NCBI GenBank assembly: GCA_903822435.1
Contig: CAIJPE010000378.1
Span: 1 to 64,000, forward strand
Source: an uncultured beta proteobacterium
GTDB lineage: Bacteria; Pseudomonadota; Gammaproteobacteria; Burkholderiales; Burkholderiaceae_C
DNA: 64,000 nt
Direction of reading: 5' to 3'
This document shows positions 1 through 64,000 of the stretch, one piece after another (the stretch's first letter is position 1; every line of letters starts with the position of its first letter). The position numbers were made by a program, and so were the translations under genes. Under the pieces are notes generated by a model, which was not told the DNA's origin, did not search any database, and saw only the letters and a program-made list of their open reading frames with translations.

Positions 1-641
1 CGCAGGTTCTGCGAGCCGGCGAAGAGGTGGAAGCCTTCGAAGGCCAGGCCTTCGCGGGCGATCCAGGCCAGGGCATCGGGTACCGCTTCGGCGTCGATGC
101 CGAACTGCTTGGGCCCGCCGCCCATCTTCATGCCCGAGCCCTTGAGCTCGAAATCCGGGTTCACGCGCACGGCCACGCGGGCGGGCAGGCCCAGCTCCTG
201 CGAAGCCGCGGCCAGCACCGGCAATTCGCGCATCGACTCGACGTTGACCAGCACGCCGCTGGCCACGGCCTGGCGCAGTTCCGGGTCGCGCTTGCCGGGG
301 CCCGCGAAACTGATTTCGGCAGGGTCGGCTCCGGCGTCCAGCGCCACTTTCAGCTCACCGGCCGAGGCCACGTCGATGCCTTCCACCAGCCCGGCCATGA
401 ACGCCACCACCGCCGGCATCGGGTTGGCCTTCATGGCGTAGTGCAGCTTCACGGCAGCCGGCAGTGCGGCACGCAGCTGGGCCACCCGCTGGCGCAACAG
501 GCCGCGGTCGACCGCATAGAACGGCGTCTGGCCCACGCGCGCCGCCAGGCGGCTGATGGGCATGCCCCCCACCAGCAGCTCGCCCTCGCGGCTCGCGAAC
601 TGGGGCATCGGGGCGTGGACAGGGCGGGTGGGTGTGGTCAT
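1..641 (-). CDS. PLP-dependent decarboxylase, exosortase A system-associated (3' end cut by window edge)
   Basis: N-terminal 213 residues of a fold-III (alanine racemase-like) PLP decarboxylase of the diaminopimelate/ornithine decarboxylase type. The PLP lysine is seen in HYAMKANP (K71). Further conserved blocks are DVASAGEL, SFAGPGKRD and VRVNPDF. The ATG at 641 lies 20 bases downstream of the stop of the acyl-CoA ligase, so the two form an operon. From family knowledge this resembles the exosortase-A-associated decarboxylase family (TIGR03099 as I recall), which travels with the ligase, ACP and hydrolases found next to it. The substrate is unknown; a decarboxylated amino acid for polymer decoration is inference. 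The C-terminal half with the catalytic Cys/Asp region lies outside the window. Confidence 0.9.
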   Translation of the reverse strand, partial: MTTPTRPVHAPMPQFASREGELLVGGMPISRLAARVGQTPFYAVDRGLLRQRVAQLRAALPAAVKLHYAMKANPMPAVVAFMAGLVEGIDVASAGELKVALDAGADPAEISFAGPGKRDPELRQAVASGVLVNVESMRELPVLAAASQELGLPARVAVRVNPDFELKGSGMKMGGGPKQFGIDAEAVPDALAWIAREGLAFEGFHLFAGSQNL

Positions 642-661
642 GGGTCTGCGGGCATTCTCGG

Positions 662-2296
662 TCAGGCCGACCCGCCGGCGGCCTGTTCGTGCCAGGCGGT
701 CGACAACAGCTTGCGGTCGATCTTGCCGTTGGGGTTGCGCGGCAGTGGCCCGGCCATCGGTTGGATGCCGGCGGGCACCATGTAGGCGGGCATGCGCCGT
801 CGGCATTCGGCCAGCAGGGCGTCCAGGTCCAGCACCGCCGTGCCGTCGGGTGCGGTCGCGATCACCTGGATGGCCTTGCCCAGGGTCGGGTGCTCGCTGC
901 CGAAGGCCACGCACTCGCCGACCAGCCGGGTGGCATACAGCACCTCCTCCACCTCGGTCGGGCTGACCCGGTAGCCCGAGGTCTTGATCATCTCGTCTCG
1001 CCGGCCGATGAAGTACAGGAAGCCATCGGCATCCCGGCGCACGGTGTCGCCCGAGAACACCGCGTACTCGGGCAGCTGCAGTCCGCTCTGCCGTGCGGCC
1101 AGGCCGGCGGGCAGCAGCTTGTAGCGCTCGGCGGTCTTCTCGGCGTCGCCCCAGTAGCCCAGGCCCACGAGGGCCCCACGGTGAACGAGCTCGCCGGGCT
1201 CATCGGCGTCGCATTCGGTGCCGTCTTCGCGCAGCACGAGGATCTCGGCGTTGGGGATGGCCTTGCCGATGGAGTCGGGCCGGCGGTCCACCTCCTCGGG
1301 CGGCAGGAAGGTCGAGCGGAAGGCTTCGGTCAGCCCGTACATCAGGAAGGGCTTGGCGCCGGGCACGCGCTGGCGCAGCGCCTCCAGCGTCTCGCGCGGC
1401 ATGCGCCCGCCGGTGTTGGCGAAGTAGCGCAGGTTCTGGCCAATGGCAGCCGGCCATGGCAAGGTGCAGAGCTGGATATACAGCGGCGGCACGGCGGTCA
1501 GGCCCGTGACGTGCTCGCGCTCGAGCGCCTTGAGCACGTCGCGCGGCATCAGGTAGTTCAGCAACACCACGCGGGCGCCGCTGTGAAAGGCCGTGGTGAG
1601 CTGCGAGAAGCCAGCGTCGAAGGACAGCGGCAAGGCGGCCAGCAGGGTGTCGGACGGGCCATTGCCCAGGTAGCTGGCCACGCTCTTCGCGCCGGCCACC
1701 ATGTTGCGGTGTGACAGCACCACGCCTTTGGGCCGCCCGGTGCTGCCCGAGGTGTAGAGGATCGCGGCCATGTCGGTGTCGATCACCCGGTGCCCGGCCG
1801 GGGCCGCCGCTGCGGCCAGCGCCGGCCCATCGTCCAGCAATTCGGACCAGCCCAGCAGCCGGATGGATGCGTCCAGCGTGGCCGGCCGCGGCGCGGCTTC
1901 GGTCAGCACCACGCAGCGCAACGAGGGGCAGGCCGGCAGCACTGGCAAGAGGGCCTCGAGCCGCTCGGGCGAGGTGAGCAGCACGCGCACGTCGCAGTCC
2001 TGCACGATGAAGGCCACCTGCTCGGCCTTGAGCAGCGGGTTGATCGGCACGAAGACGCCACCGGCCGCCGCGCTGCCGAAGCTGGCCACCACCGTCTCGA
2101 AGCGCTTCTCGAGATAGATGCCGACCCGCTGGGCGCGCTGCAGGCCCAGGCCCACCAAGCCCGCCGCAAGGCCTTGCTGGGCCTGTGCCAGCTCGGCATA
2201 GGACAGGGTGCGCGCACCGTGCGTCAAGGCTGCGGCGCCTGCGGCCCGATGGGCAGCCAGGTCGATCAGGTCATGGAGCAGGGTGGATTCGGGCAT
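662..2296 (-). CDS. AMP-forming acyl-CoA ligase, exosortase A system-associated
   Basis: A 544-residue ANL-superfamily adenylating enzyme. It shows the P-loop-like motif YTSGSTGRPKG, the adenine-binding MYGLTE, the hinge region GRRDEMIKTSGYR and the C-terminal catalytic lysine in NPNGKIDRK. The start MPESTLLHDL at 2296 fits the family N-terminus; an in-frame ATG at 2380 would add a 28-residue arginine-rich, unlikely tail. It activates a carboxylic acid as an adenylate and passes it to CoA or a carrier protein. The divergently placed ACP gene 260 bases away is an obvious acceptor. It matches the family I know as TIGR03098. The acid it uses cannot be read from the sequence. Confidence 0.92.
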   Translation of the reverse strand: MPESTLLHDLIDLAAHRAAGAAALTHGARTLSYAELAQAQQGLAAGLVGLGLQRAQRVGIYLEKRFETVVASFGSAAAGGVFVPINPLLKAEQVAFIVQDCDVRVLLTSPERLEALLPVLPACPSLRCVVLTEAAPRPATLDASIRLLGWSELLDDGPALAAAAAPAGHRVIDTDMAAILYTSGSTGRPKGVVLSHRNMVAGAKSVASYLGNGPSDTLLAALPLSFDAGFSQLTTAFHSGARVVLLNYLMPRDVLKALEREHVTGLTAVPPLYIQLCTLPWPAAIGQNLRYFANTGGRMPRETLEALRQRVPGAKPFLMYGLTEAFRSTFLPPEEVDRRPDSIGKAIPNAEILVLREDGTECDADEPGELVHRGALVGLGYWGDAEKTAERYKLLPAGLAARQSGLQLPEYAVFSGDTVRRDADGFLYFIGRRDEMIKTSGYRVSPTEVEEVLYATRLVGECVAFGSEHPTLGKAIQVIATAPDGTAVLDLDALLAECRRRMPAYMVPAGIQPMAGPLPRNPNGKIDRKLLSTAWHEQAAGGSA

Positions 2297-2555
2297 GGGC
2301 TGCAGCAGGGGTGGGAACTGCGCGCACCGTGCCCGCAGACGGCAAGGCCGCTGGCCAAGGCGCGCGGGGGTCGTAGCCAAAAAAGTATGTCACATTCATC
2401 GCTCGGGCTGGGGGTCGCGCCACCCTCTGCCCGCGCGGGGTCCGCGCACTCCGCCACACAAGCGCAGGGTCGCGCCGGCCCGCGTACACCTAGAATTTCG
2501 GATTCGATATCTTGCTGCAGGTCTTGGCAGTACCAGGCACGGGGAGAACGCACTC
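2297..2555. promoter_or_regulatory. Divergent intergenic region between ligase and ACP operons
   Basis: This 259-base gap separates two divergent operons and must hold promoters for both. An A/T-rich patch (about 2378-2400, with a run of A) stands out in the GC-rich surroundings. A TAGAAT hexamer near 2491 could be a plus-strand -10 box, but I see no good -35 partner. No terminator is visible. Confidence 0.4.
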
Positions 2556-2807
2556 ATGAATGTGCACGACGAGGTATTGCGCGTGCTGGACGAGGTCCTG
2601 AGCCTGGGCGGCCGCGCACAGGCATTCACACGCCAGACCCCGCTGCTGGGCGCGATCCCGGAGCTCGACTCCATGGCCGTCGTGACCCTGATCACCACGC
2701 TGGAAGAGCAGTGCGGCATCACGGTGGACGACGACGACATCGATGGCGACACCTTCGCCACGGTCGGCTCGCTGGTCGATTTCGTCAGTGCCCGGCTCGA
2801 AGGCTGA
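2556..2807 (+). CDS. Acyl carrier protein, exosortase A system-associated
   Basis: An 83-residue carrier protein with the phosphopantetheine attachment serine in ELDSMAV, preceded by a typical helix I and followed by an acidic helix region (VDDDDIDGDTF). The ATG at 2556 has a GGGGAG Shine-Dalgarno just upstream; longer in-frame starts would add non-acidic sequence absent from ACPs. It should carry an acyl or aminoacyl group loaded by the divergent acyl-CoA ligase. It is followed closely by hydrolase 2, so it heads the plus-strand operon 2556-5832. Confidence 0.93.
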   Translation: MNVHDEVLRVLDEVLSLGGRAQAFTRQTPLLGAIPELDSMAVVTLITTLEEQCGITVDDDDIDGDTFATVGSLVDFVSARLEG

Positions 2808-2835
2808 GCAACCCGCCGGGCCTTGGGCGGGCCAC

Positions 2836-3684
2836 GTGGAAGCCTTCTTCCTGCCAGCCGCCGACGGATCCGGACAACGCCTGTGCGTGCTTCACGCACC
2901 GGCAGCGCATCCCGTCCGCGCAGCGGTGCTGTACATCCATCCCTGGTGCGAAGAGATGAACAAGTCGCGCCGCATGGCCGCCTGGCAGGCTCGCGCGCTG
3001 GCTTCGGCCGGCTGTGCCGTGCTGCAGATCGACCTGCACGGGTGCGGCGACAGCAGCGGCGACTTCGGCGAGGCCCGATGGGAGGGCTGGGTCGAGGACG
3101 TGCTGCTGGCCGCCCGCTGGCTGAAGCAGCGCCACTCGGTGGCCCTGTGGCTGTGGGGGCTGCGAGCCGGCTGCCTGCTGGCCGTGCAGGCGGCCGGTCG
3201 GTTGTCGGTCCCCTGCCAGTTCCTGTTCTGGCAGCCCTCGCCCTCGGGCAAGACGCTGCTGCAGCAATTCCTTCGCCTGAAGGCCGCAGCCGACCTCCAG
3301 CAAGGCGAGGCCAAGGGCGCGGTGGAGCAGGCCCGCCGCGAACTGGCTGCCGGGCGCTCCGTGGAAGTGGCCGGTTACAGCCTGCCGCCGGCCCTGGCCA
3401 CGGGCCTGGAGCAGGCCGTGCTCGACCCCCCGCCACCGCCCAACGGCGCCAAGCCGCGGGCCGGCCACGTGATCTGGCTCGAACTGTCCACCCGCGAGGG
3501 CGCCGGCCTGCTGCCGGCATCGGCCAGCAAGGCCGATGCCTGGCGCGCGGCCGGCTATGTCGTGCACAGCCAGGTGGTGCAGGGCCCGTCCTTCTGGCAG
3601 ACGCAGGAGATCGAGGACGCGCCGGCACTGATCGAGGCCACGCGCAGTGCGCTGAGCGCCACCACGGCGCTGATGACCCCGTGA
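2836..3684 (+). CDS. Alpha/beta-hydrolase-like protein, exosortase A system-associated hydrolase 2
   Basis: About 282 residues from a GTG at 2836 (VEAFFLPAADG). GTG 2788 overlapping the ACP stop and ATG 2743 inside the ACP are alternatives, but the 2836 start gives the length and N-terminus I expect of the TIGR03101-like family. Hydrolase-fold landmarks are YIHPWCEEMN, the DLHGCGDSSG turn and the nucleophile-elbow position LWGLRAGC. The elbow reads G-L-R-A-G, with Arg110 where serine normally sits, so ordinary serine hydrolase chemistry is doubtful. It lies between ACP and hydrolase 1 in one operon. Confidence 0.88.
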   Translation: MEAFFLPAADGSGQRLCVLHAPAAHPVRAAVLYIHPWCEEMNKSRRMAAWQARALASAGCAVLQIDLHGCGDSSGDFGEARWEGWVEDVLLAARWLKQRHSVALWLWGLRAGCLLAVQAAGRLSVPCQFLFWQPSPSGKTLLQQFLRLKAAADLQQGEAKGAVEQARRELAAGRSVEVAGYSLPPALATGLEQAVLDPPPPPNGAKPRAGHVIWLELSTREGAGLLPASASKADAWRAAGYVVHSQVVQGPSFWQTQEIEDAPALIEATRSALSATTALMTP

Positions 3685-3730
3685 GCACCACGATGAACGC
3701 GTGCCTTCGAAGGGCGCCAGGGGCCTACCA

Positions 3731-4648
3731 GTGAGCGTCGCCGAAAGCACCCTGCTCTTCACCTGCGGCAACGCGCGCCTGCTGGGCATCCTGAGCACGG
3801 GCGCCGCGGCCGGTGACGTGGGGGTCGTCGTCGTCGTGGGCGGCCCGCAGTACCGCGTGGGGGCCCATCGGCAGTTCGTGGCCCTGGCCCGCGCCCTGGC
3901 CACGGCGGGCTTCCCGGTGTTGCGTTTCGACTACCGGGGCATGGGCGACAGCGAAGGTGATCTGCGCCAGTTCGAAAACGCCGGCGCCGACATTGCCGCG
4001 GCCATCGGCGCCCTGACCAAGGCCCTGCCCGGCGTGCGCCGCGTGGTGCTCTGGGGCCTGTGCGATGGTGCGTCGGCCGCACTGCTGTACCAGGAGGCAC
4101 AGCAGGACGCCCGCGTAGCCGGCTTGGCGCTGCTCAACCCCTGGGTGCGCTCGGAAGCCAGCCTGGCCAAGACCCACGTCAAGCACTACTACCGGCAACG
4201 GCTGCAAGAGCGCGAGTTCTGGCGCAAGCTGTTCAGCGGCCGGGTGGCCCTGGGTGCATTGAGCGGTTTCGCGAGAAACCTGCGCCAGGCCTTCGGCCGC
4301 AGCGGGGGCTCGGCTGCCGCGGCAGGCGCATCGGCAGGACCCTACCAGGACCGCATGGCCAGGGCCTGGGGCGCCTGCCGCGGCGAGATCCTGCTGATGC
4401 TCAGCGAGCACGACTACACGGCGCGCGAGTTCCTTGAATACACGGCCGGCGACGCGCGTTGGCAGCAGGCCCTGAAGTCCAGGGCCGCCACGCGCGTGGA
4501 CATCGCCGATGCCGACCACACCTGCTCGCAGCCGCAGGCGCAGCGGGCCGTGGAAGCCGCCACGGCCGACTGGCTGGCCGGCGTGGTCGCCGTGCGGACG
4601 ACCGCGCAAGCGACCACGCACCAGCCCATGCAGAAGGCTTCGCACTGA
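3731..4648 (+). CDS. Alpha/beta-hydrolase, exosortase A system-associated hydrolase 1
   Basis: About 305 residues from GTG 3731 (VSVAESTLLF), chosen because AGGGG lies about six bases upstream and homologues begin near here; GTG 3701 would add ten residues. Landmarks are VVVGGPQYRVGAHRQ (oxyanion region), FDYRGMGDSEG and the nucleophile elbow WGLCDGAS. Cys111 therefore replaces serine, as in dienelactone-hydrolase-type enzymes. A candidate acid/His pair appears near the C-terminus (SEHDYT, DADHTC). It resembles TIGR03100. Its stop codon overlaps the ATG of the DegT-like gene, suggesting translational coupling. A thioesterase or transferase role on ACP-bound intermediates is inference. Confidence 0.9.
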   Translation: MSVAESTLLFTCGNARLLGILSTGAAAGDVGVVVVVGGPQYRVGAHRQFVALARALATAGFPVLRFDYRGMGDSEGDLRQFENAGADIAAAIGALTKALPGVRRVVLWGLCDGASAALLYQEAQQDARVAGLALLNPWVRSEASLAKTHVKHYYRQRLQEREFWRKLFSGRVALGALSGFARNLRQAFGRSGGSAAAAGASAGPYQDRMARAWGACRGEILLMLSEHDYTAREFLEYTAGDARWQQALKSRAATRVDIADADHTCSQPQAQRAVEAATADWLAGVVAVRTTAQATTHQPMQKASH

Positions 4649-5832
4649 TGCCCGCACAGCACGAGCCCATCCCCCGTTTGCCGGTGTTCGGCTGGCAGGC
4701 CCTGCGCGGGCCGGCACAGGCCGAGGTACCGTGCATGCTCAGCCTGCCGGGCCTGCACTACAGCACCAGCGGGCGGGCCTCCATCCTGCTGGCCCTGGAA
4801 GCGCTGGGCGTGGGCCCGGGCGACCAGGTGCTGCTGCCCACCTACCACTGTCCGACGATGGTCGCGCCGGCCAGCCTGCTGAAGGCAGTGCCGGTGTTCT
4901 ATCCCATCGATGGCAAGGGCAACCCCGACCTGGACTGGCTGGACCGCCAGGATCTCGGGCGTGCCCGGGTCCTGCTGGCGGCGCACTACTTCGGCATTCC
5001 CAAGCCCATGGCAGCTCTGCGCGCCTGGTGCACGGCACGCGGCATCGCGCTGGTCGAAGACTGCGCGCATGCCTTGTTCGGCCGCAGCGGCGACCGGCCC
5101 ATCGGCACCTGGGGTGACATCGCCATCGGCAGCCTGACGAAATTCCTGCCGGTCCCCGAGGGCGGCTGCCTGGTCGTCAACAGCGCGGCCGCGGTGCCTG
5201 CCTTGCGGCCCCCTTCCGCGACGACCAACCTCAAGTCCTTCGTGGACATCCTCGAAGTCGGGGCTTCCCAACATCAACTGGCGGGCCTGAACGGCCTGAT
5301 CTCGGGCGCACTCGCCGGCCTGCGCCAACTGCGCAGCGCTCCGGCATCGCAGCCCGAGGCCGCGGAGGCGGCGATGGCGGCCGGCGCCGACATCAGCGCG
5401 CTGGGCGGCGACTTCACGGTGGACTCTGCCCTGGCACATCGCGGCCTGGCCGAGCCCTGCCGCTGGGTCGCCCGGTCCTTGCCGCGTGAGCGCATCGTGC
5501 AGCGGCGCCGTCACCACTTCGAGCGTCTGCTGGCCGCGCTGGCCGGCCGGCAGGGCGTGCGCCCCCTCGTCGCGCAGTTGCCGCGAGACTGCGCGCCCTA
5601 TGTATTCCCGCTGTGGGTGGACAACCCCGACCCAGGCTATGCCGAGTTGCGTCGCCTGGGCATGCCGGTTTTCCGTTGGGACCGGCTGTGGCCGGGTGTG
5701 CCTGCCCTGCCGGACGACCACGGCGTGCCGTGGTCGCACCACGTGCTGCAACTGGCCTGCCACCAGGACCTGAGCGATGACCAACTGGACCGCTTCACGG
5801 CCGAGATCCTGCGCCTGTACACACGCCGTTAA
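4648..5832 (+). CDS. DegT/DnrJ/EryC1-type PLP aminotransferase-like protein
   Basis: A 394-residue fold-I PLP enzyme beginning at the ATG that overlaps the preceding stop (TGATG at 4646-4650). Typical blocks are STSGRASILLAL, GDQVLLPTYHCPTMV, HYFGIPKP, VEDCAHALFG and the probable PLP lysine in GSLTKFLPVPEGG. Family members transaminate keto-sugars or act on small keto acids, using Glu or another amino donor. Its place at the end of the decarboxylase/ligase/ACP/hydrolase module suggests it supplies an amino group for that pathway or for a nucleotide sugar. The substrate cannot be assigned. Confidence 0.88.
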   Translation: MPAQHEPIPRLPVFGWQALRGPAQAEVPCMLSLPGLHYSTSGRASILLALEALGVGPGDQVLLPTYHCPTMVAPASLLKAVPVFYPIDGKGNPDLDWLDRQDLGRARVLLAAHYFGIPKPMAALRAWCTARGIALVEDCAHALFGRSGDRPIGTWGDIAIGSLTKFLPVPEGGCLVVNSAAAVPALRPPSATTNLKSFVDILEVGASQHQLAGLNGLISGALAGLRQLRSAPASQPEAAEAAMAAGADISALGGDFTVDSALAHRGLAEPCRWVARSLPRERIVQRRRHHFERLLAALAGRQGVRPLVAQLPRDCAPYVFPLWVDNPDPGYAELRRLGMPVFRWDRLWPGVPALPDDHGVPWSHHVLQLACHQDLSDDQLDRFTAEILRLYTRR

Positions 5833-5937
5833 ATTGGCACGCGCACCCGCCTTCCGTCCGGACCGGCGCGCGCCGGCACGGCGCTACCATGCAAGGTTGG
5901 CCCTTCGGCGAATCCGCGTTGCAAGACCGCAGACCCC

Positions 5938-6996
5938 ATGACCTGGCAGATCCTCCCTGGCAACAGCTTCGCCGAACACGCGAGTGCGTGGGACGCGGTG
6001 CAAAGCGCGACGACCCGCATACCCTTTCTCGAGTCCGCCTTCATCGCGCCCTTGCTGGTGGAATTCGGCACGGGAAAGGAATTGCTGGCGCTGCACGCCG
6101 ACGGCAACGGCTACGACGCAGCGACCATCGTGCGGCCGGCGGGCCGGGGCATGTGGGAGACCTTCCAACCTTCGCAGCTGCCGCTGGGGCCGTGGCTGGC
6201 TGGCCCGCGGGATGCGCTGCCCGAGCACTTGAAGAGCCTGCTGCGCGCCCTGCCGGGCCTGGGCATCGGCCTGGGCGTCACCCAGCTCGACCCGCTGCTG
6301 CAACCGGCCCCTTCGGCCGCGCGCGACGTGGCCACGCTGGACTACGTCCGCACGTCCTACATCGAGATCGAGGGCACCTTCGATGCCTACTGGGATTCGC
6401 GCGGCAAGAACCTGCGGCAAAACACCCGCAAGCAGCGCAACAAGCTGCAGGCCGAGGGCCTGGAGCCGGCCCTGGAATGCCTGACCGAGCCGGGCCAGGT
6501 CGCCGACGCGCTGCGCGACTACGGCCTGCTGGAGACTGCTGGCTGGAAGGCGGGCACCGGCACCGCCATCGACCCCGACAACGCCCAGGGGCGCTTCTAC
6601 AAGCGCATGCTGGAGAGCTTCTGCGCCATGGGCCGTGGGCGCATTTACCGCTACCGCTTCGGCGGCAAGGTGGTGGCCATGGACCTGTGCATCGACAACG
6701 GGGCGGTGGTGGTCGTCCTGAAGACGGCCTATGACGAGTCGTTCCGGGCCGTATCGCCCTCCACGCTGATGCGCTACGAGGAATTCAACGCCTGGTGGAA
6801 CGAAGGCCGCTACAAGCGCATCGAGTTCTACGGCAAGACCATGGAATGGCACACGCGCTGGGCCGAGCACGAGCGGCAGCTCTACCACGCCACGGCCTTC
6901 CGCTGGCCCTGGATGCGCACCCTGGTGGACCAGGTCAAGCGCCGCGGCACGGACAAGGCGGCCGGCTCCGCGCAGCCACCGGTCGAGGCGGCCTGA
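5938..6996 (+). CDS. GNAT/FemAB-like (BioF2-type) acyltransferase
   Basis: 352 residues. The C-terminal half has the BioF2/FemAB-like acyltransferase pattern: YIEIEGTFDAYWDSR, KNLRQNTRKQRNKL, the ETAGWKAGTGTAI segment, YRFGGKVVAMDLCID, and the closing YGKTMEWHTRW. No signal peptide or membrane helix, so cytoplasmic. Members of this fold transfer acetyl or aminoacyl groups to sugars or peptides. It sits just before a polysaccharide flippase, which fits modification of a lipid-linked sugar. A second protein of this fold occurs at 41284-42321 in the core operon. The 105-base gap upstream shows no clear promoter. Confidence 0.85.
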   Translation: MTWQILPGNSFAEHASAWDAVQSATTRIPFLESAFIAPLLVEFGTGKELLALHADGNGYDAATIVRPAGRGMWETFQPSQLPLGPWLAGPRDALPEHLKSLLRALPGLGIGLGVTQLDPLLQPAPSAARDVATLDYVRTSYIEIEGTFDAYWDSRGKNLRQNTRKQRNKLQAEGLEPALECLTEPGQVADALRDYGLLETAGWKAGTGTAIDPDNAQGRFYKRMLESFCAMGRGRIYRYRFGGKVVAMDLCIDNGAVVVVLKTAYDESFRAVSPSTLMRYEEFNAWWNEGRYKRIEFYGKTMEWHTRWAEHERQLYHATAFRWPWMRTLVDQVKRRGTDKAAGSAQPPVEAA

Positions 6997-7029
6997 GTCG
7001 GCGCCCGGGCCCACCGACTCTTTCAGCCC

Positions 7030-8505
7030 GTGCCCGCCGAACTGTCGCACCGACGAGCCCTGATATGGTCCTTCGCCGAGCGCTACGCCAGTTTCATGGT
7101 CACGGTGGCCAGCACCCTGGTGCTGTCGCGGCTGCTCACGCCCGCGCAGGTGGGGGTGTACTCGCTGTGCGCGTCGCTGGGCACCATCGCCACCATCCTG
7201 CGCGACTTCGGCGTCAGCGAATACCTGATCCAGGAGCGCGAACTCACCCGGGCCAAGATCCGCACGGCCTTCGGGGTGGCGCTGGTGGTGGCCTGGTCCT
7301 TGGGGACGGTGATCTACCTCAGCCGCGAGGCCCTGGCGAGCTACTTTGCAGAGCCGGGTGTGGCCTCGGTCCTGGCCGTGACGGCGCTGCAGTTCTTCAT
7401 CCTGCCGCTGTCGTCGCCGGCCTTCGCGCTGATGAACCGCGAGATGGCGTTCCGCCGCATCTTCGCCTTGCAGACGGTGTGCAACATCACCCAGGCCGCG
7501 ACCTCGCTCACGCTGGCGTGGCGCGGCTTCGGCACGATGAGCCTGGCCTGGGGGCCGATCGCCAGCGTGGCCATGCAGACGCTGCTGCTGTGCTGGATGC
7601 GGCCGCGCGAGAGCCTGGTGCTGCCGGCCTTCTCCGAGGCCCGCAGCGTGCTGCGCTTCGGCAGCGTCTACATGAGCGCCCGGCTGATCGAGACCCTGGC
7701 GCAGAACATCCACGACCCCATCATCGCCAAGCGCTTCGACTTCGCATCGGTGGGCCTGTTCAGCCGAGCCTTCGGGATGGTGGAGATGTTCCGCTCCAAC
7801 GTGTCCGACGCCATCGTGCGCGTGGCCACGCCGGCCTTTGCCGCCGAACACCGCGCCGGCCGGCCGCTGGCCCAGGCCTTCGGGCAGGCCACGGCCAACT
7901 TCGTGAGCCTGTCGTGGCCCTTCTTCGGCTTCGTGGCCCTGTGCGCCCCGGAAATCGTCCAGGTGATGTTCGGGCCGCAGTGGCTGCCGGCCGCGCCGCT
8001 GGCGGCATTGCTGGCCCTGGCGGCCCTGCCGGGCGGGCTGTACGAGCTGGTGCCACAGATGCTGTCGGCCACAGGGCATGTGCACAAGCGGCTGCGCGTC
8101 GCGCTGTGGGTGAGCCCGGTGCACATCGTGGCGATCCTGGCGGCTTCGTCGCTGGGGGGCTTGCGCTGGATGGCCATGGCCTTCGCAGTCAGCCATCTGG
8201 TGGCCTTGGCGGTATGCGTGGCCCAGTTGCGCGCCGCGCTGAAGGTCGATGTGCTGCGGCTGTATGCGCCCTGCGGGCTTAGCGCGGCCCTGGCGATATG
8301 CTCGGTTGCTGCCCAGGCGGGCACGACATTCGCCGGGCGCGCACTGGCGCTGCCGGCGTGGCTGGTGGCTTCCCTGGCGCTGGGCGCAGGGGTGGCCGCA
8401 TGGGTTGCCACAGGCCGGGCGCTCGGGCATCCGGCCTACCGGGAACTGTCGACGCTGGTGCGGCCTCTGATCGCACGCGGTGGGCGGGACGCCGGTGGGC
8501 ATTAG
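7030..8505 (+). CDS. Wzx-like oligosaccharide flippase (lipopolysaccharide biosynthesis protein)
   Basis: A 491-residue polytopic membrane protein of the MOP/polysaccharide-transporter superfamily, with roughly 12-14 hydrophobic segments spread evenly. The N-terminus (RRALIWSFAERYASFMV, then LSRLLTPAQVGVYSL) is typical of WzxC/RfbX-type flippases. Starts at GTG 7030. It would move undecaprenyl-linked repeat units across the inner membrane. The core exopolysaccharide operon at 28013-49333 carries no flippase of its own, so this gene may serve it. Confidence 0.9.
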   Translation: MPAELSHRRALIWSFAERYASFMVTVASTLVLSRLLTPAQVGVYSLCASLGTIATILRDFGVSEYLIQERELTRAKIRTAFGVALVVAWSLGTVIYLSREALASYFAEPGVASVLAVTALQFFILPLSSPAFALMNREMAFRRIFALQTVCNITQAATSLTLAWRGFGTMSLAWGPIASVAMQTLLLCWMRPRESLVLPAFSEARSVLRFGSVYMSARLIETLAQNIHDPIIAKRFDFASVGLFSRAFGMVEMFRSNVSDAIVRVATPAFAAEHRAGRPLAQAFGQATANFVSLSWPFFGFVALCAPEIVQVMFGPQWLPAAPLAALLALAALPGGLYELVPQMLSATGHVHKRLRVALWVSPVHIVAILAASSLGGLRWMAMAFAVSHLVALAVCVAQLRAALKVDVLRLYAPCGLSAALAICSVAAQAGTTFAGRALALPAWLVASLALGAGVAAWVATGRALGHPAYRELSTLVRPLIARGGRDAGGH

Positions 8506-8508
8506 GGC

Positions 8509-8536
8509 TTGACGGCGCGGCCCCGTTTGATAGAAG
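8509..8536 (+). promoter_or_regulatory. Candidate sigma-70 promoter upstream of the TPR protein gene
   Basis: TTGACG at 8509-8514 and TAGAAG at 8531-8536 with a 16-base spacer, straight after the flippase stop. Transcription would begin near 8543, leaving a very short leader before the start codon. Hexamer match only. Confidence 0.35.
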
Positions 8537-8555
8537 AATCTGTAGGGCTTGAAGG

Positions 8556-9278
8556 ATGAAGACGATGATCAGCTACACGCGTCACTCCATCGGCATGGTG
8601 CTCTGCGCCCTGGCGATGGCCGCACCTGCCCTCGCGCAGCCGGCCTGGGTGTCTCCTGGGCGGCCCCCGGCGGGCTACACCCTTGGTGAGCTTGCGGTGC
8701 TGCCCGACTATTGCAAGGACGTGCAGGGTGTGTTTTACGGGGACGCCAACAATCCCTCGCCCCGGGCTGGCTACTGGCTCGGAGTGATCGGGCCCGACCT
8801 GTGGCACCTGCACCACTATTGCCGTGCACTGGTGATGGAGAGGCGGGCGAGCCAGCCTGGCATCAGCCAGAGCACCAAAAACCAGGAACTGCTGCGAGCC
8901 AATGCGGACTACGAATACATGATGAACGTCGGGTCGCCCAAGGACCCGCTCATGCCCGAGATCATGCTGCGATACGGCGACCTGCTCGTACAGCTGAACA
9001 ACCTGCCCGAGGCCGATCGGCAGTGGCAGCGCGCGCGCGAACTGAAGCCCGACTACTGGCCGGCCTACACGCGCTGGATCGACGTGCTCATCGGCTTGAA
9101 GCTGTATGACCGCGCCGCCGCGCTGACCGGGGAAGGGCTGCGGAACGCCCCGGACAGCCGCGAGCTGCTCGAACGTGTCGCCACCCTGGAAAGGAAGCAC
9201 CACGTCACGGTGCGCCGCCTGCCGGAGATAGCGGCGACAAGCGGCACGGCCGCGCCGGCGGCTTCCGTGCCGCAGTAG
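8556..9278 (+). CDS. Secreted TPR-containing protein of unknown function
   Basis: 240 residues with a clear Sec signal peptide (hydrophobic core then AAPALA, cleavage predicted near residue 27). The mature part has TPR-like helices around residues 130-210 (LRYGDLLVQL, EADRQWQRARELKPDYWPAYTRW, LYDRAAALTGEGL). An earlier segment has paired Cys (DYCKDV, HHYCRAL) and LWHLHHY. The ATG at 8565 is an equally good start because GAAGGA lies at the right distance from it. Probably periplasmic and probably a partner of the neighbouring polysaccharide machinery, but no function is recognised. Confidence 0.82.
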   Translation: MKTMISYTRHSIGMVLCALAMAAPALAQPAWVSPGRPPAGYTLGELAVLPDYCKDVQGVFYGDANNPSPRAGYWLGVIGPDLWHLHHYCRALVMERRASQPGISQSTKNQELLRANADYEYMMNVGSPKDPLMPEIMLRYGDLLVQLNNLPEADRQWQRARELKPDYWPAYTRWIDVLIGLKLYDRAAALTGEGLRNAPDSRELLERVATLERKHHVTVRRLPEIAATSGTAAPAASVPQ

Positions 9279-9326
9279 CCCCCGCGGCCCACCCTGGATG
9301 CTGAGCCCGAACACCGGCCCGACCTG

Positions 9327-10298
9327 ATGGCCCGCGCAGCGGTTTCCGTCGTCATCCCGACCTACAACGGAGCACGCCACGTCGCGCAGACACTGGCCGC
9401 GGTGCTGGCGCAAAGCCACGAGGTGATGCAGGTGATCGTGGTCGACGACGCGTCCAGCGACGGCACCCTCCAGACTGTCCACCAAATTCTGCGGGGAGCC
9501 CGGCCGCAGGTGCAGGTACTGGGCCAGCAACGCCTGGGCGTCGCGGCGGCGCGCAACGCAGGCCTGTCCGCCGCGCAAGGCGACTGGGTCTGCTTCCTGG
9601 ACCAGGACGACCTTTGGCACCCGCGCCACCTGGAAGTGCAGTTCGGCGCGTGGGCCCGGCACCCCGAGGCGAACGTCATCGTCAGCCCCTACCAGCACTG
9701 GTACCCCAAGAGCGACGCCGAGCCACCGCCGCACGGTCAGCCGCCTGCGCTCGCCGCCGCATGGGATGCAGCCTTTACGGGCTGGGTGTATCACCAATTC
9801 CTGCTCGACTGCTGGGCGCTGACCAGTGCCACCACGATCCGCCGCGAGGCGTTGCAGGACCACGGCGCATTCGACGTCGCGCGGCCCTTCAGCGAGGACT
9901 GGGAACTCTGGCTGCGCCTGTCGCGCGAGGTGCCCTTCCTGAAGGTGACGGGCCCGCCTGTGCTCTACCGGCAGCACGCCGTTCAGGGCTCGCGCGTGGC
10001 ACGGCCCATCGACCACCGATCGGAGCTGCTCGAGACCACGGCAAGGCTGCACGGTCTGGCCAGCCGCGACGGACGCCGGGTGGACGCAGCGGTATTTAGC
10101 GCCGCGCTGGCCCACTACCGGATGGAATTCGGCTACCAGCACCTGCAGTACGGCGATGCAGGCCTGGGTGTCCGTTCACTGATGAAGGCCTGGCGCCGGA
10201 ACCCGGCGCGCCTGCGCTATCTGGCGCTTGCGGCCGCCGGCATGGCCGGCTGGCGGCCTGCCCGAAGCGCGGTCGAACCACAGGCTGCACGGCCGTGA
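9327..10298 (+). CDS. Glycosyltransferase family 2
   Basis: 323 residues with a GT-A fold N-terminus: VSVVIPTYNGARHV, VDDASSDGT, GVAAARNAGL and the metal-binding FLDQDDLW. The later acidic motif FSEDWELWLRL is the usual catalytic-base region. No strong membrane segment, so a cytoplasmic or peripheral inverting sugar transferase. First of five consecutive glycosyltransferase-type genes; acceptor and sugar unknown. Confidence 0.92.
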   Translation: MARAAVSVVIPTYNGARHVAQTLAAVLAQSHEVMQVIVVDDASSDGTLQTVHQILRGARPQVQVLGQQRLGVAAARNAGLSAAQGDWVCFLDQDDLWHPRHLEVQFGAWARHPEANVIVSPYQHWYPKSDAEPPPHGQPPALAAAWDAAFTGWVYHQFLLDCWALTSATTIRREALQDHGAFDVARPFSEDWELWLRLSREVPFLKVTGPPVLYRQHAVQGSRVARPIDHRSELLETTARLHGLASRDGRRVDAAVFSAALAHYRMEFGYQHLQYGDAGLGVRSLMKAWRRNPARLRYLALAAAGMAGWRPARSAVEPQAARP

Positions 10299-10413
10299 CA
10301 ATGTCGACGTTGCCGGCACGCTTGGCAATTTCGCCCCTCACGCAGTTGTGGGAATATCCGAGCGCGGGTTTCGTGATCCCGCGTGGCCGTTTCGGCATGC
10401 CCTTTCCCGCTCC

Positions 10414-11748
10414 ATGAGACCTGCATCACCGGGCCAGGCCGCTGGTACCGACTGGAAGTCGCGCCTGTTCAACCGCCTGGAGTCGATCAGCGAGTGGCGG
10501 GCTGCCCGCCGCGGCGATCAGGCCGCAGACATTCCACCGCGTCCCGGGACGGTCCCTTCGTCCGCATCGCGATCGCTGTGGCTGTTCGTGTCGACCATCG
10601 GCGAGCTGAATGCGGTCGAGCCCTTCGTACACTTGCTCCTGGCCGAACTGGGCCACCCGCCGCTGACCCTGCTCAGCGACCGCCCGCACTACGGCCCTGC
10701 CTATCTCGCCAAGTTTCCGCAGGCGCAGGTCGAGACGCTGTCGGGCACGGCGACAGAGGTGGCTTCGCTGCTGGCCCGCCGACCCCCGCTGCTGCTGATG
10801 GTGGCCGAGATCCCCTGCAAGCTGCACGACGCGCCCTGCCGCTTTTCATACCGCACGGTACAAGCGGCCCGGCAGGCCGGGGCACCCGTCGCCCTGGTCA
10901 ACGGCTGGCTTTACGGCTATGAGCCGCCGAGCCGTCTGGACGCCGTCGAGAGCCGGCTGTTCGGGCGCGACTACCTGGAGGCCTTCGACCTGATGATGGT
11001 GCAGACCGCCGAGGTGCGGGAACGGCTGTTGGGCGCGGGCGCCCGGCCGGCCGATGTGGTGGTCACGGGCAATATCAAGTTCGATGCCATGCGGCCGGCC
11101 TTTGCCATGCCGGCCCACGCCCCCTTGAGCGACGCCCTGCGCGCGCGCCGGCCCGGCCCCGTGGTGGTGGCCGGAAGCGTGACCCAGGTCGAGGACCAGC
11201 GGGCCGTCATCGACGGCTTCGCCCAGTTGGCCGCCAAGTCGCCGGACGCCCTGCTGGTGTTGGCGCCGCGGCACCCCGAGAACCCGCAGGTCATGACTGA
11301 TCTGACCCGAATGCTGGACGCCAGCCGACTGGACTGGCGGCTGCGCAGCGCGCATGCCCCCGACGCGGCCGTCGCCGGCTCGGTGATGGTGCTGGACACG
11401 ATGGGCGAATTGCGCGGGTGCTACGCGCAAGCCACTCTGGCTTATGTCGGCACCGACCACAGCGTGCTCGAGCCCCTGGCCTTCGGCAAGCCCGTGTTCG
11501 TGTCCGACGGCTGGGAGCCAACCTACCCGAGCTACCCCGTGTACCGCCAACTGCTCGATGCCGGAGCCCTGAACGCGGTGGGCCCCGCGCAGGGCCTGGG
11601 TGCAGCCTGGCAGGCTCATCTGGCCGCCACCTCCGGCAGTGAGGGCAGCCAGACCGGCATTGCCGAGATCCTCGCCCGGGTGCAAGGTGCCGCGGAACGC
11701 AGCCTGCTGGCGCTGCGCGCCCACGGTGTGCTGGCGCGGATGGCATGA
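10414..11748 (+). CDS. WaaA/KdtA-like glycosyltransferase (Kdo-transferase fold)
   Basis: 444 residues from ATG 10414. The pattern follows the Kdo-transferase family: the IGELNAVEPFV block that holds the catalytic glutamate, LLSDRPHYGPAY, GNIKFDAMRP, VVVAGSVTQVEDQ, VLAPRHPEN and the C-terminal EPLAFGKPVF. It lacks the usual N-terminal membrane anchor, and the surrounding genes are polysaccharide rather than lipid-A genes. So it may transfer Kdo or a related 3-deoxy sugar to a capsule- or O-antigen-like acceptor. Its last four bases overlap the next ATG (ATGA). Confidence 0.85.
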   Translation: MRPASPGQAAGTDWKSRLFNRLESISEWRAARRGDQAADIPPRPGTVPSSASRSLWLFVSTIGELNAVEPFVHLLLAELGHPPLTLLSDRPHYGPAYLAKFPQAQVETLSGTATEVASLLARRPPLLLMVAEIPCKLHDAPCRFSYRTVQAARQAGAPVALVNGWLYGYEPPSRLDAVESRLFGRDYLEAFDLMMVQTAEVRERLLGAGARPADVVVTGNIKFDAMRPAFAMPAHAPLSDALRARRPGPVVVAGSVTQVEDQRAVIDGFAQLAAKSPDALLVLAPRHPENPQVMTDLTRMLDASRLDWRLRSAHAPDAAVAGSVMVLDTMGELRGCYAQATLAYVGTDHSVLEPLAFGKPVFVSDGWEPTYPSYPVYRQLLDAGALNAVGPAQGLGAAWQAHLAATSGSEGSQTGIAEILARVQGAAERSLLALRAHGVLARMA

Positions 11749-12983
11749 GAGCCCTTTTCATCTCGAACCACTTTCCGCACGACCGGGCCCGCAGCGTCTA
11801 CGGCGTGTTCAAGCGCATGGGCCTGTTCATCGAGGCTGCGCTGGGGATCGTGGACGAGCTCGACATGCTCTTCTTCGTGCCCTTCGGGATCGACACCTCA
11901 CCCGCCGCCGTGGCCGAAATGGAAGAACAGGCGCGCTCGCTGTGGGGCCCGCAGATCCACCTCAGCGTGTGCCGCCAGCCGCGGCATGCCGGCGCCACGT
12001 CCAACTGGGAGCAATACGGTGCAGGCATCTTCAGCGTGTATCGGCAGGAAGGCCACCAGGGCATGAACAGCCCCGACGCCGTGGCAGCGCTGAAGCGCTG
12101 CCTGGATCGCAAGCCCGCATGGGTGCTGGCGCATCGGCTCCAGGCCATGGGCCCGCTGCTGGCGACCCGGCGACCGCTACCGCCGGTGCTGCTGGACTTG
12201 GACGACGTCGAACACCTGGCCCACGCGCGGCGCGTCATGGGGTTTCCGCGCTGGCCTGGCGAGCGACTGAAGCTGCTGCACACGCCGGCCCTCCGCGCGG
12301 CTGAACTGCGGGCGCTGCGCTTTGCAGCGCGCTCATTCGTGTGCTCGGACCGCGACCGCGACTACCTGCGCCGGCGCGCCGGCACGACGCGGGTCGAGAC
12401 CATCCCCAACGCAGTGGCGATGCCTGCCGAGCCAGCCCCCGAGAGCACGGGAGCCGACCTGCTGTTCCTGGGCGCCTTTGTGCACCGGCCCAACGTGCAG
12501 GCGGCCGAGCACCTAATTGAGGACATTTGGCCGCTGGTGCAGCAGCAACTGCCCCAGGCCCGGCTTCTGATCGCCGGGGGCAAGCCCGAGCGCGTGCGGC
12601 ACCACGCGGCGCCACCACCCGGCGTGGCGTTCCTCGGCTTCGTAGAGGACCTGCCGGCGCTGTATGCCCGCGCCGCGGTCGTGTGCTGCCCCTTGCTGAC
12701 GGGGGCTGGCACCCGGATCAAGATCATCGAGGCCGCGGCCTACGGCAAGGCCATCGTGTCGACCACGCTGGGGGCCGAAGGCTTGCAGTTCCGCGAGGGG
12801 GCTGAGATCCTGCTGCGCGACGGTTCGGCGGCCTTCGCCCAGGCCTGCACGGGCCTGCTGCAGGACCCGGCCGCGCGCGACGCGTTGGGCCGCGAGGCCC
12901 GCGCGCACGCCCGGCTTCAATATGATCGAACGGCGGTGGTGGCAGCCATCCGCGCCCACATGACCCAGCCGGCGACACCGTGA
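11745..12983 (+). CDS. Glycosyltransferase family 4
   Basis: 412 residues, GT-B fold. N-terminal ISNHFPHDRARSVYGVFKR, middle LLDLDDVEHLAHARR and SFVCSDRDRDYLR, then nucleotide-binding half LLFLGAFVHRPNVQAAEHL and GTRIKIIEAAAYGKAIVSTTLGAEG. Start overlaps the previous stop (ATGA), and its own stop overlaps the next GTG. It is clearly paralogous to the minus-strand protein at 15138-16388, sharing the LDDVEH and STTLGAEGL motifs. Confidence 0.92.
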   Translation: MRALFISNHFPHDRARSVYGVFKRMGLFIEAALGIVDELDMLFFVPFGIDTSPAAVAEMEEQARSLWGPQIHLSVCRQPRHAGATSNWEQYGAGIFSVYRQEGHQGMNSPDAVAALKRCLDRKPAWVLAHRLQAMGPLLATRRPLPPVLLDLDDVEHLAHARRVMGFPRWPGERLKLLHTPALRAAELRALRFAARSFVCSDRDRDYLRRRAGTTRVETIPNAVAMPAEPAPESTGADLLFLGAFVHRPNVQAAEHLIEDIWPLVQQQLPQARLLIAGGKPERVRHHAAPPPGVAFLGFVEDLPALYARAAVVCCPLLTGAGTRIKIIEAAAYGKAIVSTTLGAEGLQFREGAEILLRDGSAAFAQACTGLLQDPAARDALGREARAHARLQYDRTAVVAAIRAHMTQPATP

Positions 12984-13933
12984 TCCACATCGTCCAGCAA
13001 TTCACGAATGCCTTCGGCGGGACCGAGATCCACGCGCTGAACCTCTACGACGTGCTGCGCCGCCACGCCCCGGTGCGGCTGTGGTCCGAGTTCGACCCCG
13101 ATCCACGGTTGAGGGCGGGCCGGCAAATCGATCTCATCCGGCCTAAACGCCTGGCCTTCCCCAAGACCGGCACAATGGTGTTCTGCGGCGCCTGCTGGTA
13201 CGTGGGGCCCTGGCTGGAGTACACGGCCCCGCGGCGCATCATCGTGCTGCACAATTACCCGCACGACTCTTACAAGGCGTGGTTCCAGCGCGCCAGGCGT
13301 CCGTGGATGCCGCCCATCGAATGGCTGTTCGCCAGCGAGCAGATGAAGGCGCAGACGGAGCTGAAAGGCATCGTTGAGCCTTCCCCCGTCGACCTGCAGC
13401 GCTTCCGGCCCGGCGCCGGCCCCGGGCAGCCGTTCACCGTAGGCCGCCTGAGCCGCGACGTGCCCGAGAAATTTCATGAAGACGACCCGGCGCTGTATCT
13501 GCGCCTGGCCGAAGCCGGCGTGCGGGTGCGGATCATGGGCGGCCTGGGCCTGCGGACCCGCTTGCCCGCGCACCCGCTGATCGAGCTATGGCCCGAAGGC
13601 GCACAGCCGCCCGAGGTCTTCCTGCAAGGCCTAGACGCGTTCATCTATCGCACCCGCAGCGACTGGTTCGAGGCATTCGGCCGCGTGGTTCTTGAAGCCA
13701 TGGCCTGTGGCCTGCCCGTGGTGGTCGATCGATGCGGGGGCTACGCTGAGCACATCCAGCGCGGCGACAATGGGTTCCTCACCCACAACAACGATGAGGC
13801 CCTGAGTGACATGCTGCGACTGCGTGACGACCCGGCCTTGCGCCAGCGAATCGGAGCCGCCGCGCGCGCGACCGCGCAGGCGCTCTACGGTGAAGGCCTG
13901 CCACGCGAGATGATCGAGTTCTACCTGCGCTGA
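12980..13933 (+). CDS. Glycosyltransferase family 4 (short)
   Basis: 317 residues, starting at GTG 12980 overlapping the previous stop (GTGA). N-terminus HIVQQFTNAFGGTEIHALNL is a typical GT4 glycine-rich acceptor loop; the C-terminal E-X7-E motif is EAFGRVVLEAMACG. Shorter than the usual 350-400 residues because the linker region is compact. Cytoplasmic retaining sugar transferase; specificity unknown. The stop overlaps the next ATG (TGATG). Confidence 0.9.
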   Translation: MIHIVQQFTNAFGGTEIHALNLYDVLRRHAPVRLWSEFDPDPRLRAGRQIDLIRPKRLAFPKTGTMVFCGACWYVGPWLEYTAPRRIIVLHNYPHDSYKAWFQRARRPWMPPIEWLFASEQMKAQTELKGIVEPSPVDLQRFRPGAGPGQPFTVGRLSRDVPEKFHEDDPALYLRLAEAGVRVRIMGGLGLRTRLPAHPLIELWPEGAQPPEVFLQGLDAFIYRTRSDWFEAFGRVVLEAMACGLPVVVDRCGGYAEHIQRGDNGFLTHNNDEALSDMLRLRDDPALRQRIGAAARATAQALYGEGLPREMIEFYLR

Positions 13934-15141
13934 TGCGCACCCTCCTCGATCCGGCCGGCCACCCCCACCGCATGCGCGCCCTGCATCTGTCGATCACGCC
14001 ACTCGTGGGGGCGCCCGGAAACATCTGCCGGGCGTTGCAGCAGCGCCCCGGCGTGCAGGCCCGCTGGTGCGTGCTGCAACCCTCGGTCGGCAGCTACAGC
14101 AAGATGGTATTCGAGCTCGATCTCACCTGGGAGCGCGACCGCGACGAGGTGATTGCGCTGGCCGACGGCGCCGATGTGCTCCATCTGCACAATTTCATCG
14201 ACCTGCAGACCCAGGACTTCGCGCCCATCGACCTGGCCGCCCTGTGGCGCGCCGGAAAGCCCATGCTGCGGCACTTTCACTCCACGCCGCAAGCCGTAGC
14301 GCGCTACATGCGCAGCACCGAAGCGACCGTGCAGGCCTGCCCGATTCCCAAGCTGGTCATTGCCCAGTACCCGGAGCGCTACTACCCCACGGCCCGCGTG
14401 GTGCCCAATGTGGTGTTTGCGCCCGCCAACACGCAGCGCCAGCGGCCACGCGGAGCAACCGTACGCATCGGCTACGCCCCCAGCCGCTTTAACCCCGGGC
14501 GTGCCGCCCGCTGGGACACCAAGGGCTACCCCGAGACCTGCAAGATGCTGCGCCGCTTGCAAGCCAGCGCCCGCAGGGCCGGCGTTTCCTTGGAGGTGGA
14601 TGTGATCGAACAGGTGACGCATGCCGAGAGCCTGCGTCGCAAGGCCGATTGCGATGTCTTCATCGACGACCTCGTCACCGGCAGCTACCACCTCAACACC
14701 CTCGAGTCGCTGGTACTGGGCGTGGCCTGCGTCACGTACCTGGACGGCCGCATGCTGCGCACTCTGTACGAGGCCACGGGGCAGGTCGATTTCCCCGTCA
14801 TCAACGTGGGCCTCGAGCATGCACACGACGTGCTGCTAAATGCCTGCCGGGATCCGGAAAGCATCCACGCCATCGGCGCCCATTCGCGGCAGTGGATGGG
14901 CCAGCACTGGCCGGCGCCCACGGTGGCCGACGTCTTCCTGGGCATCTATCGGGACGTGATCGCCGAACCCCGCGCCTCCTTTCCGCGCCGCTTCGGCAAC
15001 GATGAGATCGGCCGGTGGCTGAGCGTCGGCGGCGACGACGCTCTTTGGGCCGCGCGGCGCCCGCACTGGCCGCAACTTGCGCCCGAGTGGATGTCGAAGA
15101 CGCGCGGTACGCTGGGGCGCTTACTGAAGGGTCGCGGCTAG
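13933..15141 (+). CDS. Putative GT-B glycosyltransferase
   Basis: 402 residues. The N-terminal half has LSITPLVGAPGNICRAL and ADVLHLHNFIDLQTQ, and a central HFHSTP. The second half (RIGYAPSRFNPGR, DVFIDDLVTGSYHLNTLESLVLG) resembles family 1/4 donor-binding domains, but the motifs are more diverged than in its neighbours. It ends the plus-strand run. Its stop overlaps tail to tail by four bases with the convergent gene at 15138. Role as a sugar transferase is inferred from fold-like motifs and context. Confidence 0.78.
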   Translation: MRTLLDPAGHPHRMRALHLSITPLVGAPGNICRALQQRPGVQARWCVLQPSVGSYSKMVFELDLTWERDRDEVIALADGADVLHLHNFIDLQTQDFAPIDLAALWRAGKPMLRHFHSTPQAVARYMRSTEATVQACPIPKLVIAQYPERYYPTARVVPNVVFAPANTQRQRPRGATVRIGYAPSRFNPGRAARWDTKGYPETCKMLRRLQASARRAGVSLEVDVIEQVTHAESLRRKADCDVFIDDLVTGSYHLNTLESLVLGVACVTYLDGRMLRTLYEATGQVDFPVINVGLEHAHDVLLNACRDPESIHAIGAHSRQWMGQHWPAPTVADVFLGIYRDVIAEPRASFPRRFGNDEIGRWLSVGGDDALWAARRPHWPQLAPEWMSKTRGTLGRLLKGRG

Positions 15142-16388
15142 GGCTGGCTGGCGGCGACGGCGCGCAGGCGCTCGCCGATGATCCGGTGCACCACCTCTTC
15201 ACTGTAGTGGCTGCTGCCGGCCGCGAAGCCGGCAGCCCCGATGCGCGCGGCGAGCGCGTCATCGCGCAGCAGGCCGGCGACGGCCTGGGCAAAGGCCCCG
15301 GGTTCGTCGGCGATCACGAGTTCGCCATGCTCAGCAGACATTTCGAGGCCTTCGGCCCCGAGCGTGGTGGAGACGACGGGACGACCATACAGCGCGGCCT
15401 CGATGATCTTCACGCGCGTGCCGCCGCCGGTGAGGATAGGCGCCACGACCACGCGGCTTCGCGCGTACAGCGCCTGCAGATCCGGAACGAAGCCGAGAAA
15501 CTCGACGCCAGGCGGCGGGTTGGCGTGACCCTGGACAAGCTCGAAGCCGATGCCGGCGATCCACAGCCGGGCACTCGGGTGCAACGCTCTGACACGGGGC
15601 CAGATGTCCCGCAACAGGTGCTCGACCCCCTGCCGATTGGGCAGGTAGCTCATCAAGCCGACGAACAGCACGGTGGGCTCGGCCGGCAAGGGCGTGCTCG
15701 CCGGCACGGGCAGCGCATTAGGAAGAACGTGAACCGACTTCGAACGGAAGCGCTTCGAGAGGTAGTCACGATCTCCCGTGGAACACACGAAGGTGGCGCC
15801 GGCACGGCCGACCGCACGCCGCTCGCACAACTCCAGGGTCGGCAGCCAGCCCCACTTGAGATAGTGGGCGCGCCAGGCCGGCGCAATCCCCAGCAGCCGG
15901 CGGAATGTCTTGTGTTCGACGTCGTCCAGATCGAAGAGCACCGGCACCTTCGACCCCGATCGAAGGACCGCGTGCATGCAGTTCAGGCGGTGCGCGAAGA
16001 GCAGGTCCGGCTTGAAATCGGCAATTGCCTCGCGCAGGGCGCCCAAAGGCACCGGACCCGTGAGCCGCGCGTATTCAGGCTGATGACGCACACCGAAGAC
16101 CGGCCGCAGGTAGCCGCGCCACCACTCCTTTTCGTGCTCGTCGACGATGTCGCGATTGACCAGCCGCACCTCGGAAACCTGCACGCCCCAGAGCCGTTCG
16201 AGATCCTCGCGAATGGTCTGTGCCAATCCCGGCTCGATGTGCAGCCTGGCCGGGGCGTAGAGCAGAAGATCGATCTGGCTCGTGGCCTTCTGCATCCCGC
16301 GCAGCATGGAGCGCATGCGCAGCGCCGTGCCGTTAGAGAATTCCGAAAGCGGGTGGGGCCAGCGCGGCGAGACGAACAGGGCTTTCAT
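15138..16388 (-). CDS. Glycosyltransferase family 4
   Basis: 416 residues. N-terminus LFVSPRWPHPLSEFSNGTALR, middle VLFDLDDVEHKTFRRLLG and TFVCSTGDRDYLSKRF, donor-binding half VLFVGLMSYLPNRQGVEHL and GTRVKIIEAALYGRPVVSTTLGAEG. A paralogue in inverted orientation of 11745-12983. It is the last gene of the minus-strand cluster that begins with the ABC exporter (21373 to 15138). Confidence 0.92.
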   Translation of the reverse strand: MKALFVSPRWPHPLSEFSNGTALRMRSMLRGMQKATSQIDLLLYAPARLHIEPGLAQTIREDLERLWGVQVSEVRLVNRDIVDEHEKEWWRGYLRPVFGVRHQPEYARLTGPVPLGALREAIADFKPDLLFAHRLNCMHAVLRSGSKVPVLFDLDDVEHKTFRRLLGIAPAWRAHYLKWGWLPTLELCERRAVGRAGATFVCSTGDRDYLSKRFRSKSVHVLPNALPVPASTPLPAEPTVLFVGLMSYLPNRQGVEHLLRDIWPRVRALHPSARLWIAGIGFELVQGHANPPPGVEFLGFVPDLQALYARSRVVVAPILTGGGTRVKIIEAALYGRPVVSTTLGAEGLEMSAEHGELVIADEPGAFAQAVAGLLRDDALAARIGAAGFAAGSSHYSEEVVHRIIGERLRAVAASQP

Positions 16389-16411
16389 GTCCAGAGCTTT
16401 GTCGCTTCAGT

Positions 16412-17365
16412 TCAGATCACGACGGGCTCGCGCCAGCTGCGCATGCGGCTGCGACCGATGGCGCCGAGCGTCTGCAGCGCGCCCATGCCGCGCACGCCCG
16501 AGAACTGCCCCACCTGGCGCCAGGCCGCAGGCAACGAGAAGTGATGCTGCATCCAGTAGATCTGCATCGAGAACCAGCGCGCAAAGCAGCCCAGGATCTC
16601 GTCGTCCCCGGGCTCGCCGCGGGCGGCCGGATGTGCTTGCAGGTGGGCGTCCAGCCAGCGCAGATAGCTCGCCAGCGCCTGCACCTTCAGGGCCGAGTCG
16701 TGGGTGTGCCGCGAACTGATGTTGTCGCCCGAGCGCCGCCAACCGATCTTGGCCGCGGCGAGGGTGCGGATGCCGCGTTCGGCCGCCAGCTTTATCCAGG
16801 TGGCATCGTCGGAACACCAGGCCAGCGGAAACGCCTGGAACCCGCCGCACTCGAGGAAACGCGAACGCCGGAAGGCATAGTCGGGCGCGTAGCTCGACAG
16901 TTCGAAGCGTAACCGTCCGAGGGCAAACGCCCGGGTGGACAACAGGGCCGGGAACTCAGGCTCGACCCGCAGCAATTGCCCCTGGGCACCGATGCGGTCG
17001 ACATTGAAGTGAAACAACGCCTGGCGGTCGCCTTCTGCCTCGGCGGCCTGCAGCAGGCGCTCCGCGCAGGTGGGCGACATCACGTCGTCGTCGCTGAACA
17101 GCCACACCCAGGGTTCGGTGCCCAGCCCGATGCAGCGTTGCCACTGGCCGACGAGGTCGCGCCCACCCAGGTTCTGGTCGAAGCGGTGGTAGCGCAGCTC
17201 CAGCTGCTCTGCCCACGGCCGGCAGACGGCCGCAAGATCCTCGGGCGAGGCATCGTCACCCACATAGACCACGAAGCGCCGGCTGGTCTGTGCCGCGATG
17301 GACTGCAGCGTGGCCGTCAGGAAGCGGGCCTTGTAGGCCGGGATGACGATGGCAAGGGGCTGCAC
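16412..17365 (-). CDS. Glycosyltransferase family 2
   Basis: 317 residues with GT-A motifs LAIVIPAYKARFLTATLQS, YVGDDASPED, NLGGRDLVGQW and the metal-binding LFSDDDVMS. The C-terminal part is less conserved. It lies between another glycosyltransferase and the WbsX-like gene with one- to 23-base gaps, so it is co-transcribed with the Wzt/Wzm genes. Sugar specificity unknown. Confidence 0.9.
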   Translation of the reverse strand: MQPLAIVIPAYKARFLTATLQSIAAQTSRRFVVYVGDDASPEDLAAVCRPWAEQLELRYHRFDQNLGGRDLVGQWQRCIGLGTEPWVWLFSDDDVMSPTCAERLLQAAEAEGDRQALFHFNVDRIGAQGQLLRVEPEFPALLSTRAFALGRLRFELSSYAPDYAFRRSRFLECGGFQAFPLAWCSDDATWIKLAAERGIRTLAAAKIGWRRSGDNISSRHTHDSALKVQALASYLRWLDAHLQAHPAARGEPGDDEILGCFARWFSMQIYWMQHHFSLPAAWRQVGQFSGVRGMGALQTLGAIGRSRMRSWREPVVI

Positions 17366-17366
17366 G

Positions 17367-18488
17367 TCACGTCCCGGGCCGGACAGGGGTCACAGCAGAC
17401 CCGCGGCACTCAGGTTGCAGCCCACGCGCGGCCTTGTGGGCTTCCAGGTAGGCCCGCCCCCAGCGTTGGCAGGGCTCGAGGTGGTTGCCCTCGGCCCACT
17501 CGTTCCAGGCGTTGACGAAGACCACTTGTTCGCTTTCAGGGCGGCCGCCGCGGGCCTCGGCCTGCAGTGTCGATTGCAGCCAGCGGCCATACGATTGGGG
17601 CGTGCTGCCCAGGAAGATCGTGGCGCCCTTTGCGCGCCGCGCGGAATTGTCGAAGCCCGGCGTCACGCAGCGGAAGCGGCGCCAGGTCGGGTCTGGCTTG
17701 GCCAGCATGCTGTCGGCTAGTGCGTCGTAGCGCGCGAAGCGGTGATCGAACCAGCCTCTGGGAAACATCCCCAGCCGGGCCATCAACCGCTGGCGCCGGC
17801 TGAACTCCAGGGCCCGCACCTGGCGCCAGTCGGGCGCGAACTCGACCGCCGCGTCCAGCCCCAGCGCGGCAGGGTCCACGTCGCTGCTGTAGGACTCCAC
17901 CCGCGTGAGGTAGAGATCGCCCACGCCGGCCTTGATGGCGGCATTGCGCCACCGCTCTGCCATGCGCTGCGGCTCGGGGATCTGCTCGGTGCGGTAGATC
18001 AGCAGCAGCGGCCGTCCGTCGATTCGCACATAGCGCGGGTCGGCCAGGATCGGCAGCAGGTGGCGGATGTGCGCCTCGTCGTCCTCGGCCGAATAGCACT
18101 GCTCGAGCAGTGGCACGCCCGACCGGCCGTCCCAGGTGCGCGTCCAGCTCTCGTTGGCCCAGCACAGGCAGAACGGGAAGTCGGGCTGGCCCAGCTTGAC
18201 GATCTCGTCCACCGGTCGGTTGAGCACGCGCCGTCCGTTGAACCAGTAGTGGTAGTAGACAAAGCCGTCCACGCCGTAGGCGCGCGCGAGGTCGGCCTGC
18301 GCGGTGCGGGCCTCGGGCAGTCGCAGGTCGTAGAAGCCCAGGTCGGCCGGCAGCCTGGGCTGCTCGTGGCCCGGCACCGCCGGACGCGCCTTGGTGACGT
18401 TGGTCCACTCGGTGAAGCCCTTGCCCCACCATTCGTCGTTTTCGGGAATCGGGTGGAACTGGGGCAGATGGAAGGCGAGCGTGCGCAT
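17367..18488 (-). CDS. WbsX-like protein (glycoside hydrolase family 99-like domain)
   Basis: 373 residues. Family-typical opening AFHLPQFHPIPENDEWWGKGFTEW, then GVDGFVYYHYWFNGRRVL, FPFCLCWANESWTR and near the end FVNAWNEWAEGNHLEP. WbsX-like proteins recur in O-antigen and capsule clusters and share a fold with GH99 endomannosidases. Whether they trim or build glycans is not settled. No signal peptide, so it acts in the cytoplasm or on lipid-linked sugars. Confidence 0.9.
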   Translation of the reverse strand: MRTLAFHLPQFHPIPENDEWWGKGFTEWTNVTKARPAVPGHEQPRLPADLGFYDLRLPEARTAQADLARAYGVDGFVYYHYWFNGRRVLNRPVDEIVKLGQPDFPFCLCWANESWTRTWDGRSGVPLLEQCYSAEDDEAHIRHLLPILADPRYVRIDGRPLLLIYRTEQIPEPQRMAERWRNAAIKAGVGDLYLTRVESYSSDVDPAALGLDAAVEFAPDWRQVRALEFSRRQRLMARLGMFPRGWFDHRFARYDALADSMLAKPDPTWRRFRCVTPGFDNSARRAKGATIFLGSTPQSYGRWLQSTLQAEARGGRPESEQVVFVNAWNEWAEGNHLEPCQRWGRAYLEAHKAARGLQPECRGSAVTPVRPGT

Positions 18489-18528
18489 GCGCTGGGGCGG
18501 GCGTTTCAGGAAGGCGTTGCCGGTCGGG

Positions 18529-19191
18529 CTAGGCCCTGGCCTTGGCCACGCAGGCGAACTGGATGAAGCGGGCGTCGTCCAGCGCGTTGCGCATGAGCCA
18601 GTTCAGCACGGCGAACTTGAACGGGAACCCCGACATCCCGTTGATGCCGACGATGCTCTGCATCGTGTAGCCACTGTCCTCGAACAGATCGACCATGCTC
18701 TTGCGCGTGAAGAACCGCAGGTGCGTTCGGTCCATGACGCCATCGCGCTGGTACTTCCACTGGCCTTCGAGGAAGTATTGCTTGAAGACCTCGAAGTAGC
18801 GGATGTTGGGGATGGAGGCCACCACCACGCCCGAGGGCGACAGCAGCGGACGCAACTGCTTGAGCGCCGCCCAGGGGTCGATCAGGTGCTCGAGCACGTC
18901 GTTCATGACGATGCAGTCGAATTGCTCGCCGGCCAACAGGGGAAGTGCCTCTTCGAGCGGCATGGCCAGAAGGCGGTCTACGCGCGGCTGAGCAGCCTCG
19001 GCAGCCGGCGCATAGCCCTCGATGGCCGTGACGTGCATCGGCCGCGCGCGCTTGACGCTGGCGGCGAAGGCCGCATTGCCGCAGCCCACCTCGAGCATCC
19101 GCTTGGCCGAAGCAGGGATGTAGGTCTGCATCTCCGGCCGCGTGTTCTCGAAGTAGTTGTCGGTCTTGGCGGCGTAGGTGGTGTCGGCCAT
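18529..19191 (-). CDS. Class I SAM-dependent methyltransferase
   Basis: 220 residues from ATG 19191 (MADTTYAAKTDNYFEN); an ATG at 19224 would add 11 residues not typical of the family. SAM-binding motif I is MLEVGCGNAAFAASV; motif II/III regions are FDCIVMNDVLEHLIDPW and VVASIPNIRYF. C-terminal part is moderately hydrophobic. Placed directly after the ABC permease, it may methylate a terminal sugar. In some ABC-exported O antigens such capping sets chain length, and the large C-terminal domain of the adjacent Wzt would fit that, but this is inference. Confidence 0.9.
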   Translation of the reverse strand: MADTTYAAKTDNYFENTRPEMQTYIPASAKRMLEVGCGNAAFAASVKRARPMHVTAIEGYAPAAEAAQPRVDRLLAMPLEEALPLLAGEQFDCIVMNDVLEHLIDPWAALKQLRPLLSPSGVVVASIPNIRYFEVFKQYFLEGQWKYQRDGVMDRTHLRFFTRKSMVDLFEDSGYTMQSIVGINGMSGFPFKFAVLNWLMRNALDDARFIQFACVAKARA

Positions 19192-19225
19192 GGTCTTGGA
19201 TTCGCCGGGTGCGCGCCCGGGCATG

Positions 19226-20056
19226 CTAAATGACGTCGGCGAAGTGCGCCTCGGCCTGCTTGAAGAACATGTAGCTCAAGGGCAGCAGCAGCACCACACC
19301 CAGCATGCCCGGCCACATCGCAGACCAGTCCGGCGGCAGGCCGCGCAAGACGACCCGCTGAAAGCCATCGATGGCACCGGCCATCGGGTTGAGTGTGTAG
19401 AGCAGGTACAGGGAATCGCTCCAGGCGCCTGCGATCTGCTGGTCGACCAGCTTGAGCTTCACCAATTGCAGCGGGTACATCACTGGAGACAGGTACATCA
19501 GCAGCGACAGCAGCAGGGGCAGCGCCTGCGAGAGGTCGCGCGAATAGACGTTCATGGCGGCCCCGGCCAACGAGACCGCGAGCGACGCGGCGATCGTGTA
19601 GACCAGGATCAGCGGCGCCCAAGCCAGAGTCCAGTGCGGGCCGACGCCATACCAGGCCATCATGAGCGTGAGGATCGACAGGCTCACGCCCAGGTCCACA
19701 ACCTTGGTCAGCAACGAGGCCACCGGGAAGAGTTCGCGCGGGAAGTAGATCTTCTTGATCAGCCCGCCGTTGTTGACCACGCTGCCCACGCCCTCGTTGG
19801 TGGACTCCTGGAAGAAGGTCCATGGCACCATGGCGCAATAGGTCAGCAGGGCATAGGGCAACTCGCCCGAGTCGATGCCGACGAAGCTGCGCACGACCGT
19901 GAACACCGCCACCAGCACCAGCGGCTTGAGCACCATCCAGGCGATGCCCAGGTGGCTTTGCTTGTAGCGCAGCGAGATGTTCTTCCAGGTCAGGACGACC
20001 AGCAGTTCGCGGTAGTCGTACAGGCTGCGCAGGGGCTGCGTGAGGGCGGCCAGCAT
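19226..20056 (-). CDS. wzm: ABC transporter permease, polysaccharide export (Wzm/KpsM type)
   Basis: 276 residues, ABC-2 family, with about six membrane helices. N-terminal amphipathic part RELLVVLTWKNISLRYKQSHLGIAWMVLKP is cut by the typical basic loop, followed by WTFFQESTNEGVGSVVNNGGLIKKIYFPRELFP, the signature loop of Wzm-type exporters. It pairs with the ATPase encoded just upstream (36-base gap). Exports a completed undecaprenyl-linked glycan across the inner membrane. Confidence 0.93.
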   Translation of the reverse strand: MLAALTQPLRSLYDYRELLVVLTWKNISLRYKQSHLGIAWMVLKPLVLVAVFTVVRSFVGIDSGELPYALLTYCAMVPWTFFQESTNEGVGSVVNNGGLIKKIYFPRELFPVASLLTKVVDLGVSLSILTLMMAWYGVGPHWTLAWAPLILVYTIAASLAVSLAGAAMNVYSRDLSQALPLLLSLLMYLSPVMYPLQLVKLKLVDQQIAGAWSDSLYLLYTLNPMAGAIDGFQRVVLRGLPPDWSAMWPGMLGVVLLLPLSYMFFKQAEAHFADVI

Positions 20057-20092
20057 GTCAGCCCCAGGCGGGCGCAGGAACGCCGACAGCGG

Positions 20093-21373
20093 TCACTGGC
20101 CCGACTCCTGCACCGGGTGCCGCAACCAGGCGCCTTCGCCGGGCGCGGCCACCATGGGGACCGCGACGCCTTCGGCGGAGGGGATGCGCAACGTTCCGGG
20201 CATGTCGAAGATCGCCTGGCCACCCTGGCGGGCCGCCAGGTAATCGGCACTCACCACGTCGAACGCGAAGAGCCCGTCGCCGGAAAAGGATTCGCGGCCG
20301 ATGTGGTTGCCTATCCACAAGCGCACCTGGTACACGCCCGGGTACAGCGCCATGCGCGGCAGGTCCAGCACGAAATCGTAGACCCGCGCTTCCATCTGCA
20401 GTTCGTCGCCGAAGTTGAAGTACTGCGTAAGGTATACGAAGTCGGTGGTATGGAAACCGATCACCACGTGCATGTCCTTGAGCGCCTTGCGTGCGCGCAG
20501 CGACAGCCGAAAGCGGCAGGCCTGGCCGAAGGTGACGCTGCTGGCACTCAGGGCACCCGGACCGTCGAACTGCATCGACAGCAGCTCGACCTCGTCGGAG
20601 GCCATGCGGTCCACCGGCTGGTGCGCAATGTTGGCCTTGATCGCGGCGTTGCTTCGCGAGAAGAATTCGGTGCAGACCTCGGTCGCGCCGCCATCCATCA
20701 CCAGCTTGCCGCGCTCCAGCAGGATCACGCGCGAACAGAAGCGCTCGAGTTGGCGGATGTGGTGCGAGACCACGAACACTGTGCGGTCCTGGTGGCGGAT
20801 GATGTCTTCCATTCGGTCCAGGCACTTGCGCTGGAAGGCGACATCGCCCACGGCCAGCACCTCGTCGACGATGAGGATGTCGGACTCGACGCTCGTGGCC
20901 ACCGCAAAGCCCAGCCGAACCTGCATGCCCGAGCTGTAGCGCTTGAGCGGTGTGTCGATGAACCGCTCGATCTCGGCAAAGGCCACGATCTCGTCGAACT
21001 TGCGATCGATCTCGGCCTTGCTGATGCCCAGGATGGCGCCATTGAGGTAAACGTTCTCGCGGCCAGTGAGATCGCCCACCAGGCCCGCGCCGACCTCGAT
21101 CAGAGGCGCCACGCGGCCCTTGACGCGCACCTTGCCCCGCGTGGGCTTGCTGATGTTGGACAGCATCTTGAGCAGCGTGCTCTTGCCGGCGCCATTGGAG
21201 CCGACCAGGCCCACGACCTCGCCGGCCTCGACACTGAACGAGACATCGTCTAGGGCCTTGAAGGGCGGGGTCTTGGTGCCACGGCCCAGCAGACTGCCTG
21301 CCATCGAGACCAGGCCTTGCATGGCCCCGAGGCGGAATTCCTTGGTCACGCCTTCCACGGTGATCACGGGCAT
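20093..21373 (-). CDS. wzt: ABC transporter ATP-binding protein with C-terminal Wzt-like domain
   Basis: 426 residues from ATG 21373 (MPVITVEGVTKEFRL). Walker A GSNGAGKST at residues 58-66, signature YSSGMQVRLGF, Walker B ILIVDEVLAVGD and switch His in VFVVSHH. Residues from about 250 onward form an extra beta-rich domain (FRLSLRARKALKDMHVVIGF, VYQVRLWIGN) like the carbohydrate-recognising C-domain of Wzt, which selects terminally modified chains. First gene of the minus-strand cluster 15138-21373. Confidence 0.93.
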   Translation of the reverse strand: MPVITVEGVTKEFRLGAMQGLVSMAGSLLGRGTKTPPFKALDDVSFSVEAGEVVGLVGSNGAGKSTLLKMLSNISKPTRGKVRVKGRVAPLIEVGAGLVGDLTGRENVYLNGAILGISKAEIDRKFDEIVAFAEIERFIDTPLKRYSSGMQVRLGFAVATSVESDILIVDEVLAVGDVAFQRKCLDRMEDIIRHQDRTVFVVSHHIRQLERFCSRVILLERGKLVMDGGATEVCTEFFSRSNAAIKANIAHQPVDRMASDEVELLSMQFDGPGALSASSVTFGQACRFRLSLRARKALKDMHVVIGFHTTDFVYLTQYFNFGDELQMEARVYDFVLDLPRMALYPGVYQVRLWIGNHIGRESFSGDGLFAFDVVSADYLAARQGGQAIFDMPGTLRIPSAEGVAVPMVAAPGEGAWLRHPVQESGQ

Positions 21374-21823
21374 GGCCGAGCCTTTCCACCGCTGACGGGG
21401 TGCTCGCTGGCTGCCAGAACATGGCGATAGGGGTCGGTTGGCAGGGGCGGCGCGCTGGGCATAGAAGGCGTGAATGATCGGTCTGGGGGCGGCAACGCGC
21501 TCGTCCCATGCACCGTGCGGTCGGTGCAAACCCTAAAGACAGATGTTATTCGAACAATGGCGACGCATCGGCCCCCTCAGCGTGGGGGCTGCCACATCGG
21601 TCACGGCAGGAGCGTTCGCCTGAACCCGCGCCGGCGTTTGTCAGAATCGGTGATTTGCCACGGGCGATAGTCAACGCCGGGTTGCAGGAAAGATGCAGCC
21701 CCTGAGGGTTCATGCAACATCATCCACCCTGGCCGTGCCGAATGCCCGGCAGCTCAGCCTTGGCCAGCCGGTGCACGGCCGCCTTGCCATCAGCCGTAAG
21801 ACCCAATATGCCCTCGACCCCCA
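21374..21823. promoter_or_regulatory. Divergent intergenic region between wzt and the asparagine-synthase-like gene
   Basis: 450 bases without a convincing gene. It holds an A/T-rich patch at about 21532-21556 that may carry the wzt promoter, and a GCCCCC/GGGGGC hairpin at 21571-21589 with a 7-base loop and no T-tract. The stretch 21740-21800 reads like GC-rich spacer. I could not place a confident promoter for either side. Confidence 0.4.
21571..21589. repeat. Inverted repeat in wzt/asnB-like divergent region
   Basis: Perfect 6-base arms GCCCCC and GGGGGC around a 7-base loop. Without a T-run it is more likely a structural or operator element than an intrinsic terminator. Confidence 0.4.
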
Positions 21824-23497
21824 ATGCCAGCTGACAGCACGACCCTGAGCATCGGAAGACCCCTGTTCCAGGACCCGCCGCCCCTGGCCGAGGCGGCGCA
21901 GCCCGATGCAGTGTCGCGCTGGCAGGCTGCCTTTGAGCGCCACGGAGCACAGGCACCAGCGCAGGTGGGCGGAGACTTCGCGGTCGGGCTGCGCCTGCCC
22001 GACGGGCGGGTCTTCCTGGCCGTGGACCGATTCGCGGTGCACTCGCTGTGCTACCGCGTGGTCGGAAACCAGATTCGCTTCGCAGCACGCGCCGACGCGC
22101 TGGTGGATGCAGACACGCCGATCGACCCGCAGGCCATCTTCGACTACCTGTATTTCCACGTCATTCCCTCGCCCCGTACGATATTCAAGGGTATCCATCG
22201 CCTGCCGCCCGGCCACTGTGCCGAGTTCAAGGACGGCACGCTGAAGATCACGCTTTACTGGACGCCCGCCTTCGCGCCGGCTACCGGCGCCGTGTCGTTC
22301 GAAGCCCTGCGCGATGAATTCCGCGGCGTGCTGGAGTCGGCGGTGCGCCAGCAACTCGACGGCAGCAAGCCAGCCTGTTTTCTCAGCGGCGGCACGGACA
22401 GTTCGACCGTGGCGGGCATGGTGACGAAGGTCGCCGGTCGGCCCGCTGCCACGTACTCCATCGGCTTCGACGCGCAAGGCTACGACGAGATGGCCTATGC
22501 GCGAATCGCCGCCAGGCACTTCGGCACCGACCACCATGAGTACTACGTCACACCCGAGGATCTCGTGCGCGACATTCCCACGGTGGCGGCGCACTATGAC
22601 CAGCCCTTCGGCAACTCCTCGGCAGTACCGGCCTTCTGCTGCGCCCGAGTGGCCCGCGAGGACGGTGTCACGCGGCTGCTGGCGGGCGATGGCGGAGACG
22701 AGCTCTTCGGCGGCAACTCGCGCTATGCCAAGCAGCGGGTCTTCGGCTGGTACAGCGCAGTGCCCGGGCCTCTGCGAGCCGTGCTCGAGCCGCTGTCGGC
22801 CACGGGACTGATGCAAGCCATTCCGGGGCTGTCGAAGGCTGCCAGCTACGTGCAGCAGGCCAAGGTGCCCATGCCCGACCGGATCCAGACGTACAACCTG
22901 CTGCAGCGTCTTGGTATCGAGGACGTGCTGACACCCGCCTTCCTGCGCCAGGTCGAAATCAACGGGCCGCAAGGTCAGCAGCGCGAGGTCTGGAAGGCGT
23001 CCAAGGCCCGCACTCTGCTGGACCGGCAACTCGCCTTCGACTGGCGCTATACGCTGGCCGAGAACGACTTGCCCAAGGTCTGCGGCACGACGGGCCTGGC
23101 GGGTGTGGGCGTCGGCTTTCCGCTGCTCGACGGGCAGCTGGTGGACTTCTCGCTTCGCCTGCCCACGGCCTACAAACTCAAGGGCTCGCAGCTGCGCTGG
23201 TTCTTCAAGGAGGCGCTTCGGGGCTTCCTGCCGGACGAAATCATTGTCAAGAAGAAACAGGGCTTCGGCTTGCCCTTCGGGGTCTGGGCGCATGGCCACG
23301 CAGGCCTGAATGCGCTCTCACGCGAGTCGCTGCAAAGCCTGGCCATGCGCGGCTTCGTCCAGCCGGGCTTCGTGCGTTCGCTGCTGGACCAGCGCCTGGC
23401 CGAGCACCCGGGGTATTACGGCGAAATGGTCTGGATCCTGATGATGCTGGAGCAGTGGCTGCGGCGGCATGCGCCGGACTACAGGATCGTGGCCTGA
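21824..23497 (+). CDS. Asparagine synthase-like protein lacking the N-terminal nucleophile
   Basis: 557 residues. The ATP-pyrophosphatase half is intact: PPi loop CFLSGGTDSSTVAG, YSIGFDAQGYDE, LLAGDGGDELFGG, and the late KKKQGFGLPFGVW. The N-terminal third resembles a class II glutamine amidotransferase (GDFAVGLRLPDGRVFLAVDRF, then YWTPAF), but the chain starts MPADSTTLSIGRPLF, so it has no Cys2. The usual MCGI start is absent and glutamine hydrolysis looks impossible. It may use free ammonia or another nucleophile to form an amide on a uronic acid or peptide. A complete amidotransferase of the same superfamily lies at 32805-34742. Confidence 0.88.
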   Translation: MPADSTTLSIGRPLFQDPPPLAEAAQPDAVSRWQAAFERHGAQAPAQVGGDFAVGLRLPDGRVFLAVDRFAVHSLCYRVVGNQIRFAARADALVDADTPIDPQAIFDYLYFHVIPSPRTIFKGIHRLPPGHCAEFKDGTLKITLYWTPAFAPATGAVSFEALRDEFRGVLESAVRQQLDGSKPACFLSGGTDSSTVAGMVTKVAGRPAATYSIGFDAQGYDEMAYARIAARHFGTDHHEYYVTPEDLVRDIPTVAAHYDQPFGNSSAVPAFCCARVAREDGVTRLLAGDGGDELFGGNSRYAKQRVFGWYSAVPGPLRAVLEPLSATGLMQAIPGLSKAASYVQQAKVPMPDRIQTYNLLQRLGIEDVLTPAFLRQVEINGPQGQQREVWKASKARTLLDRQLAFDWRYTLAENDLPKVCGTTGLAGVGVGFPLLDGQLVDFSLRLPTAYKLKGSQLRWFFKEALRGFLPDEIIVKKKQGFGLPFGVWAHGHAGLNALSRESLQSLAMRGFVQPGFVRSLLDQRLAEHPGYYGEMVWILMMLEQWLRRHAPDYRIVA

Positions 23498-23558
23498 ACA
23501 GAGCTGAGATGTAACGCAGTCGGGGCCTGCTCACACGGGTGGTAACGGAACGGGGCGA

Positions 23559-23577
23559 GCGGATCTTTAAGGTCCGC
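23559..23577 (+). terminator. Possible hairpin after the asparagine-synthase-like gene
   Basis: GCGGATC and GGTCCGC pair (one G-T) around a TTTAA loop, 60 bases after the stop. No clear T-run follows, so termination is uncertain. Confidence 0.3.
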
Positions 23578-23657
23578 CTCTCGGTTGCCGAAGGGGAAGG
23601 GGACAGTTGTCGTCGGCCAAATTCGGCGACCACCTTGAACCAGACCACGGGTCCCAG

Positions 23658-24182
23658 ATGAGCAAGCCTTCCAGGCGCACGTTCCTGATTTGCGGGTTGG
23701 CCAGCAGCAATGCGCTGCTCGCGGCCTGCGGTGGCGGTGGCAGCGATATCGTCTCTCAGGCCACCACCCCCGCGGTGGCCGGCGACACGCCGACACCCGT
23801 CGTTCCGGCCGCACCGACACCGACTCCGGTCGTCACGCCAGCGCCAACCCCCGCCCCGATTGCCGCGCCGACGCAGGCACCAACCCCCGCACCGACTCCA
23901 GCCCCCGCTCCCGCGCCAACGCCCGCACCCGCGCCTGCCACGACGGGGCTGGCGTGGTCGATGCAAGACACGCTGAACCTGCAGGTCGGTTCAGCGGCGA
24001 TCTTCGACATGACCATGACGCTGCCGGCCGGCCTGCTGCCGGGCGGGCGATTCGATATCGATCCCAGCGGCAGCCCCTTGCCCGCCGGGGTGACTTTGAC
24101 GCAGCAAGGCCTGCTGGCGGTCAGCGGAGCCGCCTCCGGCGGAATCGCCGCGGGGGTCGTCTTCGCCTACACAGAACCCTGA
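23658..24182 (+). CDS. Proline-rich lipoprotein with Ig-like C-terminal domain
   Basis: 174 residues from ATG 23658. N-terminus KPSRRTFLICGLASSN followed by lipobox LLAAC-GGGG, so a predicted lipoprotein, with a twin-arginine-like RRTFL. Residues about 45-95 are a low-complexity linker of Pro-Thr-Pro-Ala repeats. The last 80 residues (MTLPAGLLPGG, PLPAGVTLTQQGLLAV) look like a putative Ig/cadherin-like domain of the kind found in surface adhesins. Function unknown. It has the same architecture as the start of the lipoprotein at 25712 and heads a three-gene plus-strand run. Confidence 0.8.
   Translation: MSKPSRRTFLICGLASSNALLAACGGGGSDIVSQATTPAVAGDTPTPVVPAAPTPTPVVTPAPTPAPIAAPTQAPTPAPTPAPAPAPTPAPAPATTGLAWSMQDTLNLQVGSAAIFDMTMTLPAGLLPGGRFDIDPSGSPLPAGVTLTQQGLLAVSGAASGGIAAGVVFAYTEP
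23790..23942 (+). repeat. Proline-rich low-complexity coding repeat
   Basis: Tandem codons for Pro-Thr-Pro-Ala-type repeats inside the lipoprotein gene. It should form an extended cell-wall-spanning linker. Such repeats are prone to length variation. Confidence 0.7.
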
Positions 24183-24263
24183 ACGGCAGCGCATCCGACT
24201 GCATCGGCCGATCCGCGGCGGGGAGACCCGCGCGCCTGAGCACCCCCCTAAGGAACACTGACC

Positions 24264-25640
24264 ATGTCTCGCAATCTCTCTCGGCCCATCAACCTCGTGC
24301 TGCGGGCTGCTCCAGCGCTGGGCAACGGCGCTGACCCAGGCACCTTCGCCAATGACCTGTGGACGCCTGGCAGGGACAGCTCAGGCCTTGTGAATGCAGC
24401 CTCCTGGGCGCTGGTACCCAGGGGCCGCTGGGTCGAGGTGGCCGGCACCCGCATGGATGCACTCGATTCGGTCGTGAAGGCGGCACTGCCCGGATGGCGG
24501 GAATACGGCGGCGCCGGACTGGGCGCCTGGGACGGGGTGCCGATGAGCTGGTCGAGCTGGGCCGTCGACAAGGACGGCGGGCGGCTGTGGCTGTTCGGCG
24601 GCGGGCACAACAACAGCAGCAACAACGGGCTGTATCGCTTCGACGTCTTCAAGATGCAGTGGGCCGTGGAGTGCCTGCCGAGCTCCACCGTCGGGCTGGT
24701 GCCGGAGTACTTGACGGGCTACAACGGCAGCTCGCAGTCCTTCTCGACCTACTACCCGATGGCCTATGCGACGGTGGCCAAGCGCGATGCCGGCCAGCTC
24801 AACGCGATCAACGACATCTGGCACGACCAACTCCCGGACGGCAAGCCCACGGCGCGGCACTCCTACCGCTCGCTCGCTTACTCCCCCGTGATGAACAAGG
24901 TCATCATGGCCTGCCGCCGTCTGTGGACATTCAACCTAGCGACCCAGACCTGGGACTACAAGCGGCTCTTCGGCGACTACATTTCGCCGCTGCCGATGGG
25001 CCAGGCACCGAACCCCAATGCTTTCGTGGACGACTACTACGTCAGCCCCGAGGCCACGATCAACGTCTATGACGTGCAGCGCAATGCCATGTACTGGACG
25101 GGTTATGGCAGCAGCGGAAACGGGCGGCAGATCGGCTACGACTTCAACAACAACACGTGGTGGCAGGCGCGCCTGCCGTTCTCCAACGTCGGCATCCAGG
25201 CCAGTGTCATCGTGGGCCGCAACTACACGGCGTTCCGCGCCATCGCCGACAACACCGGCGGGCCGGGTTACGCAGGTGAGGGCGAATACAAGGTCATGAG
25301 CCTGGATACGGGCCAGGAGACAGTGTCTTCGAAGGTCCGGCTTGCGGCAGGACTGGCGTTGACGGACTTCAGAAGCTATGCAAATGAAGACGACCTGCCG
25401 AGCCTGACCTACATCGACCCGATCAACCGCTACTGGACCTGGAGTGCCATGCGAACAGGTTACGCGCCCATGGAGATCGACCCCACGACCACGCCCTGGA
25501 CCCTGTCGCCGAAGTCGTTCACGGGTGCCGTGCCCCAGCCCTTCGGCCTGCTGGGCGGAAAGGTGACCTATTTCGCCGGCCTGAACGCGGTGCTGTTCAA
25601 CGACCTGGCGACCCGGAACTTCTCGCTGTATCGCTTGTAA
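24264..25640 (+). CDS. Kelch/galactose-oxidase-like beta-propeller protein
   Basis: 458 residues with repeated blade-like segments: WSSWAVDKDGGRLWLFGGGHNNSS, NGLYRFDVFKMQW, HSYRSLAYSPVMNKV, LWTFNLATQTWDY and INVYDVQRNAMYWTG. This pattern is usual in kelch-type propellers. AAGGAA lies eight bases before ATG 24264, and an in-frame TAA at 24249-24251 prevents any N-terminal extension. No signal peptide or lipobox is therefore encoded, although both neighbours are lipoproteins. Either it acts in the cytoplasm or it leaves by another route. No enzymatic role can be assigned. Confidence 0.82.
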   Translation: MSRNLSRPINLVLRAAPALGNGADPGTFANDLWTPGRDSSGLVNAASWALVPRGRWVEVAGTRMDALDSVVKAALPGWREYGGAGLGAWDGVPMSWSSWAVDKDGGRLWLFGGGHNNSSNNGLYRFDVFKMQWAVECLPSSTVGLVPEYLTGYNGSSQSFSTYYPMAYATVAKRDAGQLNAINDIWHDQLPDGKPTARHSYRSLAYSPVMNKVIMACRRLWTFNLATQTWDYKRLFGDYISPLPMGQAPNPNAFVDDYYVSPEATINVYDVQRNAMYWTGYGSSGNGRQIGYDFNNNTWWQARLPFSNVGIQASVIVGRNYTAFRAIADNTGGPGYAGEGEYKVMSLDTGQETVSSKVRLAAGLALTDFRSYANEDDLPSLTYIDPINRYWTWSAMRTGYAPMEIDPTTTPWTLSPKSFTGAVPQPFGLLGGKVTYFAGLNAVLFNDLATRNFSLYRL

Positions 25641-25659
25641 GGACCGGGCCTGGCGCGTA

Positions 25660-25682
25660 GGCGAATCCCCGACGGATTCGCC
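25660..25682. terminator. Hairpin between propeller and lipoprotein genes
   Basis: Perfect 9-base arms GGCGAATCC and GGATTCGCC around CCGAC, 20 bases after the propeller stop. It is followed by a moderately T-containing stretch. A terminator or mRNA-processing hairpin is likely. Confidence 0.5.
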
Positions 25683-25711
25683 ATCCTGTGCATTTGTATT
25701 CGACCACTGAC

Positions 25712-27979
25712 ATGAAACCTGCCCATCAAGCAACCCTGATCGACAGCCCTGCAATGGTCACGCGACGCCGGGTCAGCGGCCTGCTGGCGCTCAGCGGGCT
25801 TGGCATGACCGCCTGTGGCGGCGGTGCCCAATCGGCCTCGGGCGACTCGGCCGCATCAGGCAGTCCGGCCGTGAGCCCGCTGACGCCGGCACCCTCACCC
25901 GTGACGACACCCTCGCCGACCCCGGCTCCTTCTCCTTCGCCCGCCCCCGCTCCGAGCCCCAGCCCGGCGCCGGCACCCGGCAATGCCGGTGCCTACAGCG
26001 CCTACAACCCGGCCGCCGGCGGCGCACTGCCCACCATCCGCATCACCGCCGAGACCGCAGGCACCTGGCCGTACAGCTGCACGCTGCTGCCCTTGCCAGG
26101 CCAACTGCCGGCCAACGCGACGTTCACGTCGCCGGACGACTTGAATCTCTCGTTGTCGGTGCTCAGCACGTGGCCCGATGGCTCGGCCGCCGTGGTCGTG
26201 GCGGCTGGCAAGGTCACGGTGGCGGCGGGCGAAACGAAGAGTCTGCGGATTCAAACCGCAACCGCCCAGAACGCCCAGCCCTTGGCCGCGGCCCGTATCG
26301 CGGCCCTGGTGACTGAAGTGTCGCTGGCCTTCGACACCATGGGCACCGCGCGCCTGTCGGACTTCAGCCAGCCCGAGCGCGTCTGGTGGGCGAATGCGCA
26401 GGTCATCTGCGCCCGCTATCGGGTCGCGATCCCGAACCATCCCACGCTGGAGGCCGTGGTCGACATCCACGCCTATGCCGGCAACTTCGCGTTCGTCGAG
26501 GTCGTTCTGGAAAACGGCAAGATGAACACCGCCGCGCCCGTGTCCACGCCGTGGGCCGCCTACGCAACGGGAACGGTCTCGATCAACGGACGCGCGCTGG
26601 TCACGGCCAGTTCAGCGGGTGCACCCGAGGGCAACCACAGCTCGTTCAGGGCCTGGTACGCGGCCGGCTGGATCGGAGGCGACCCGGCGCTGCGCGCATG
26701 GCAGGACGTCAATTCGCTGCAGCGCCACCCGCTGTTCTGGAAGATGGACGCCGCCAGCCCGGACCTGGGCAGCTATGCCGCGGACAGCTATGCCCCCTGG
26801 AGCACGGGCCGGCAGCGCCCGACGGGCATGGGCGCTGGCGGTGACCACCCCAGCATCGGGCCGTTGCCCATGTGGGAAGTCCAGTTCCTGCAGACCGGCG
26901 ACACGCGCGCGGCCAAGGCGGTGGAGGCCAGCGCCCTGGCCGTGCTGGGCTTCAACGTCAATTACCGCGACACCGGCACGGGCCTCGTGCCCACCATCAC
27001 GGAGCTGGCCGGGAAGTCCCAGCAAGGCGGCTGGCCCAGCCTGGGCAACGCGCAGGACAGGATGACCTGGGAGGTGGCGCACCACCCGGCTGCGGGCCTG
27101 ACCGCCTTCGTCTGCAGGCCCTCTCCGGTCTACATCGAACTGGCCCAGAAGGTGGCGGTCTTCAACGCCACGTACACGACCTTCCAGGACGTGGGGCCGA
27201 ATACGGCGACGGGCGTCTTCGGCCAGTACTACCAGATGCGCGGGCGCGCCTGGGGCCTGCGCAGCCTGGCGCACGCCACCTTCCTGACACCGGTCACCCT
27301 GCCCTGGCGGGCGGCCGGCCTGGCCTCGCTGGCCGCCAATGCCGCCTTCCTGGATGGCTGGCGCACCGACAGCCGCGCCAAGCTGAATTGCTTCTGGGAC
27401 TATGCCTATGGCAACGGCACCCTGCAGGATGCGGACAGTGCCGCGGCCGGCTTCCAGAGCAAGGTCTGGCAGCACCACTATCTGACGACCGAACTGCACA
27501 GGGCCGCCGTCCTGAGGATACTGACCGGCTCCGCGCAAGCGACGCTGGAGACCCTCGCAGACTGGGCCGCCGGTCAGCCGGTGCGATGGATCAACGAGCA
27601 GGCGAACGGCGCGTGGCGCTACGTGCCGTACCACACCACCATCGGCCGCAGCGATACGGGCATCGACAGCCTGGACACCTGGGGTGCGCAGATGGCCTGG
27701 TCGATGACCGATGCGCCGGCGTCCGTGTCGGGCCCCTGGAGATCCGACTACAGCGGCAACACGCGCACCACCTACGCCAGCTTCGACAACACCGATTCGG
27801 TGGCGGGCGCGGGCTACCCGTCCTACCTGTGGGCGGCCCTGGTGGTTGCGGTCGAGCGCGGCGTGCCAGGGTCCCAGACCGCCTGGCTAACGGTGCAGGC
27901 CAACCTGAGCAACCTGTCCTCGTGGCTGGGCGGGTTTGCATCCGATCCGCGCTGGGGTTGCACGCCCCGCAACACCTGA
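25712..27979 (+). CDS. Large proline-rich lipoprotein, possible glycan-active RIFT-barrel/lyase-like protein
   Basis: About 755 residues from ATG 25712; ATG 25754 (MVTRRRVSGLL) is an alternative that still leaves a full signal. Lipobox LGMTAC-GGG, then a Pro/Ser/Thr linker to about residue 90. The body starts with GALPTIRITAETAGTWPYSC and has beta-rich LNLSLSVLSTWPDGSAAVVV and RYRVAIPNHPTLEAVVDIHAY. A long helical part follows with many Trp (WGLRSLAHATF, FWDYAYGNGTLQDADS). This layout recalls rhamnogalacturonan-lyase-like (YetA-type) proteins, but I am not certain. A role in trimming exported polysaccharide at the cell surface is inference. Confidence 0.8.
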   Translation: MKPAHQATLIDSPAMVTRRRVSGLLALSGLGMTACGGGAQSASGDSAASGSPAVSPLTPAPSPVTTPSPTPAPSPSPAPAPSPSPAPAPGNAGAYSAYNPAAGGALPTIRITAETAGTWPYSCTLLPLPGQLPANATFTSPDDLNLSLSVLSTWPDGSAAVVVAAGKVTVAAGETKSLRIQTATAQNAQPLAAARIAALVTEVSLAFDTMGTARLSDFSQPERVWWANAQVICARYRVAIPNHPTLEAVVDIHAYAGNFAFVEVVLENGKMNTAAPVSTPWAAYATGTVSINGRALVTASSAGAPEGNHSSFRAWYAAGWIGGDPALRAWQDVNSLQRHPLFWKMDAASPDLGSYAADSYAPWSTGRQRPTGMGAGGDHPSIGPLPMWEVQFLQTGDTRAAKAVEASALAVLGFNVNYRDTGTGLVPTITELAGKSQQGGWPSLGNAQDRMTWEVAHHPAAGLTAFVCRPSPVYIELAQKVAVFNATYTTFQDVGPNTATGVFGQYYQMRGRAWGLRSLAHATFLTPVTLPWRAAGLASLAANAAFLDGWRTDSRAKLNCFWDYAYGNGTLQDADSAAAGFQSKVWQHHYLTTELHRAAVLRILTGSAQATLETLADWAAGQPVRWINEQANGAWRYVPYHTTIGRSDTGIDSLDTWGAQMAWSMTDAPASVSGPWRSDYSGNTRTTYASFDNTDSVAGAGYPSYLWAALVVAVERGVPGSQTAWLTVQANLSNLSSWLGGFASDPRWGCTPRNT

Positions 27980-28012
27980 ACGACCCGTGGAGCCGGCCGG
28001 GCGGGCGGTTCA

Positions 28013-28996
28013 TCAGGCGGTGGCAGGCGTTCCCAGATTGCGCACCAGGCGCAGGCCGAAGCGCCAGTGGCTGCGGTCCCATGGCGTGAAGCGCGGCAGG
28101 CGGAATCGGTCGGTCAAGGCACCAGCCGCGCCTGGCGCGGTGGTCACGGCGAACTTGAAACCGGCCTCCCGCACCAGCTCGGCGTGCTCGGGCAGGAAGT
28201 CGCGTCCGGGCTTGCCGTTGGGGTAGGCGAACAGTGTCACGGGGTCCTGGATCAGCGACTCGAGCACAGCCTTGCCGGACTCGATTTCCTGGCGTGCCTG
28301 GGCCCGGTCCAGGCGAGCCAGGATCGGGTGGTTGACAGTGTGGCCGCCGATCGTCATGCCCGCACGCCGCAGGGCAACCACCTGGGCCGAACGCATCATC
28401 AGATCGTCCGGGAGCCGCGCACGGGACGCGCGCGCCACGGCCTCGGCAAAGCCCACGCGGTCAGCCAGAGGCAGGTACTTGGCGACACCGATCAACTGAT
28501 CGATGGCGGCACGCCGCGCCGCATCGGATGCCAGCGGCAGCGCCGACAGCTTCTTCGCCTCGGGGCCGCCGGAGCCTCCTTCGAGGCCGCCCGGATCCAG
28601 GCTGTCCAGCGGGCTGCGCCGGACGGCCTCGACCAGCGTGTCGTTCCACATGCGGCCCCCGTCGAGGAAACCTGTCGCCACGAAGAAGGTCGCGCACAGC
28701 CCGTGTCGGCGCAGGATGGGCAAGGCCACGTCGTGATTGTCGGCGTAGCCGTCATCGAAGGTGATGCAAAGGGCTCGGGCCGGCAGGCTGCCTTCGCACA
28801 GCCGCGCAGCAGCCTGATCCAGTGGCAGGACGCAAAAGCTGCGGGCCAGCCAGGCACAGAGCGCCTCGAAGCGCTGTGCATGCATCTCGTCCGGAAAGAT
28901 CGGATCGGGCTGCGGCAGCACGCGATGGAAGATGAGGATGGACAGCCGGCCTCGAGGCCCGCCACGCGCCATCAGGCCCAGCAGGCTCTTCATCAT
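28013..28996 (-). CDS. Polysaccharide deacetylase family protein
   Basis: 327 residues starting at the double ATG 28996/28993 that overlaps the stop of the O-ligase gene. NodB-type motifs are ILIFHRVLP, ITFDDGYADN (metal Asp pair), ATFFVATGFL, GGHTVNHPIL (H-x3-H) and FAYPNGKPG. There is a low-complexity Gly/Glu insert near residues 120-140. Last gene of the 17-gene minus-strand operon. Probably removes N- or O-acetyl groups from the exopolysaccharide. It lacks the DUF3473 extension seen in the other deacetylase at 42330. Confidence 0.9.
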   Translation of the reverse strand: MMKSLLGLMARGGPRGRLSILIFHRVLPQPDPIFPDEMHAQRFEALCAWLARSFCVLPLDQAAARLCEGSLPARALCITFDDGYADNHDVALPILRRHGLCATFFVATGFLDGGRMWNDTLVEAVRRSPLDSLDPGGLEGGSGGPEAKKLSALPLASDAARRAAIDQLIGVAKYLPLADRVGFAEAVARASRARLPDDLMMRSAQVVALRRAGMTIGGHTVNHPILARLDRAQARQEIESGKAVLESLIQDPVTLFAYPNGKPGRDFLPEHAELVREAGFKFAVTTAPGAAGALTDRFRLPRFTPWDRSHWRFGLRLVRNLGTPATA

Positions 28997-30318
28997 CGCT
29001 TGGCCACCCTGGCATTGGCCGAAATGCTCAAGGCCTTGGCCGCCTCCCCCGAGGTCGAGCCGAAGGCCCCCGTCGTCTCGGTCTTCCAGCGTTCTTCCCG
29101 CAACCAGTACTTGCAAGCCAGCAACACCACCATGATGTTGTAGGGCAGGTCGAGATAGGTCAGGCTGAGAAACGCACCGCCCACCGCGTAGCCCACCATG
29201 GACACCTGGACCATGCCCGCCAGATCGCGCAGCCACATCGTCTCGGGGCGGGCCAGCGCCTGCCTGCGCATCTGGCTGGCATACCAGAAGCTCAGGGCGC
29301 CCATCGACAGGAACAGGGCCAGCCCGATCCAGCCCTGCTCCCCGAGGGCCTGGAAGTAGATGCTGTGGGCCGTCAGCACGAGGTTGGTGTCCTGCCCGTA
29401 GCGGGCATAGATGTCGGCCCGTTCGATGAGGAATCCGGCACCGGTGATGCGGTCGTTCGCAACCTTGTAGGCCAGCTCCCAGGCCGTGATGCGGCCCATG
29501 GCGCTGGCGTCCTGCTGGTAGGAGCCGATGGTCTGCATCCGCTCGTCCCAGCTCGCCGGCATGAAGGCCAGCAGGCTGATTGCCGCCGCAAGGATGACGA
29601 AGGCGCCCAAGACCTTCTGCTTGCTGCGCCACCACAGCACCAGGCCCATGGCCGAGATGGCCAGGAAGGCGCCGCGCGACTGCGTGGCCAGTGCGGCGGT
29701 GGATGACAGCAGCATGGCCACGAGCAGGCCCAACCGGACCCAGGGCCGCACCGAGACGATCCGCAGGTAGTTCATCAGCGGGATGGTCATCACGATGGCC
29801 AGGCCCAGTTCGTTGTTGCCCTCGATGAAGGAGGATGCGGGCCCCCAGACCCGCGAGGTTCCGCCGGAAGCGATGGCGAAGATGCCCCCCTTGACCCCGT
29901 AAAAACCGATCGAGACCACGATGACCCAGATGAAGTATTCGATGTGCTTGCGCTCACGCAGAGCGGCGATGCAGACCAGGGTCATGACCTGGATCTTGAG
30001 GGTCACGACCAGGTCATTGCTGGACTGTTCGGGGTAGAAGGCGAACACCGTGGTAACGCACGTCCACAGCAGGAACAGGACCAGTGCGAACACAGCCGGG
30101 TCTGCCGGCAGCCTCACCTTGTGCCGGTTCCAGATGATCGACAACAGCGTGACGCCCGCGGTGGTGGCCGCAAACGGCAGGTTCACCGCAAAGCCGTAGG
30201 CCAGCCGGTGTGGATTCATCGTGCTGAGCCACGTCCACAGCAACGCACCCGACCAGGTGTTCTTGAAGGCCTGGACGATCGCCCAGGCAAAGAACCCCAC
30301 CAGCGCGATGTCACGCAT
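28993..30318 (-). CDS. Putative O-glycosylation ligase / Wzy-like, exosortase A system-associated
   Basis: 441 residues with about ten to twelve membrane helices and a large periplasmic loop, the O-antigen ligase (Wzy_C) layout. Opens RDIALVGFFAWAIVQAFKNTWSGALLW. Conserved loop features include VWGPASSFIEGNNELGLA, ATQSRGAF and GAGFLIERADIYARYG with LTAHSIYFQALGEQGWIG, including the usual His. It matches the family I know as TIGR03097. It may polymerise repeat units or transfer glycan onto PEP-CTERM proteins, many of which are Ser/Thr-rich. Overlaps its neighbours at both ends. Confidence 0.93.
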   Translation of the reverse strand: MRDIALVGFFAWAIVQAFKNTWSGALLWTWLSTMNPHRLAYGFAVNLPFAATTAGVTLLSIIWNRHKVRLPADPAVFALVLFLLWTCVTTVFAFYPEQSSNDLVVTLKIQVMTLVCIAALRERKHIEYFIWVIVVSIGFYGVKGGIFAIASGGTSRVWGPASSFIEGNNELGLAIVMTIPLMNYLRIVSVRPWVRLGLLVAMLLSSTAALATQSRGAFLAISAMGLVLWWRSKQKVLGAFVILAAAISLLAFMPASWDERMQTIGSYQQDASAMGRITAWELAYKVANDRITGAGFLIERADIYARYGQDTNLVLTAHSIYFQALGEQGWIGLALFLSMGALSFWYASQMRRQALARPETMWLRDLAGMVQVSMVGYAVGGAFLSLTYLDLPYNIMVVLLACKYWLREERWKTETTGAFGSTSGEAAKALSISANARVAKR

Positions 30319-31549
30319 GGCCCGCTCCTTCTGCGCGCACGCCGATCCCGGCCCCTGTGCGAGCCATCGCGCTGAACAGGTCCACCTGCAGCTGGCTCGT
30401 CTGCGCCCAACCGAAGCCTTCGGCGTAGCGCCGCACCCGGCCGCGGTCTCGCGGCGCGGCCAGCAACTGCACCAGGCTGGCGGCCAGGCCTTCGCTGCTG
30501 CGCTGCTCCACCAGCAGGCCCACGTCGTCGCTGGCCACCACCTCGGGCGTTCCCCAGATGCGCGTGGCCACCACCGGGGTGCCGCAGGCCATGGCTTCCA
30601 GCAGCACGTTGGCCCAGCCTTCGCGGCTGCTGGCCAGGATCAGCACGTCGGCCGCGCTGTACCAGGTGGCCAGGGTGTCGTTGGGCAGCGCACCGGTCAG
30701 CGTGACGCGGGCCTGTACACCCAGTTCGGCCGCCAGGGCCTGCAGGCGCAGGCGCTCGGGGCCCTCGCCCACGATCAGCAGCCGGGCCTGCGGATGCCGC
30801 TTCAGCACCGCCGGCATGGCGCCGATGGCCAGGTGGTGCCCCTTGCGTTCGATCAGGTGGCCCACCGACAGCAGCACCGGGGCGTCCTGGATGCCCAGTT
30901 GCAGCCGCGCCGCCTCGGGCGGCACCGGGTGGAAGCGGTGCAGGTCCACGCCGTTTCGCATGACATGCAGCCGGCTGTCGGCAATGCCCCAGCCGCGCAG
31001 AACGTCCACCAGCGCGGCGCACACGCCGATGGAGGCATCGGCCCGGCCGGCGGCCCAGCGGATCATCCGCCGCGGCAGCGCGTGCTGGGGGATCAGGTTG
31101 AGGTCGGTGCCCCGCGCGGTGATGGCCAAGGGCTTGCGGAAATGCCGCGCCAGCAGGGCCGCGGCCACGCCGTCGGGGTAGTAGTAGTGGGCGTCGATGA
31201 GGTCGAAGTCGAAGCCCTCGTCGATCAGGCGCTGCAGCGCGGGCGCCGCCGCGACGGCCATGGCCAGAGGCGCCAGATTCATGCCGATCTTGGGCAGCAG
31301 CAGGTAGCGGGGGTGCTGCACATCCACGCCATGGCGCTGTTCGCGCGGCGGCGTGCGGGCCATCCGGGCGTACTCGCCGAAGCGCTCGCGGGTGGATGGG
31401 AACCAGGGCACCGGGGCCACCACGTGGGTCTCGACGGCGCCGGTGGACAGCAGTTCGCGCAGGCGCGTCTCGACGAAGATGCCGTGGATGGGCCGCGCCA
31501 CGCTGGGGTACAGGGTGGAGAAGAGCACGGTCCGGATGGGGCGCGTCAC
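30311..31549 (-). CDS. Glycosyltransferase family 4
   Basis: About 412 residues from GTG 31549 (TRPIRTVLFSTLYPS). An ATG at 31594 would overlap the upstream gene by 23 bases and add an arginine-rich tail. GT-B motifs: YPSVARPIHGIFVETRLREL, DAHYYYPDGVAAALLA, MRNGVDLHRFHP, LLSVGHLIERKGHHLAI and E-X7-E in EGWANVLLEAMACG. Ends within the start of the O-ligase gene (8-base overlap). Confidence 0.9.
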   Translation of the reverse strand: MTRPIRTVLFSTLYPSVARPIHGIFVETRLRELLSTGAVETHVVAPVPWFPSTRERFGEYARMARTPPREQRHGVDVQHPRYLLLPKIGMNLAPLAMAVAAAPALQRLIDEGFDFDLIDAHYYYPDGVAAALLARHFRKPLAITARGTDLNLIPQHALPRRMIRWAAGRADASIGVCAALVDVLRGWGIADSRLHVMRNGVDLHRFHPVPPEAARLQLGIQDAPVLLSVGHLIERKGHHLAIGAMPAVLKRHPQARLLIVGEGPERLRLQALAAELGVQARVTLTGALPNDTLATWYSAADVLILASSREGWANVLLEAMACGTPVVATRIWGTPEVVASDDVGLLVEQRSSEGLAASLVQLLAAPRDRGRVRRYAEGFGWAQTSQLQVDLFSAMARTGAGIGVRAEGAGHA

Positions 31550-31571
31550 GCTGCGGGCCCGCTCGACGCGC

Positions 31572-32786
31572 TCATGGCGCTTCCGCCCGGGCAACGGCTG
31601 CCGCTGCTCGCAAGGGCCGCCCGGCCTTCAGCGCCGCGCCCAATGCGGCCACGCGCTGCGCGTTGCTGCGCCAGGTCAAGCCCAGCTCACCGATGCTGGC
31701 GCGGGCACGGGCCGCCAGGCGCTGCCGCAGCGCCGCGTCTTCGCTCAACGTGCTCAGTGCGCGGGCGAAGGCGGCGCCGTCGGCCGCATCGAAAAGCCAG
31801 GCGTTGTCGCCGTGCGTCAGCACCTCTTCGATGTTGGGCATGCGCGGGGCGACGATGGCCTTGCCCAGCGCCAGGTACTCGAAGAGCTTCAGCGGCGAGG
31901 CATAGGGGGTCACGGCCGGCTGCAGCGCGATGTCGAAGGACGCGACGTAGCCCGGCACCTGCTCGCGCGGCACCACGCCCGTGAAGCGAACCCGCTCGGA
32001 GAGATTCAAGGCAGCGGCCTGGCGCTCCAGCTCGGCACGGGCCGGACCGTCGCCCACCACCAGCAGCCGCGCGTTGGCGGGCGCGGCCGGCGTGGCCATC
32101 CAGTGCAGCACGCGGTCGACGCCATGCCAGTCGCGCACGAAGCCGGTGAAGCCGAGCACCAACGCGCCGTCCCAGCCCAGTGCAGCCTTGGCCTGCGCCT
32201 GGGTGGGCGCCTGGGCAAAGTGGTGCTCGTTGATGCCGTTGGCAATGACCACCATGCGCTCGTCGGGCACGCCGTGGCCGCGCAGGTTGTCGGCCAGGAC
32301 GCGGGTGACCGGCAGCACCACGTCGGCACCGCGCCAGACGGTGTTCTCGGCCCAGCGCGCCAGCCGGGGCAGGCCCAGGCCGCCGAAGCGCAGGCGCTCG
32401 TCGGTCAGCGGGGCATTGACCTCCAGCAGCATGGGCAGCTTCAGGCGCCGCTTGAGCATCACGCCGGCCATCAGGAAGAGGTTGCAGCGCTCATACAGCA
32501 CGTCGGGCCTGAACTCGGCCGCGGCGCGGCTGAGCTGCCGGTAGGCCACCAGCGTGTAGCCCAGCTCGAGCAGTTCGTACACGGCCTTGGGCAGGCGTTC
32601 GCGCAGGCGCTGCACCCAGCCCACCTCGGCGCCCATGCCGTCGCCATCGGTGGTCTGCGGCGCCACCACGCGGACCTCATGGCCCAGTTCGCGCAGCGCC
32701 GTGATCATCTCGTCGATGTGGACGGCCTGGCCGTCCTTGGACGCCGTGCGGTGGTGGTAGAGGATCTTCAAGCGGGAGTCCGGCAA
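31572..32786 (-). CDS. Glycosyltransferase family 4
   Basis: 404 residues. N-terminus LKILYHHRTASKDGQAVHIDEMI; then DVLYERCNLF, LLEVNAPLTDERLRFGG, VIANGINEHHF, GFTGFVRDWHGVDRV and the donor-binding ASPLKLFEYLALGKAIVAP. The pattern suits a retaining GT-B enzyme common in exosortase-A loci. Lies 18 bases after the amidotransferase gene and 22 bases before the next glycosyltransferase. Confidence 0.91.
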   Translation of the reverse strand: MPDSRLKILYHHRTASKDGQAVHIDEMITALRELGHEVRVVAPQTTDGDGMGAEVGWVQRLRERLPKAVYELLELGYTLVAYRQLSRAAAEFRPDVLYERCNLFLMAGVMLKRRLKLPMLLEVNAPLTDERLRFGGLGLPRLARWAENTVWRGADVVLPVTRVLADNLRGHGVPDERMVVIANGINEHHFAQAPTQAQAKAALGWDGALVLGFTGFVRDWHGVDRVLHWMATPAAPANARLLVVGDGPARAELERQAAALNLSERVRFTGVVPREQVPGYVASFDIALQPAVTPYASPLKLFEYLALGKAIVAPRMPNIEEVLTHGDNAWLFDAADGAAFARALSTLSEDAALRQRLAARARASIGELGLTWRSNAQRVAALGAALKAGRPLRAAAAVARAEAP

Positions 32787-32804
32787 GGGGCGCGGGCGTT
32801 CAGC

Positions 32805-34742
32805 TCAGGCGGCGGCCTGGGTGGTGGCCTGGGGCACTTCACCCATGGTGCCGCGCAGGAAGGCATCGAACATCAGCAGCGTCCACAGCGGCGTGCTGTG
32901 GTCGCTGCGGCCGGACTCGTGCTGCTCCACCAGCTGCCGCACCACGGCCGGGTTGAACCAGCCGCTGTCGAGCATCGGGCCTTCCAGCAGCGAGCTGCGC
33001 ATGCGCTGGCGCAGCGGCCCGCGGAACCAGCGCGCCAGCGGCACGGCGAAGCCCATCTTCGGGCGGTACAGCACGTCGTTGGGCAGGCTGGGCTCCAGCG
33101 CCTTCTTGAAGAAGGCCTTGCCATTGCTGCCCTTGAGCTTGAACGAACTCGGCAGCGTGGCCGCCCACTCCACCAGCGGGTGGTCCATCAGCGGCTCGCG
33201 CACCTCCAGCGAATGCGCCATGCTGGCCCGGTCGACCTTGGTGTTGATGTCGCCCACCAGGTAGGTCTGCAGGTCGATGTACTGGATCAGGGCCAGCGGG
33301 TCGTCGGTGCCGGCGTTCTCGGCGTGGCGCTTGAAGACCTCGATGGCGCTGTAGCCGCCCAGTTCGGCCCGCAGGCGCGGGCTGTAGAGCTGCTGGCGAA
33401 GCGGATCCCGCAACTGCGACATGCTGTGGAAGTAGGCCTGCACCGAGGTGCGGGCCATGCCTTCGAAGGTGGTCTTGGCGCGCAGCACCCGCGGAGCCCA
33501 GTCGGCCTTGGGGTACACGCGGCCGAGCATGCCGAACAGCGGACGGCGCACGCCTTCGGGCAATGCGGCGCGCATGCGCTCTTCCATCATGTGCAGCCGG
33601 TAGCGCCGGTAGCCGCCGAAGGTCTCGTCGCCGCCATCGCCCGACAGGGCCACGGTCACCCGCTTGCGGGCCAGCTGGCTCACGCGGTAGGTGGGGATGG
33701 CCGAGCTGTCGGCATAGGGCTCGTCGTACAGTCGGGCCAGCGTGTCCACCAGGCCGAAGTCGTCGCTGCGGACGGTCTCGACGAAGTGGTTGGTGCGGTA
33801 GCGGTCGGCCACCATCTTGGCGAATTCCGACTCGTTGTAGGCCGGGTCGTCGAAAGCGATGGAACAGGTGTTGACGGGCCCGGCCGACTGGCGCGCCATG
33901 GCGGCCACGACCGCGCTGGAGTCGACGCCGCCGGACAGGAAGGCCCCCAGCGGCACCTCGGCGATCATGCGCAGGCGCACCGATTCATCCAGCCTGCGGA
34001 TCAGCTCTTCCTGGGCTTCCTCTTCGCCGATCTTGCTGTCCAGCGTGAACTTCACGTCCCAGTAGCGCTTCGGCTCGGGCAGGGCTTGGCCGCGGCGGAT
34101 CACCAGGGTGTGCGCGGGGGGCAGCTTCCTGGCCTGCTTGAAGATGGTCCGCGGCTCGGGCACGTAGCCCAGGGCGAAGTACTCCTCGATGGCCAGCGGG
34201 TCGATCTCGCGGCGCAGGCCGCCCTGGCTGTCGCGGTAGGCCAGCAGCGACTTCAGCTCGGAGCCGAAGAGCAGCATGCCGTCGGGCAGCACCGCGTAGT
34301 ACATCGGCTTGACCCCCAGGCGGTCGCGGCCCAGGAAGAAGGTCTGGCGGTTGCGGTCCCACAGGGCAAAGGCGAACATGCCGCGGAAGCGGTTCACGCA
34401 GGCCTCGCCCCAGGCCTCCCAGGCGTGCACGATGACCTCGGTGTCGCTGCGCGTCTTGAACACATGGCCCATCGCCTGCAACTCGGGGATGACTTCCTGG
34501 TAGTTGTAGATCTCGCCGTTGAAGACCACCACCACCGAGCCGTCCTCGTTGAAGAGGGGCTGCTGGCCGGTGGCCACGTCGATGATCGACAGCCGGCGGT
34601 GACCCAGGCCGACGCCGGGCTCGATGTGCAGGCTGCCTTCATCGGGGCCACGGTGCTGCTGCGACTCGTTCATGAGGTGCAGCACGGCATGGGTCACGGG
34701 CCGCGCGGAACGGGTGTCGAAGATGCCGGTGATGCCGCACAT
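32805..34742 (-). CDS. Asparagine synthase-type amidotransferase, exosortase A system-associated
   Basis: 645 residues starting MCGITGIFDT, with the catalytic Cys2 of class II glutamine amidotransferases. Followed by HRGPDEGSLH, VFNGEIYNYQE and RSDTEVIVH, then the synthetase half with GAFLSGGVDSSAVVAA, SIAFDDPAYNE and LSGDGGDETFGGYRRY. Length and motifs match the family I know as TIGR03108. It would form an amide from glutamine, plausibly on a uronic acid of the repeat unit, which fits the UDP-sugar dehydrogenase encoded at 37115. Four bases separate it from the upstream gene. Confidence 0.94.
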   Translation of the reverse strand: MCGITGIFDTRSARPVTHAVLHLMNESQQHRGPDEGSLHIEPGVGLGHRRLSIIDVATGQQPLFNEDGSVVVVFNGEIYNYQEVIPELQAMGHVFKTRSDTEVIVHAWEAWGEACVNRFRGMFAFALWDRNRQTFFLGRDRLGVKPMYYAVLPDGMLLFGSELKSLLAYRDSQGGLRREIDPLAIEEYFALGYVPEPRTIFKQARKLPPAHTLVIRRGQALPEPKRYWDVKFTLDSKIGEEEAQEELIRRLDESVRLRMIAEVPLGAFLSGGVDSSAVVAAMARQSAGPVNTCSIAFDDPAYNESEFAKMVADRYRTNHFVETVRSDDFGLVDTLARLYDEPYADSSAIPTYRVSQLARKRVTVALSGDGGDETFGGYRRYRLHMMEERMRAALPEGVRRPLFGMLGRVYPKADWAPRVLRAKTTFEGMARTSVQAYFHSMSQLRDPLRQQLYSPRLRAELGGYSAIEVFKRHAENAGTDDPLALIQYIDLQTYLVGDINTKVDRASMAHSLEVREPLMDHPLVEWAATLPSSFKLKGSNGKAFFKKALEPSLPNDVLYRPKMGFAVPLARWFRGPLRQRMRSSLLEGPMLDSGWFNPAVVRQLVEQHESGRSDHSTPLWTLLMFDAFLRGTMGEVPQATTQAAA

Positions 34743-34746
34743 GGTG

Positions 34747-35946
34747 TCAGGTGTTCCTATCTGTGATTCTGGCGCCAGCCAGTTGGCGGTCGTAAAGGCC
34801 CTGGTAAGCCCCCACCATCGCCTGCATGCTGAACCGGCGTTCCACTTCGGCCCGCCCGGCCTGCCCCATGCGCGCCGCGGCCTGGGGGTCGCTGGCCATG
34901 TCGACCAGGGCCCGGGCCATGGCCTGCACGTCGGCCGAAGGCACGAGCATGCCCGTTCGGCCGGCCTGGACCAGTTCGGCGTTACCCCCCACCCGGGTGG
35001 CCACGATCGGCAAGCCCGTGGCCATCGCTTCGAGGATGGTATTGGAGATGCCTTCGCCCAACGAGGGCAGGACAAAACAATTCAGGCCCCGCATGACATC
35101 TGCCACGTCGCCGCGTTCGCCGGGCAGCCAGGCCAGGGCGCCGGCACCCGCCTCGTCCAGGATGGCCTGCGACGCGGCCCGCAAGGGGCCTTCGCCCACC
35201 ATCACCAGGCGCAGCCGTTCGCGCAGCGCGGGCTGCAGTTCAAGGGCCCGCACGAAGGCCCGGGCCAGCAGGGTCTGGTCCTTGACGGCCGCCATCCGGC
35301 CGACCGTGCCCAGCAGCCAGTGGCCCGGGGCGGCAAAGGGGCAGCCGGCAATGGCCGTGGGCCCGTGGCCCGCCGGCGGCAGGAAGCGCTGCGCGTCCAC
35401 GCCGTTGTAGATCTGCTCGATGCGGCGGTCGGCGATGCCCACCGGGCCTTGCAGATAGCCCTGCAGGTCGCGCGACAGGGCCACCCATCGCTGCACGAAA
35501 GGCGCGTACAGCCTGCGCAGGCGCTGGTGGTGACGGCTGCTGCCGTCCAGGTCGTCCACATCACGGCCGTGTTCGCCGTGGATGCGCACGGGCACCCGGG
35601 CGGCCCAGGCGGCCACCTGCATTTCAAGGGCCGCCAGGTTGCGCGTGTGCACCACGGCGGGCCGCCACTGGCGCAACAGCCGCCACAGCGGCGCGTAGAC
35701 CTTGGCGCCATGGCCGGGCGGCTTGTGCAGCGCCACGCACTCGACGGAAGGGTCTTTCAGGCGCAGGCGGAAGTCGGTGACCTCGGTCAGCGCCACGATG
35801 CGGTGGCGGTAGGCACCCCGGGGCATGTGGTTGATCAGATTGACCACGCCGTTTTCCAGGCCGCCGGTGTCGAACCGGTACAGCACGTGCACCACCAGCG
35901 GTGGCTCGGCCAGGGCCTCGGCGCCAGGGGTGCCGACCGGCTTCAT
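34747..35946 (-). CDS. Sugar transferase, PEP-CTERM/EpsH1 system associated (GT4)
   Basis: 399 residues from ATG 35946, which overlaps the acyltransferase stop (ATGA). The opening VVHVLYRFDTGGLENGVVNLI is characteristic of the family I know as TIGR03088. Further: VHTRNLAALEMQ, HGEHGRDVDD, IYNGVDAQRFLP, GTVGRMAAVKDQTLLARAF and E-X7-E in EGISNTILEAMATG. Cytoplasmic retaining sugar transferase of the core exopolysaccharide pathway. Confidence 0.93.
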   Translation of the reverse strand: MKPVGTPGAEALAEPPLVVHVLYRFDTGGLENGVVNLINHMPRGAYRHRIVALTEVTDFRLRLKDPSVECVALHKPPGHGAKVYAPLWRLLRQWRPAVVHTRNLAALEMQVAAWAARVPVRIHGEHGRDVDDLDGSSRHHQRLRRLYAPFVQRWVALSRDLQGYLQGPVGIADRRIEQIYNGVDAQRFLPPAGHGPTAIAGCPFAAPGHWLLGTVGRMAAVKDQTLLARAFVRALELQPALRERLRLVMVGEGPLRAASQAILDEAGAGALAWLPGERGDVADVMRGLNCFVLPSLGEGISNTILEAMATGLPIVATRVGGNAELVQAGRTGMLVPSADVQAMARALVDMASDPQAAARMGQAGRAEVERRFSMQAMVGAYQGLYDRQLAGARITDRNT

Positions 35947-37100
35947 GGCGACCGGGGCGTGAGCGACAGCGGCCGCTCGATCGCCAGAAACAGGGCGGTC
36001 GTGGGGACGAGCGTCAGCGCGAACATCACCGGCAGCCATCCCCAGAACACCAGCGCGTCACGGCCCGCAGACGTGGGCAGGACGATCGCCAGCGCCATGA
36101 AGGCCGCCTTCAGGGCCAATCCATGCAGCAGGTAGTACGAATAGCTCATGTTCCCCAACCAACGCAATGGCAGCCATGCGAACAGTCCCGGCAAGGGCAA
36201 GGAAGCCTTGCGGAAGCAACCCTGGCACAGCAGGAAGAAGGCGCAGGACAGGATGGCGACCTTGGCCGCGGAACCGGGCGGCCCGGGTATCGGCAGCAGC
36301 ATTGCCAGCATCCCCAGGACCAGCGCCAACAAGCCGATGGCGCCGGACCTCGCGTCGGAAATCGCATTCAGGGCCCCACTCTGCTGCGCCTCGTACAGCA
36401 GGATGCCGGCAACGAACATGAGCAACCGCACGGGGCCGCCCACTGTGGCGGCCAGCAACAGGCCAGCCACCGCGACGACACCGAAGAAGCAGACCCGCCA
36501 GCGAACGCGGCGCTGGGTCAGGCGCAAGACCACGACCAGCAACGGGATTGCGAGGTAGTAGCACATCTCGTAGCTCAGGGACCATGCCACGGTGATGAGC
36601 GGCTCGATGGGAAAGAGGCCGGGCAACAGCAGGAAGTTGGCCGCCAGGTAGCCCAGGGCGGGGCCGGCGGCGGCAGGGAGCTTGCCTTGGCCAGGCATCA
36701 GGAACGAGAGGGCCACGTAAGCCAGGAACACGACGGTGAACGCGGGGTAGATGCGCCGGATGCGCCGAGCCATGAACGCGGGGAAGGGCTGCGGGCGGGC
36801 CATCAGCGAGCCGTAGATCAGGTAGCCGCTCAACACGAAGAACAGATCGACCCCGGTGTTTCCGATGGCATGCAGGGCCTGCGAAAACTGGCGCAGGGAA
36901 GCCGTCGAGATCCACGGCTGCACCTGGGTCGTGTAATGGACGATGAAGACCAGGAACACGGCAAACCCGCGCAGGCCCTCCATCGGGCGCACGTTGTGGG
37001 CGCCGCCCCCCCGAGACAGCTCGAACTGGCGCCGGAAGTACGCGCTCACCGTGTGCGGGGCACCCGCGCCGAGGTCAGGCACCGAAGCACCCCGATGCAT
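35943..37100 (-). CDS. Acyltransferase family 3 membrane protein
   Basis: 385 residues with about ten membrane helices. Family motifs: RPMEGLRGFAVFLVFIVHYT (catalytic His), TGVDLFFVLSGYLIYGSLM and AWSLSYEMCYYLAIP, ending LAIERPLSLTP. Starts at ATG 37100, 14 bases after the dehydrogenase stop; upstream in-frame sequence is antisense-like and unlikely to be coding. These proteins O-acetylate or succinylate polysaccharides using acyl-CoA from the cytoplasm, so a decorating enzyme for the exopolysaccharide. Confidence 0.92.
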   Translation of the reverse strand: MHRGASVPDLGAGAPHTVSAYFRRQFELSRGGGAHNVRPMEGLRGFAVFLVFIVHYTTQVQPWISTASLRQFSQALHAIGNTGVDLFFVLSGYLIYGSLMARPQPFPAFMARRIRRIYPAFTVVFLAYVALSFLMPGQGKLPAAAGPALGYLAANFLLLPGLFPIEPLITVAWSLSYEMCYYLAIPLLVVVLRLTQRRVRWRVCFFGVVAVAGLLLAATVGGPVRLLMFVAGILLYEAQQSGALNAISDARSGAIGLLALVLGMLAMLLPIPGPPGSAAKVAILSCAFFLLCQGCFRKASLPLPGLFAWLPLRWLGNMSYSYYLLHGLALKAAFMALAIVLPTSAGRDALVFWGWLPVMFALTLVPTTALFLAIERPLSLTPRSP

Positions 37101-37114
37101 CGACCGATCGCCTT

Positions 37115-38395
<1,281 letters not shown>

Positions 38396-38456
38396 GATGG
38401 AGTTTCCTGCGCTTGCAATGCGGTGGGGTGAAAGGGCAAAGGGGTCGGGCCGGCCT

Positions 38457-40022
38457 TCAAGGGGCACCTCGGGCGGCTTCCAGTCGTGCCGTCAACGCGG
38501 CCAGGTTCGGGCCGAGGAAGCGCGCCAGCGTGCCGTCGGCCTGGTCGGCGCGGCCTTCGGGCAAGGGTGTGGTGATGAAGATCACGGCGCCGTCGTCGCC
38601 ACGGCCCAGCAGGCGGTTGACCGCCAGCTGCATGCGGGCGCGCACGTCGCTGGTCATGTAGCGGCCGCCGATCCAGTACACCTGCCAGGCCCGCAGGCGC
38701 TGCGGTTGCGACGAACCGGCGGCCGGCGGACCGCGCAAGTCGGCGGTGCGCACGGCCAGGCCGGCACCGGCCGGGACCTCGAGCGCGCCGCTGCTGACCT
38801 GCGACCAGACGGCCTCGGGCGTCAGGTCGGTCATGGTGTTGGTGGAGCTCACCAGCTTGCGGTCGTAGCCCTGGTTGCGGTAGTAGCCCACCCACACCGA
38901 GACCGCCGAGCTGCCCGACGCCCAGGTGCCCGTGGCCTCGGTGCTCGCGTTCTTGAACGCCGGCGTCCAGTCCGACAGGGGCGAACTGGCCGGCACCCAT
39001 CCGCCTTCCCACGCTGCGGGGAAGGCGAACACCGGTGTGGCGCGGTCCGAGCCGTGGTCCAGCCGCCAGAAACCGAACTGGGTGGCCCCCAGCACGGCGA
39101 TCACCGCGGCAGTGACGCCCCACGCAGCGCCCCCCGCGGCGCCGCTGCCGGGCCCCGCGCCGCTGCCCGCGGCCGGCACGGGCTCGGGCGACTGACCGAA
39201 CCGCGCGCCGACGGTGAACATCACGCCGATGACCAGCCCGAAGAAGACCCAGCCGTAGATGATGTGGTCGACGCCCGCCGCGAGCTTGTTGCCCGAGAGG
39301 TGGCCGAGCATGACGATGAGGTAGGCACGCACCCAGTTGGCCACGATGGGCACGAGCAGCGAGACCGCGATGAACAGCGCACGGCGGTCGGGCGTGCGGA
39401 AGTTCAGGTAGGCGAACAAGGTCCCCACCATGAACGAGGCAATGAGATATCGCACCCCGCTGCAGGCCTCCACCACCGACCAGTTGCCCGAGGGAATGAC
39501 GAACTGCAGGCCCTCGCGGTAGACCGGCACGCCGGTGAACTGCAAGGCGCTGACCGTGAAATCGGCGGTCCACGTCATCATGTACGGGACCATGAACTCG
39601 CCGAAAGGCACGGCGAAGAACAGGAACATCAGGGGGAACAGCAGGGCCATCGTCACGGCCCAGCCGAAGACCGCCGGCACCGACAGCACCAGCAGCGCCA
39701 CCAGCGCGAACTGCGTGGCCGTATTGACACCCACCAGTTCGCCCAGCAGCCACAGCAGGCAGGTGGCGGCGATCGGCAGCAGCATCCACGGCACCGGCCG
39801 CGGCGTGAGCGTGGCCAGCGTCTCGCGGCGGCGCCACACCATCCACAGCACGATCGGCACCACCAGGAAGGCGTGGGCAAAGGTCTCCGAGCGGATCCAG
39901 ATGGCCACCATGGCTGCGGCCGTGTCGCGGAACAGCAGCAGCAGGGCCGCGATGAGCAGCAGCCCGGGCGCGAGGGTCCGGACGGTGGCGGTGGCGGAGA
40001 TCGAGGCGGGCGCTGGGCTCAT
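38457..40022 (-). CDS. xrtA: Exosortase A fused to an EpsI domain
   Basis: 521 residues. Residues 1-270 are a polytopic transpeptidase-like membrane protein with the exosortase catalytic set: Cys187 in VEACSGVRYL, Arg232 in NWVRAYLIV and His253 in VDHIIYGW. After a Gly/Ala/Pro-rich linker and one more helix, residues about 310-521 form an EpsI-type periplasmic domain (WTPAFKNASTE, VWVGYYRNQGYDRKLVSS). XrtA cuts PEP-CTERM tails at the inner membrane; EpsI is a usual partner, here covalently joined. Start ATG overlaps the upstream stop (ATGA). Confidence 0.95.
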   Translation of the reverse strand: MSPAPASISATATVRTLAPGLLLIAALLLLFRDTAAAMVAIWIRSETFAHAFLVVPIVLWMVWRRRETLATLTPRPVPWMLLPIAATCLLWLLGELVGVNTATQFALVALLVLSVPAVFGWAVTMALLFPLMFLFFAVPFGEFMVPYMMTWTADFTVSALQFTGVPVYREGLQFVIPSGNWSVVEACSGVRYLIASFMVGTLFAYLNFRTPDRRALFIAVSLLVPIVANWVRAYLIVMLGHLSGNKLAAGVDHIIYGWVFFGLVIGVMFTVGARFGQSPEPVPAAGSGAGPGSGAAGGAAWGVTAAVIAVLGATQFGFWRLDHGSDRATPVFAFPAAWEGGWVPASSPLSDWTPAFKNASTEATGTWASGSSAVSVWVGYYRNQGYDRKLVSSTNTMTDLTPEAVWSQVSSGALEVPAGAGLAVRTADLRGPPAAGSSQPQRLRAWQVYWIGGRYMTSDVRARMQLAVNRLLGRGDDGAVIFITTPLPEGRADQADGTLARFLGPNLAALTARLEAARGAP

Positions 40023-41245
40023 GTGAACAGAAGATCGGCTGCCGGTGGCTTGGCCTGAGGGCCAAGGTGGCGATCCAGGGGGCGCAACTGGGCCTCCCAT
40101 CCATAGGCCTGCAGCACGCGCTCGCGCCCGGCCCGCCCCAGCGCAGCTGCGACCTGCGGGGCCCTCAGCAGCGCGTCGATCTCACGCACGTAGTCGTCGG
40201 GCTCGGCCGCGGCGATCAGGTGTGCGCCGGCCTGGGCGTCGATGGCTTCCACGCACACCGCCGCTGCCACCACGGGGCGGGCCATCGCCATGGCTTCCAG
40301 CACCTTGTTCTGGATGCCACGGGCCAGCCGCAGCGGGGCTACGACCACGGCCGCGTGCTGCAGGTACGGCCGCACGTCGGGCACGGTGCCGCTCACGCGG
40401 ATGCTGTCGCCGGCCAGTTCGCGCACCGCCGGCGCCGGGCTGCGGCCGACGATGTGCAGGCGGACGGCCGGCCACGCGCGGCGCAAGGCGGGCAGCATCT
40501 CGCGCGCGAACCAGCACACGGCGTCCACGTTGGGCCAGTAGTCCATGGCGCCCGTGAAGACCAGCGGGATCTCGCCAGGCTCGAAGGGGGACGCCAGCCC
40601 GGGCTGCGGCCGGAAGTAGTCGGCGTCCACGCCGTTGCACAGCGCATCCACGCGGCCGGACGACTCGGGCGCCAAGGCGCGGAACATGGCGGCTTCCTTC
40701 TCGGTGGCAAAGAAGCTGCGCGCGGCGCGCCCGGCCACCTCGCGCTCGTAGGCCAGCAAGGTGCGCCCCTCGCGCCGGTACAGCCACGACAGGGGCCACC
40801 GCCGGGCCGCGGCGTAATCCGTCCACTTGGCCGAATCCACGTCGACGAAGTCCACCAGCAGCCGGCCCTGGAACGCCGTGGCGTACTGCGCCATGGACGA
40901 CGAGAACACCAGCACGCAATCCACCGAGCGGCTGTGCACCAGCTCATCGGCCCATCCGGCCAGCGCGGCGTCGCGGTAGTAGCTCAGGGTCAGCGGCTCC
41001 TGACGCAGCAAGCCCACGAGGCTGCCCAACCGGGCACCGAGCGGGTTCAGGCGGCTGGCATGCACCTCGGCGCACAGGGCCTGCACCGCACCCAGGTGCT
41101 GCTCGTCGTCGGGGTCGTCGATGAAGGTGCCCAGGTAGATGCGATGCTGCGCCGCCAGGTGCCGCAGCAGGTGGTACGAGCGCACCTTGTCACCCTTGTT
41201 GGGGGGATAGGGCAGCCGGTGGGTGAGGAACAGCAGGTTGGCCAT
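40019..41245 (-). CDS. Sugar transferase, PEP-CTERM/EpsH1 system associated (GT4)
   Basis: 408 residues. Opening LLFLTHRLPYPPNKGDKVRS is the hallmark of the family I know as TIGR03087. Also YLGTFIDDPDDEQHL, LVDFVDVDSAKWTDYA, CNGVDADYFRP, VFTGAMDYWPNVDAV and ARGIQNKVLEAMAMARPVV. Cytoplasmic glycosyltransferase; its stop overlaps the start of xrtA, so the two are probably translated together. Confidence 0.94.
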   Translation of the reverse strand: MANLLFLTHRLPYPPNKGDKVRSYHLLRHLAAQHRIYLGTFIDDPDDEQHLGAVQALCAEVHASRLNPLGARLGSLVGLLRQEPLTLSYYRDAALAGWADELVHSRSVDCVLVFSSSMAQYATAFQGRLLVDFVDVDSAKWTDYAAARRWPLSWLYRREGRTLLAYEREVAGRAARSFFATEKEAAMFRALAPESSGRVDALCNGVDADYFRPQPGLASPFEPGEIPLVFTGAMDYWPNVDAVCWFAREMLPALRRAWPAVRLHIVGRSPAPAVRELAGDSIRVSGTVPDVRPYLQHAAVVVAPLRLARGIQNKVLEAMAMARPVVAAAVCVEAIDAQAGAHLIAAAEPDDYVREIDALLRAPQVAAALGRAGRERVLQAYGWEAQLRPLDRHLGPQAKPPAADLLFT

Positions 41246-41283
41246 CGGGCGGCGTCAGGCGGCGGCGGGCCGCATGTCCCCTT

Positions 41284-42321
41284 TCAACCCAGGCTGCGGA
41301 CCACGAACGGCCCGAGCCAGTTGGCCACGCCGATCGGCAGGCGGCGCCAGGTCTCGATCATCAGCTTGTACTTGGCGTTGGACGGGTTGTTCTGGGGCAC
41401 GGCGTCGCGCTTGTACAGGCAGTACTCGTAGTGCAGCGGCAGCGGCTCGAAGCCCCAGTTCTTCTTGAAGGCGTAGGGCCCGGTGCCCTGCTTGCTGCGG
41501 CCGTAGTCGAAGAGCTTGAAGCCCCGCGCACACGAGCGGCGCATCACCTCCCAATACTTGAAGTCGTTGGCGGCCAGGTCGCGCGCGGCCACGGCGTCGC
41601 CGGCGTAGTAGGGCATCACCTCGTCGCGGAAGTGGAAGCTCAGCACGCTGGACAGCACCTGCCCGTCGGGCCCGGTCACCGTCAGCACCTCGCAGTTGGG
41701 CCCGAAATGGCGCTGCAGCGCTTCGAAGTAGCGGCGCGACAGGGCTGGCGTGCCGTGACGGTGCACGTTGTCGGCGTAGAGGTGGAAGAAGCGGTCGACG
41801 GTGGGGTCGATCTCGCTCTTCAGGCCGTTCTTGATGCCCTTGCGGACCATCGCCCGCTGTTTGCGCGGGATGGCCAGCATGTTGGCTTCTTCGTCGGCCA
41901 GGATCTCCTTGCGGAAAGTCACGTACAGGTCCTGGGACGGCCAGCCTTCGTGGTGGCGGGTCATCTGGCGCAGCTCCAGGTGGTCGACCCCCAGTTGCCG
42001 GGCCAGGCGCTGGGCCTCCTGCTCCAGGGCCTGGGCGCTGGCTTCGTCCGTGGCGGCCACGCCGCCGTACACGGCAAAGGGCAGGCTCGTCAGCGCATTG
42101 CCGAAGAGCATGCTCTTGACGTGCGCCAGCGGCAGCACGCCGGTGATCCTGCCGCCTTCATGGGCGTACAAGTAGTAGGTGTCATGGCGGAAGACCTCGC
42201 GCATCAAGGTCTGCCAGGCCGCGCGGTGGCAGAAGGTGGCGGTGGGGCAGGCCATCACGAAAGCGTCCCACAGCGCACTTGCGCTGACGTCCCCCGGAGC
42301 CAGACGCTCGATCGTCGGCAC
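41284..42321 (-). CDS. FemAB-related protein, PEP-CTERM system-associated
   Basis: 345 residues from GTG 42321, eight bases after the deacetylase stop. GNAT/FemAB-fold motifs: MACPTATFCHRAAWQ, ILPLAHVKSM-like GVLPLAHVKSMLFG, IPRKQRAMVRKGIKNGL, SFHFRDEVMPYYAGD and FDYGRSKQGTGPYAFKKNWG. Matches the family I know as TIGR03019, a usual neighbour of XrtA. FemAB proteins transfer aminoacyl groups. The substrate here is unknown but may be the exopolysaccharide or its lipid-linked precursor. The longer open frame upstream is antisense noise. Confidence 0.92.
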   Translation of the reverse strand: MPTIERLAPGDVSASALWDAFVMACPTATFCHRAAWQTLMREVFRHDTYYLYAHEGGRITGVLPLAHVKSMLFGNALTSLPFAVYGGVAATDEASAQALEQEAQRLARQLGVDHLELRQMTRHHEGWPSQDLYVTFRKEILADEEANMLAIPRKQRAMVRKGIKNGLKSEIDPTVDRFFHLYADNVHRHGTPALSRRYFEALQRHFGPNCEVLTVTGPDGQVLSSVLSFHFRDEVMPYYAGDAVAARDLAANDFKYWEVMRRSCARGFKLFDYGRSKQGTGPYAFKKNWGFEPLPLHYEYCLYKRDAVPQNNPSNAKYKLMIETWRRLPIGVANWLGPFVVRSLG

Positions 42322-42329
42322 GGCGGGGC

Positions 42330-43256
42330 TCAGGCCGGCGTGCCGGTATCCGGCAGGAAGATGCGGTCCATGCGGCCCCAGGAGAAGTCGCGCAGCAGGC
42401 TCTGCAGGCGGTTTTCGGTGCGGCCGATGTTCACGTAGTGTCGGAAGCGGGTCTTCGCATCGATGCCGGCGATGCGCGGCTGGCCGACGTCGATCTCCCA
42501 GGGGTGGAAGTAGAAGATCGCGGGTTCGCGGTCTTCGCGGTTGACCTTGCGCAGCATCCAGCGCGACAGCCCGTACGGCAGCAACCTGAAGTAGCCGCCG
42601 CCGCTGGACGGCAGGTTGCGGTTCATCATGCGCAAGGTGGTGACGGGGATCTCGAGAAGGCCGGCGCCCACCCGGTAGGCAAAGCGCGGCGAATCGGGCA
42701 TGCCGTAATGGTCGTGCTTGATGGGGTAGATGCTGCTGCTGTAGCGGTAACCGGCGCGGGCCAGGCTGTCGAAGGCCCACAGGTTGGCCGTGCCGATGGA
42801 AAAGCTCGGTGCGCGGTAACCCAGCACGGGCTTGCCGGAGAGGTCTTCCAGCAGCTGCTTGGCCCGGGTGATGTCCTGGCTGAAAGCCTCGGGGCTGAGT
42901 TCGCTGGCCCGCTGGTGGCCATAGCCGTGGCTGGCCAGTTCGTGGCCGTCTTCGACGATGCGCCGCACGAGCTGCGGGTAGCGTTCGGCCACCCAGCCCA
43001 GGGTGAAGAAGGTGGCGTGCGTCTGGCGTTCGGCCAGCAGCTCGAGGATGCGGCCGACGTTGCGCTCGACGCGGCACTCGCGGCTGTCCCAGTCCTCGCG
43101 CCGGATGTAGGGGGCGAAGGCCGAGACCTGGAAGTAGTCCTCCACGTCCACCGTCATGGCGTTGACGATGGCCGGTGCACGGCATGCCGCCACGGGCTCA
43201 CCCGGACGGGACGGGCCGGCCGTGGGGGCGCCGTCGAGCACGACGCGGGCGTTCAC
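42330..43256 (-). CDS. Polysaccharide deacetylase, XrtA system-associated (DUF3473)
   Basis: 308 residues from GTG 43256 overlapping the ATPase stop (GTGA); ATG 43157 is an alternative that begins exactly at the conserved TVDVEDYFQVSAF. NodB motifs: ATFFTLGWVAERYP, GHELASHGYGHQRAS, GYRAPSFSIG, then the DUF3473 region GGGYFRLLPYGL and FYFHPWEID. Fits the family I know as TIGR03006. Probably deacetylates GlcNAc-type residues of the exopolysaccharide. No signal peptide, so likely cytoplasmic face or alternative export. Confidence 0.94.
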   Translation of the reverse strand: MNARVVLDGAPTAGPSRPGEPVAACRAPAIVNAMTVDVEDYFQVSAFAPYIRREDWDSRECRVERNVGRILELLAERQTHATFFTLGWVAERYPQLVRRIVEDGHELASHGYGHQRASELSPEAFSQDITRAKQLLEDLSGKPVLGYRAPSFSIGTANLWAFDSLARAGYRYSSSIYPIKHDHYGMPDSPRFAYRVGAGLLEIPVTTLRMMNRNLPSSGGGYFRLLPYGLSRWMLRKVNREDREPAIFYFHPWEIDVGQPRIAGIDAKTRFRHYVNIGRTENRLQSLLRDFSWGRMDRIFLPDTGTPA

Positions 43257-44368
43257 TGGCCGCCCCCTTCCGGCTTGCGGACCGCCGCCACCAGCTTCTG
43301 CAGCATGGCCAGGGTCTGCGTGTTGATGCGCTCCAGCCGGTGCAGGCTCTGCTCCAGCCGCTGCAGTTGGTCGGCGCGCTGGTCTGCCGAGAGGGTGGTG
43401 AGCTGGCGCGTCATGGCATCGGCCTCGCCATGGTCCAGGGCCACGTGCTGCAGGTCGACGTCGATGTCCACGTCCATCGCCGCACCGGCCAGGCCCCCGG
43501 GCATGGAGGGGTCGGCGCGGCCGGCCACCTGGGCTGCAGGCGTCCGCGAAGGCACTTCGTTTTCCTGCTGGAACTCGCGCACGACCTCGGCCACGTCCTC
43601 GGCGCTCAGGTTGACGCGGCCGCCCAGGAAGCCGGCCAGCAGAAGCCGGTCGCACACCGCATTGATGCGGCGCGGGATGCCGGCCGAGGCCTTGTAGATG
43701 GCCTCGAAGGTGCCGGGGCCGAAGGTGGGCTTGCCCTTGGAGCCGGCGCACTTCAGGCGGTGTTCGATGTAGCCGCGGGTCTCGTCGGGGTCCAGCGGGC
43801 CGATGTGGCAGGTGGCCGCCACGCGCTGGCGGAACTGCTCCATCTCGGGCTGCTGCAGGATTTCGCGGAACTCGGGCTGTCCGACCAGGAAGCTCTGCAG
43901 CAGGGCCTGGTTGCCGAACTGGAAATTGCTGAGCATGCGCAACTCCTCCACCGCGCGCGGCGTGAGGTTCTGCGCCTCGTCGACGATCAGCAGGCAGCGC
44001 TTGCCCTTGCTGGTCTGGCTGATGAGGAAGGCCTCCAGCGTGATCAGCAGCTCGGACTTCGGCACGTCCTTCACGCGAAAGCCGAAGGCCGCACCCACCA
44101 TGCGCAAGGTGTCCTCGGCCCCGAGCTGTGTCGTCACCAGGTGGCCGGTGATGACGTTGCTGCCGTTCAAGCCCTCGATCAGCGAGCGCAGCACCATCGT
44201 CTTGCCGGCACCGATCTCGCCGGTGATGACGATGAAGCCCTCGTTGCGGGAGACGCCATATTCCAGGTAGGCCTTGGCCCGCCGGTGCTGCTTGCTGGCG
44301 AAATAGAAGATCGGGTCGGGATTGAGCTGGAACGGCTTGCTCGTCAACCCGTAGAAGGCTTCGTACAT
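43253..44368 (-). CDS. XrtA-associated AAA ATPase (ExeA/GspA-like)
   Basis: 371 residues. Opens YEAFYGLTSKPFQLNPDP; Walker A GEIGAGKT, Walker B CLLIVDEAQNL, sensor-like GQPEFREIL and the ExeA-type GIPRRINAVCDR. C-terminal 90 residues are a variable linker and a coiled-coil-like helix (QRLEQSLHRLERINTQTL). It matches the family I know as TIGR03015, found beside XrtA. Its exact role is not established; it may energise assembly or export. Confidence 0.93.
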   Translation of the reverse strand: MYEAFYGLTSKPFQLNPDPIFYFASKQHRRAKAYLEYGVSRNEGFIVITGEIGAGKTMVLRSLIEGLNGSNVITGHLVTTQLGAEDTLRMVGAAFGFRVKDVPKSELLITLEAFLISQTSKGKRCLLIVDEAQNLTPRAVEELRMLSNFQFGNQALLQSFLVGQPEFREILQQPEMEQFRQRVAATCHIGPLDPDETRGYIEHRLKCAGSKGKPTFGPGTFEAIYKASAGIPRRINAVCDRLLLAGFLGGRVNLSAEDVAEVVREFQQENEVPSRTPAAQVAGRADPSMPGGLAGAAMDVDIDVDLQHVALDHGEADAMTRQLTTLSADQRADQLQRLEQSLHRLERINTQTLAMLQKLVAAVRKPEGGGQ

Positions 44369-44371
44369 GGG

Positions 44372-45946
44372 TCAGAAGCGCACGCCGAGGGACGCGCTGA
44401 TGGACTGCTCGTGATAAGGATTCGCGGCGCCCGACTGCACGGTGTAGCGGGCCGCCAGCGAGCCGTTGACACGGCGGCTGATCTGCTGGGTGAAGTTCAA
44501 GGTGGCCGAGCGAAGGTCGGAGCCCGGCAGGGTGTCGGTGGACAGGGTCCTGAGGTCCGAACCGCTGACGGTGGCCGTGGTCGTGGGCGTCAGGCGCTGC
44601 GTGACCGTCACCGAGTACCCGCGCTGGCGGTAGTTGCCATCGCCATTGCCCACGCCGGTGGCCAGCGTGTCGATCACGCTGCTGGTGGTGGCGAAGGCCA
44701 GCACCGAGAACGTGGTGCGCAAGCCCGTGTAGGTCCAGCCCAGGTCCTGGCGGTTGATCACGGTCGAGGCCGAGTTGACGGCCCCCGCGCCGATCAGCGC
44801 GATCTGGGTGGGGTCGATCCCGGCCGCGCGCAACTGGTCGCGCACGACCTGGTCGCGCTGGACGGGGTCGGGCACGCTGGAAAGATAGCGCAGATCCAGC
44901 AGCTGGTAGAACGTGATGACCTGGTTGCTGCCCGCGCCGTTCGTGGCCGGGTTGGCCACGTCGCGCGAACTCGAGAAGCGGAAGGACGATCGCGCGAAGC
45001 GGTGCTCGACCAGCACATGGTGCGAGTCCCCGTAGTAGCGGTGGTCGGTGCCCAGGTCCACCGTCGTGCGGACGGTCGGTGTCCACACGGCCTGGGCGCC
45101 CCAGTTGCCGTAAGTGCGGCGATCGAGGTCGAGGACGTTGTTGGACTCCTGGCCGCCCCGCACCGTGAGCGTCAGTTCAGGATCGGGGCGTCCGATGAGG
45201 CTGGCCAGGACCTGGTCGCTGGTCGTGGAGCGCCCGACGCGGTAGCCCGTGCGCTGGCGGGTGGCGGCCAGGCTCCAGCCGAGGTAGCCCCGCGTGGCCG
45301 AACCGAGCGTGAGCGAACCCCCGCTGCCGGTGGAATCACCGAGGGACGAGTTGCTCGTGTTGTTGACCGAGCCGTTCAGGCGGGCCTCGTAACTCACGAG
45401 CCCACCGAACGAACCGCGCAGGTACGGCGAGAGCGACACGCTCGCGACCTCGGTGCGGTTGGCGTTCTGATCCAGCCCGTTGTAGGACTGCTGCCCGTAG
45501 GCCGACAAGTTCTGCTGCGTGATCGAGGCGGCCGCATCGACGAAGGCCCAGTTGGGCACGGCTTCGGCCGTGAAGGCGGCGTTCAGGTAGTTCTGCAGCG
45601 CGGAGCCCTGGCTCTGGGCCCGGTCGCTGTGCTGGATGGCGTCCAGCGAATAGTTGAGCGACCCGCGCACGCGGCCCGACCGGCTGGTCACCTGCACGCC
45701 CGGGCGCAGGTCCAGCACGACGTCGGACAAGGCGCTGCCGCCGTCCGGCGAGGTATGCAGGTAGCTGAGCGTGGAATCGAAGGTGGCGGTCACGGCCAGC
45801 GATCGGGCTGGCGCATCCTGGGCGTGCGCCGGCAGCGTCGCTGCGAGGGCCAGCAGGCCCATCGCCGACGCGCGGTGCGCGCTCCGTCGGCAGGGCTGCA
45901 AGTCGGGCCGGTCTCGCAAGCGCGCGCGGGGCAGTGTCTCGGTCAC
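44372..45946 (-). CDS. PEP-CTERM system-associated outer-membrane beta-barrel protein
   Basis: 524 residues from GTG 45946, seven bases after the kinase stop. A long basic N-region then MGLLALAATLPAHAQ gives a Sec signal. The rest is a series of amphipathic strands with alternating polar residues, ending in the aromatic SISASLGVRF typical of outer-membrane barrels. Fits the family I know as TIGR03016. It may be the outer-membrane polysaccharide channel or anchor. No start nearer the signal keeps the positive n-region, which favours the GTG. Confidence 0.88.
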   Translation of the reverse strand: MTETLPRARLRDRPDLQPCRRSAHRASAMGLLALAATLPAHAQDAPARSLAVTATFDSTLSYLHTSPDGGSALSDVVLDLRPGVQVTSRSGRVRGSLNYSLDAIQHSDRAQSQGSALQNYLNAAFTAEAVPNWAFVDAAASITQQNLSAYGQQSYNGLDQNANRTEVASVSLSPYLRGSFGGLVSYEARLNGSVNNTSNSSLGDSTGSGGSLTLGSATRGYLGWSLAATRQRTGYRVGRSTTSDQVLASLIGRPDPELTLTVRGGQESNNVLDLDRRTYGNWGAQAVWTPTVRTTVDLGTDHRYYGDSHHVLVEHRFARSSFRFSSSRDVANPATNGAGSNQVITFYQLLDLRYLSSVPDPVQRDQVVRDQLRAAGIDPTQIALIGAGAVNSASTVINRQDLGWTYTGLRTTFSVLAFATTSSVIDTLATGVGNGDGNYRQRGYSVTVTQRLTPTTTATVSGSDLRTLSTDTLPGSDLRSATLNFTQQISRRVNGSLAARYTVQSGAANPYHEQSISASLGVRF

Positions 45947-45953
45947 GGAGCGC

Positions 45954-47006
45954 TCAAGGGGCGGATGTGCGATCGACCGGTGGCGCCGCGGCGGGATTCG
46001 CGCCCTGAGACGGGTCGGCACCGTAGCCATACCCGTAGCCGTAACCGTAGCCATATCCGTAGCTCTCGCCATAGGCGCCGCCGGCATTGCTGCGGGTCTT
46101 GTTCAGCACCATCAGTTTCAGCGGGCAGGCTTCGATGGCGTTGAGCGCTTGCCGCACGGTGCTTTGCAGCGTCCGGTCGGCGTGCACCACCACCACGATC
46201 TGGCCCATGTGCGTGGCCAGCACGCGCGCCTCGGTGGTCAGCAGCAGGGGAGGCGAATCGAAGATGATGATGCGGTCGGGGTACCGCGTGGCCATGTCGT
46301 CCAGCAGTTGCGACATCGCATCGCTGGCCAGCAGTTCGGTGGCTCGGGCATGGGGCGAGCCGCTGGGCAGGATCGTCAGCTTGTCGACGTTGGTGCGCAG
46401 CAGCACGCTGGCCATGTCGGTCTTGCCGCCGAGCAGGTCGAGCAGCCCCGGGCCCGGCGGCAGACCGAGCATGCGCAGGACGGAAGGCCGGGCCACGTCG
46501 GCATCGACCAGCATCACGGTGTGGTCGAGCTCGGCCGCGATGCTCATCGCCAGGTTGATGGACGTGAAGCTCTTGCCTTCACCAGGCAGCGCGCTGGTGA
46601 CCATGATGAGGTTGCCATGCGCCACCGTGGCTGCGCCGCGGCCCATGGCGTTGGCGATCAGCGGCCGCTTGATCACGCGGTACTGGTCGGCCAGGTGCGA
46701 CCGCGGCGAGATCGGCGTGACGATGCCGGCCGCGCTGACGGTGTTGAGGTCGATCTCCACACGCCGCGACTGCGGCAGCAAACTGTCGGGCGGCTCCTGC
46801 GGGTCGGCACGGCCGTGGGGGGCGCCACCACGGGCCGGCGTGCTTGACGCCTCGGCCTGCAGCCGTGCCGCCGATACCGCTGCAGCCGTGGACGCGGCAC
46901 CGCTGTCCGGTGGCGCGCCGGCGGGCGACTCGATCTCGGGAATCGTGATGCCGGCCTGGCGCAGTTGCTCCAGGCGTTCGGCGGCTTGTTCGATGAGGCT
47001 GCTCAT
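45954..47006 (-). CDS. XrtA-associated tyrosine autokinase (BY-kinase)
   Basis: 350 residues. Cytoplasmic BY-kinase with Walker A SALPGEGKSFTSINLA, Walker A' VMLVDADVARPS and Walker B IIIFDSPPLL. The C-terminus carries a tyrosine cluster with seven consecutive Tyr-Gly pairs plus one more upstream Tyr. Autophosphorylation of such clusters in trans controls Wzz-type chain-length proteins, and the partner is encoded directly upstream. The N-terminal 90 residues are Ala/Pro-rich and disordered. Matches the family I know as TIGR03018. Confidence 0.94.
   Translation of the reverse strand: MSSLIEQAAERLEQLRQAGITIPEIESPAGAPPDSGAASTAAAVSAARLQAEASSTPARGGAPHGRADPQEPPDSLLPQSRRVEIDLNTVSAAGIVTPISPRSHLADQYRVIKRPLIANAMGRGAATVAHGNLIMVTSALPGEGKSFTSINLAMSIAAELDHTVMLVDADVARPSVLRMLGLPPGPGLLDLLGGKTDMASVLLRTNVDKLTILPSGSPHARATELLASDAMSQLLDDMATRYPDRIIIFDSPPLLLTTEARVLATHMGQIVVVVHADRTLQSTVRQALNAIEACPLKLMVLNKTRSNAGGAYGESYGYGYGYGYGYGYGADPSQGANPAAAPPVDRTSAP
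46020..46061 (-). repeat. Tyr-Gly hexanucleotide coding repeat at the kinase C-terminus
   Basis: Seven adjacent TAY-GGN units. Tyr is encoded by both TAC and TAT and Gly by all four codons, so the DNA repeat is degenerate while the peptide is perfect. Confidence 0.85.
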
Positions 47007-47010
47007 GCGG

Positions 47011-48606
47011 TCAACCCCCGAAGCGTGACATCAAGGTCATCGTGATCAATCCGGCTACGAACAATCCCACCAGGCCGCCCGAGGCCGCGATGAAGCGGAA
47101 CAGGCCGGCGCGTTCACGCCTGCGGTCCATGTCGGTGGTGAGCATGGTGACGACACCCAGCAGGGGCAGACCCGTGCGCAGGCGAAGCTCATCGGCGTCG
47201 CCGAAGGTGGGGCGCAGCTGGCTGGCGGCAAAGGCCACGAGCAGGCCCAGGCCGAGGGCCGCCACGAGCACCAGTGGCAACAGCAGCGGGCGGTTCGGCG
47301 ACACGGGCTTGTTGCCGGCGCGCGGCGGGTCGATGAGGCGGAAATCCGCCACGCCCGAGGCAACGTCCAGTTCACCGGACATGACTGCCGATTGGCGCCG
47401 CGCCACCAGGCTTTCGTAGTTGGCCTTGGTGATGCCGTAGTCGCGGTTGAGCTGGGCCATCTCGGCTTCCACCTGGGGCGCGGTCTTCAGCGATTCGCGC
47501 ACCTGGGCATAGCGCGAGGCGTATTCCTCGACCCGAGCCTGGATGGCGGCGATCTGCACCTCGCTGGAGGCCAGCGTGCGGCTGAGCTCCTGGACCGCCA
47601 GGTTGTCGGTGGGCGAAGCCGCACCCACCGGCAACGCCGCAGCGCGCTTCTGCCCTTCGGTGATTTCCTTGCGGCGCTGCTCTTCCAGGTCGGCGATGAG
47701 CCGGCGCGTGTTGATCACGTCGGGGTGCTTGTCGGTGTAGCGCTGCAACAGGCCGTCCAGCGCGCGCTTTTGGGCGTCGATGCGGCTGTCGATTTCTGGC
47801 GTGGCAATGGTCACGGCCTGGCCGGCTTCGCCCTTGCCCGACAGCAGGTTCGGCAGCGCCGTGCTGGCAGGCGCCTGGCCCCGGGCTTCGGCAAGCTGGC
47901 GCTTGGCCACATCGCGCGACCTCTCGGCCTCGCGCAGTTGCAACCGGGCGGCCTCGAGCTGGCCCGATATTTCTGCCATGCGCGTGCCGGCGTCCTTGCC
48001 ATCGCCCGAACGCTCCATGTTGCGCAGCTTGTATTCCTTCAGCCGCGCCTCGGCCTCTTCCAGCTTGGTCTGGAAGCTCTTGATCTGCTCGGCGAGGAAG
48101 GTCTTGGCCGAGTCCGTGTCCTTGCGGCTGGCGCCCAGGCCCGAATCGATGAAGATCGAGACGATCGCGGAAATGACCCGCTTGGCGCGGTCGGGTTCGA
48201 CGTCGCGGTAGCTCATGGAGTAGAGGTTCACCCCGCCGGCTGCCCTGATCTCGATCCCCTTCATCAGCTTGTCGACGAGCACCTCCTGGTCGCCCTTGGA
48301 CTCGGTCTTCAGGTCCAGATCGGCCATCCGGATCAGCTTCTCGATGTTCGGCCGGCTGATCAGCGTGCGGCTGAGGATGCCGATCTGCTGGTCGACGTTG
48401 GGCTGCACCGCCAGGCCGCTCATCAGGGGCTTGAGGATGGAATCGGTATCCACCCAGATCCGGGCGCTGGCCTCGTACTGGTTGGGAATGCGCCAGACCA
48501 CGACGACGCCGATGATCGCCACGATCCAGGCCGCGGCCAGGCCAGGCCAGCGGAACTTCCACATTCCGCGGGCCGTGGCGAGCAACTGTTGAACGAGTTC
48601 TTGCAT
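47011..48606 (-). CDS. Polysaccharide chain-length determinant (Wzz family), XrtA system
   Basis: 531 residues with an N-terminal helix at about 19-37, the periplasmic Wzz domain (VWRIPNQYEASARIWVDT, SLMSGLAVQ-like PLMSGLAVQ) and a long coiled coil from about 155 to 400 (FQTKLEEAEARLKEYKL). Two C-terminal helices flank 450 and 515, between which lies FGDADELRLRTGLPLLGVV. It sets polymer length together with the kinase encoded four bases downstream. Matches the family I know as TIGR03007. Confidence 0.94.
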   Translation of the reverse strand: MQELVQQLLATARGMWKFRWPGLAAAWIVAIIGVVVVWRIPNQYEASARIWVDTDSILKPLMSGLAVQPNVDQQIGILSRTLISRPNIEKLIRMADLDLKTESKGDQEVLVDKLMKGIEIRAAGGVNLYSMSYRDVEPDRAKRVISAIVSIFIDSGLGASRKDTDSAKTFLAEQIKSFQTKLEEAEARLKEYKLRNMERSGDGKDAGTRMAEISGQLEAARLQLREAERSRDVAKRQLAEARGQAPASTALPNLLSGKGEAGQAVTIATPEIDSRIDAQKRALDGLLQRYTDKHPDVINTRRLIADLEEQRRKEITEGQKRAAALPVGAASPTDNLAVQELSRTLASSEVQIAAIQARVEEYASRYAQVRESLKTAPQVEAEMAQLNRDYGITKANYESLVARRQSAVMSGELDVASGVADFRLIDPPRAGNKPVSPNRPLLLPLVLVAALGLGLLVAFAASQLRPTFGDADELRLRTGLPLLGVVTMLTTDMDRRRERAGLFRFIAASGGLVGLFVAGLITMTLMSRFGG

Positions 48607-48694
48607 GCGATTGGGGTCGGTCAGGGCTGCAGGGATGCGCCCCGCTCAGGCTGACCCTGCCGGCAGGGGGCGTTGCCGGTCAGGGAGAGGGTCC

Positions 48695-49333
48695 TCAGAA
48701 CAAGCTCTGGGGAATGATCAGGATGTCGCCCGGGCGCATTTCGACGTTCGCCGACACATCGCCACGCCGGATCAGGTCTTTCAGGCGCACGGAGTACTGC
48801 TTGTTGCTCTCGGAGCCGCGCAGGATGGAAGCGCGGTTGCCGTCGGCGAAATCGGTCAGGCCGCCCACGGCGATCATCACGTCGAGCAGCGTCATCTTCT
48901 GCTTGTAGGGCAGGAACTGGGGCCGGGCGGCTTCACCCACGACGCGGATCTGTTCGCTGTACGGGCCCACGAAACCGGTGACGATGACCGTGACGATGGG
49001 GTCGCGCACGAAGGTGGCCAGCTTCTTCTCGATGTCGCGCGCCAATTGGGGCGAGGTCTTGCCCTGGGCCACCAGTTCATCGACCAGCGGCGTGGAAACC
49101 TTGCCATCGGGCCGCACCGGCACCGAAGTCGACAGTTCGGGGTTGCGCCACACCGAGATCTGCAGGTTGTCGCCAGCGCCGATCACGTAGCTGTAGTCAT
49201 TGACGGCCGCTGCCGGCGGTGCCGGCTGGTAAGCCGGGCTAGACAGGCTGGAGCACGCGCCCAACATCCCCAGGGCCAATGCCGCCAGGCCTGCCTTCGC
49301 TGCGGTCCACGGACGGGTAGATAGATGTTTCAA
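48695..49333 (-). CDS. Polysaccharide export lipoprotein (Wza-like), XrtA system
   Basis: 212 residues from TTG 49333, read as MKHLSTRPW. AGGAG lies seven bases upstream, and the basic n-region plus lipobox LGMLGAC (Cys27) follow directly. The Poly_export domain is DYSYVIGAGDNLQISVWRNPELS and the SLBB part is IRVVGEAARPQFLPYKQKMTLLDVMIAVGG, ending MRPGDILIIPQSLF. It should form the outer-membrane secretin-like export ring. First gene of the minus-strand operon that ends at 28013. An in-frame ATG at 49423 would spoil the signal peptide. Confidence 0.92.
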   Translation of the reverse strand: MKHLSTRPWTAAKAGLAALALGMLGACSSLSSPAYQPAPPAAAVNDYSYVIGAGDNLQISVWRNPELSTSVPVRPDGKVSTPLVDELVAQGKTSPQLARDIEKKLATFVRDPIVTVIVTGFVGPYSEQIRVVGEAARPQFLPYKQKMTLLDVMIAVGGLTDFADGNRASILRGSESNKQYSVRLKDLIRRGDVSANVEMRPGDILIIPQSLF

Positions 49334-49340
49334 GGCAATG

Positions 49341-49345
49341 CTCCT
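49341..49345 (-). promoter_or_regulatory. Shine-Dalgarno fixing the TTG start of the export lipoprotein
   Basis: On the minus strand this reads AGGAG, seven bases before TTG 49333, and is the only good ribosome site in reach of the signal-peptide-coding region. Confidence 0.7.
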
Positions 49346-49692
49346 GTCATGCGTGGCCGCTTGATGCTTGCGCGCCTGTCTGTCTGGGGTGGCCGCCGCC
49401 GCGGGAGGCGGGTGCGCGTTCACAGCCCATGGACGCGGGCCCTGAGCGCGACCGCGATGATGTCACACCGTTTCGCGCCGACAGCCCCGCGGTCTAGGGA
49501 CTGCCACAGGTGATCCGCCCATTTTTCACGTTCGCCGGAGCACGGTCCACATGGGAGGCGCGAAGGGTGCCGTTGCAGCCCTCGCGCGGGCCTGGCCGGC
49601 CAGGGCCACTGGCCCGTCCGGCGAGCGTCGGAAACCTTTACAGCCCCTTTCGGACCGGGCTTGTGCGCGGACCCACGGGCCCGCGATCAAAT

Positions 49693-49707
49693 CCCCTATT
49701 CAAGGGG
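49693..49707. repeat. CCCCT-N5-AGGGG inverted repeat, candidate activator site
   Basis: Perfect 5-base arms in the A/T-rich patch, about 150 bases upstream of the sigma-54 promoter, which is a usual distance for an enhancer-binding protein. Assignment to PrsR is inference. Confidence 0.4.
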
Positions 49708-49848
49708 TGTCGAATGCATCATTAGCATCATCAATGGAATCAATCAATCCGGAACATTTGTTTTTAACGCTTTTTAAGAAGGCAAATCCCAGGAAAATGG
49801 ACTGCAGCGCCTCGAACGGCCTTCAGTTCCGTCCCGGGTGCCCAAGGC

Positions 49849-49864
49849 GGGCACGTGCTTTGCT
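49849..49864 (+). promoter_or_regulatory. Sigma-54 (-24/-12) promoter of the PEP-CTERM gene
   Basis: The sequence GGGCACGtgctTTGCT matches the consensus TGGCACG-N4-TTGCW at every position but the first, with exact GG/GC spacing. Transcription would start near 49874, about 60 bases before the ATG at 49936. The sigma-54 activator PrsR is encoded 8 kb downstream. Confidence 0.8.
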
Positions 49865-49935
49865 CACTGCTTGGTGGAGCCACTAACCGGTGGCGTGCCA
49901 ACACAGTCAGCCGTCCCCCTCCCTGGAGATTCAAC

Positions 49936-50637
49936 ATGCGTTTCGCTCCCATGGCCATCGCCGCCAGCGCGCTCTTCGCCGCTGCCGCCCACGCCGATGT
50001 CATCCTGATCGATGACTTCAACCAGCCCGGCATCACGACCATCACCGACACCACCGTCGGCGGTGCCCTGGTGACCACCGGCGCCCAGACCCTGATCACC
50101 CCCAACCTCGCCAACAGCCGCGAAGTGCAGGTCGACCTGGCCCTGCAGAACCTGCCCGGTGGCATCACCGCCAACGTCGGCGGCGGCGCCAACGGCGTGC
50201 TGAACGTGTCGGTTGCCACCGGCGACAACGGCACCGCCCGCGTCATCTGGACCCTCCCGGCCACCCCGATCGGCAACCCCGCTTCGTACTCGTTCGCCGT
50301 GGTCGCTTCGGCCCTGGGTTCGCTGTCGAACACCGCCGTGAACAACCAGGTCGCTTTCGCCTTCACCGGCCCCGGCGGCAATTTCAGCATCCCGAACCTG
50401 GGCATTGGCGCCTTCGCCTTCGCCCTGCCCGCCACGGTGGTGAACTTCAACCTGGCAGCCTCCCAAGCGCTGGCCCTGTCGGGTGGCGGCACGCTGACCA
50501 TGACCCTCACCGGCGGCCAGGGCTGGAACCTGACCCTGGACCAGTTCGCCATCACCGTGCCCGAGCCCACCTCGCTGGCCCTGGTCGGCTTGGCCCTGGT
50601 TGGCGCGGGCTTCGCCTCGCGTCGCCGCAGCGCCTGA
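49936..50637 (+). CDS. PEP-CTERM sorting domain protein
   Basis: 233 residues with a Sec signal (MRFAPMAIAASALF, cleavage after AHA, residue 20). A Thr/Asn/Gly-rich body with beta-type repeats follows. The C-terminal sorting signal has Pro-Glu-Pro at 209-211, a hydrophobic helix and the basic tail RRRSA. A substrate for XrtA encoded at 38457. TGGAGA precedes ATG 49936. It is a single-gene unit between a sigma-54 promoter and a strong terminator. The body has no Cys. Its role, by analogy with other such proteins, is in the extracellular matrix; no specific function is recognised. Confidence 0.95.
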   Translation: MRFAPMAIAASALFAAAAHADVILIDDFNQPGITTITDTTVGGALVTTGAQTLITPNLANSREVQVDLALQNLPGGITANVGGGANGVLNVSVATGDNGTARVIWTLPATPIGNPASYSFAVVASALGSLSNTAVNNQVAFAFTGPGGNFSIPNLGIGAFAFALPATVVNFNLAASQALALSGGGTLTMTLTGGQGWNLTLDQFAITVPEPTSLALVGLALVGAGFASRRRSA

Positions 50638-50678
50638 TTGTCGATGCTGCTCCCTGGCTGATCGCCGGGGCGTTCTAG

Positions 50679-50710
50679 AAATCGCCCCGGACCTTCGGGG
50701 CGATTTCGTT
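50679..50710. terminator. Intrinsic terminator after the PEP-CTERM gene
   Basis: Perfect 10-base arms AAATCGCCCC and GGGGCGATTT around an 8-base loop that can pair further, 41 bases after the stop. It has T-runs on one side and A on the other, so it may act in both directions. Confidence 0.85.
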
Positions 50711-50862
50711 TCCGGCGGTCCGGCATGTGGAACCCAGGCAATCGCAGGGGGTCCATACATTCGGTGTCGATCCGAACCACGTGCAGCGTGCCGTAGTTAT
50801 CGTGGTCGGCTCCCCCCTGGGACGAGGGGTCCAGATTGAGCGCCAAGGGCCCATGCATTTTC

Positions 50863-50868
50863 TACAAT
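50863..50868 (+). promoter_or_regulatory. Candidate -10 box of the Tat-protein gene
   Basis: TACAAT, about 37 bases before the ATG at 50906. No good -35 hexamer at the correct distance (a TTGAGC lies 21 bases upstream). The 195 bases between the terminator and this box contain no gene I can support. Confidence 0.35.
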
Positions 50869-50905
50869 CGAAGGCGGCAGTGGAAGCACTGCTTGGAGAG
50901 TGAAG

Positions 50906-51577
50906 ATGAATCAGGACAAGTCCCCGTCGTCCCCGTCAAGTGAAGCGGTCGACCCCGCAACAGCCGTGGCGCCCAAGCCTGCCGTGAGCCGTCGGGCCCT
51001 GCTGCGTGCAGGGGCTGCCGCCACGCCCGTGCTGCTCACGCTGGCCAGCGGTCCGGTGGCTGCGGCCGGCAGCAGCTGCACCGTGGCTTCTTCGTTCGTG
51101 TCGGCCGCGACCTTCGCCAGCCGCAATCCCGGGCAGACCTATGTTCAGTGCGCCAGCATGGGCCCCAGCGACTGGCTTTCCTACCATTGCCGCAGCCCGC
51201 AGCTGCTGGCCCAATCGCCTTACCGCATCATCCTCAGCCAGCCCGTGCGGCTGCGCTTGTGCGACACGGGCAACCACACCTACAACAACATGCAGTGCGC
51301 GGAACTGATGGTGAACGACAACCACGGCATTGCCAGCGCCGGGCCGGTGGCGGTGCTGCAGAACCTCGTCTCGCTGGCCCTGTCCCTGGATGCGTCGCCT
51401 TCGCTCATCACGAATGGCGGTTCGCTGAACAAGGCCTACCTGATCGGCGTGTGGAACAACTACAAGACCTCCGGCGGCTACCACTTGCCTGCCAGCGGCA
51501 TCAACTGGTCGGAGGCCCAACTGCTGACCTTCCTGAAGGCCCTGCAGCAACCGGTCCCGATCAACAGCATCGTCTGA
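50906..51577 (+). CDS. Tat-signal secreted protein of unknown function, linked to an HprK-like kinase cassette
   Basis: 223 residues from ATG 50906, chosen because GGAGAG lies eight bases upstream; GTG 50900 would sit on top of it. A Ser/Pro-rich leader of 30 residues precedes SRRALLRAGAAATPVLLTLA and the cleavage-like VAAAGSS, a twin-arginine signal. The mature part has five Cys (SSC, VQC, YHC, RLC, MQC) and ends with a conserved-looking segment YLIGVWNNYKTSGGYHLP then INWSEAQLLTFLKAL. Not recognised. It heads a four-gene cluster and is a plausible substrate or effector of the PqqD-like and kinase-like proteins that follow. Confidence 0.85.
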   Translation: MNQDKSPSSPSSEAVDPATAVAPKPAVSRRALLRAGAAATPVLLTLASGPVAAAGSSCTVASSFVSAATFASRNPGQTYVQCASMGPSDWLSYHCRSPQLLAQSPYRIILSQPVRLRLCDTGNHTYNNMQCAELMVNDNHGIASAGPVAVLQNLVSLALSLDASPSLITNGGSLNKAYLIGVWNNYKTSGGYHLPASGINWSEAQLLTFLKALQQPVPINSIV

Positions 51578-51584
51578 CCACGGC

Positions 51585-51887
51585 GTGAGCCCACCCGCCG
51601 CGCCGCGCGGAGTGCTCTGCACCTCCCCTGATGTCCAGGTCAAGCGGTGGGGCGAGAGCGAAGCGGTGGCCTACTCGGGGGCCAACGCGAAGACACACGT
51701 CGTCAGCGAAGCGGCCGCTCACATTCTGATGCTCGCCGCGGGCCAAGGCCTTTCCGAAGCCGAACTGGCGCTCACCTTCTGGGCTGACGAATCGCCCGAA
51801 GCCGCGGTCGCCGCCGAAGACCAGGCGCTTCTGCGCGACACCGTCGATGGCCTGCTGGCCGCCGGCCTGCTGAAGCGCCGGGTGTGA
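51585..51887 (+). CDS. PqqD-family peptide chaperone, HPr-rel-A system
   Basis: 100 residues from GTG 51585, eight bases after the Tat-protein stop; the true start may be a few codons on (GTG 51612). The pattern VQVKRWGESEAVAYSGANAKTHVVSE, then AAHILMLAAGQG and a C-terminal helix with LRDTVDGLLAAGLLKRRV, is a PqqD-like winged helix of the type that binds leader peptides. Resembles the family I know as TIGR04353. The stop overlaps the kinase start (GTGA). Confidence 0.85.
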   Translation: MSPPAAPRGVLCTSPDVQVKRWGESEAVAYSGANAKTHVVSEAAAHILMLAAGQGLSEAELALTFWADESPEAAVAAEDQALLRDTVDGLLAAGLLKRRV

Positions 51888-52828
51888 CCACGCTCCTCAG
51901 CCAACTAGATCCGCGCGACGTTCGCGCCGCCTTGCGCGGGCCGACAGGCTTGCGGGTCCGCACAGGGCCCATCACGTCGCGCATCGTGACACCGCTGCCC
52001 GAAGTGGGTTCGGCCATCCAGACGCTCTATGCGGACTACCCGGTGGCCGATGCCGACAGCTTCGTCGACTTCCACGTCGGCGTCCGGCGCCCGCCCAATG
52101 CCAGGGCGTTCTGGCGCAAACAGGTGGTCTTCGAACTCGAAGGCCAGGCGCCGTTCAACCCGCTGCCGGGGGACCAGGGCTTCCCGCTGCTCGAGTGGGG
52201 CATGAACTGGTGCACCTACGCCCATTGCCATCAATACCTCATCCTGCACGCGGCGGTGCTCGAGCAGAACGGGCGGGCGCTGATCCTGCCCGCGCCTTCG
52301 GGTTCGGGCAAGAGCACGCTGTGCGCCGGCCTGCTCTTCAACGGTTGGCGCCTGTTGTCCGATGAACTGACGCTGATCGACCCACGGGACGGGATGGTCG
52401 TGCCCATGCCCCGGCCGGTGAGCGTGAAGAACGCGTCCATCGAGGTTTTGTCGAAATTCGTGCCGGGCTTGCGGTTTGGCTCGCGTGTTTCCGAGACCGT
52501 CAAGGGCGTCGTGGCACACTTCAAGGCACCCGCCGACGCAGTAGCCCGGGCCGGCGAAAAGGCGATTCCTGCCTGGATCGTGATGCCGAAATACGTGGCG
52601 GGCCTGCCGGCCACGTTGCGGCCGCAGCCGAAGGCCCGGGCCTTCATGGGCCTGATCGAGAATGCATTCAACTATGACGTCTTCGGTGCCGATGGGTTTG
52701 CCCTGCTGGGCTCCGTGATCGACCGCAGCGCATGCTTCACTTTCGAGTACGGCCACCTGCAAGAGGCGATCGACCGCTTCGCGCAACTTTCGCAGGCAAC
52801 CACGAACCCGCGCGACAACCAGCCCTGA
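51884..52828 (+). CDS. HprK-related kinase A
   Basis: 314 residues from GTG 51884. Walker A APSGSGKST at residues 137-145, preceded by LILHAAVLEQNGRALIL, followed by LLSDELTLIDP, the HprK-like metal-binding region. The rest diverges from true Hpr kinase, and no canonical HPr gene is present nearby. It matches the family I know as TIGR04352. From context it may phosphorylate the neighbouring Tat protein or a small carrier before export; this is inference. Confidence 0.9.
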   Translation: MTTLLSQLDPRDVRAALRGPTGLRVRTGPITSRIVTPLPEVGSAIQTLYADYPVADADSFVDFHVGVRRPPNARAFWRKQVVFELEGQAPFNPLPGDQGFPLLEWGMNWCTYAHCHQYLILHAAVLEQNGRALILPAPSGSGKSTLCAGLLFNGWRLLSDELTLIDPRDGMVVPMPRPVSVKNASIEVLSKFVPGLRFGSRVSETVKGVVAHFKAPADAVARAGEKAIPAWIVMPKYVAGLPATLRPQPKARAFMGLIENAFNYDVFGADGFALLGSVIDRSACFTFEYGHLQEAIDRFAQLSQATTNPRDNQP

Positions 52829-52871
52829 GGCCGCCGGGCCGGGCCCGAGGGCCCTGTCTGCCGCACGGCAT

Positions 52872-53996
52872 GTGGGGGTCCACACCTTGAGCCGGCTCCT
52901 TGCCGGTGGTGTGGTGACGGCGCTGACCGACCCCGCCACCATCGCCACGGCATCGAACGGCGAACTGTCGCGGCTGGTCCAGGAGGGTCGCCGCACCGGC
53001 CTGCTCGGACGCATTGCCACGCGCGCCAAGGCCACGGGTTACCCGCCCGGATGGCCACCCGCCATGAAAGCCCATCTGGACGCCGCACTGCGCGTGTGCC
53101 GGGCACAGCAGGCGGAAATTCGGCGCGAAACCGCCTTCATCTCGCAGGCGCTGTCCACGCTGGGCGCGCCGATCATCCTGCTCAAGGGCGCCGCCTACGT
53201 GGTGGCCGACCTGCCTGCCGCCGACGGTCGGGTGTTCGGCGATATCGACATCATGGTGCCCAAGGAAGCGATCGTCGAAGCCGAGTCGCTGCTCATGATG
53301 AACGGCTGGCTCAGCACGCACCAGACCGACTACGACCAGCGGTACTACCGCCAGTGGATGCACGAGTTGCCGCCCATGCAGCATGTGCATCGCGGCACGG
53401 CGCTCGACGTGCACCACGCGATCCTGCCCGAGACGGCACGACTGCGCCCGAGTTCGCGGCTGCTCTTCGAGCGGGCCGTGCCGGTGGCCGGATGGCCCCA
53501 CGTGCATGTGCTGGCACCCGAAGACATGGTGCTGCACAGCATGACGCACCTGTTCATGAACGACGACATGCGCTATGCGCTGCGCGACCTGTCCGACCTC
53601 GATCTGTTGCTGCGCCACTTCAGCGGACGGCCGGGCTTCTGGTCGGAACTGGTGGCCAGGGCTCAGGCACTGGACCTTCGGCGTCCGCTCTTTTACGGGT
53701 TGCGCCAGACGCAACGTGTCCTGAAGACGCCCATTCCCGAAAGCGCGCTGGCCGACACGGAACCCTTCGGCCCCGAGGGGGCTGCCCGCCCGTTGATGCG
53801 AGCGATCTGGGATGAAGCGCTGCGGGCCCAGCATCCGGACGAGCAGGCATGGGCCTCGCGCGCAGCGTTGTTCGCGCTGTATGTCAGGGGCCACTGGTTG
53901 AGGATGCCTCCCCTGATGCTGGCCCGCCACCTGGCCACCAAAGCCCTTCAACGTCCCGAACAGGATGCCCAGAGCGCGCGACAGCCCGGCGTCTGA
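52872..53996 (+). CDS. Nucleotidyltransferase family protein, HprK/PqqD-linked
   Basis: 374 residues from GTG 52872. The nucleotidyltransferase core shows IILLKGAAYVVADL then RVFGDIDIMVPKE, with the metal-binding Asp pair, and a later LDVHHAILPETARLRP. C-terminal helical part includes LAPEDMVLHSMTHLF and RDLSDLDLLLRH. No membrane helices. The family (NTP_transf_5-like) regularly accompanies the HprK-like and PqqD-like genes. The nucleotide and target are unknown. Confidence 0.88.
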   Translation: MGVHTLSRLLAGGVVTALTDPATIATASNGELSRLVQEGRRTGLLGRIATRAKATGYPPGWPPAMKAHLDAALRVCRAQQAEIRRETAFISQALSTLGAPIILLKGAAYVVADLPAADGRVFGDIDIMVPKEAIVEAESLLMMNGWLSTHQTDYDQRYYRQWMHELPPMQHVHRGTALDVHHAILPETARLRPSSRLLFERAVPVAGWPHVHVLAPEDMVLHSMTHLFMNDDMRYALRDLSDLDLLLRHFSGRPGFWSELVARAQALDLRRPLFYGLRQTQRVLKTPIPESALADTEPFGPEGAARPLMRAIWDEALRAQHPDEQAWASRAALFALYVRGHWLRMPPLMLARHLATKALQRPEQDAQSARQPGV

Positions 53997-54040
53997 GGGC
54001 AGGCGCAGGCCCGAGCCGTGCACTAGTTATCACTCTGGGG

Positions 54041-54054
54041 GCCTGTCGACAGGC
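54041..54054. repeat. Perfect 14-base palindrome
   Basis: GCCTGTCGACAGGC, about 45 bases after the nucleotidyltransferase stop. It may be an operator or the core of a weak terminator; no T-run follows. Confidence 0.5.
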
Positions 54055-54216
54055 GCCGAGGGGCCCGAAGCGGCAGGTGTTGCGTATCCTCGCTCGTGAA
54101 TTTGAATCTTCAGATCCAGGACAGTTCTGACCTGTCCCCATCCTTCGAACTGCGGATCCTGCCGGCGGGGACCCCCCCGAACGCAGGGATTGCTAGGGCA
54201 AACCAGGCCCATTTAC

Positions 54217-54245
54217 ATTCGATCACACGGATACCTGGATCGAAT
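54217..54245. promoter_or_regulatory. Operator-like dyad upstream of the priming glycosyltransferase
   Basis: Perfect 8-base arms ATTCGATC and GATCGAAT with 13 bases between them, about 100 bases before ATG 54344. The geometry suits a dimeric DNA-binding protein. The regulator is unknown. Confidence 0.5.
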
Positions 54246-54343
54246 CGGGCGCCCAGGCGCGGCGGTTCAGCTGGGCGCAGGGTCTGTTGCAGTTCCCGGA
54301 AAGGGCTCCTCCCTCTCTGGCTGGCCCGTGCACGGTGGACAAA

Positions 54344-55723
54344 ATGATCCGAATCTTCAATCACTACGTGCATCGCTCAGCCCTGAGAGGCATGCTCTTC
54401 GACCTCGGGCTGGTCTTGATGGTCGCCATGATCTCGGTGGGGCTCCAGGTGGGCAGCGTCGACCAGGCGTTCCCGCTGGCCGGCACGCAGATGGTGTCGT
54501 TCGCGGCCTGCCTCTTCGTGATCAACAGCGCCTCGGGGCTCTACGAATCAGGCCCGGCCGGCTCGGCAGGCAGGTCCGTCGCAAGGGCCATCGTGGTGTT
54601 GCTGGTGGCACTGCCACTCACCTACGGCATCTTCGGGCTGCTGCCACCCACCTTTGCCAACCGCGAAAGCGTGCAGCTCTCGATGATGGCCGGCGTGTCC
54701 GCGCTGATCCTGCGCCGTGCCTACCTCTCTCATTCCTCGGCTCCCGCAGGCCGAACGCGCATCCTGATCTTCGGGGCCGGTCCTGCTGCCTGTGTCGTGG
54801 GCAACACCTTGCGGTCATCCGATCCCAACGCCTACATTGTGGGATACGTTCCTGGCCCCAACGAGCGTGAACCGACCGTGCCGCCGCACCAGATCCTGGC
54901 GATGGAAGGCACGCTGCCCGAACTGGCCCGCAACCTGAACGTCGACGAGATCGTGGTCGCCCTGACCGAGCGCCGGGCTGGCAGCATGCCGTTGCGCCAA
55001 TTGCTGGACTGCAAGGTCTCGGGCACCAAGGTCTACGACCTGAACACCCACTTCGAGAAGACGCTCGGCCAGATCCGGATCGACTTCCTCAGCGCCAGCT
55101 GGCTGATCTTCGGCGATGGCTTCAACCAGGGTGCGCTGCGCACCGCTGTCAAGCGCGTTTTCGACCTCTTCTGTGCCGCCATTCTCTGCCTGGTGTCGGC
55201 CCCGGTGATGATCATCACGGCGGCCGCGATCAAGTTCGAGAGCAAGGGGCCCGTGCTGTATCGCCAGGAGCGCGTCGGCCTGAACGGCCGGACCTTCAGC
55301 ATCGCCAAGTTCCGCAGCATGCGCACCGACGCGGAGCAGGACGGCAAGCCGCGCTGGGCCTCCGCCAACGACGACCGCATCACCCGCGTGGGCTCACTGA
55401 TCCGCCGCCTGCGCATCGACGAACTGCCCCAGCTGCTCAACGTGTTGCGGGGTGACATGAGCCTGGTGGGCCCGCGCCCGGAGCGCCCCTTCTTCGTCGA
55501 CCAACTGACCCAGGACATTCCCTTCTATGCCTTGCGCCACAGCGTCAAGCCCGGCGTGACCGGCTGGGCGCAGGTGCGCTACCACTACGGCTCGACCGTG
55601 GAAGACTCACAGGAAAAGCTGCAGTACGACCTGTACTATGTGAAGAATCACACCCTGTTCCTGGACCTCGTGGTCCTGTTGGAAACCGTCGGAGTCGTTC
55701 TGACCGGCAAGGGCGCGCGCTGA
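54344..55723 (+). CDS. Priming glycosyltransferase, PEP-CTERM system (EpsB/WbaP-like)
   Basis: 459 residues from ATG 54344. Four N-terminal helices, a Rossmann-like middle (RILIFGAGPAACVVG, GYVPGPNERE), a further helix near 270 and the C-terminal bacterial sugar transferase domain: VLYRQERVGLNGRTFSIAKFRSM, RRLRIDELPQLLNVLRGDMSLVGPRPERP and PGVTGWAQVRY. Transfers the first sugar phosphate to undecaprenyl phosphate, starting repeat-unit synthesis. Fits the family I know as TIGR03013. Start chosen just before MIRIFNHYVH, the usual N-terminus. Confidence 0.94.
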   Translation: MIRIFNHYVHRSALRGMLFDLGLVLMVAMISVGLQVGSVDQAFPLAGTQMVSFAACLFVINSASGLYESGPAGSAGRSVARAIVVLLVALPLTYGIFGLLPPTFANRESVQLSMMAGVSALILRRAYLSHSSAPAGRTRILIFGAGPAACVVGNTLRSSDPNAYIVGYVPGPNEREPTVPPHQILAMEGTLPELARNLNVDEIVVALTERRAGSMPLRQLLDCKVSGTKVYDLNTHFEKTLGQIRIDFLSASWLIFGDGFNQGALRTAVKRVFDLFCAAILCLVSAPVMIITAAAIKFESKGPVLYRQERVGLNGRTFSIAKFRSMRTDAEQDGKPRWASANDDRITRVGSLIRRLRIDELPQLLNVLRGDMSLVGPRPERPFFVDQLTQDIPFYALRHSVKPGVTGWAQVRYHYGSTVEDSQEKLQYDLYYVKNHTLFLDLVVLLETVGVVLTGKGAR

Positions 55724-55839
55724 CTGGCGTACGCCGGCGCCCGCAACGGCGCACTCCCGGCTGCCTTCACGCCTGCCGGGCTTTCCCGACAGTCCGGAGC
55801 CAGGGCCCAGCGACCGAGCGCCCTGCCTGACATCCGACG

Positions 55840-57944
55840 ATGGATCCTGCTACCGACGAAGTCGCCGTCTACGGTTTTGGCATCGCCGCGGTGGTCCACG
55901 GGCTGTTCGCCCTGTACACGTCCCTCGCCGGCCGCCTGCGCGGGGCCGATGCGCGATCCCGCCGCGCCTTCACCGGAGCCATCGGCGCCACGGCGCTGTG
56001 GGCCCTCGCCGCGCTGTGGTGGAATTTCAGGCAGGCACCCGGCGTGCAGCTTCTGTCGGGTGCGCTCGACCTGCTGCGCTACGGCCTGTGGTTCACCTTC
56101 CTGCTGACCCTCTTCGGACGCAGCGCACGGGCCGCCCAGCCAGGCATGATCGGCCGGTTGCGATGGGCCACCGCGGGGCTGGTGGGCGTGGCCTTCGTGG
56201 TGCTGCTGGCCGGCGCCCTGCAAGGGCGTGGCGCGGGCGTCTCGCGATGGGCCTCGGGCGTGGCGATGGCCTTGCCCCTGGCCGGCCTGCTGCTCGTCGA
56301 ACAACTGTTCCGCAACCTGGGCGAAGACTCGCGCTGGAACGCCAAGCCGATGTGCCTGGGCCTGGCTTGCATCTTCGTATTCGACGTCTATCTGTACGCG
56401 CAAGCCTTCCTGTTCGGACGCTTCGATCCCGAGGCCCAGAGCGCGCGCGGCGCCGTGCATGCGCTGGCCGTGCCGTTCCTGTGGGTGGCCGCGCGCCGCA
56501 ACGACGACTGGATCGCCCGTGTGCAGGTGTCGCACACGGCGGCGTTCTACTCGGCCACCATGATCCTGGCGGGGCTGTACCTGCTGTTCATGGCGGCAAT
56601 CGGCTACTACGTGCGCTACTTTGGTGGCAACTGGGGCGGCGCCTTGCAGCTCGGCCTGCTGGTGGGCGGCGTCGCCTTGCTGGGCATGCTGATGTTCTCG
56701 GGCTCGCTGCGCTCGTGGCTGCGCGTCTTCGTCAGCAAGCACTTCTACAGCTACCGCTACGACTACCGTGAAGAGTGGCTGCGCTTCACGTCGATGCTGT
56801 CGGCCAACCGCTCGCCGCAGGAAATGGGCGAGCTGATCGTGCGCGGGCTGGCCAAGATGGTCGAGTGCCCCGGCGGCAGCCTGTGGACGCGGGCAGGCAG
56901 CGAGGCCGAGTTCGTGCAGACCGCCTGCTGGAACATGGCCCGCGTGACCGAGGCCGAGAAGGCCGATGCATCGCTGTGCACCTTCCTGCGCGAGAAGGGC
57001 TGGGTGGTGGACCTGGACGAGTTCAAGTCGTCGCCCCGGCGCTACGAGACGCTGGCCCTTCCCACCTGGCTGCTGGCATCGCCCAACGGTTGGCTGGTGG
57101 TGCCGCTGCTGGCCGGAGACGACCTGCTGGGCTTCGTGCTGCTGGCCCGCCCGCTGACGGCCATCAAGCTGAACTGGGAAGTGCTCGACCTGCTGAAGAC
57201 GGCCGGCCGCCAGGCGGCCGGTTACCTGGCCCAGATGCAGGCCACCGAGGCCTTGCTGGAGGCCCGCAAGTTCGAGGCTTTCAACCGCATGTCCGCGTTC
57301 GTCGTGCACGACCTGAAGAACATCGTCGCGCAGCTCTCGCTCATGCTCAAGAATGCGGAAAGGCTGCACGACAACCGCGAGTTCCAGCAAGACATGCTGT
57401 TGACCGTCGAGAGCTCGCTTGAGAAGATGCGCCGTCTCATGCTGCAGTTGCGTGAAGGTGCCACCCCGCCGGGCGGCAGCCGCGGCGTGGAACTCGCCCC
57501 GATCGTTCGCCGCCTGTCGGCGATGGCCACTTCGCAGGGCCGCAGCCTTCAGGTCGAGGAGAGCGACCGGCTGTACACCCGGGGGCACGACGACCGACTG
57601 GAACGTGTGCTGGGTCATCTGGTGCAGAACGCACTCGAGGCCACGCCCGCGTCCGGGCGGGTCTGGGTCAAGGTCCAGCGCTACAGCGGGCAGGTGCGCG
57701 TCGAAGTGGGTGACACGGGCGCCGGCATGAGCGAGGACTTCGTTCGCAACAAGCTCTTCCGGCCTTTCAACACGACCAAACACAGCGGCATGGGCATCGG
57801 CACCTACGAGAGTTTCCAGTACATCCGCGAGCTCGGGGGCAGCCTGTCCGTCGAAAGCCAGCCGGGTCAGGGCACGGTCATCACTGTCCTGTTGCCGCTG
57901 TTCGAGGTGCACAGCGGCTCGGACCTCCTCCGTGCAAGCGCGCC

Positions 57945-57948
<4 letters not shown>
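55840..57948 (+). CDS. prsK: PEP-CTERM system histidine kinase
   Basis: 702 residues. About eight N-terminal membrane helices (residues 10-290), a GAF-like sensor region (about 330-470), the H-box FVVHDLKNIVAQL with His490 and an HATPase domain ending GMGIGTYESFQYIRELGGSLSVE. Fits the family I know as TIGR02916. Its last four bases overlap the start of prsR (ATGA). Senses an unknown membrane-linked cue and phosphorylates PrsR. Confidence 0.95.
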
Positions 57949-59312
<1,364 letters not shown>

Positions 59313-59352
59313 GACGCAGGCCAGCCCGTCCTGAGCGAGTCCAAGGGAGACC

Positions 59353-62142
59353 ATGATCAAGCCAACTTCGATGTCGGGCGTCACCTGCACGCTGGTGCTG
59401 GCCGGTGCGCTCGCGCTGTCGCAGGCGTCCTGCAGTTCCGACAGCCCGCAATCGCTGATCGCGTCGGGCAAGCAGTTCGTGGCGAAGAAGGACCCGCGCT
59501 CGGCGGTGATCCAGTTCAAGAGTGCCCTGCAGCTCGATCCGCAGTCCGTCGAAGCGCGCTACCTTCTCGGCCAGGCCATGCTCGACTCCGAGGACCCGAC
59601 AGGCGCGGCCGTCGAACTGGCCAAGGCCTTCGACCAGAAGTACGACCCGAACAAGGTCCTTCCTTCGTTGGCGCGAGCCATGTTGCTGGCCGGCGATGAC
59701 GAAAAGATGACCACGCTGTACGGCGACGTCACCCTGGACGACAAGACCGCCATGGCCGCCTTGAAGTCCACCGTGGCTGCGGGCTGGGGCCTGCAGAACA
59801 AGCTGGCCAAGTCCGAAGCCGCCATCGCCGCGGCCCTGCAGGCCGTGCCCGACTACGGCCCGGCGCTGCTGCTGCGGGCCCGGTTCGTGGCGGCGCGACA
59901 CGATGCGGCAGGGGCCATGGCCATGGTGGACCAGGTGCTGGCCCGCGAGCCCAATCTCTATGAGGGCTGGCAGATCAAGGGCGAGATCCAGCAGGCGCTG
60001 CTGAAGAACCCCGACGCGGCGCTGGAGTCGTTCCGCAAGGCCCTGTCGCTGGAACAGGCCTACGTGCCGGCGCACATGGCCATCATCGCCATGCGCCTGG
60101 GCGCCAACGACATCGCCGGGGCCAAGGCGCAGGCCGAGCAGTTGCGCAAGGTCTTGCCCAAGCATCCTCAGATGATGTTCGTCGATGCGCAGATCGCCTT
60201 CGGCGACCGCGACGTGAAGAAGGCGCGCGAGCTCTCGCAGCAGCTCATGCGGCTGGCGCCCACCCACCAGGGCGTGCTGCAGTTGGCCGGTGCGATCGAG
60301 GCGCAAAGCGGCTCGCTGGTGCTGGCCGAGACCTTCCTGAACAAGGCGCTGCAGCTCAATCCCGACCTGCCGCTGGCCCGCCGGCTGCTGGCCCAGACCT
60401 ACCTGAAGCTGGGCCAGCCGACCCGGGCGATGGAAACGCTCAAGCCGCTGCTGGCAGCCGACCCCCCCGACGGCCAGGCCCTCTCGCTGACCGGCGACGC
60501 CCAATTGCAGCTGGGCGACACCGATGGCGCCGAGCGCTCGTTCCAGCAAGTCGCCAAACTCGATCCGAAGGACACGCGGGCCCAGACCGCCATCGCCCTG
60601 GGCCAGCTGGCCCGCGGCAACACCGATGCCGCCTTCGCCCAGCTGGAGGCCCTGGCCCGTGGCAGCAAGGACGTGGTGGCCGAGCAGGCGCTGGTCAGCC
60701 TGCGCCTGAAGCGCAAGGAATACGACGCTGCGCTGAGCACGGTCGACGCCATGCTCAAGAAGCTGCCCGACGACGCCACGGTGATGGACCTGCGCGGCCG
60801 GGTGCTCTTGGCGCGCAAGGACTATCCGGGTGCGCGGGCTGCTTTCGAGCAGGCCCTGAAGACCGACCCGACCCTGCTGCTGGCCACCTCCAACCTGGCC
60901 GCGGTGGACCTCATCGAGAACAAGCCCCAGGACGCCGAGAAGCGCTTCGAGTCGGCCATTCAGGCCGAACCGCGCAACTACTACGCCCGAATGGCACTGG
61001 CCACGATGCGCGAGCGCAACGGCGCGCCGGTCGAGGAAGTCCGCAAGATCCTGGAAGAGGCCGTCAAGGCCGCGCCGTCGGAATCGGCACCGCGGCTGCA
61101 GCTCATCGAACTGCTGCTGCGCAAGCGGCTGTACAAGGACGCGCTCTCGGCCGCCCAGGAGGCCGCGGCGGCGCTGTCCAACGACGTGCGCGTGCTGGAC
61201 GCCGTCGGGCGCGCGCAGATGCAGGCCGGCAGCCCGGAGCAGGCGATCGTCACCTTCCGTCGGTTGGCCGGCCTGGACCCCAACTCCGCGGGCACCTACC
61301 TGCGGCTGGCCGACGTCTACCGGGCCACCGGCAAGCGGGACAGCGTCGAGAGCTCGATCCGGAAGGCCCTGGAAGTCGACCCGGACCTGGCCGTGGCCCG
61401 GACCTCGCTGGTGGACTTCCTCTTGTCCAGCAATCGCAGCAAGGAAGCGCTGGAGGTGGCCCGCGCCGAGCAGCAGCGCCGGCCCAAGAGCGACTCCGGC
61501 TACGTGCTGGAAGGCGCGGTGCATCTGCGGGCCAAGGCCACCGATGCGGCGCTGCAGGCTTACCGCAACGGGATCGCCGCGGTCGGTGAAGGCTCAGGGC
61601 TGCCCACGCTCCTGTTCGTGGTGCTCAACCGCCAGGGCCGCGCGCCCGAAGCCGAGAAGTTCGCGCTGGGCTGGCTCAAGGACCACCCGGCGGACGTGGG
61701 CGTCGAATACCAGCTGGCCCTGGCCGAACTGGGACGCGGAGATGCCCAGCAGGCCGAAGCGCGGTTGCGCCGCGTGGTGTCCCTGCGCCCGCAGAATGCC
61801 CTGGCCCTGAACAACCTGGCGGCAATCCTGGCCCGCCGGGGCGATCCGGCCTCCGTCGAACTCGCCCGGCGGGCCGCCGACCTGGCGCCGGAGACGGCCG
61901 AGGTGATCGACACCCTGGCCATGGCGCTGGCGTCCCAGAAGCAGTTCGACAAGGCCATGTCCGAACAGAAGCACGCAGTGGAACTCGATCCCAAGAACGC
62001 CAATCTGCGCCTGAACCTGGCCCGGATCGCCCTGCTATCCGGCGACAAGGAATTGGCGCGCAAGGAAGTCGAACGCCTGGAAGCCCTGGGGCCCGCCTAC
62101 GCCCGGCAGGGCGACGTGGCTAAATTGAGGAGCAGCCTTTGA
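59353..62142 (+). CDS. prsT: PEP-CTERM system TPR lipoprotein PrsT
   Basis: 929 residues with AAGGGAG seven bases before ATG 59353. Signal and lipobox LALSQASC (Cys27), then TPR repeats over almost the full length, for example AVIQFKSALQLDPQSVEARYLLGQA and AGARAAFEQALKTDPTLLLA-type units. Fits the family I know as TIGR02917. Probably an outer-membrane-anchored periplasmic scaffold. Follows prsR by 40 bases and is the likely operon member below the two-component pair. Confidence 0.95.
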   Translation: MIKPTSMSGVTCTLVLAGALALSQASCSSDSPQSLIASGKQFVAKKDPRSAVIQFKSALQLDPQSVEARYLLGQAMLDSEDPTGAAVELAKAFDQKYDPNKVLPSLARAMLLAGDDEKMTTLYGDVTLDDKTAMAALKSTVAAGWGLQNKLAKSEAAIAAALQAVPDYGPALLLRARFVAARHDAAGAMAMVDQVLAREPNLYEGWQIKGEIQQALLKNPDAALESFRKALSLEQAYVPAHMAIIAMRLGANDIAGAKAQAEQLRKVLPKHPQMMFVDAQIAFGDRDVKKARELSQQLMRLAPTHQGVLQLAGAIEAQSGSLVLAETFLNKALQLNPDLPLARRLLAQTYLKLGQPTRAMETLKPLLAADPPDGQALSLTGDAQLQLGDTDGAERSFQQVAKLDPKDTRAQTAIALGQLARGNTDAAFAQLEALARGSKDVVAEQALVSLRLKRKEYDAALSTVDAMLKKLPDDATVMDLRGRVLLARKDYPGARAAFEQALKTDPTLLLATSNLAAVDLIENKPQDAEKRFESAIQAEPRNYYARMALATMRERNGAPVEEVRKILEEAVKAAPSESAPRLQLIELLLRKRLYKDALSAAQEAAAALSNDVRVLDAVGRAQMQAGSPEQAIVTFRRLAGLDPNSAGTYLRLADVYRATGKRDSVESSIRKALEVDPDLAVARTSLVDFLLSSNRSKEALEVARAEQQRRPKSDSGYVLEGAVHLRAKATDAALQAYRNGIAAVGEGSGLPTLLFVVLNRQGRAPEAEKFALGWLKDHPADVGVEYQLALAELGRGDAQQAEARLRRVVSLRPQNALALNNLAAILARRGDPASVELARRAADLAPETAEVIDTLAMALASQKQFDKAMSEQKHAVELDPKNANLRLNLARIALLSGDKELARKEVERLEALGPAYARQGDVAKLRSSL
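62127..62132 (+). promoter_or_regulatory. GAGGAG ribosome site at the end of prsT
   Basis: GAGGAG followed six bases later by TTG 62139, which overlaps the prsT stop and is in frame with the second TPR gene. It may direct a coupled TTG start 15 codons before ATG 62184. Confidence 0.4.
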
Positions 62143-62183
62143 GAAGCTTCGATGCACGGCCCGGCGGGATGCCCAGGCACCCG

Positions 62184-64000
62184 ATGAACACCCCCGCCCT
62201 GCGGCGCTGGATCCTGGCCGCCGCGGTCGCGTCGCTGTCACTGGGCATCAGCGGCTGCAACCGCGGGCCCTCGGAAGCCGAACTGCTCAGCTCGGCCAAG
62301 GCCTTGATCGCCAAGAAGGACGGCAAGGGCGCGATCATCCAGCTCAAGAGCGCGCTGCAGAAAAACACGTCGCTGGCCGAAGCCAGGCTGCTGCTGGGCC
62401 AACAGCTGCTCGAATCCGGCGACGCCGTGGCCGCGCAGGTGGAGTTGCTCAAGGCGCAGGAACTGCAGGTACCCGACGAGCAGGTCGTGCCCGACCTCGC
62501 GCGGGCCATGCTCCAGCTGGGCGAGGAAGCCAAGATCATCTCGCAGTACGGCACGCTCCAGCTCAAGACGCCGGCCGCCGCAGCCGACCTGCAAACCTCG
62601 CTGGCCACCTGCTACGCCATCCAGAACGACCGCGACCGCGCAGACCGGGCCGTCGCCAGCGCACTGGCCGCCGTGCCCGACTACGGCCCGGCGCTCCTCG
62701 TGCAGGCCCGGTTGAAGGTGGTGGGCGGCGATGTCGACGGTGGCCTGGCCCTGCTGGACGGCGTGTTGCAGCGCGACCCCGCCGATGAGCGGGCCGGCTT
62801 GCTCAAGGGCGAGCTGCTGCGCCAGGCCAAGCGGGACATGCCAGGCGCCGTGGAGGCCTACCGCAAGGTGATCGCCGCGCACCCCACCTCGGTGCCGGCC
62901 CAGGCCGCGCTGCTCGGGGTGCTGCTCGAACAGGGCAATCTGCCCGAGGTCCGCACCCAGTTCGCCGCTCTGCAGAAGTCGGCGCCGGACAACTCCGAGA
63001 CGCTGTACTTCCAGGCCCGGCTGGCGTTCATCGACAAGGACTACAAGACCACGCGCGAGATCACCGAGCGGCTGCTGAAGGTGATGCCGGAGAACGTGCG
63101 GGTGCTGACGCTGGCCGGTGCTGCCCAGTACCGCATGAAGCAGTATCTGCAGGCCGAGTCGCTGCTGGCGCACGCGCTGAAGAACGCGCCCCGCCAGGTG
63201 CTGACCCGGCAGCTGCTGGCCCAGACTTACCTGCGCTCTTCGCAGGCCGACAAGGCCATCGAGGTGCTTCAGCCCATGGTCGACAGCGAAGCTGCCGACG
63301 GCGCCAGCCTGGCCATGGCCGGCGAAGCCTATCTGCAGCTGGGCGACACCAAGAAGTCCGAAGCCGCGTTCCAGCGGGCCCTGAAGGTGGCCCCCGGGGA
63401 CACCACCGTGCGCACCGCGGCGGCCGTGGCCCAGATGGCTCGCGGCAACACCGGCGCGGCTGCGGCGGAGCTCGAGTCCATCACCAGCGGCGAGGGCGAA
63501 GGCGAAACCCGCGCCGACCTGGCGCTGGTCACGGCGCGCCTGCGCCAGAACGACACCGCAGGGGCCCTGAAGGCCATCGACGCGCTGGTGCGCAAGCAGC
63601 CCAACCAGGCCATGCCGCTGAACCTGCGCGGTCGCGTGCAGCTCCTGGCCAAGGACACCGCCGGCGCACGAGCGAGCTTCGAGGCCGCCCTGGCCAAGGA
63701 ACCCGACTACTTCGCCTCGGTGGCGAGCCTGGCGGCCATCGAGCTGGCCGACGGCAACGCCGACGCCGCGCGCAAGCGCCTGGAGGAATTTCGCAAGCGC
63801 CAGCCGCGAAGCTGGCAAGGCGCCCTGGCCCTGGCCGAGCTGAGCGCACGAACCGGCGCGCCAGCGGCCACGGTGACCGCGATGATGCGCGACGCCGCCA
63901 AGCTCAACCCGTCGGAGCCTCGGCCCCACCTGCTGCTGATCGAACGCTTGCTGGGCAGCGCCGATCCGAAGGCGGCACTGCCCGCGGCCGAAGATGCCGC
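62184..64000 (+). CDS. prsT: Second PrsT-like TPR lipoprotein (3' end cut by window edge)
   Basis: First 605 residues of a paralogue of the preceding gene. From ATG 62184: NTPALRRWILAAAVASLSL then lipobox GISGC (Cys25). In-frame ATG 62169 and TTG 62139 (with a better ribosome site) are alternatives. The TPR body follows the upstream protein segment by segment, for example AVPDYGPALLVQARL against AVPDYGPALLLRARF, and VLTRQLLAQTYLRS against LARRLLAQTYLKL. The ending lies beyond the window. Confidence 0.92.
   Translation, partial: MNTPALRRWILAAAVASLSLGISGCNRGPSEAELLSSAKALIAKKDGKGAIIQLKSALQKNTSLAEARLLLGQQLLESGDAVAAQVELLKAQELQVPDEQVVPDLARAMLQLGEEAKIISQYGTLQLKTPAAAADLQTSLATCYAIQNDRDRADRAVASALAAVPDYGPALLVQARLKVVGGDVDGGLALLDGVLQRDPADERAGLLKGELLRQAKRDMPGAVEAYRKVIAAHPTSVPAQAALLGVLLEQGNLPEVRTQFAALQKSAPDNSETLYFQARLAFIDKDYKTTREITERLLKVMPENVRVLTLAGAAQYRMKQYLQAESLLAHALKNAPRQVLTRQLLAQTYLRSSQADKAIEVLQPMVDSEAADGASLAMAGEAYLQLGDTKKSEAAFQRALKVAPGDTTVRTAAAVAQMARGNTGAAAAELESITSGEGEGETRADLALVTARLRQNDTAGALKAIDALVRKQPNQAMPLNLRGRVQLLAKDTAGARASFEAALAKEPDYFASVASLAAIELADGNADAARKRLEEFRKRQPRSWQGALALAELSARTGAPAATVTAMMRDAAKLNPSEPRPHLLLIERLLGSADPKAALPAAEDA

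What the first reader, a model, noticed from the sequence alone, without database searches (positions are those of the whole stretch)
50906..53996. Tat-exported Cys-containing protein in an operon-like cassette with PqqD-like, HprK-like and nucleotidyltransferase proteins
The four genes are tightly packed (7-43 base gaps, one GTGA overlap) between an XrtA substrate and the EPS priming enzyme. PqqD-like folds bind leader peptides, HprK-like kinases phosphorylate serine on a small protein, and the last enzyme could transfer a nucleotide. The first gene has an unusually long 30-residue Ser/Pro-rich leader before its twin-arginine motif, and a mature part with five Cys. This suggests a leader-guided modification of a folded protein before Tat export. 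The families are known as a co-occurring set, but I know of no assigned substrate or reaction.
Basis: partly seen in the sequence, partly recalled or inferred. Interest (0 to 1): 0.75.

Follow-up and report, generated by a model that had tools for sequence, protein, structure and literature searches.

The report
Tat-exported protein with phosphorylation cassette
A secreted protein is encoded together with what looks like its own modification kit (a leader-binding adaptor, a serine kinase and a nucleotidyltransferase), suggesting that bacteria may tag a conserved serine on a protein before exporting it, much as some small bacterial peptides are tagged.

Summary
The four-gene cassette is real. 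The kinase is HprK-related kinase A (370 bits). The PqqD-like protein has no Pfam hit but models as a RiPP recognition element (RRE; best PDB hit TbiB1 with its leader). The last gene is NTP_transf_5. The first encodes a Tat protein without Pfam or NCBIfam family. Its slot belongs to the system: a co-directional Tat-leader protein accompanies the kinase in 79 of 80 named loci, and a profile hit lies within 3.5 kb of 39 of 41 kinases in a class-wide sample. Two substrate classes share the leader but not the core. Class A (window) has two nearly invariant serines at the mature N-terminus (86 of 87 each). Class B ends in C-x2-S. The kinase tree switches class once among 149 tips. HprK-like kinases phosphorylate a serine in lasso and LPP peptides. 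Most likely: the RRE binds the Tat signal peptide, the kinase phosphorylates the invariant serine, the nucleotidyltransferase decorates the phosphate, and Tat exports the product. The substrate link is well supported; the chemistry is inferred. The long N-terminal tail and the INWSEAQ segment are not the specific features, and core EPS genes lie near only 31 of 80 named loci.

The parts
50906..51577 (+). Tat-leader protein, proposed substrate (class A): n-region 1-28, twin-arginine R29-R30, h-region with P41-V-L-L-T-L-x-S, mature part with C58-x3-S62-x3-S66, C82, helical C-terminal domain
51080..51103 (+). Codons 59-66 containing the two nearly invariant serines S62 (51089-51091) and S66 (51101-51103); proposed phosphosite
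   Evidence: Ser in 86 of 87 non-redundant homologues at each position
50990..51064 (+). Twin-arginine signal, codons 29-53; proposed RRE-binding segment in its hydrophobic part (TPVLLTLASGP)
   Evidence: leader shared by substrate classes with different cores; P motif absent from 25 control signals
51585..51887 (+). PqqD-like discrete RRE (leader-binding adaptor); a start at 51612 is also possible
   Evidence: TIGR04353 29.5 bits, below cut-off 35, no Pfam hit; model pLDDT 89.6, top PDB hits are RREs, several in complex with leader peptides
51884..52828 (+). HprK-related kinase A; H122, K143, D160, E161 conserved
   Evidence: TIGR04352 370 bits; the four residues at 1.00 among 162 kinases
52872..53996 (+). 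NTP_transf_5 nucleotidyltransferase, proposed to decorate the phosphoserine; a start at 52911 is also possible
   Evidence: PF14907 184 bits; homologue in 77 of 80 named loci

Best explanation
The cassette is a RiPP-style tailoring system whose substrate is a whole Tat-exported protein. The PqqD-like RRE binds the Tat signal peptide, probably its hydrophobic P-x-[VIL]-L-T-L part, and presents the precursor to HprK-related kinase A, which phosphorylates the invariant serine(s) S62/S66 just behind the signal cleavage site. NTP_transf_5 then adds a sugar or nucleotide to the phosphate. The modified protein is exported by Tat and the leader is cut by signal peptidase. In a second branch of the system the modified serine sits at the C-terminus. 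Shown here: linkage, RRE fold (model), conserved catalytic residues, nearly invariant serines, kinase/substrate-class agreement. Inferred: leader binding, phosphorylation, its site, the second modification, and the purpose.
For: Linkage: 12 of 12 P0001 hits in 61 genomes (window included) lie within 3 kb of the kinase; Tat-leader protein in 79 of 80 named loci (profile seeded from 48 of these loci); profile hit within 3.5 kb of 39 of 41 kinases in a 369-genome class sample, 39 of 39 on the same strand (31 strong, 8 weak and mostly leader-only). Serines: S62 and S66 each Ser in 86 of 87 class A homologues; the next Ser columns are 86% (in the leader) and 66%. Class B: 40 of 45 non-class-A Tat proteins (24 of 25, 10 of 12, 6 of 8) end in C-x2-S-[FLIVMAY] within about 15 residues of the end; 11 of 550 called genes do. 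Kinase tree: one A/B change in 149 tips; 200 shuffles mean 36.8, minimum 31. RRE fold: TbiB1-leader complex E 8e-4. Kin: 11 of 11 short Tat peptides found with the same leader profile carry Y-x-x-P-x-[VI] inside the Tat signal and Gly-Ser just after it; 5 of their 9 loci hold a divergent HprK-like kinase. Precedents: PadeK and PsmK phosphorylate a C-terminal Ser, and PsmN is credited with hexose on it (PMC9266682, passages); LppK phosphorylates Ser3 behind the leader cleavage site (PMC13381572).
Against: No biochemistry. The canonical RRE motif [Y/W]xxPx[L/V/I..] is incomplete in the window leader (Ala instead of Tyr/Trp), and the P motif is in only 32 of 96 class A leaders. Leader scores of class B and generic Tat signals overlap, and of 61 profile hits in the class sample 15 are not near any listed HprK-like hit, three of them ordinary Tat proteins. 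Stable operon inheritance alone could give the tree agreement, and class B labels rest partly on the serine pattern itself. 6 of 40 loci fetched from the phylum sample have the kinase without a Tat protein next to it; 5 of these also lack a PqqD hit. Named locus L112 has neither. Deleting the NTP transferase gene lppN changed nothing detectable in the published LPP test, and for PsmN an indirect role is not excluded.
Confidence: 0.62

Rival explanations
1. The cassette modifies the Tat protein, but elsewhere or otherwise: the kinase and nucleotidyltransferase act on another residue or make a cofactor that is attached to it, and the class A serine motif is a structural or binding motif.
For: The motif is framed by conserved Cys (C58, C82) and W90, as in a disulphide-held site; the LPP NTP transferase had no detectable effect in the published test.
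Against: Class B lacks this motif and instead conserves a different terminal serine, with kinases of the same family. Serine is the only residue type besides Cys common to both motifs. Kinase-free core-domain homologues lack the motif (4 of 4).
Confidence: 0.2
2. The Tat protein is a partner rather than a substrate: the enzymes make or modify something else (for example an EPS component) and the Tat protein acts on that product outside the cell.
For: In the window and its near relatives the cassette sits in an XrtA/EPS locus.
Against: Core EPS genes were found within 6 kb of only 31 of 80 named cassettes (some contigs are short). The core varies widely and can shrink to about 12-21 residues behind the leader (L224, L352), leaving little more than leader and serine motif. 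An RRE implies a peptide leader.
Confidence: 0.13
3. Ordinary neighbours: the Tat gene lies next to the kinase cassette by accident of the EPS locus.
For: None beyond the EPS location.
Against: 79 of 80 named loci and 39 of 41 kinases of a class-wide sample, also at loci without EPS genes.
Confidence: 0.02

Closest known systems
HPr-rel-A system of NCBIfam (TIGR04352 HprK-related kinase A, TIGR04353 PqqD family peptide chaperone)
   Same: The window kinase is a member by score; the PqqD-like gene is in the right place and models with the RRE fold.
   Different: NCBIfam names no substrate in the entry names seen, and gives no family for the Tat protein or the five relatives tested. The PqqD-like protein is below the curated cut-off.
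Linear polyphosphorylated peptides (LPP) of Bacillota (PMC13381572; three sections and passages read)
   Same: Discrete RRE, HprK-like kinase, NTP transferase; precursors with conserved N-terminus and variable C-terminus (35-200 aa); phosphorylated Ser just behind the leader cleavage site; often near capsule loci.
   Different: Here the leader is a Tat signal instead of YxxPxVLxHQxIxFETxxS; no SipW-like peptidase or MsbA-like exporter among the neighbouring genes; the substrate is a larger Cys-containing protein; Pseudomonadota.
Paeninodin / pseudomycoidin lasso peptides (PadeK, ThcoK, PsmK, PsmN; PMC9266682, passages read)
   Same: HprK-like kinase acting on a terminal Ser and a nucleotidyltransferase credited with decorating the phosphoserine; class B here also has a conserved Ser near the C-terminus.
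   Different: No lasso cyclase or B2 protease among the neighbouring genes; no lasso-sized core in class A.
Tat proofreading chaperones such as TorD (recalled, from no call)
   Same: A small protein binds a Tat signal until maturation is complete.
   Different: As recalled, an unrelated fold; this role for the RRE is a hypothesis here.

Membership tests
HPr-rel-A system | Kinase over TIGR04352 cut-off | tested here: met
   370 bits vs 200
HPr-rel-A system | PqqD-like protein over TIGR04353 cut-off, next to the kinase | tested here: inconclusive
   adjacent, but 29.5 bits vs 35, no Pfam hit; RRE fold in the model
RiPP recognition element | winged-helix RRE fold | tested here: met
   model pLDDT 89.6; Foldseek top hits TbiB1-leader, TruD, ThcOx, TfuB1-leader; sequence-profile hits TfuB1 and TbiB1 weak, E 0.005 and 0.026
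RiPP recognition element | binds a leader peptide | not testable with these tools
   needs binding assay
LPP RiPPs | RRE + HprK-like kinase + NTP transferase | tested here: met
LPP RiPPs | YxxPxVLxHQxIxFETxxS leader | tested here: not met
   the window leader is a Tat signal; only a P-x-L-L piece resembles the motif
LPP RiPPs | SipW-like peptidase and MsbA-like exporter in the cluster | tested here: not met
   not among the genes called at 44-64 kb, whose identified members are PEP-CTERM and EPS genes
Paeninodin-type lasso peptides | B2 protease and macrolactam cyclase in the cluster | tested here: not met
   not among the genes called at 44-64 kb; the rest of the genome was not searched for them
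Tat substrates | twin-arginine signal with hydrophobic stretch | tested here: met
   RR in 87 of 87 class A sequences
Tat substrates | exported by TatABC | not testable with these tools
   needs export assay
Protein serine phosphorylation by HprK-like kinase | catalytic His, Lys, Asp and acidic residue conserved | tested here: met
   H122, K143, D160, E161 at 1.00 among 162 kinases; the His-Lys-Asp-Asp motif of lasso kinases is from PMC9266682, and matching it to these residues is my inference

The most novel reading that the evidence does not exclude
Across Pseudomonadota a Tat signal peptide doubles as a RiPP leader: an RRE reads the signal peptide, an HprK-like kinase phosphorylates (and PF14907 decorates) one strictly conserved serine of whichever core follows, from about 12-21 residues to a folded domain, and Tat exports the finished product, with the RRE perhaps holding back export until modification is done. 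Secreted phospho- or phosphoglyco-proteins made this way would be a new kind of RiPP-like product.
Probability: 0.5. Interest if true: 0.88.

Novelty: new variant of a known kind. Interest (0 to 1): 0.76.

Why it matters
It proposes the substrate, the modified residue and the export route for a kinase family that has a name but no assigned reaction in the entries and papers I found. It would join two fields that I found joined in no paper of the library (no paper holds both 'RiPP recognition element' and 'twin-arginine translocation'). It predicts a covalent, kinase-dependent mark on many secreted proteins, and one co-expression experiment would decide it.

Tried and rejected
Fold of the Tat protein: model mean pLDDT 70.4, pTM 0.65; no PDB match better than E 3, so no function from structure; S62 and S66 lie on a modest-confidence helix 61-73. 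Sequence search of P0001 in PDB gave only matches at E 0.12 or worse, mostly nanobodies. Lipoprotein reading of C58 rejected: the distance from the signal end to the conserved segment varies. EPS-specific function rejected as general. INWSEAQ as marker rejected: part of a 'GYWK' core domain also found in kinase-free proteins. Kinase/Tat profile comparison found nothing. Paper searches aimed at the system itself; no report of a substrate found in the listings.

Rows dropped and weak spots. The 87-row class A count left out L057 and L115 (truncated), L063 (wrong start), L049 and L050 (score under 60), L048 (not found by the profile) and near-identical rows. As a fixed-spacing pattern on unaligned rows (C, 2-3 residues, S, 3 residues, S/T) the motif fits 87 of 98 class A rows. 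In nine class A proteins from the class and phylum samples that were not in the alignment, S-x3-S is visible in 8; L243 has Thr in the first place, and L330 lacks the Cys (read by eye). L328, read as class A by eye, has another spacing. In one search my C-terminal pattern gave four spurious picks (L050, L074, L333, L348); the real Tat proteins there were read. In the kinase tree 18 labels were set by hand, 5 of them A or B. Some of the 25 Tat controls (30 loci, 5 dropped by the filter) look doubtful as Tat signals. The 12 of 12 for short leaders is circular; I use the 11 found by profile. In some searches only the best 8 and 6 candidates per genome were scored.
Full report
Observation. The window carries, on the + strand, a Tat-signal protein (50906-51577), a PqqD-like protein (51585-51887), an HprK-related kinase A (51884-52828) and an NTP_transf_5 protein (52872-53996). 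They sit between a PEP-CTERM protein and the XrtA-type EPS priming enzyme, followed by PrsK, PrsR and PrsT. The Tat protein matches no Pfam or NCBIfam family; nor do the relatives tested, five in NCBIfam and four in Pfam. The PqqD-like protein is under the NCBIfam cut-off and has no Pfam hit.

The slot is part of the system. A search of 61 genomes with the Tat protein gave 12 hits, the window included; by comparison all 12 lie within about 3 kb of an HprK-related kinase A. More cassettes existed without a detectable homologue, yet nearly all had some Tat-leader protein in the same place. In an even sample of 369 genomes of the class, 41 have the kinase over cut-off; 39 have a hit of the Tat profile within 3.5 kb, all on the same strand: 31 strong (E <= 1e-12) and 8 weak, mostly leader-only. 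Of the two without, G319 starts near a contig edge, and G151 has a class B Tat protein, read by eye. In a sample of 398 genomes of the phylum 61 have the kinase. I fetched 40 of these 61 loci: 34 of 40 have a Tat-leader protein, 6 do not, and 5 of those 6 also have no PqqD hit (four of the 34 were assigned by eye).

Two places for one serine. Among 87 non-redundant class A proteins (the window kind), the most constant residues besides the start are the twin arginines (87), S62 (86), S66 (86), C58 (85), C82 (83), L159 (82), then S48 in the leader (75) and W90 (74). A second alignment of 72 of them, also MAFFT, with 17-44% identity to the window protein, lists as at least 90% conserved M1, R29, R30, C58, S62, S66, C82 and L159. 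The serines lie a median of 8 and 12 residues behind the end of the signal, taken as residue 53. Elsewhere, above all in the phylum sample, the Tat protein has a different core (class B) and instead ends in C-x2-S-[FLI] and a few residues, for example SCWSSLAT, SCWASF or TCFASLQMPRG. The motif is at the end of 24 of 25 non-class-A Tat proteins listed (chosen there by leader only; L328 counted as class A by eye), 10 of 12 among relatives and 6 of 8 in the class sample; 11 of 550 called genes match it (these include slot genes). Some are tiny: about 12 residues follow the leader in L224 and about 21 in L352. On a tree of 162 kinases (149 labelled A or B) the class changes once; 200 shuffles need 31 or more changes. 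So kinase lineage and substrate class go together.

Leader and adaptor. Hits of the class A profile in class B proteins cover mainly the Tat signal. A leader model trained on class A scores class B at a median of 17.7 bits and Tat signals of related genomes at 4.7, with overlap (control maximum 16.7, class B minimum 8.1). A Pro followed by two aliphatic residues and Thr/Ser/Ala in the hydrophobic part is in 10 of 10 class B, 2 of 2 other, 32 of 96 class A and 0 of 25 control signals; the window has it. A [VIL][LM]T[L]xS-type pattern is in 71 of 96 class A, 6 of 10 class B, 1 of 2 other and 1 of 25 controls. Weak hits of the profile led to short Tat peptides of roughly 55-100 residues: 11 of 11 carry Y-x-x-P-x-[VI] inside the Tat signal and Gly-Ser shortly after it, and 5 of their 9 loci have a divergent HprK-like kinase. 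Beside them L216 has a PqqD protein (PF05402 72 bits; best NCBIfam hit the lasso PqqD chaperone, 45 bits, below cut-off) and L221 a PF14907 protein. [Y/W]xxPx[L/V/I/A/F/Y] is the published leader motif of most discrete lasso RREs (PMC13381572, passages read). The window's PqqD-like protein models as an RRE (pLDDT 89.6), nearest to TbiB1 bound to its leader.

Mechanism. In paeninodin the HprK-like kinase phosphorylates the C-terminal serine of the precursor, and in pseudomycoidin the nucleotidyltransferase PsmN is credited with hexose on the phosphoserine, an indirect role not being excluded (review PMC9266682, passages read). In LPP peptides the kinase phosphorylates Ser3 behind the leader cleavage site; deletion of the NTP transferase gene changed nothing detectable in the heterologous host (PMC13381572, sections read). 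The window cassette has the same kinds of enzyme, an RRE and a candidate serine in the corresponding place. The simplest reading is RRE binding to the Tat signal, phosphorylation of S62/S66, decoration of the phosphate, export by Tat. Binding, phosphorylation, site, second step and purpose are inferred.

Limits. Of 61 profile hits in the class sample, 46 lie within 3.5 kb of some listed HprK-like hit and 15 do not. Of the 15, four strong ones are a 'GYWK' domain, the class A core, in larger extracellular proteins, and four of four lack the leader and the serine motif; a fifth strong one (G356) is a leader-bearing paralogue in a genome that has the kinase on another contig; five are short peptides of the kind above; three are ordinary Tat proteins; two I could not place. 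Core EPS genes were found near only 31 of 80 named cassettes, so a specific EPS role is unproven even here. The Tat protein model gives no fold match. Operon co-inheritance could explain part or all of the tree agreement.

Novelty. The kinase and PqqD families are known as a set by name. I found no paper that assigns the substrate or links RREs to the Tat pathway (searches; the library lacks most subscription journals). I file it as a new variant of RRE-guided, HprK-type tailoring.

Noticed in passing
L215:4587-4671 and 6223-6307; L216:6739-6820; L217:6420-6498; L219:5957-6038; L221:7002-7080 (also L218, L220, L222, L225): Short Tat-leader peptides (roughly 55-100 aa, two copies in some loci) with Y-x-x-P-x-[VI] inside the Tat signal and Gly-Ser behind it; five of nine loci with a divergent HprK-like kinase. 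They look like Tat-exported relatives of LPP peptides.
   Followed up: partly
L237, L239, L241, L242 (C-terminal parts): A 'GYWK' domain, homologous to the class A core but without leader, serine motif or kinase nearby, at the end of larger extracellular proteins; no Pfam family covers it in L237, the one tested.
   Followed up: partly
L084:4961-5548 and an upstream copy; L152:8116-8760 and a second copy about 850 bases further: Two Tat-leader proteins beside one kinase cassette, as in RiPP clusters with several precursors.
   Followed up: no
L314, L318, L337, L342, L343, L345: HprK-related kinase A without a neighbouring Tat-leader protein; five of the six also without a PqqD hit. The substrate may be unlinked or different.
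   Followed up: no
window 59353-62142 and 62184-63998: PrsT-type TPR lipoprotein gene followed by a second gene with a similar-looking start, running to the window end: possibly a tandem pair; not compared.
   Followed up: no
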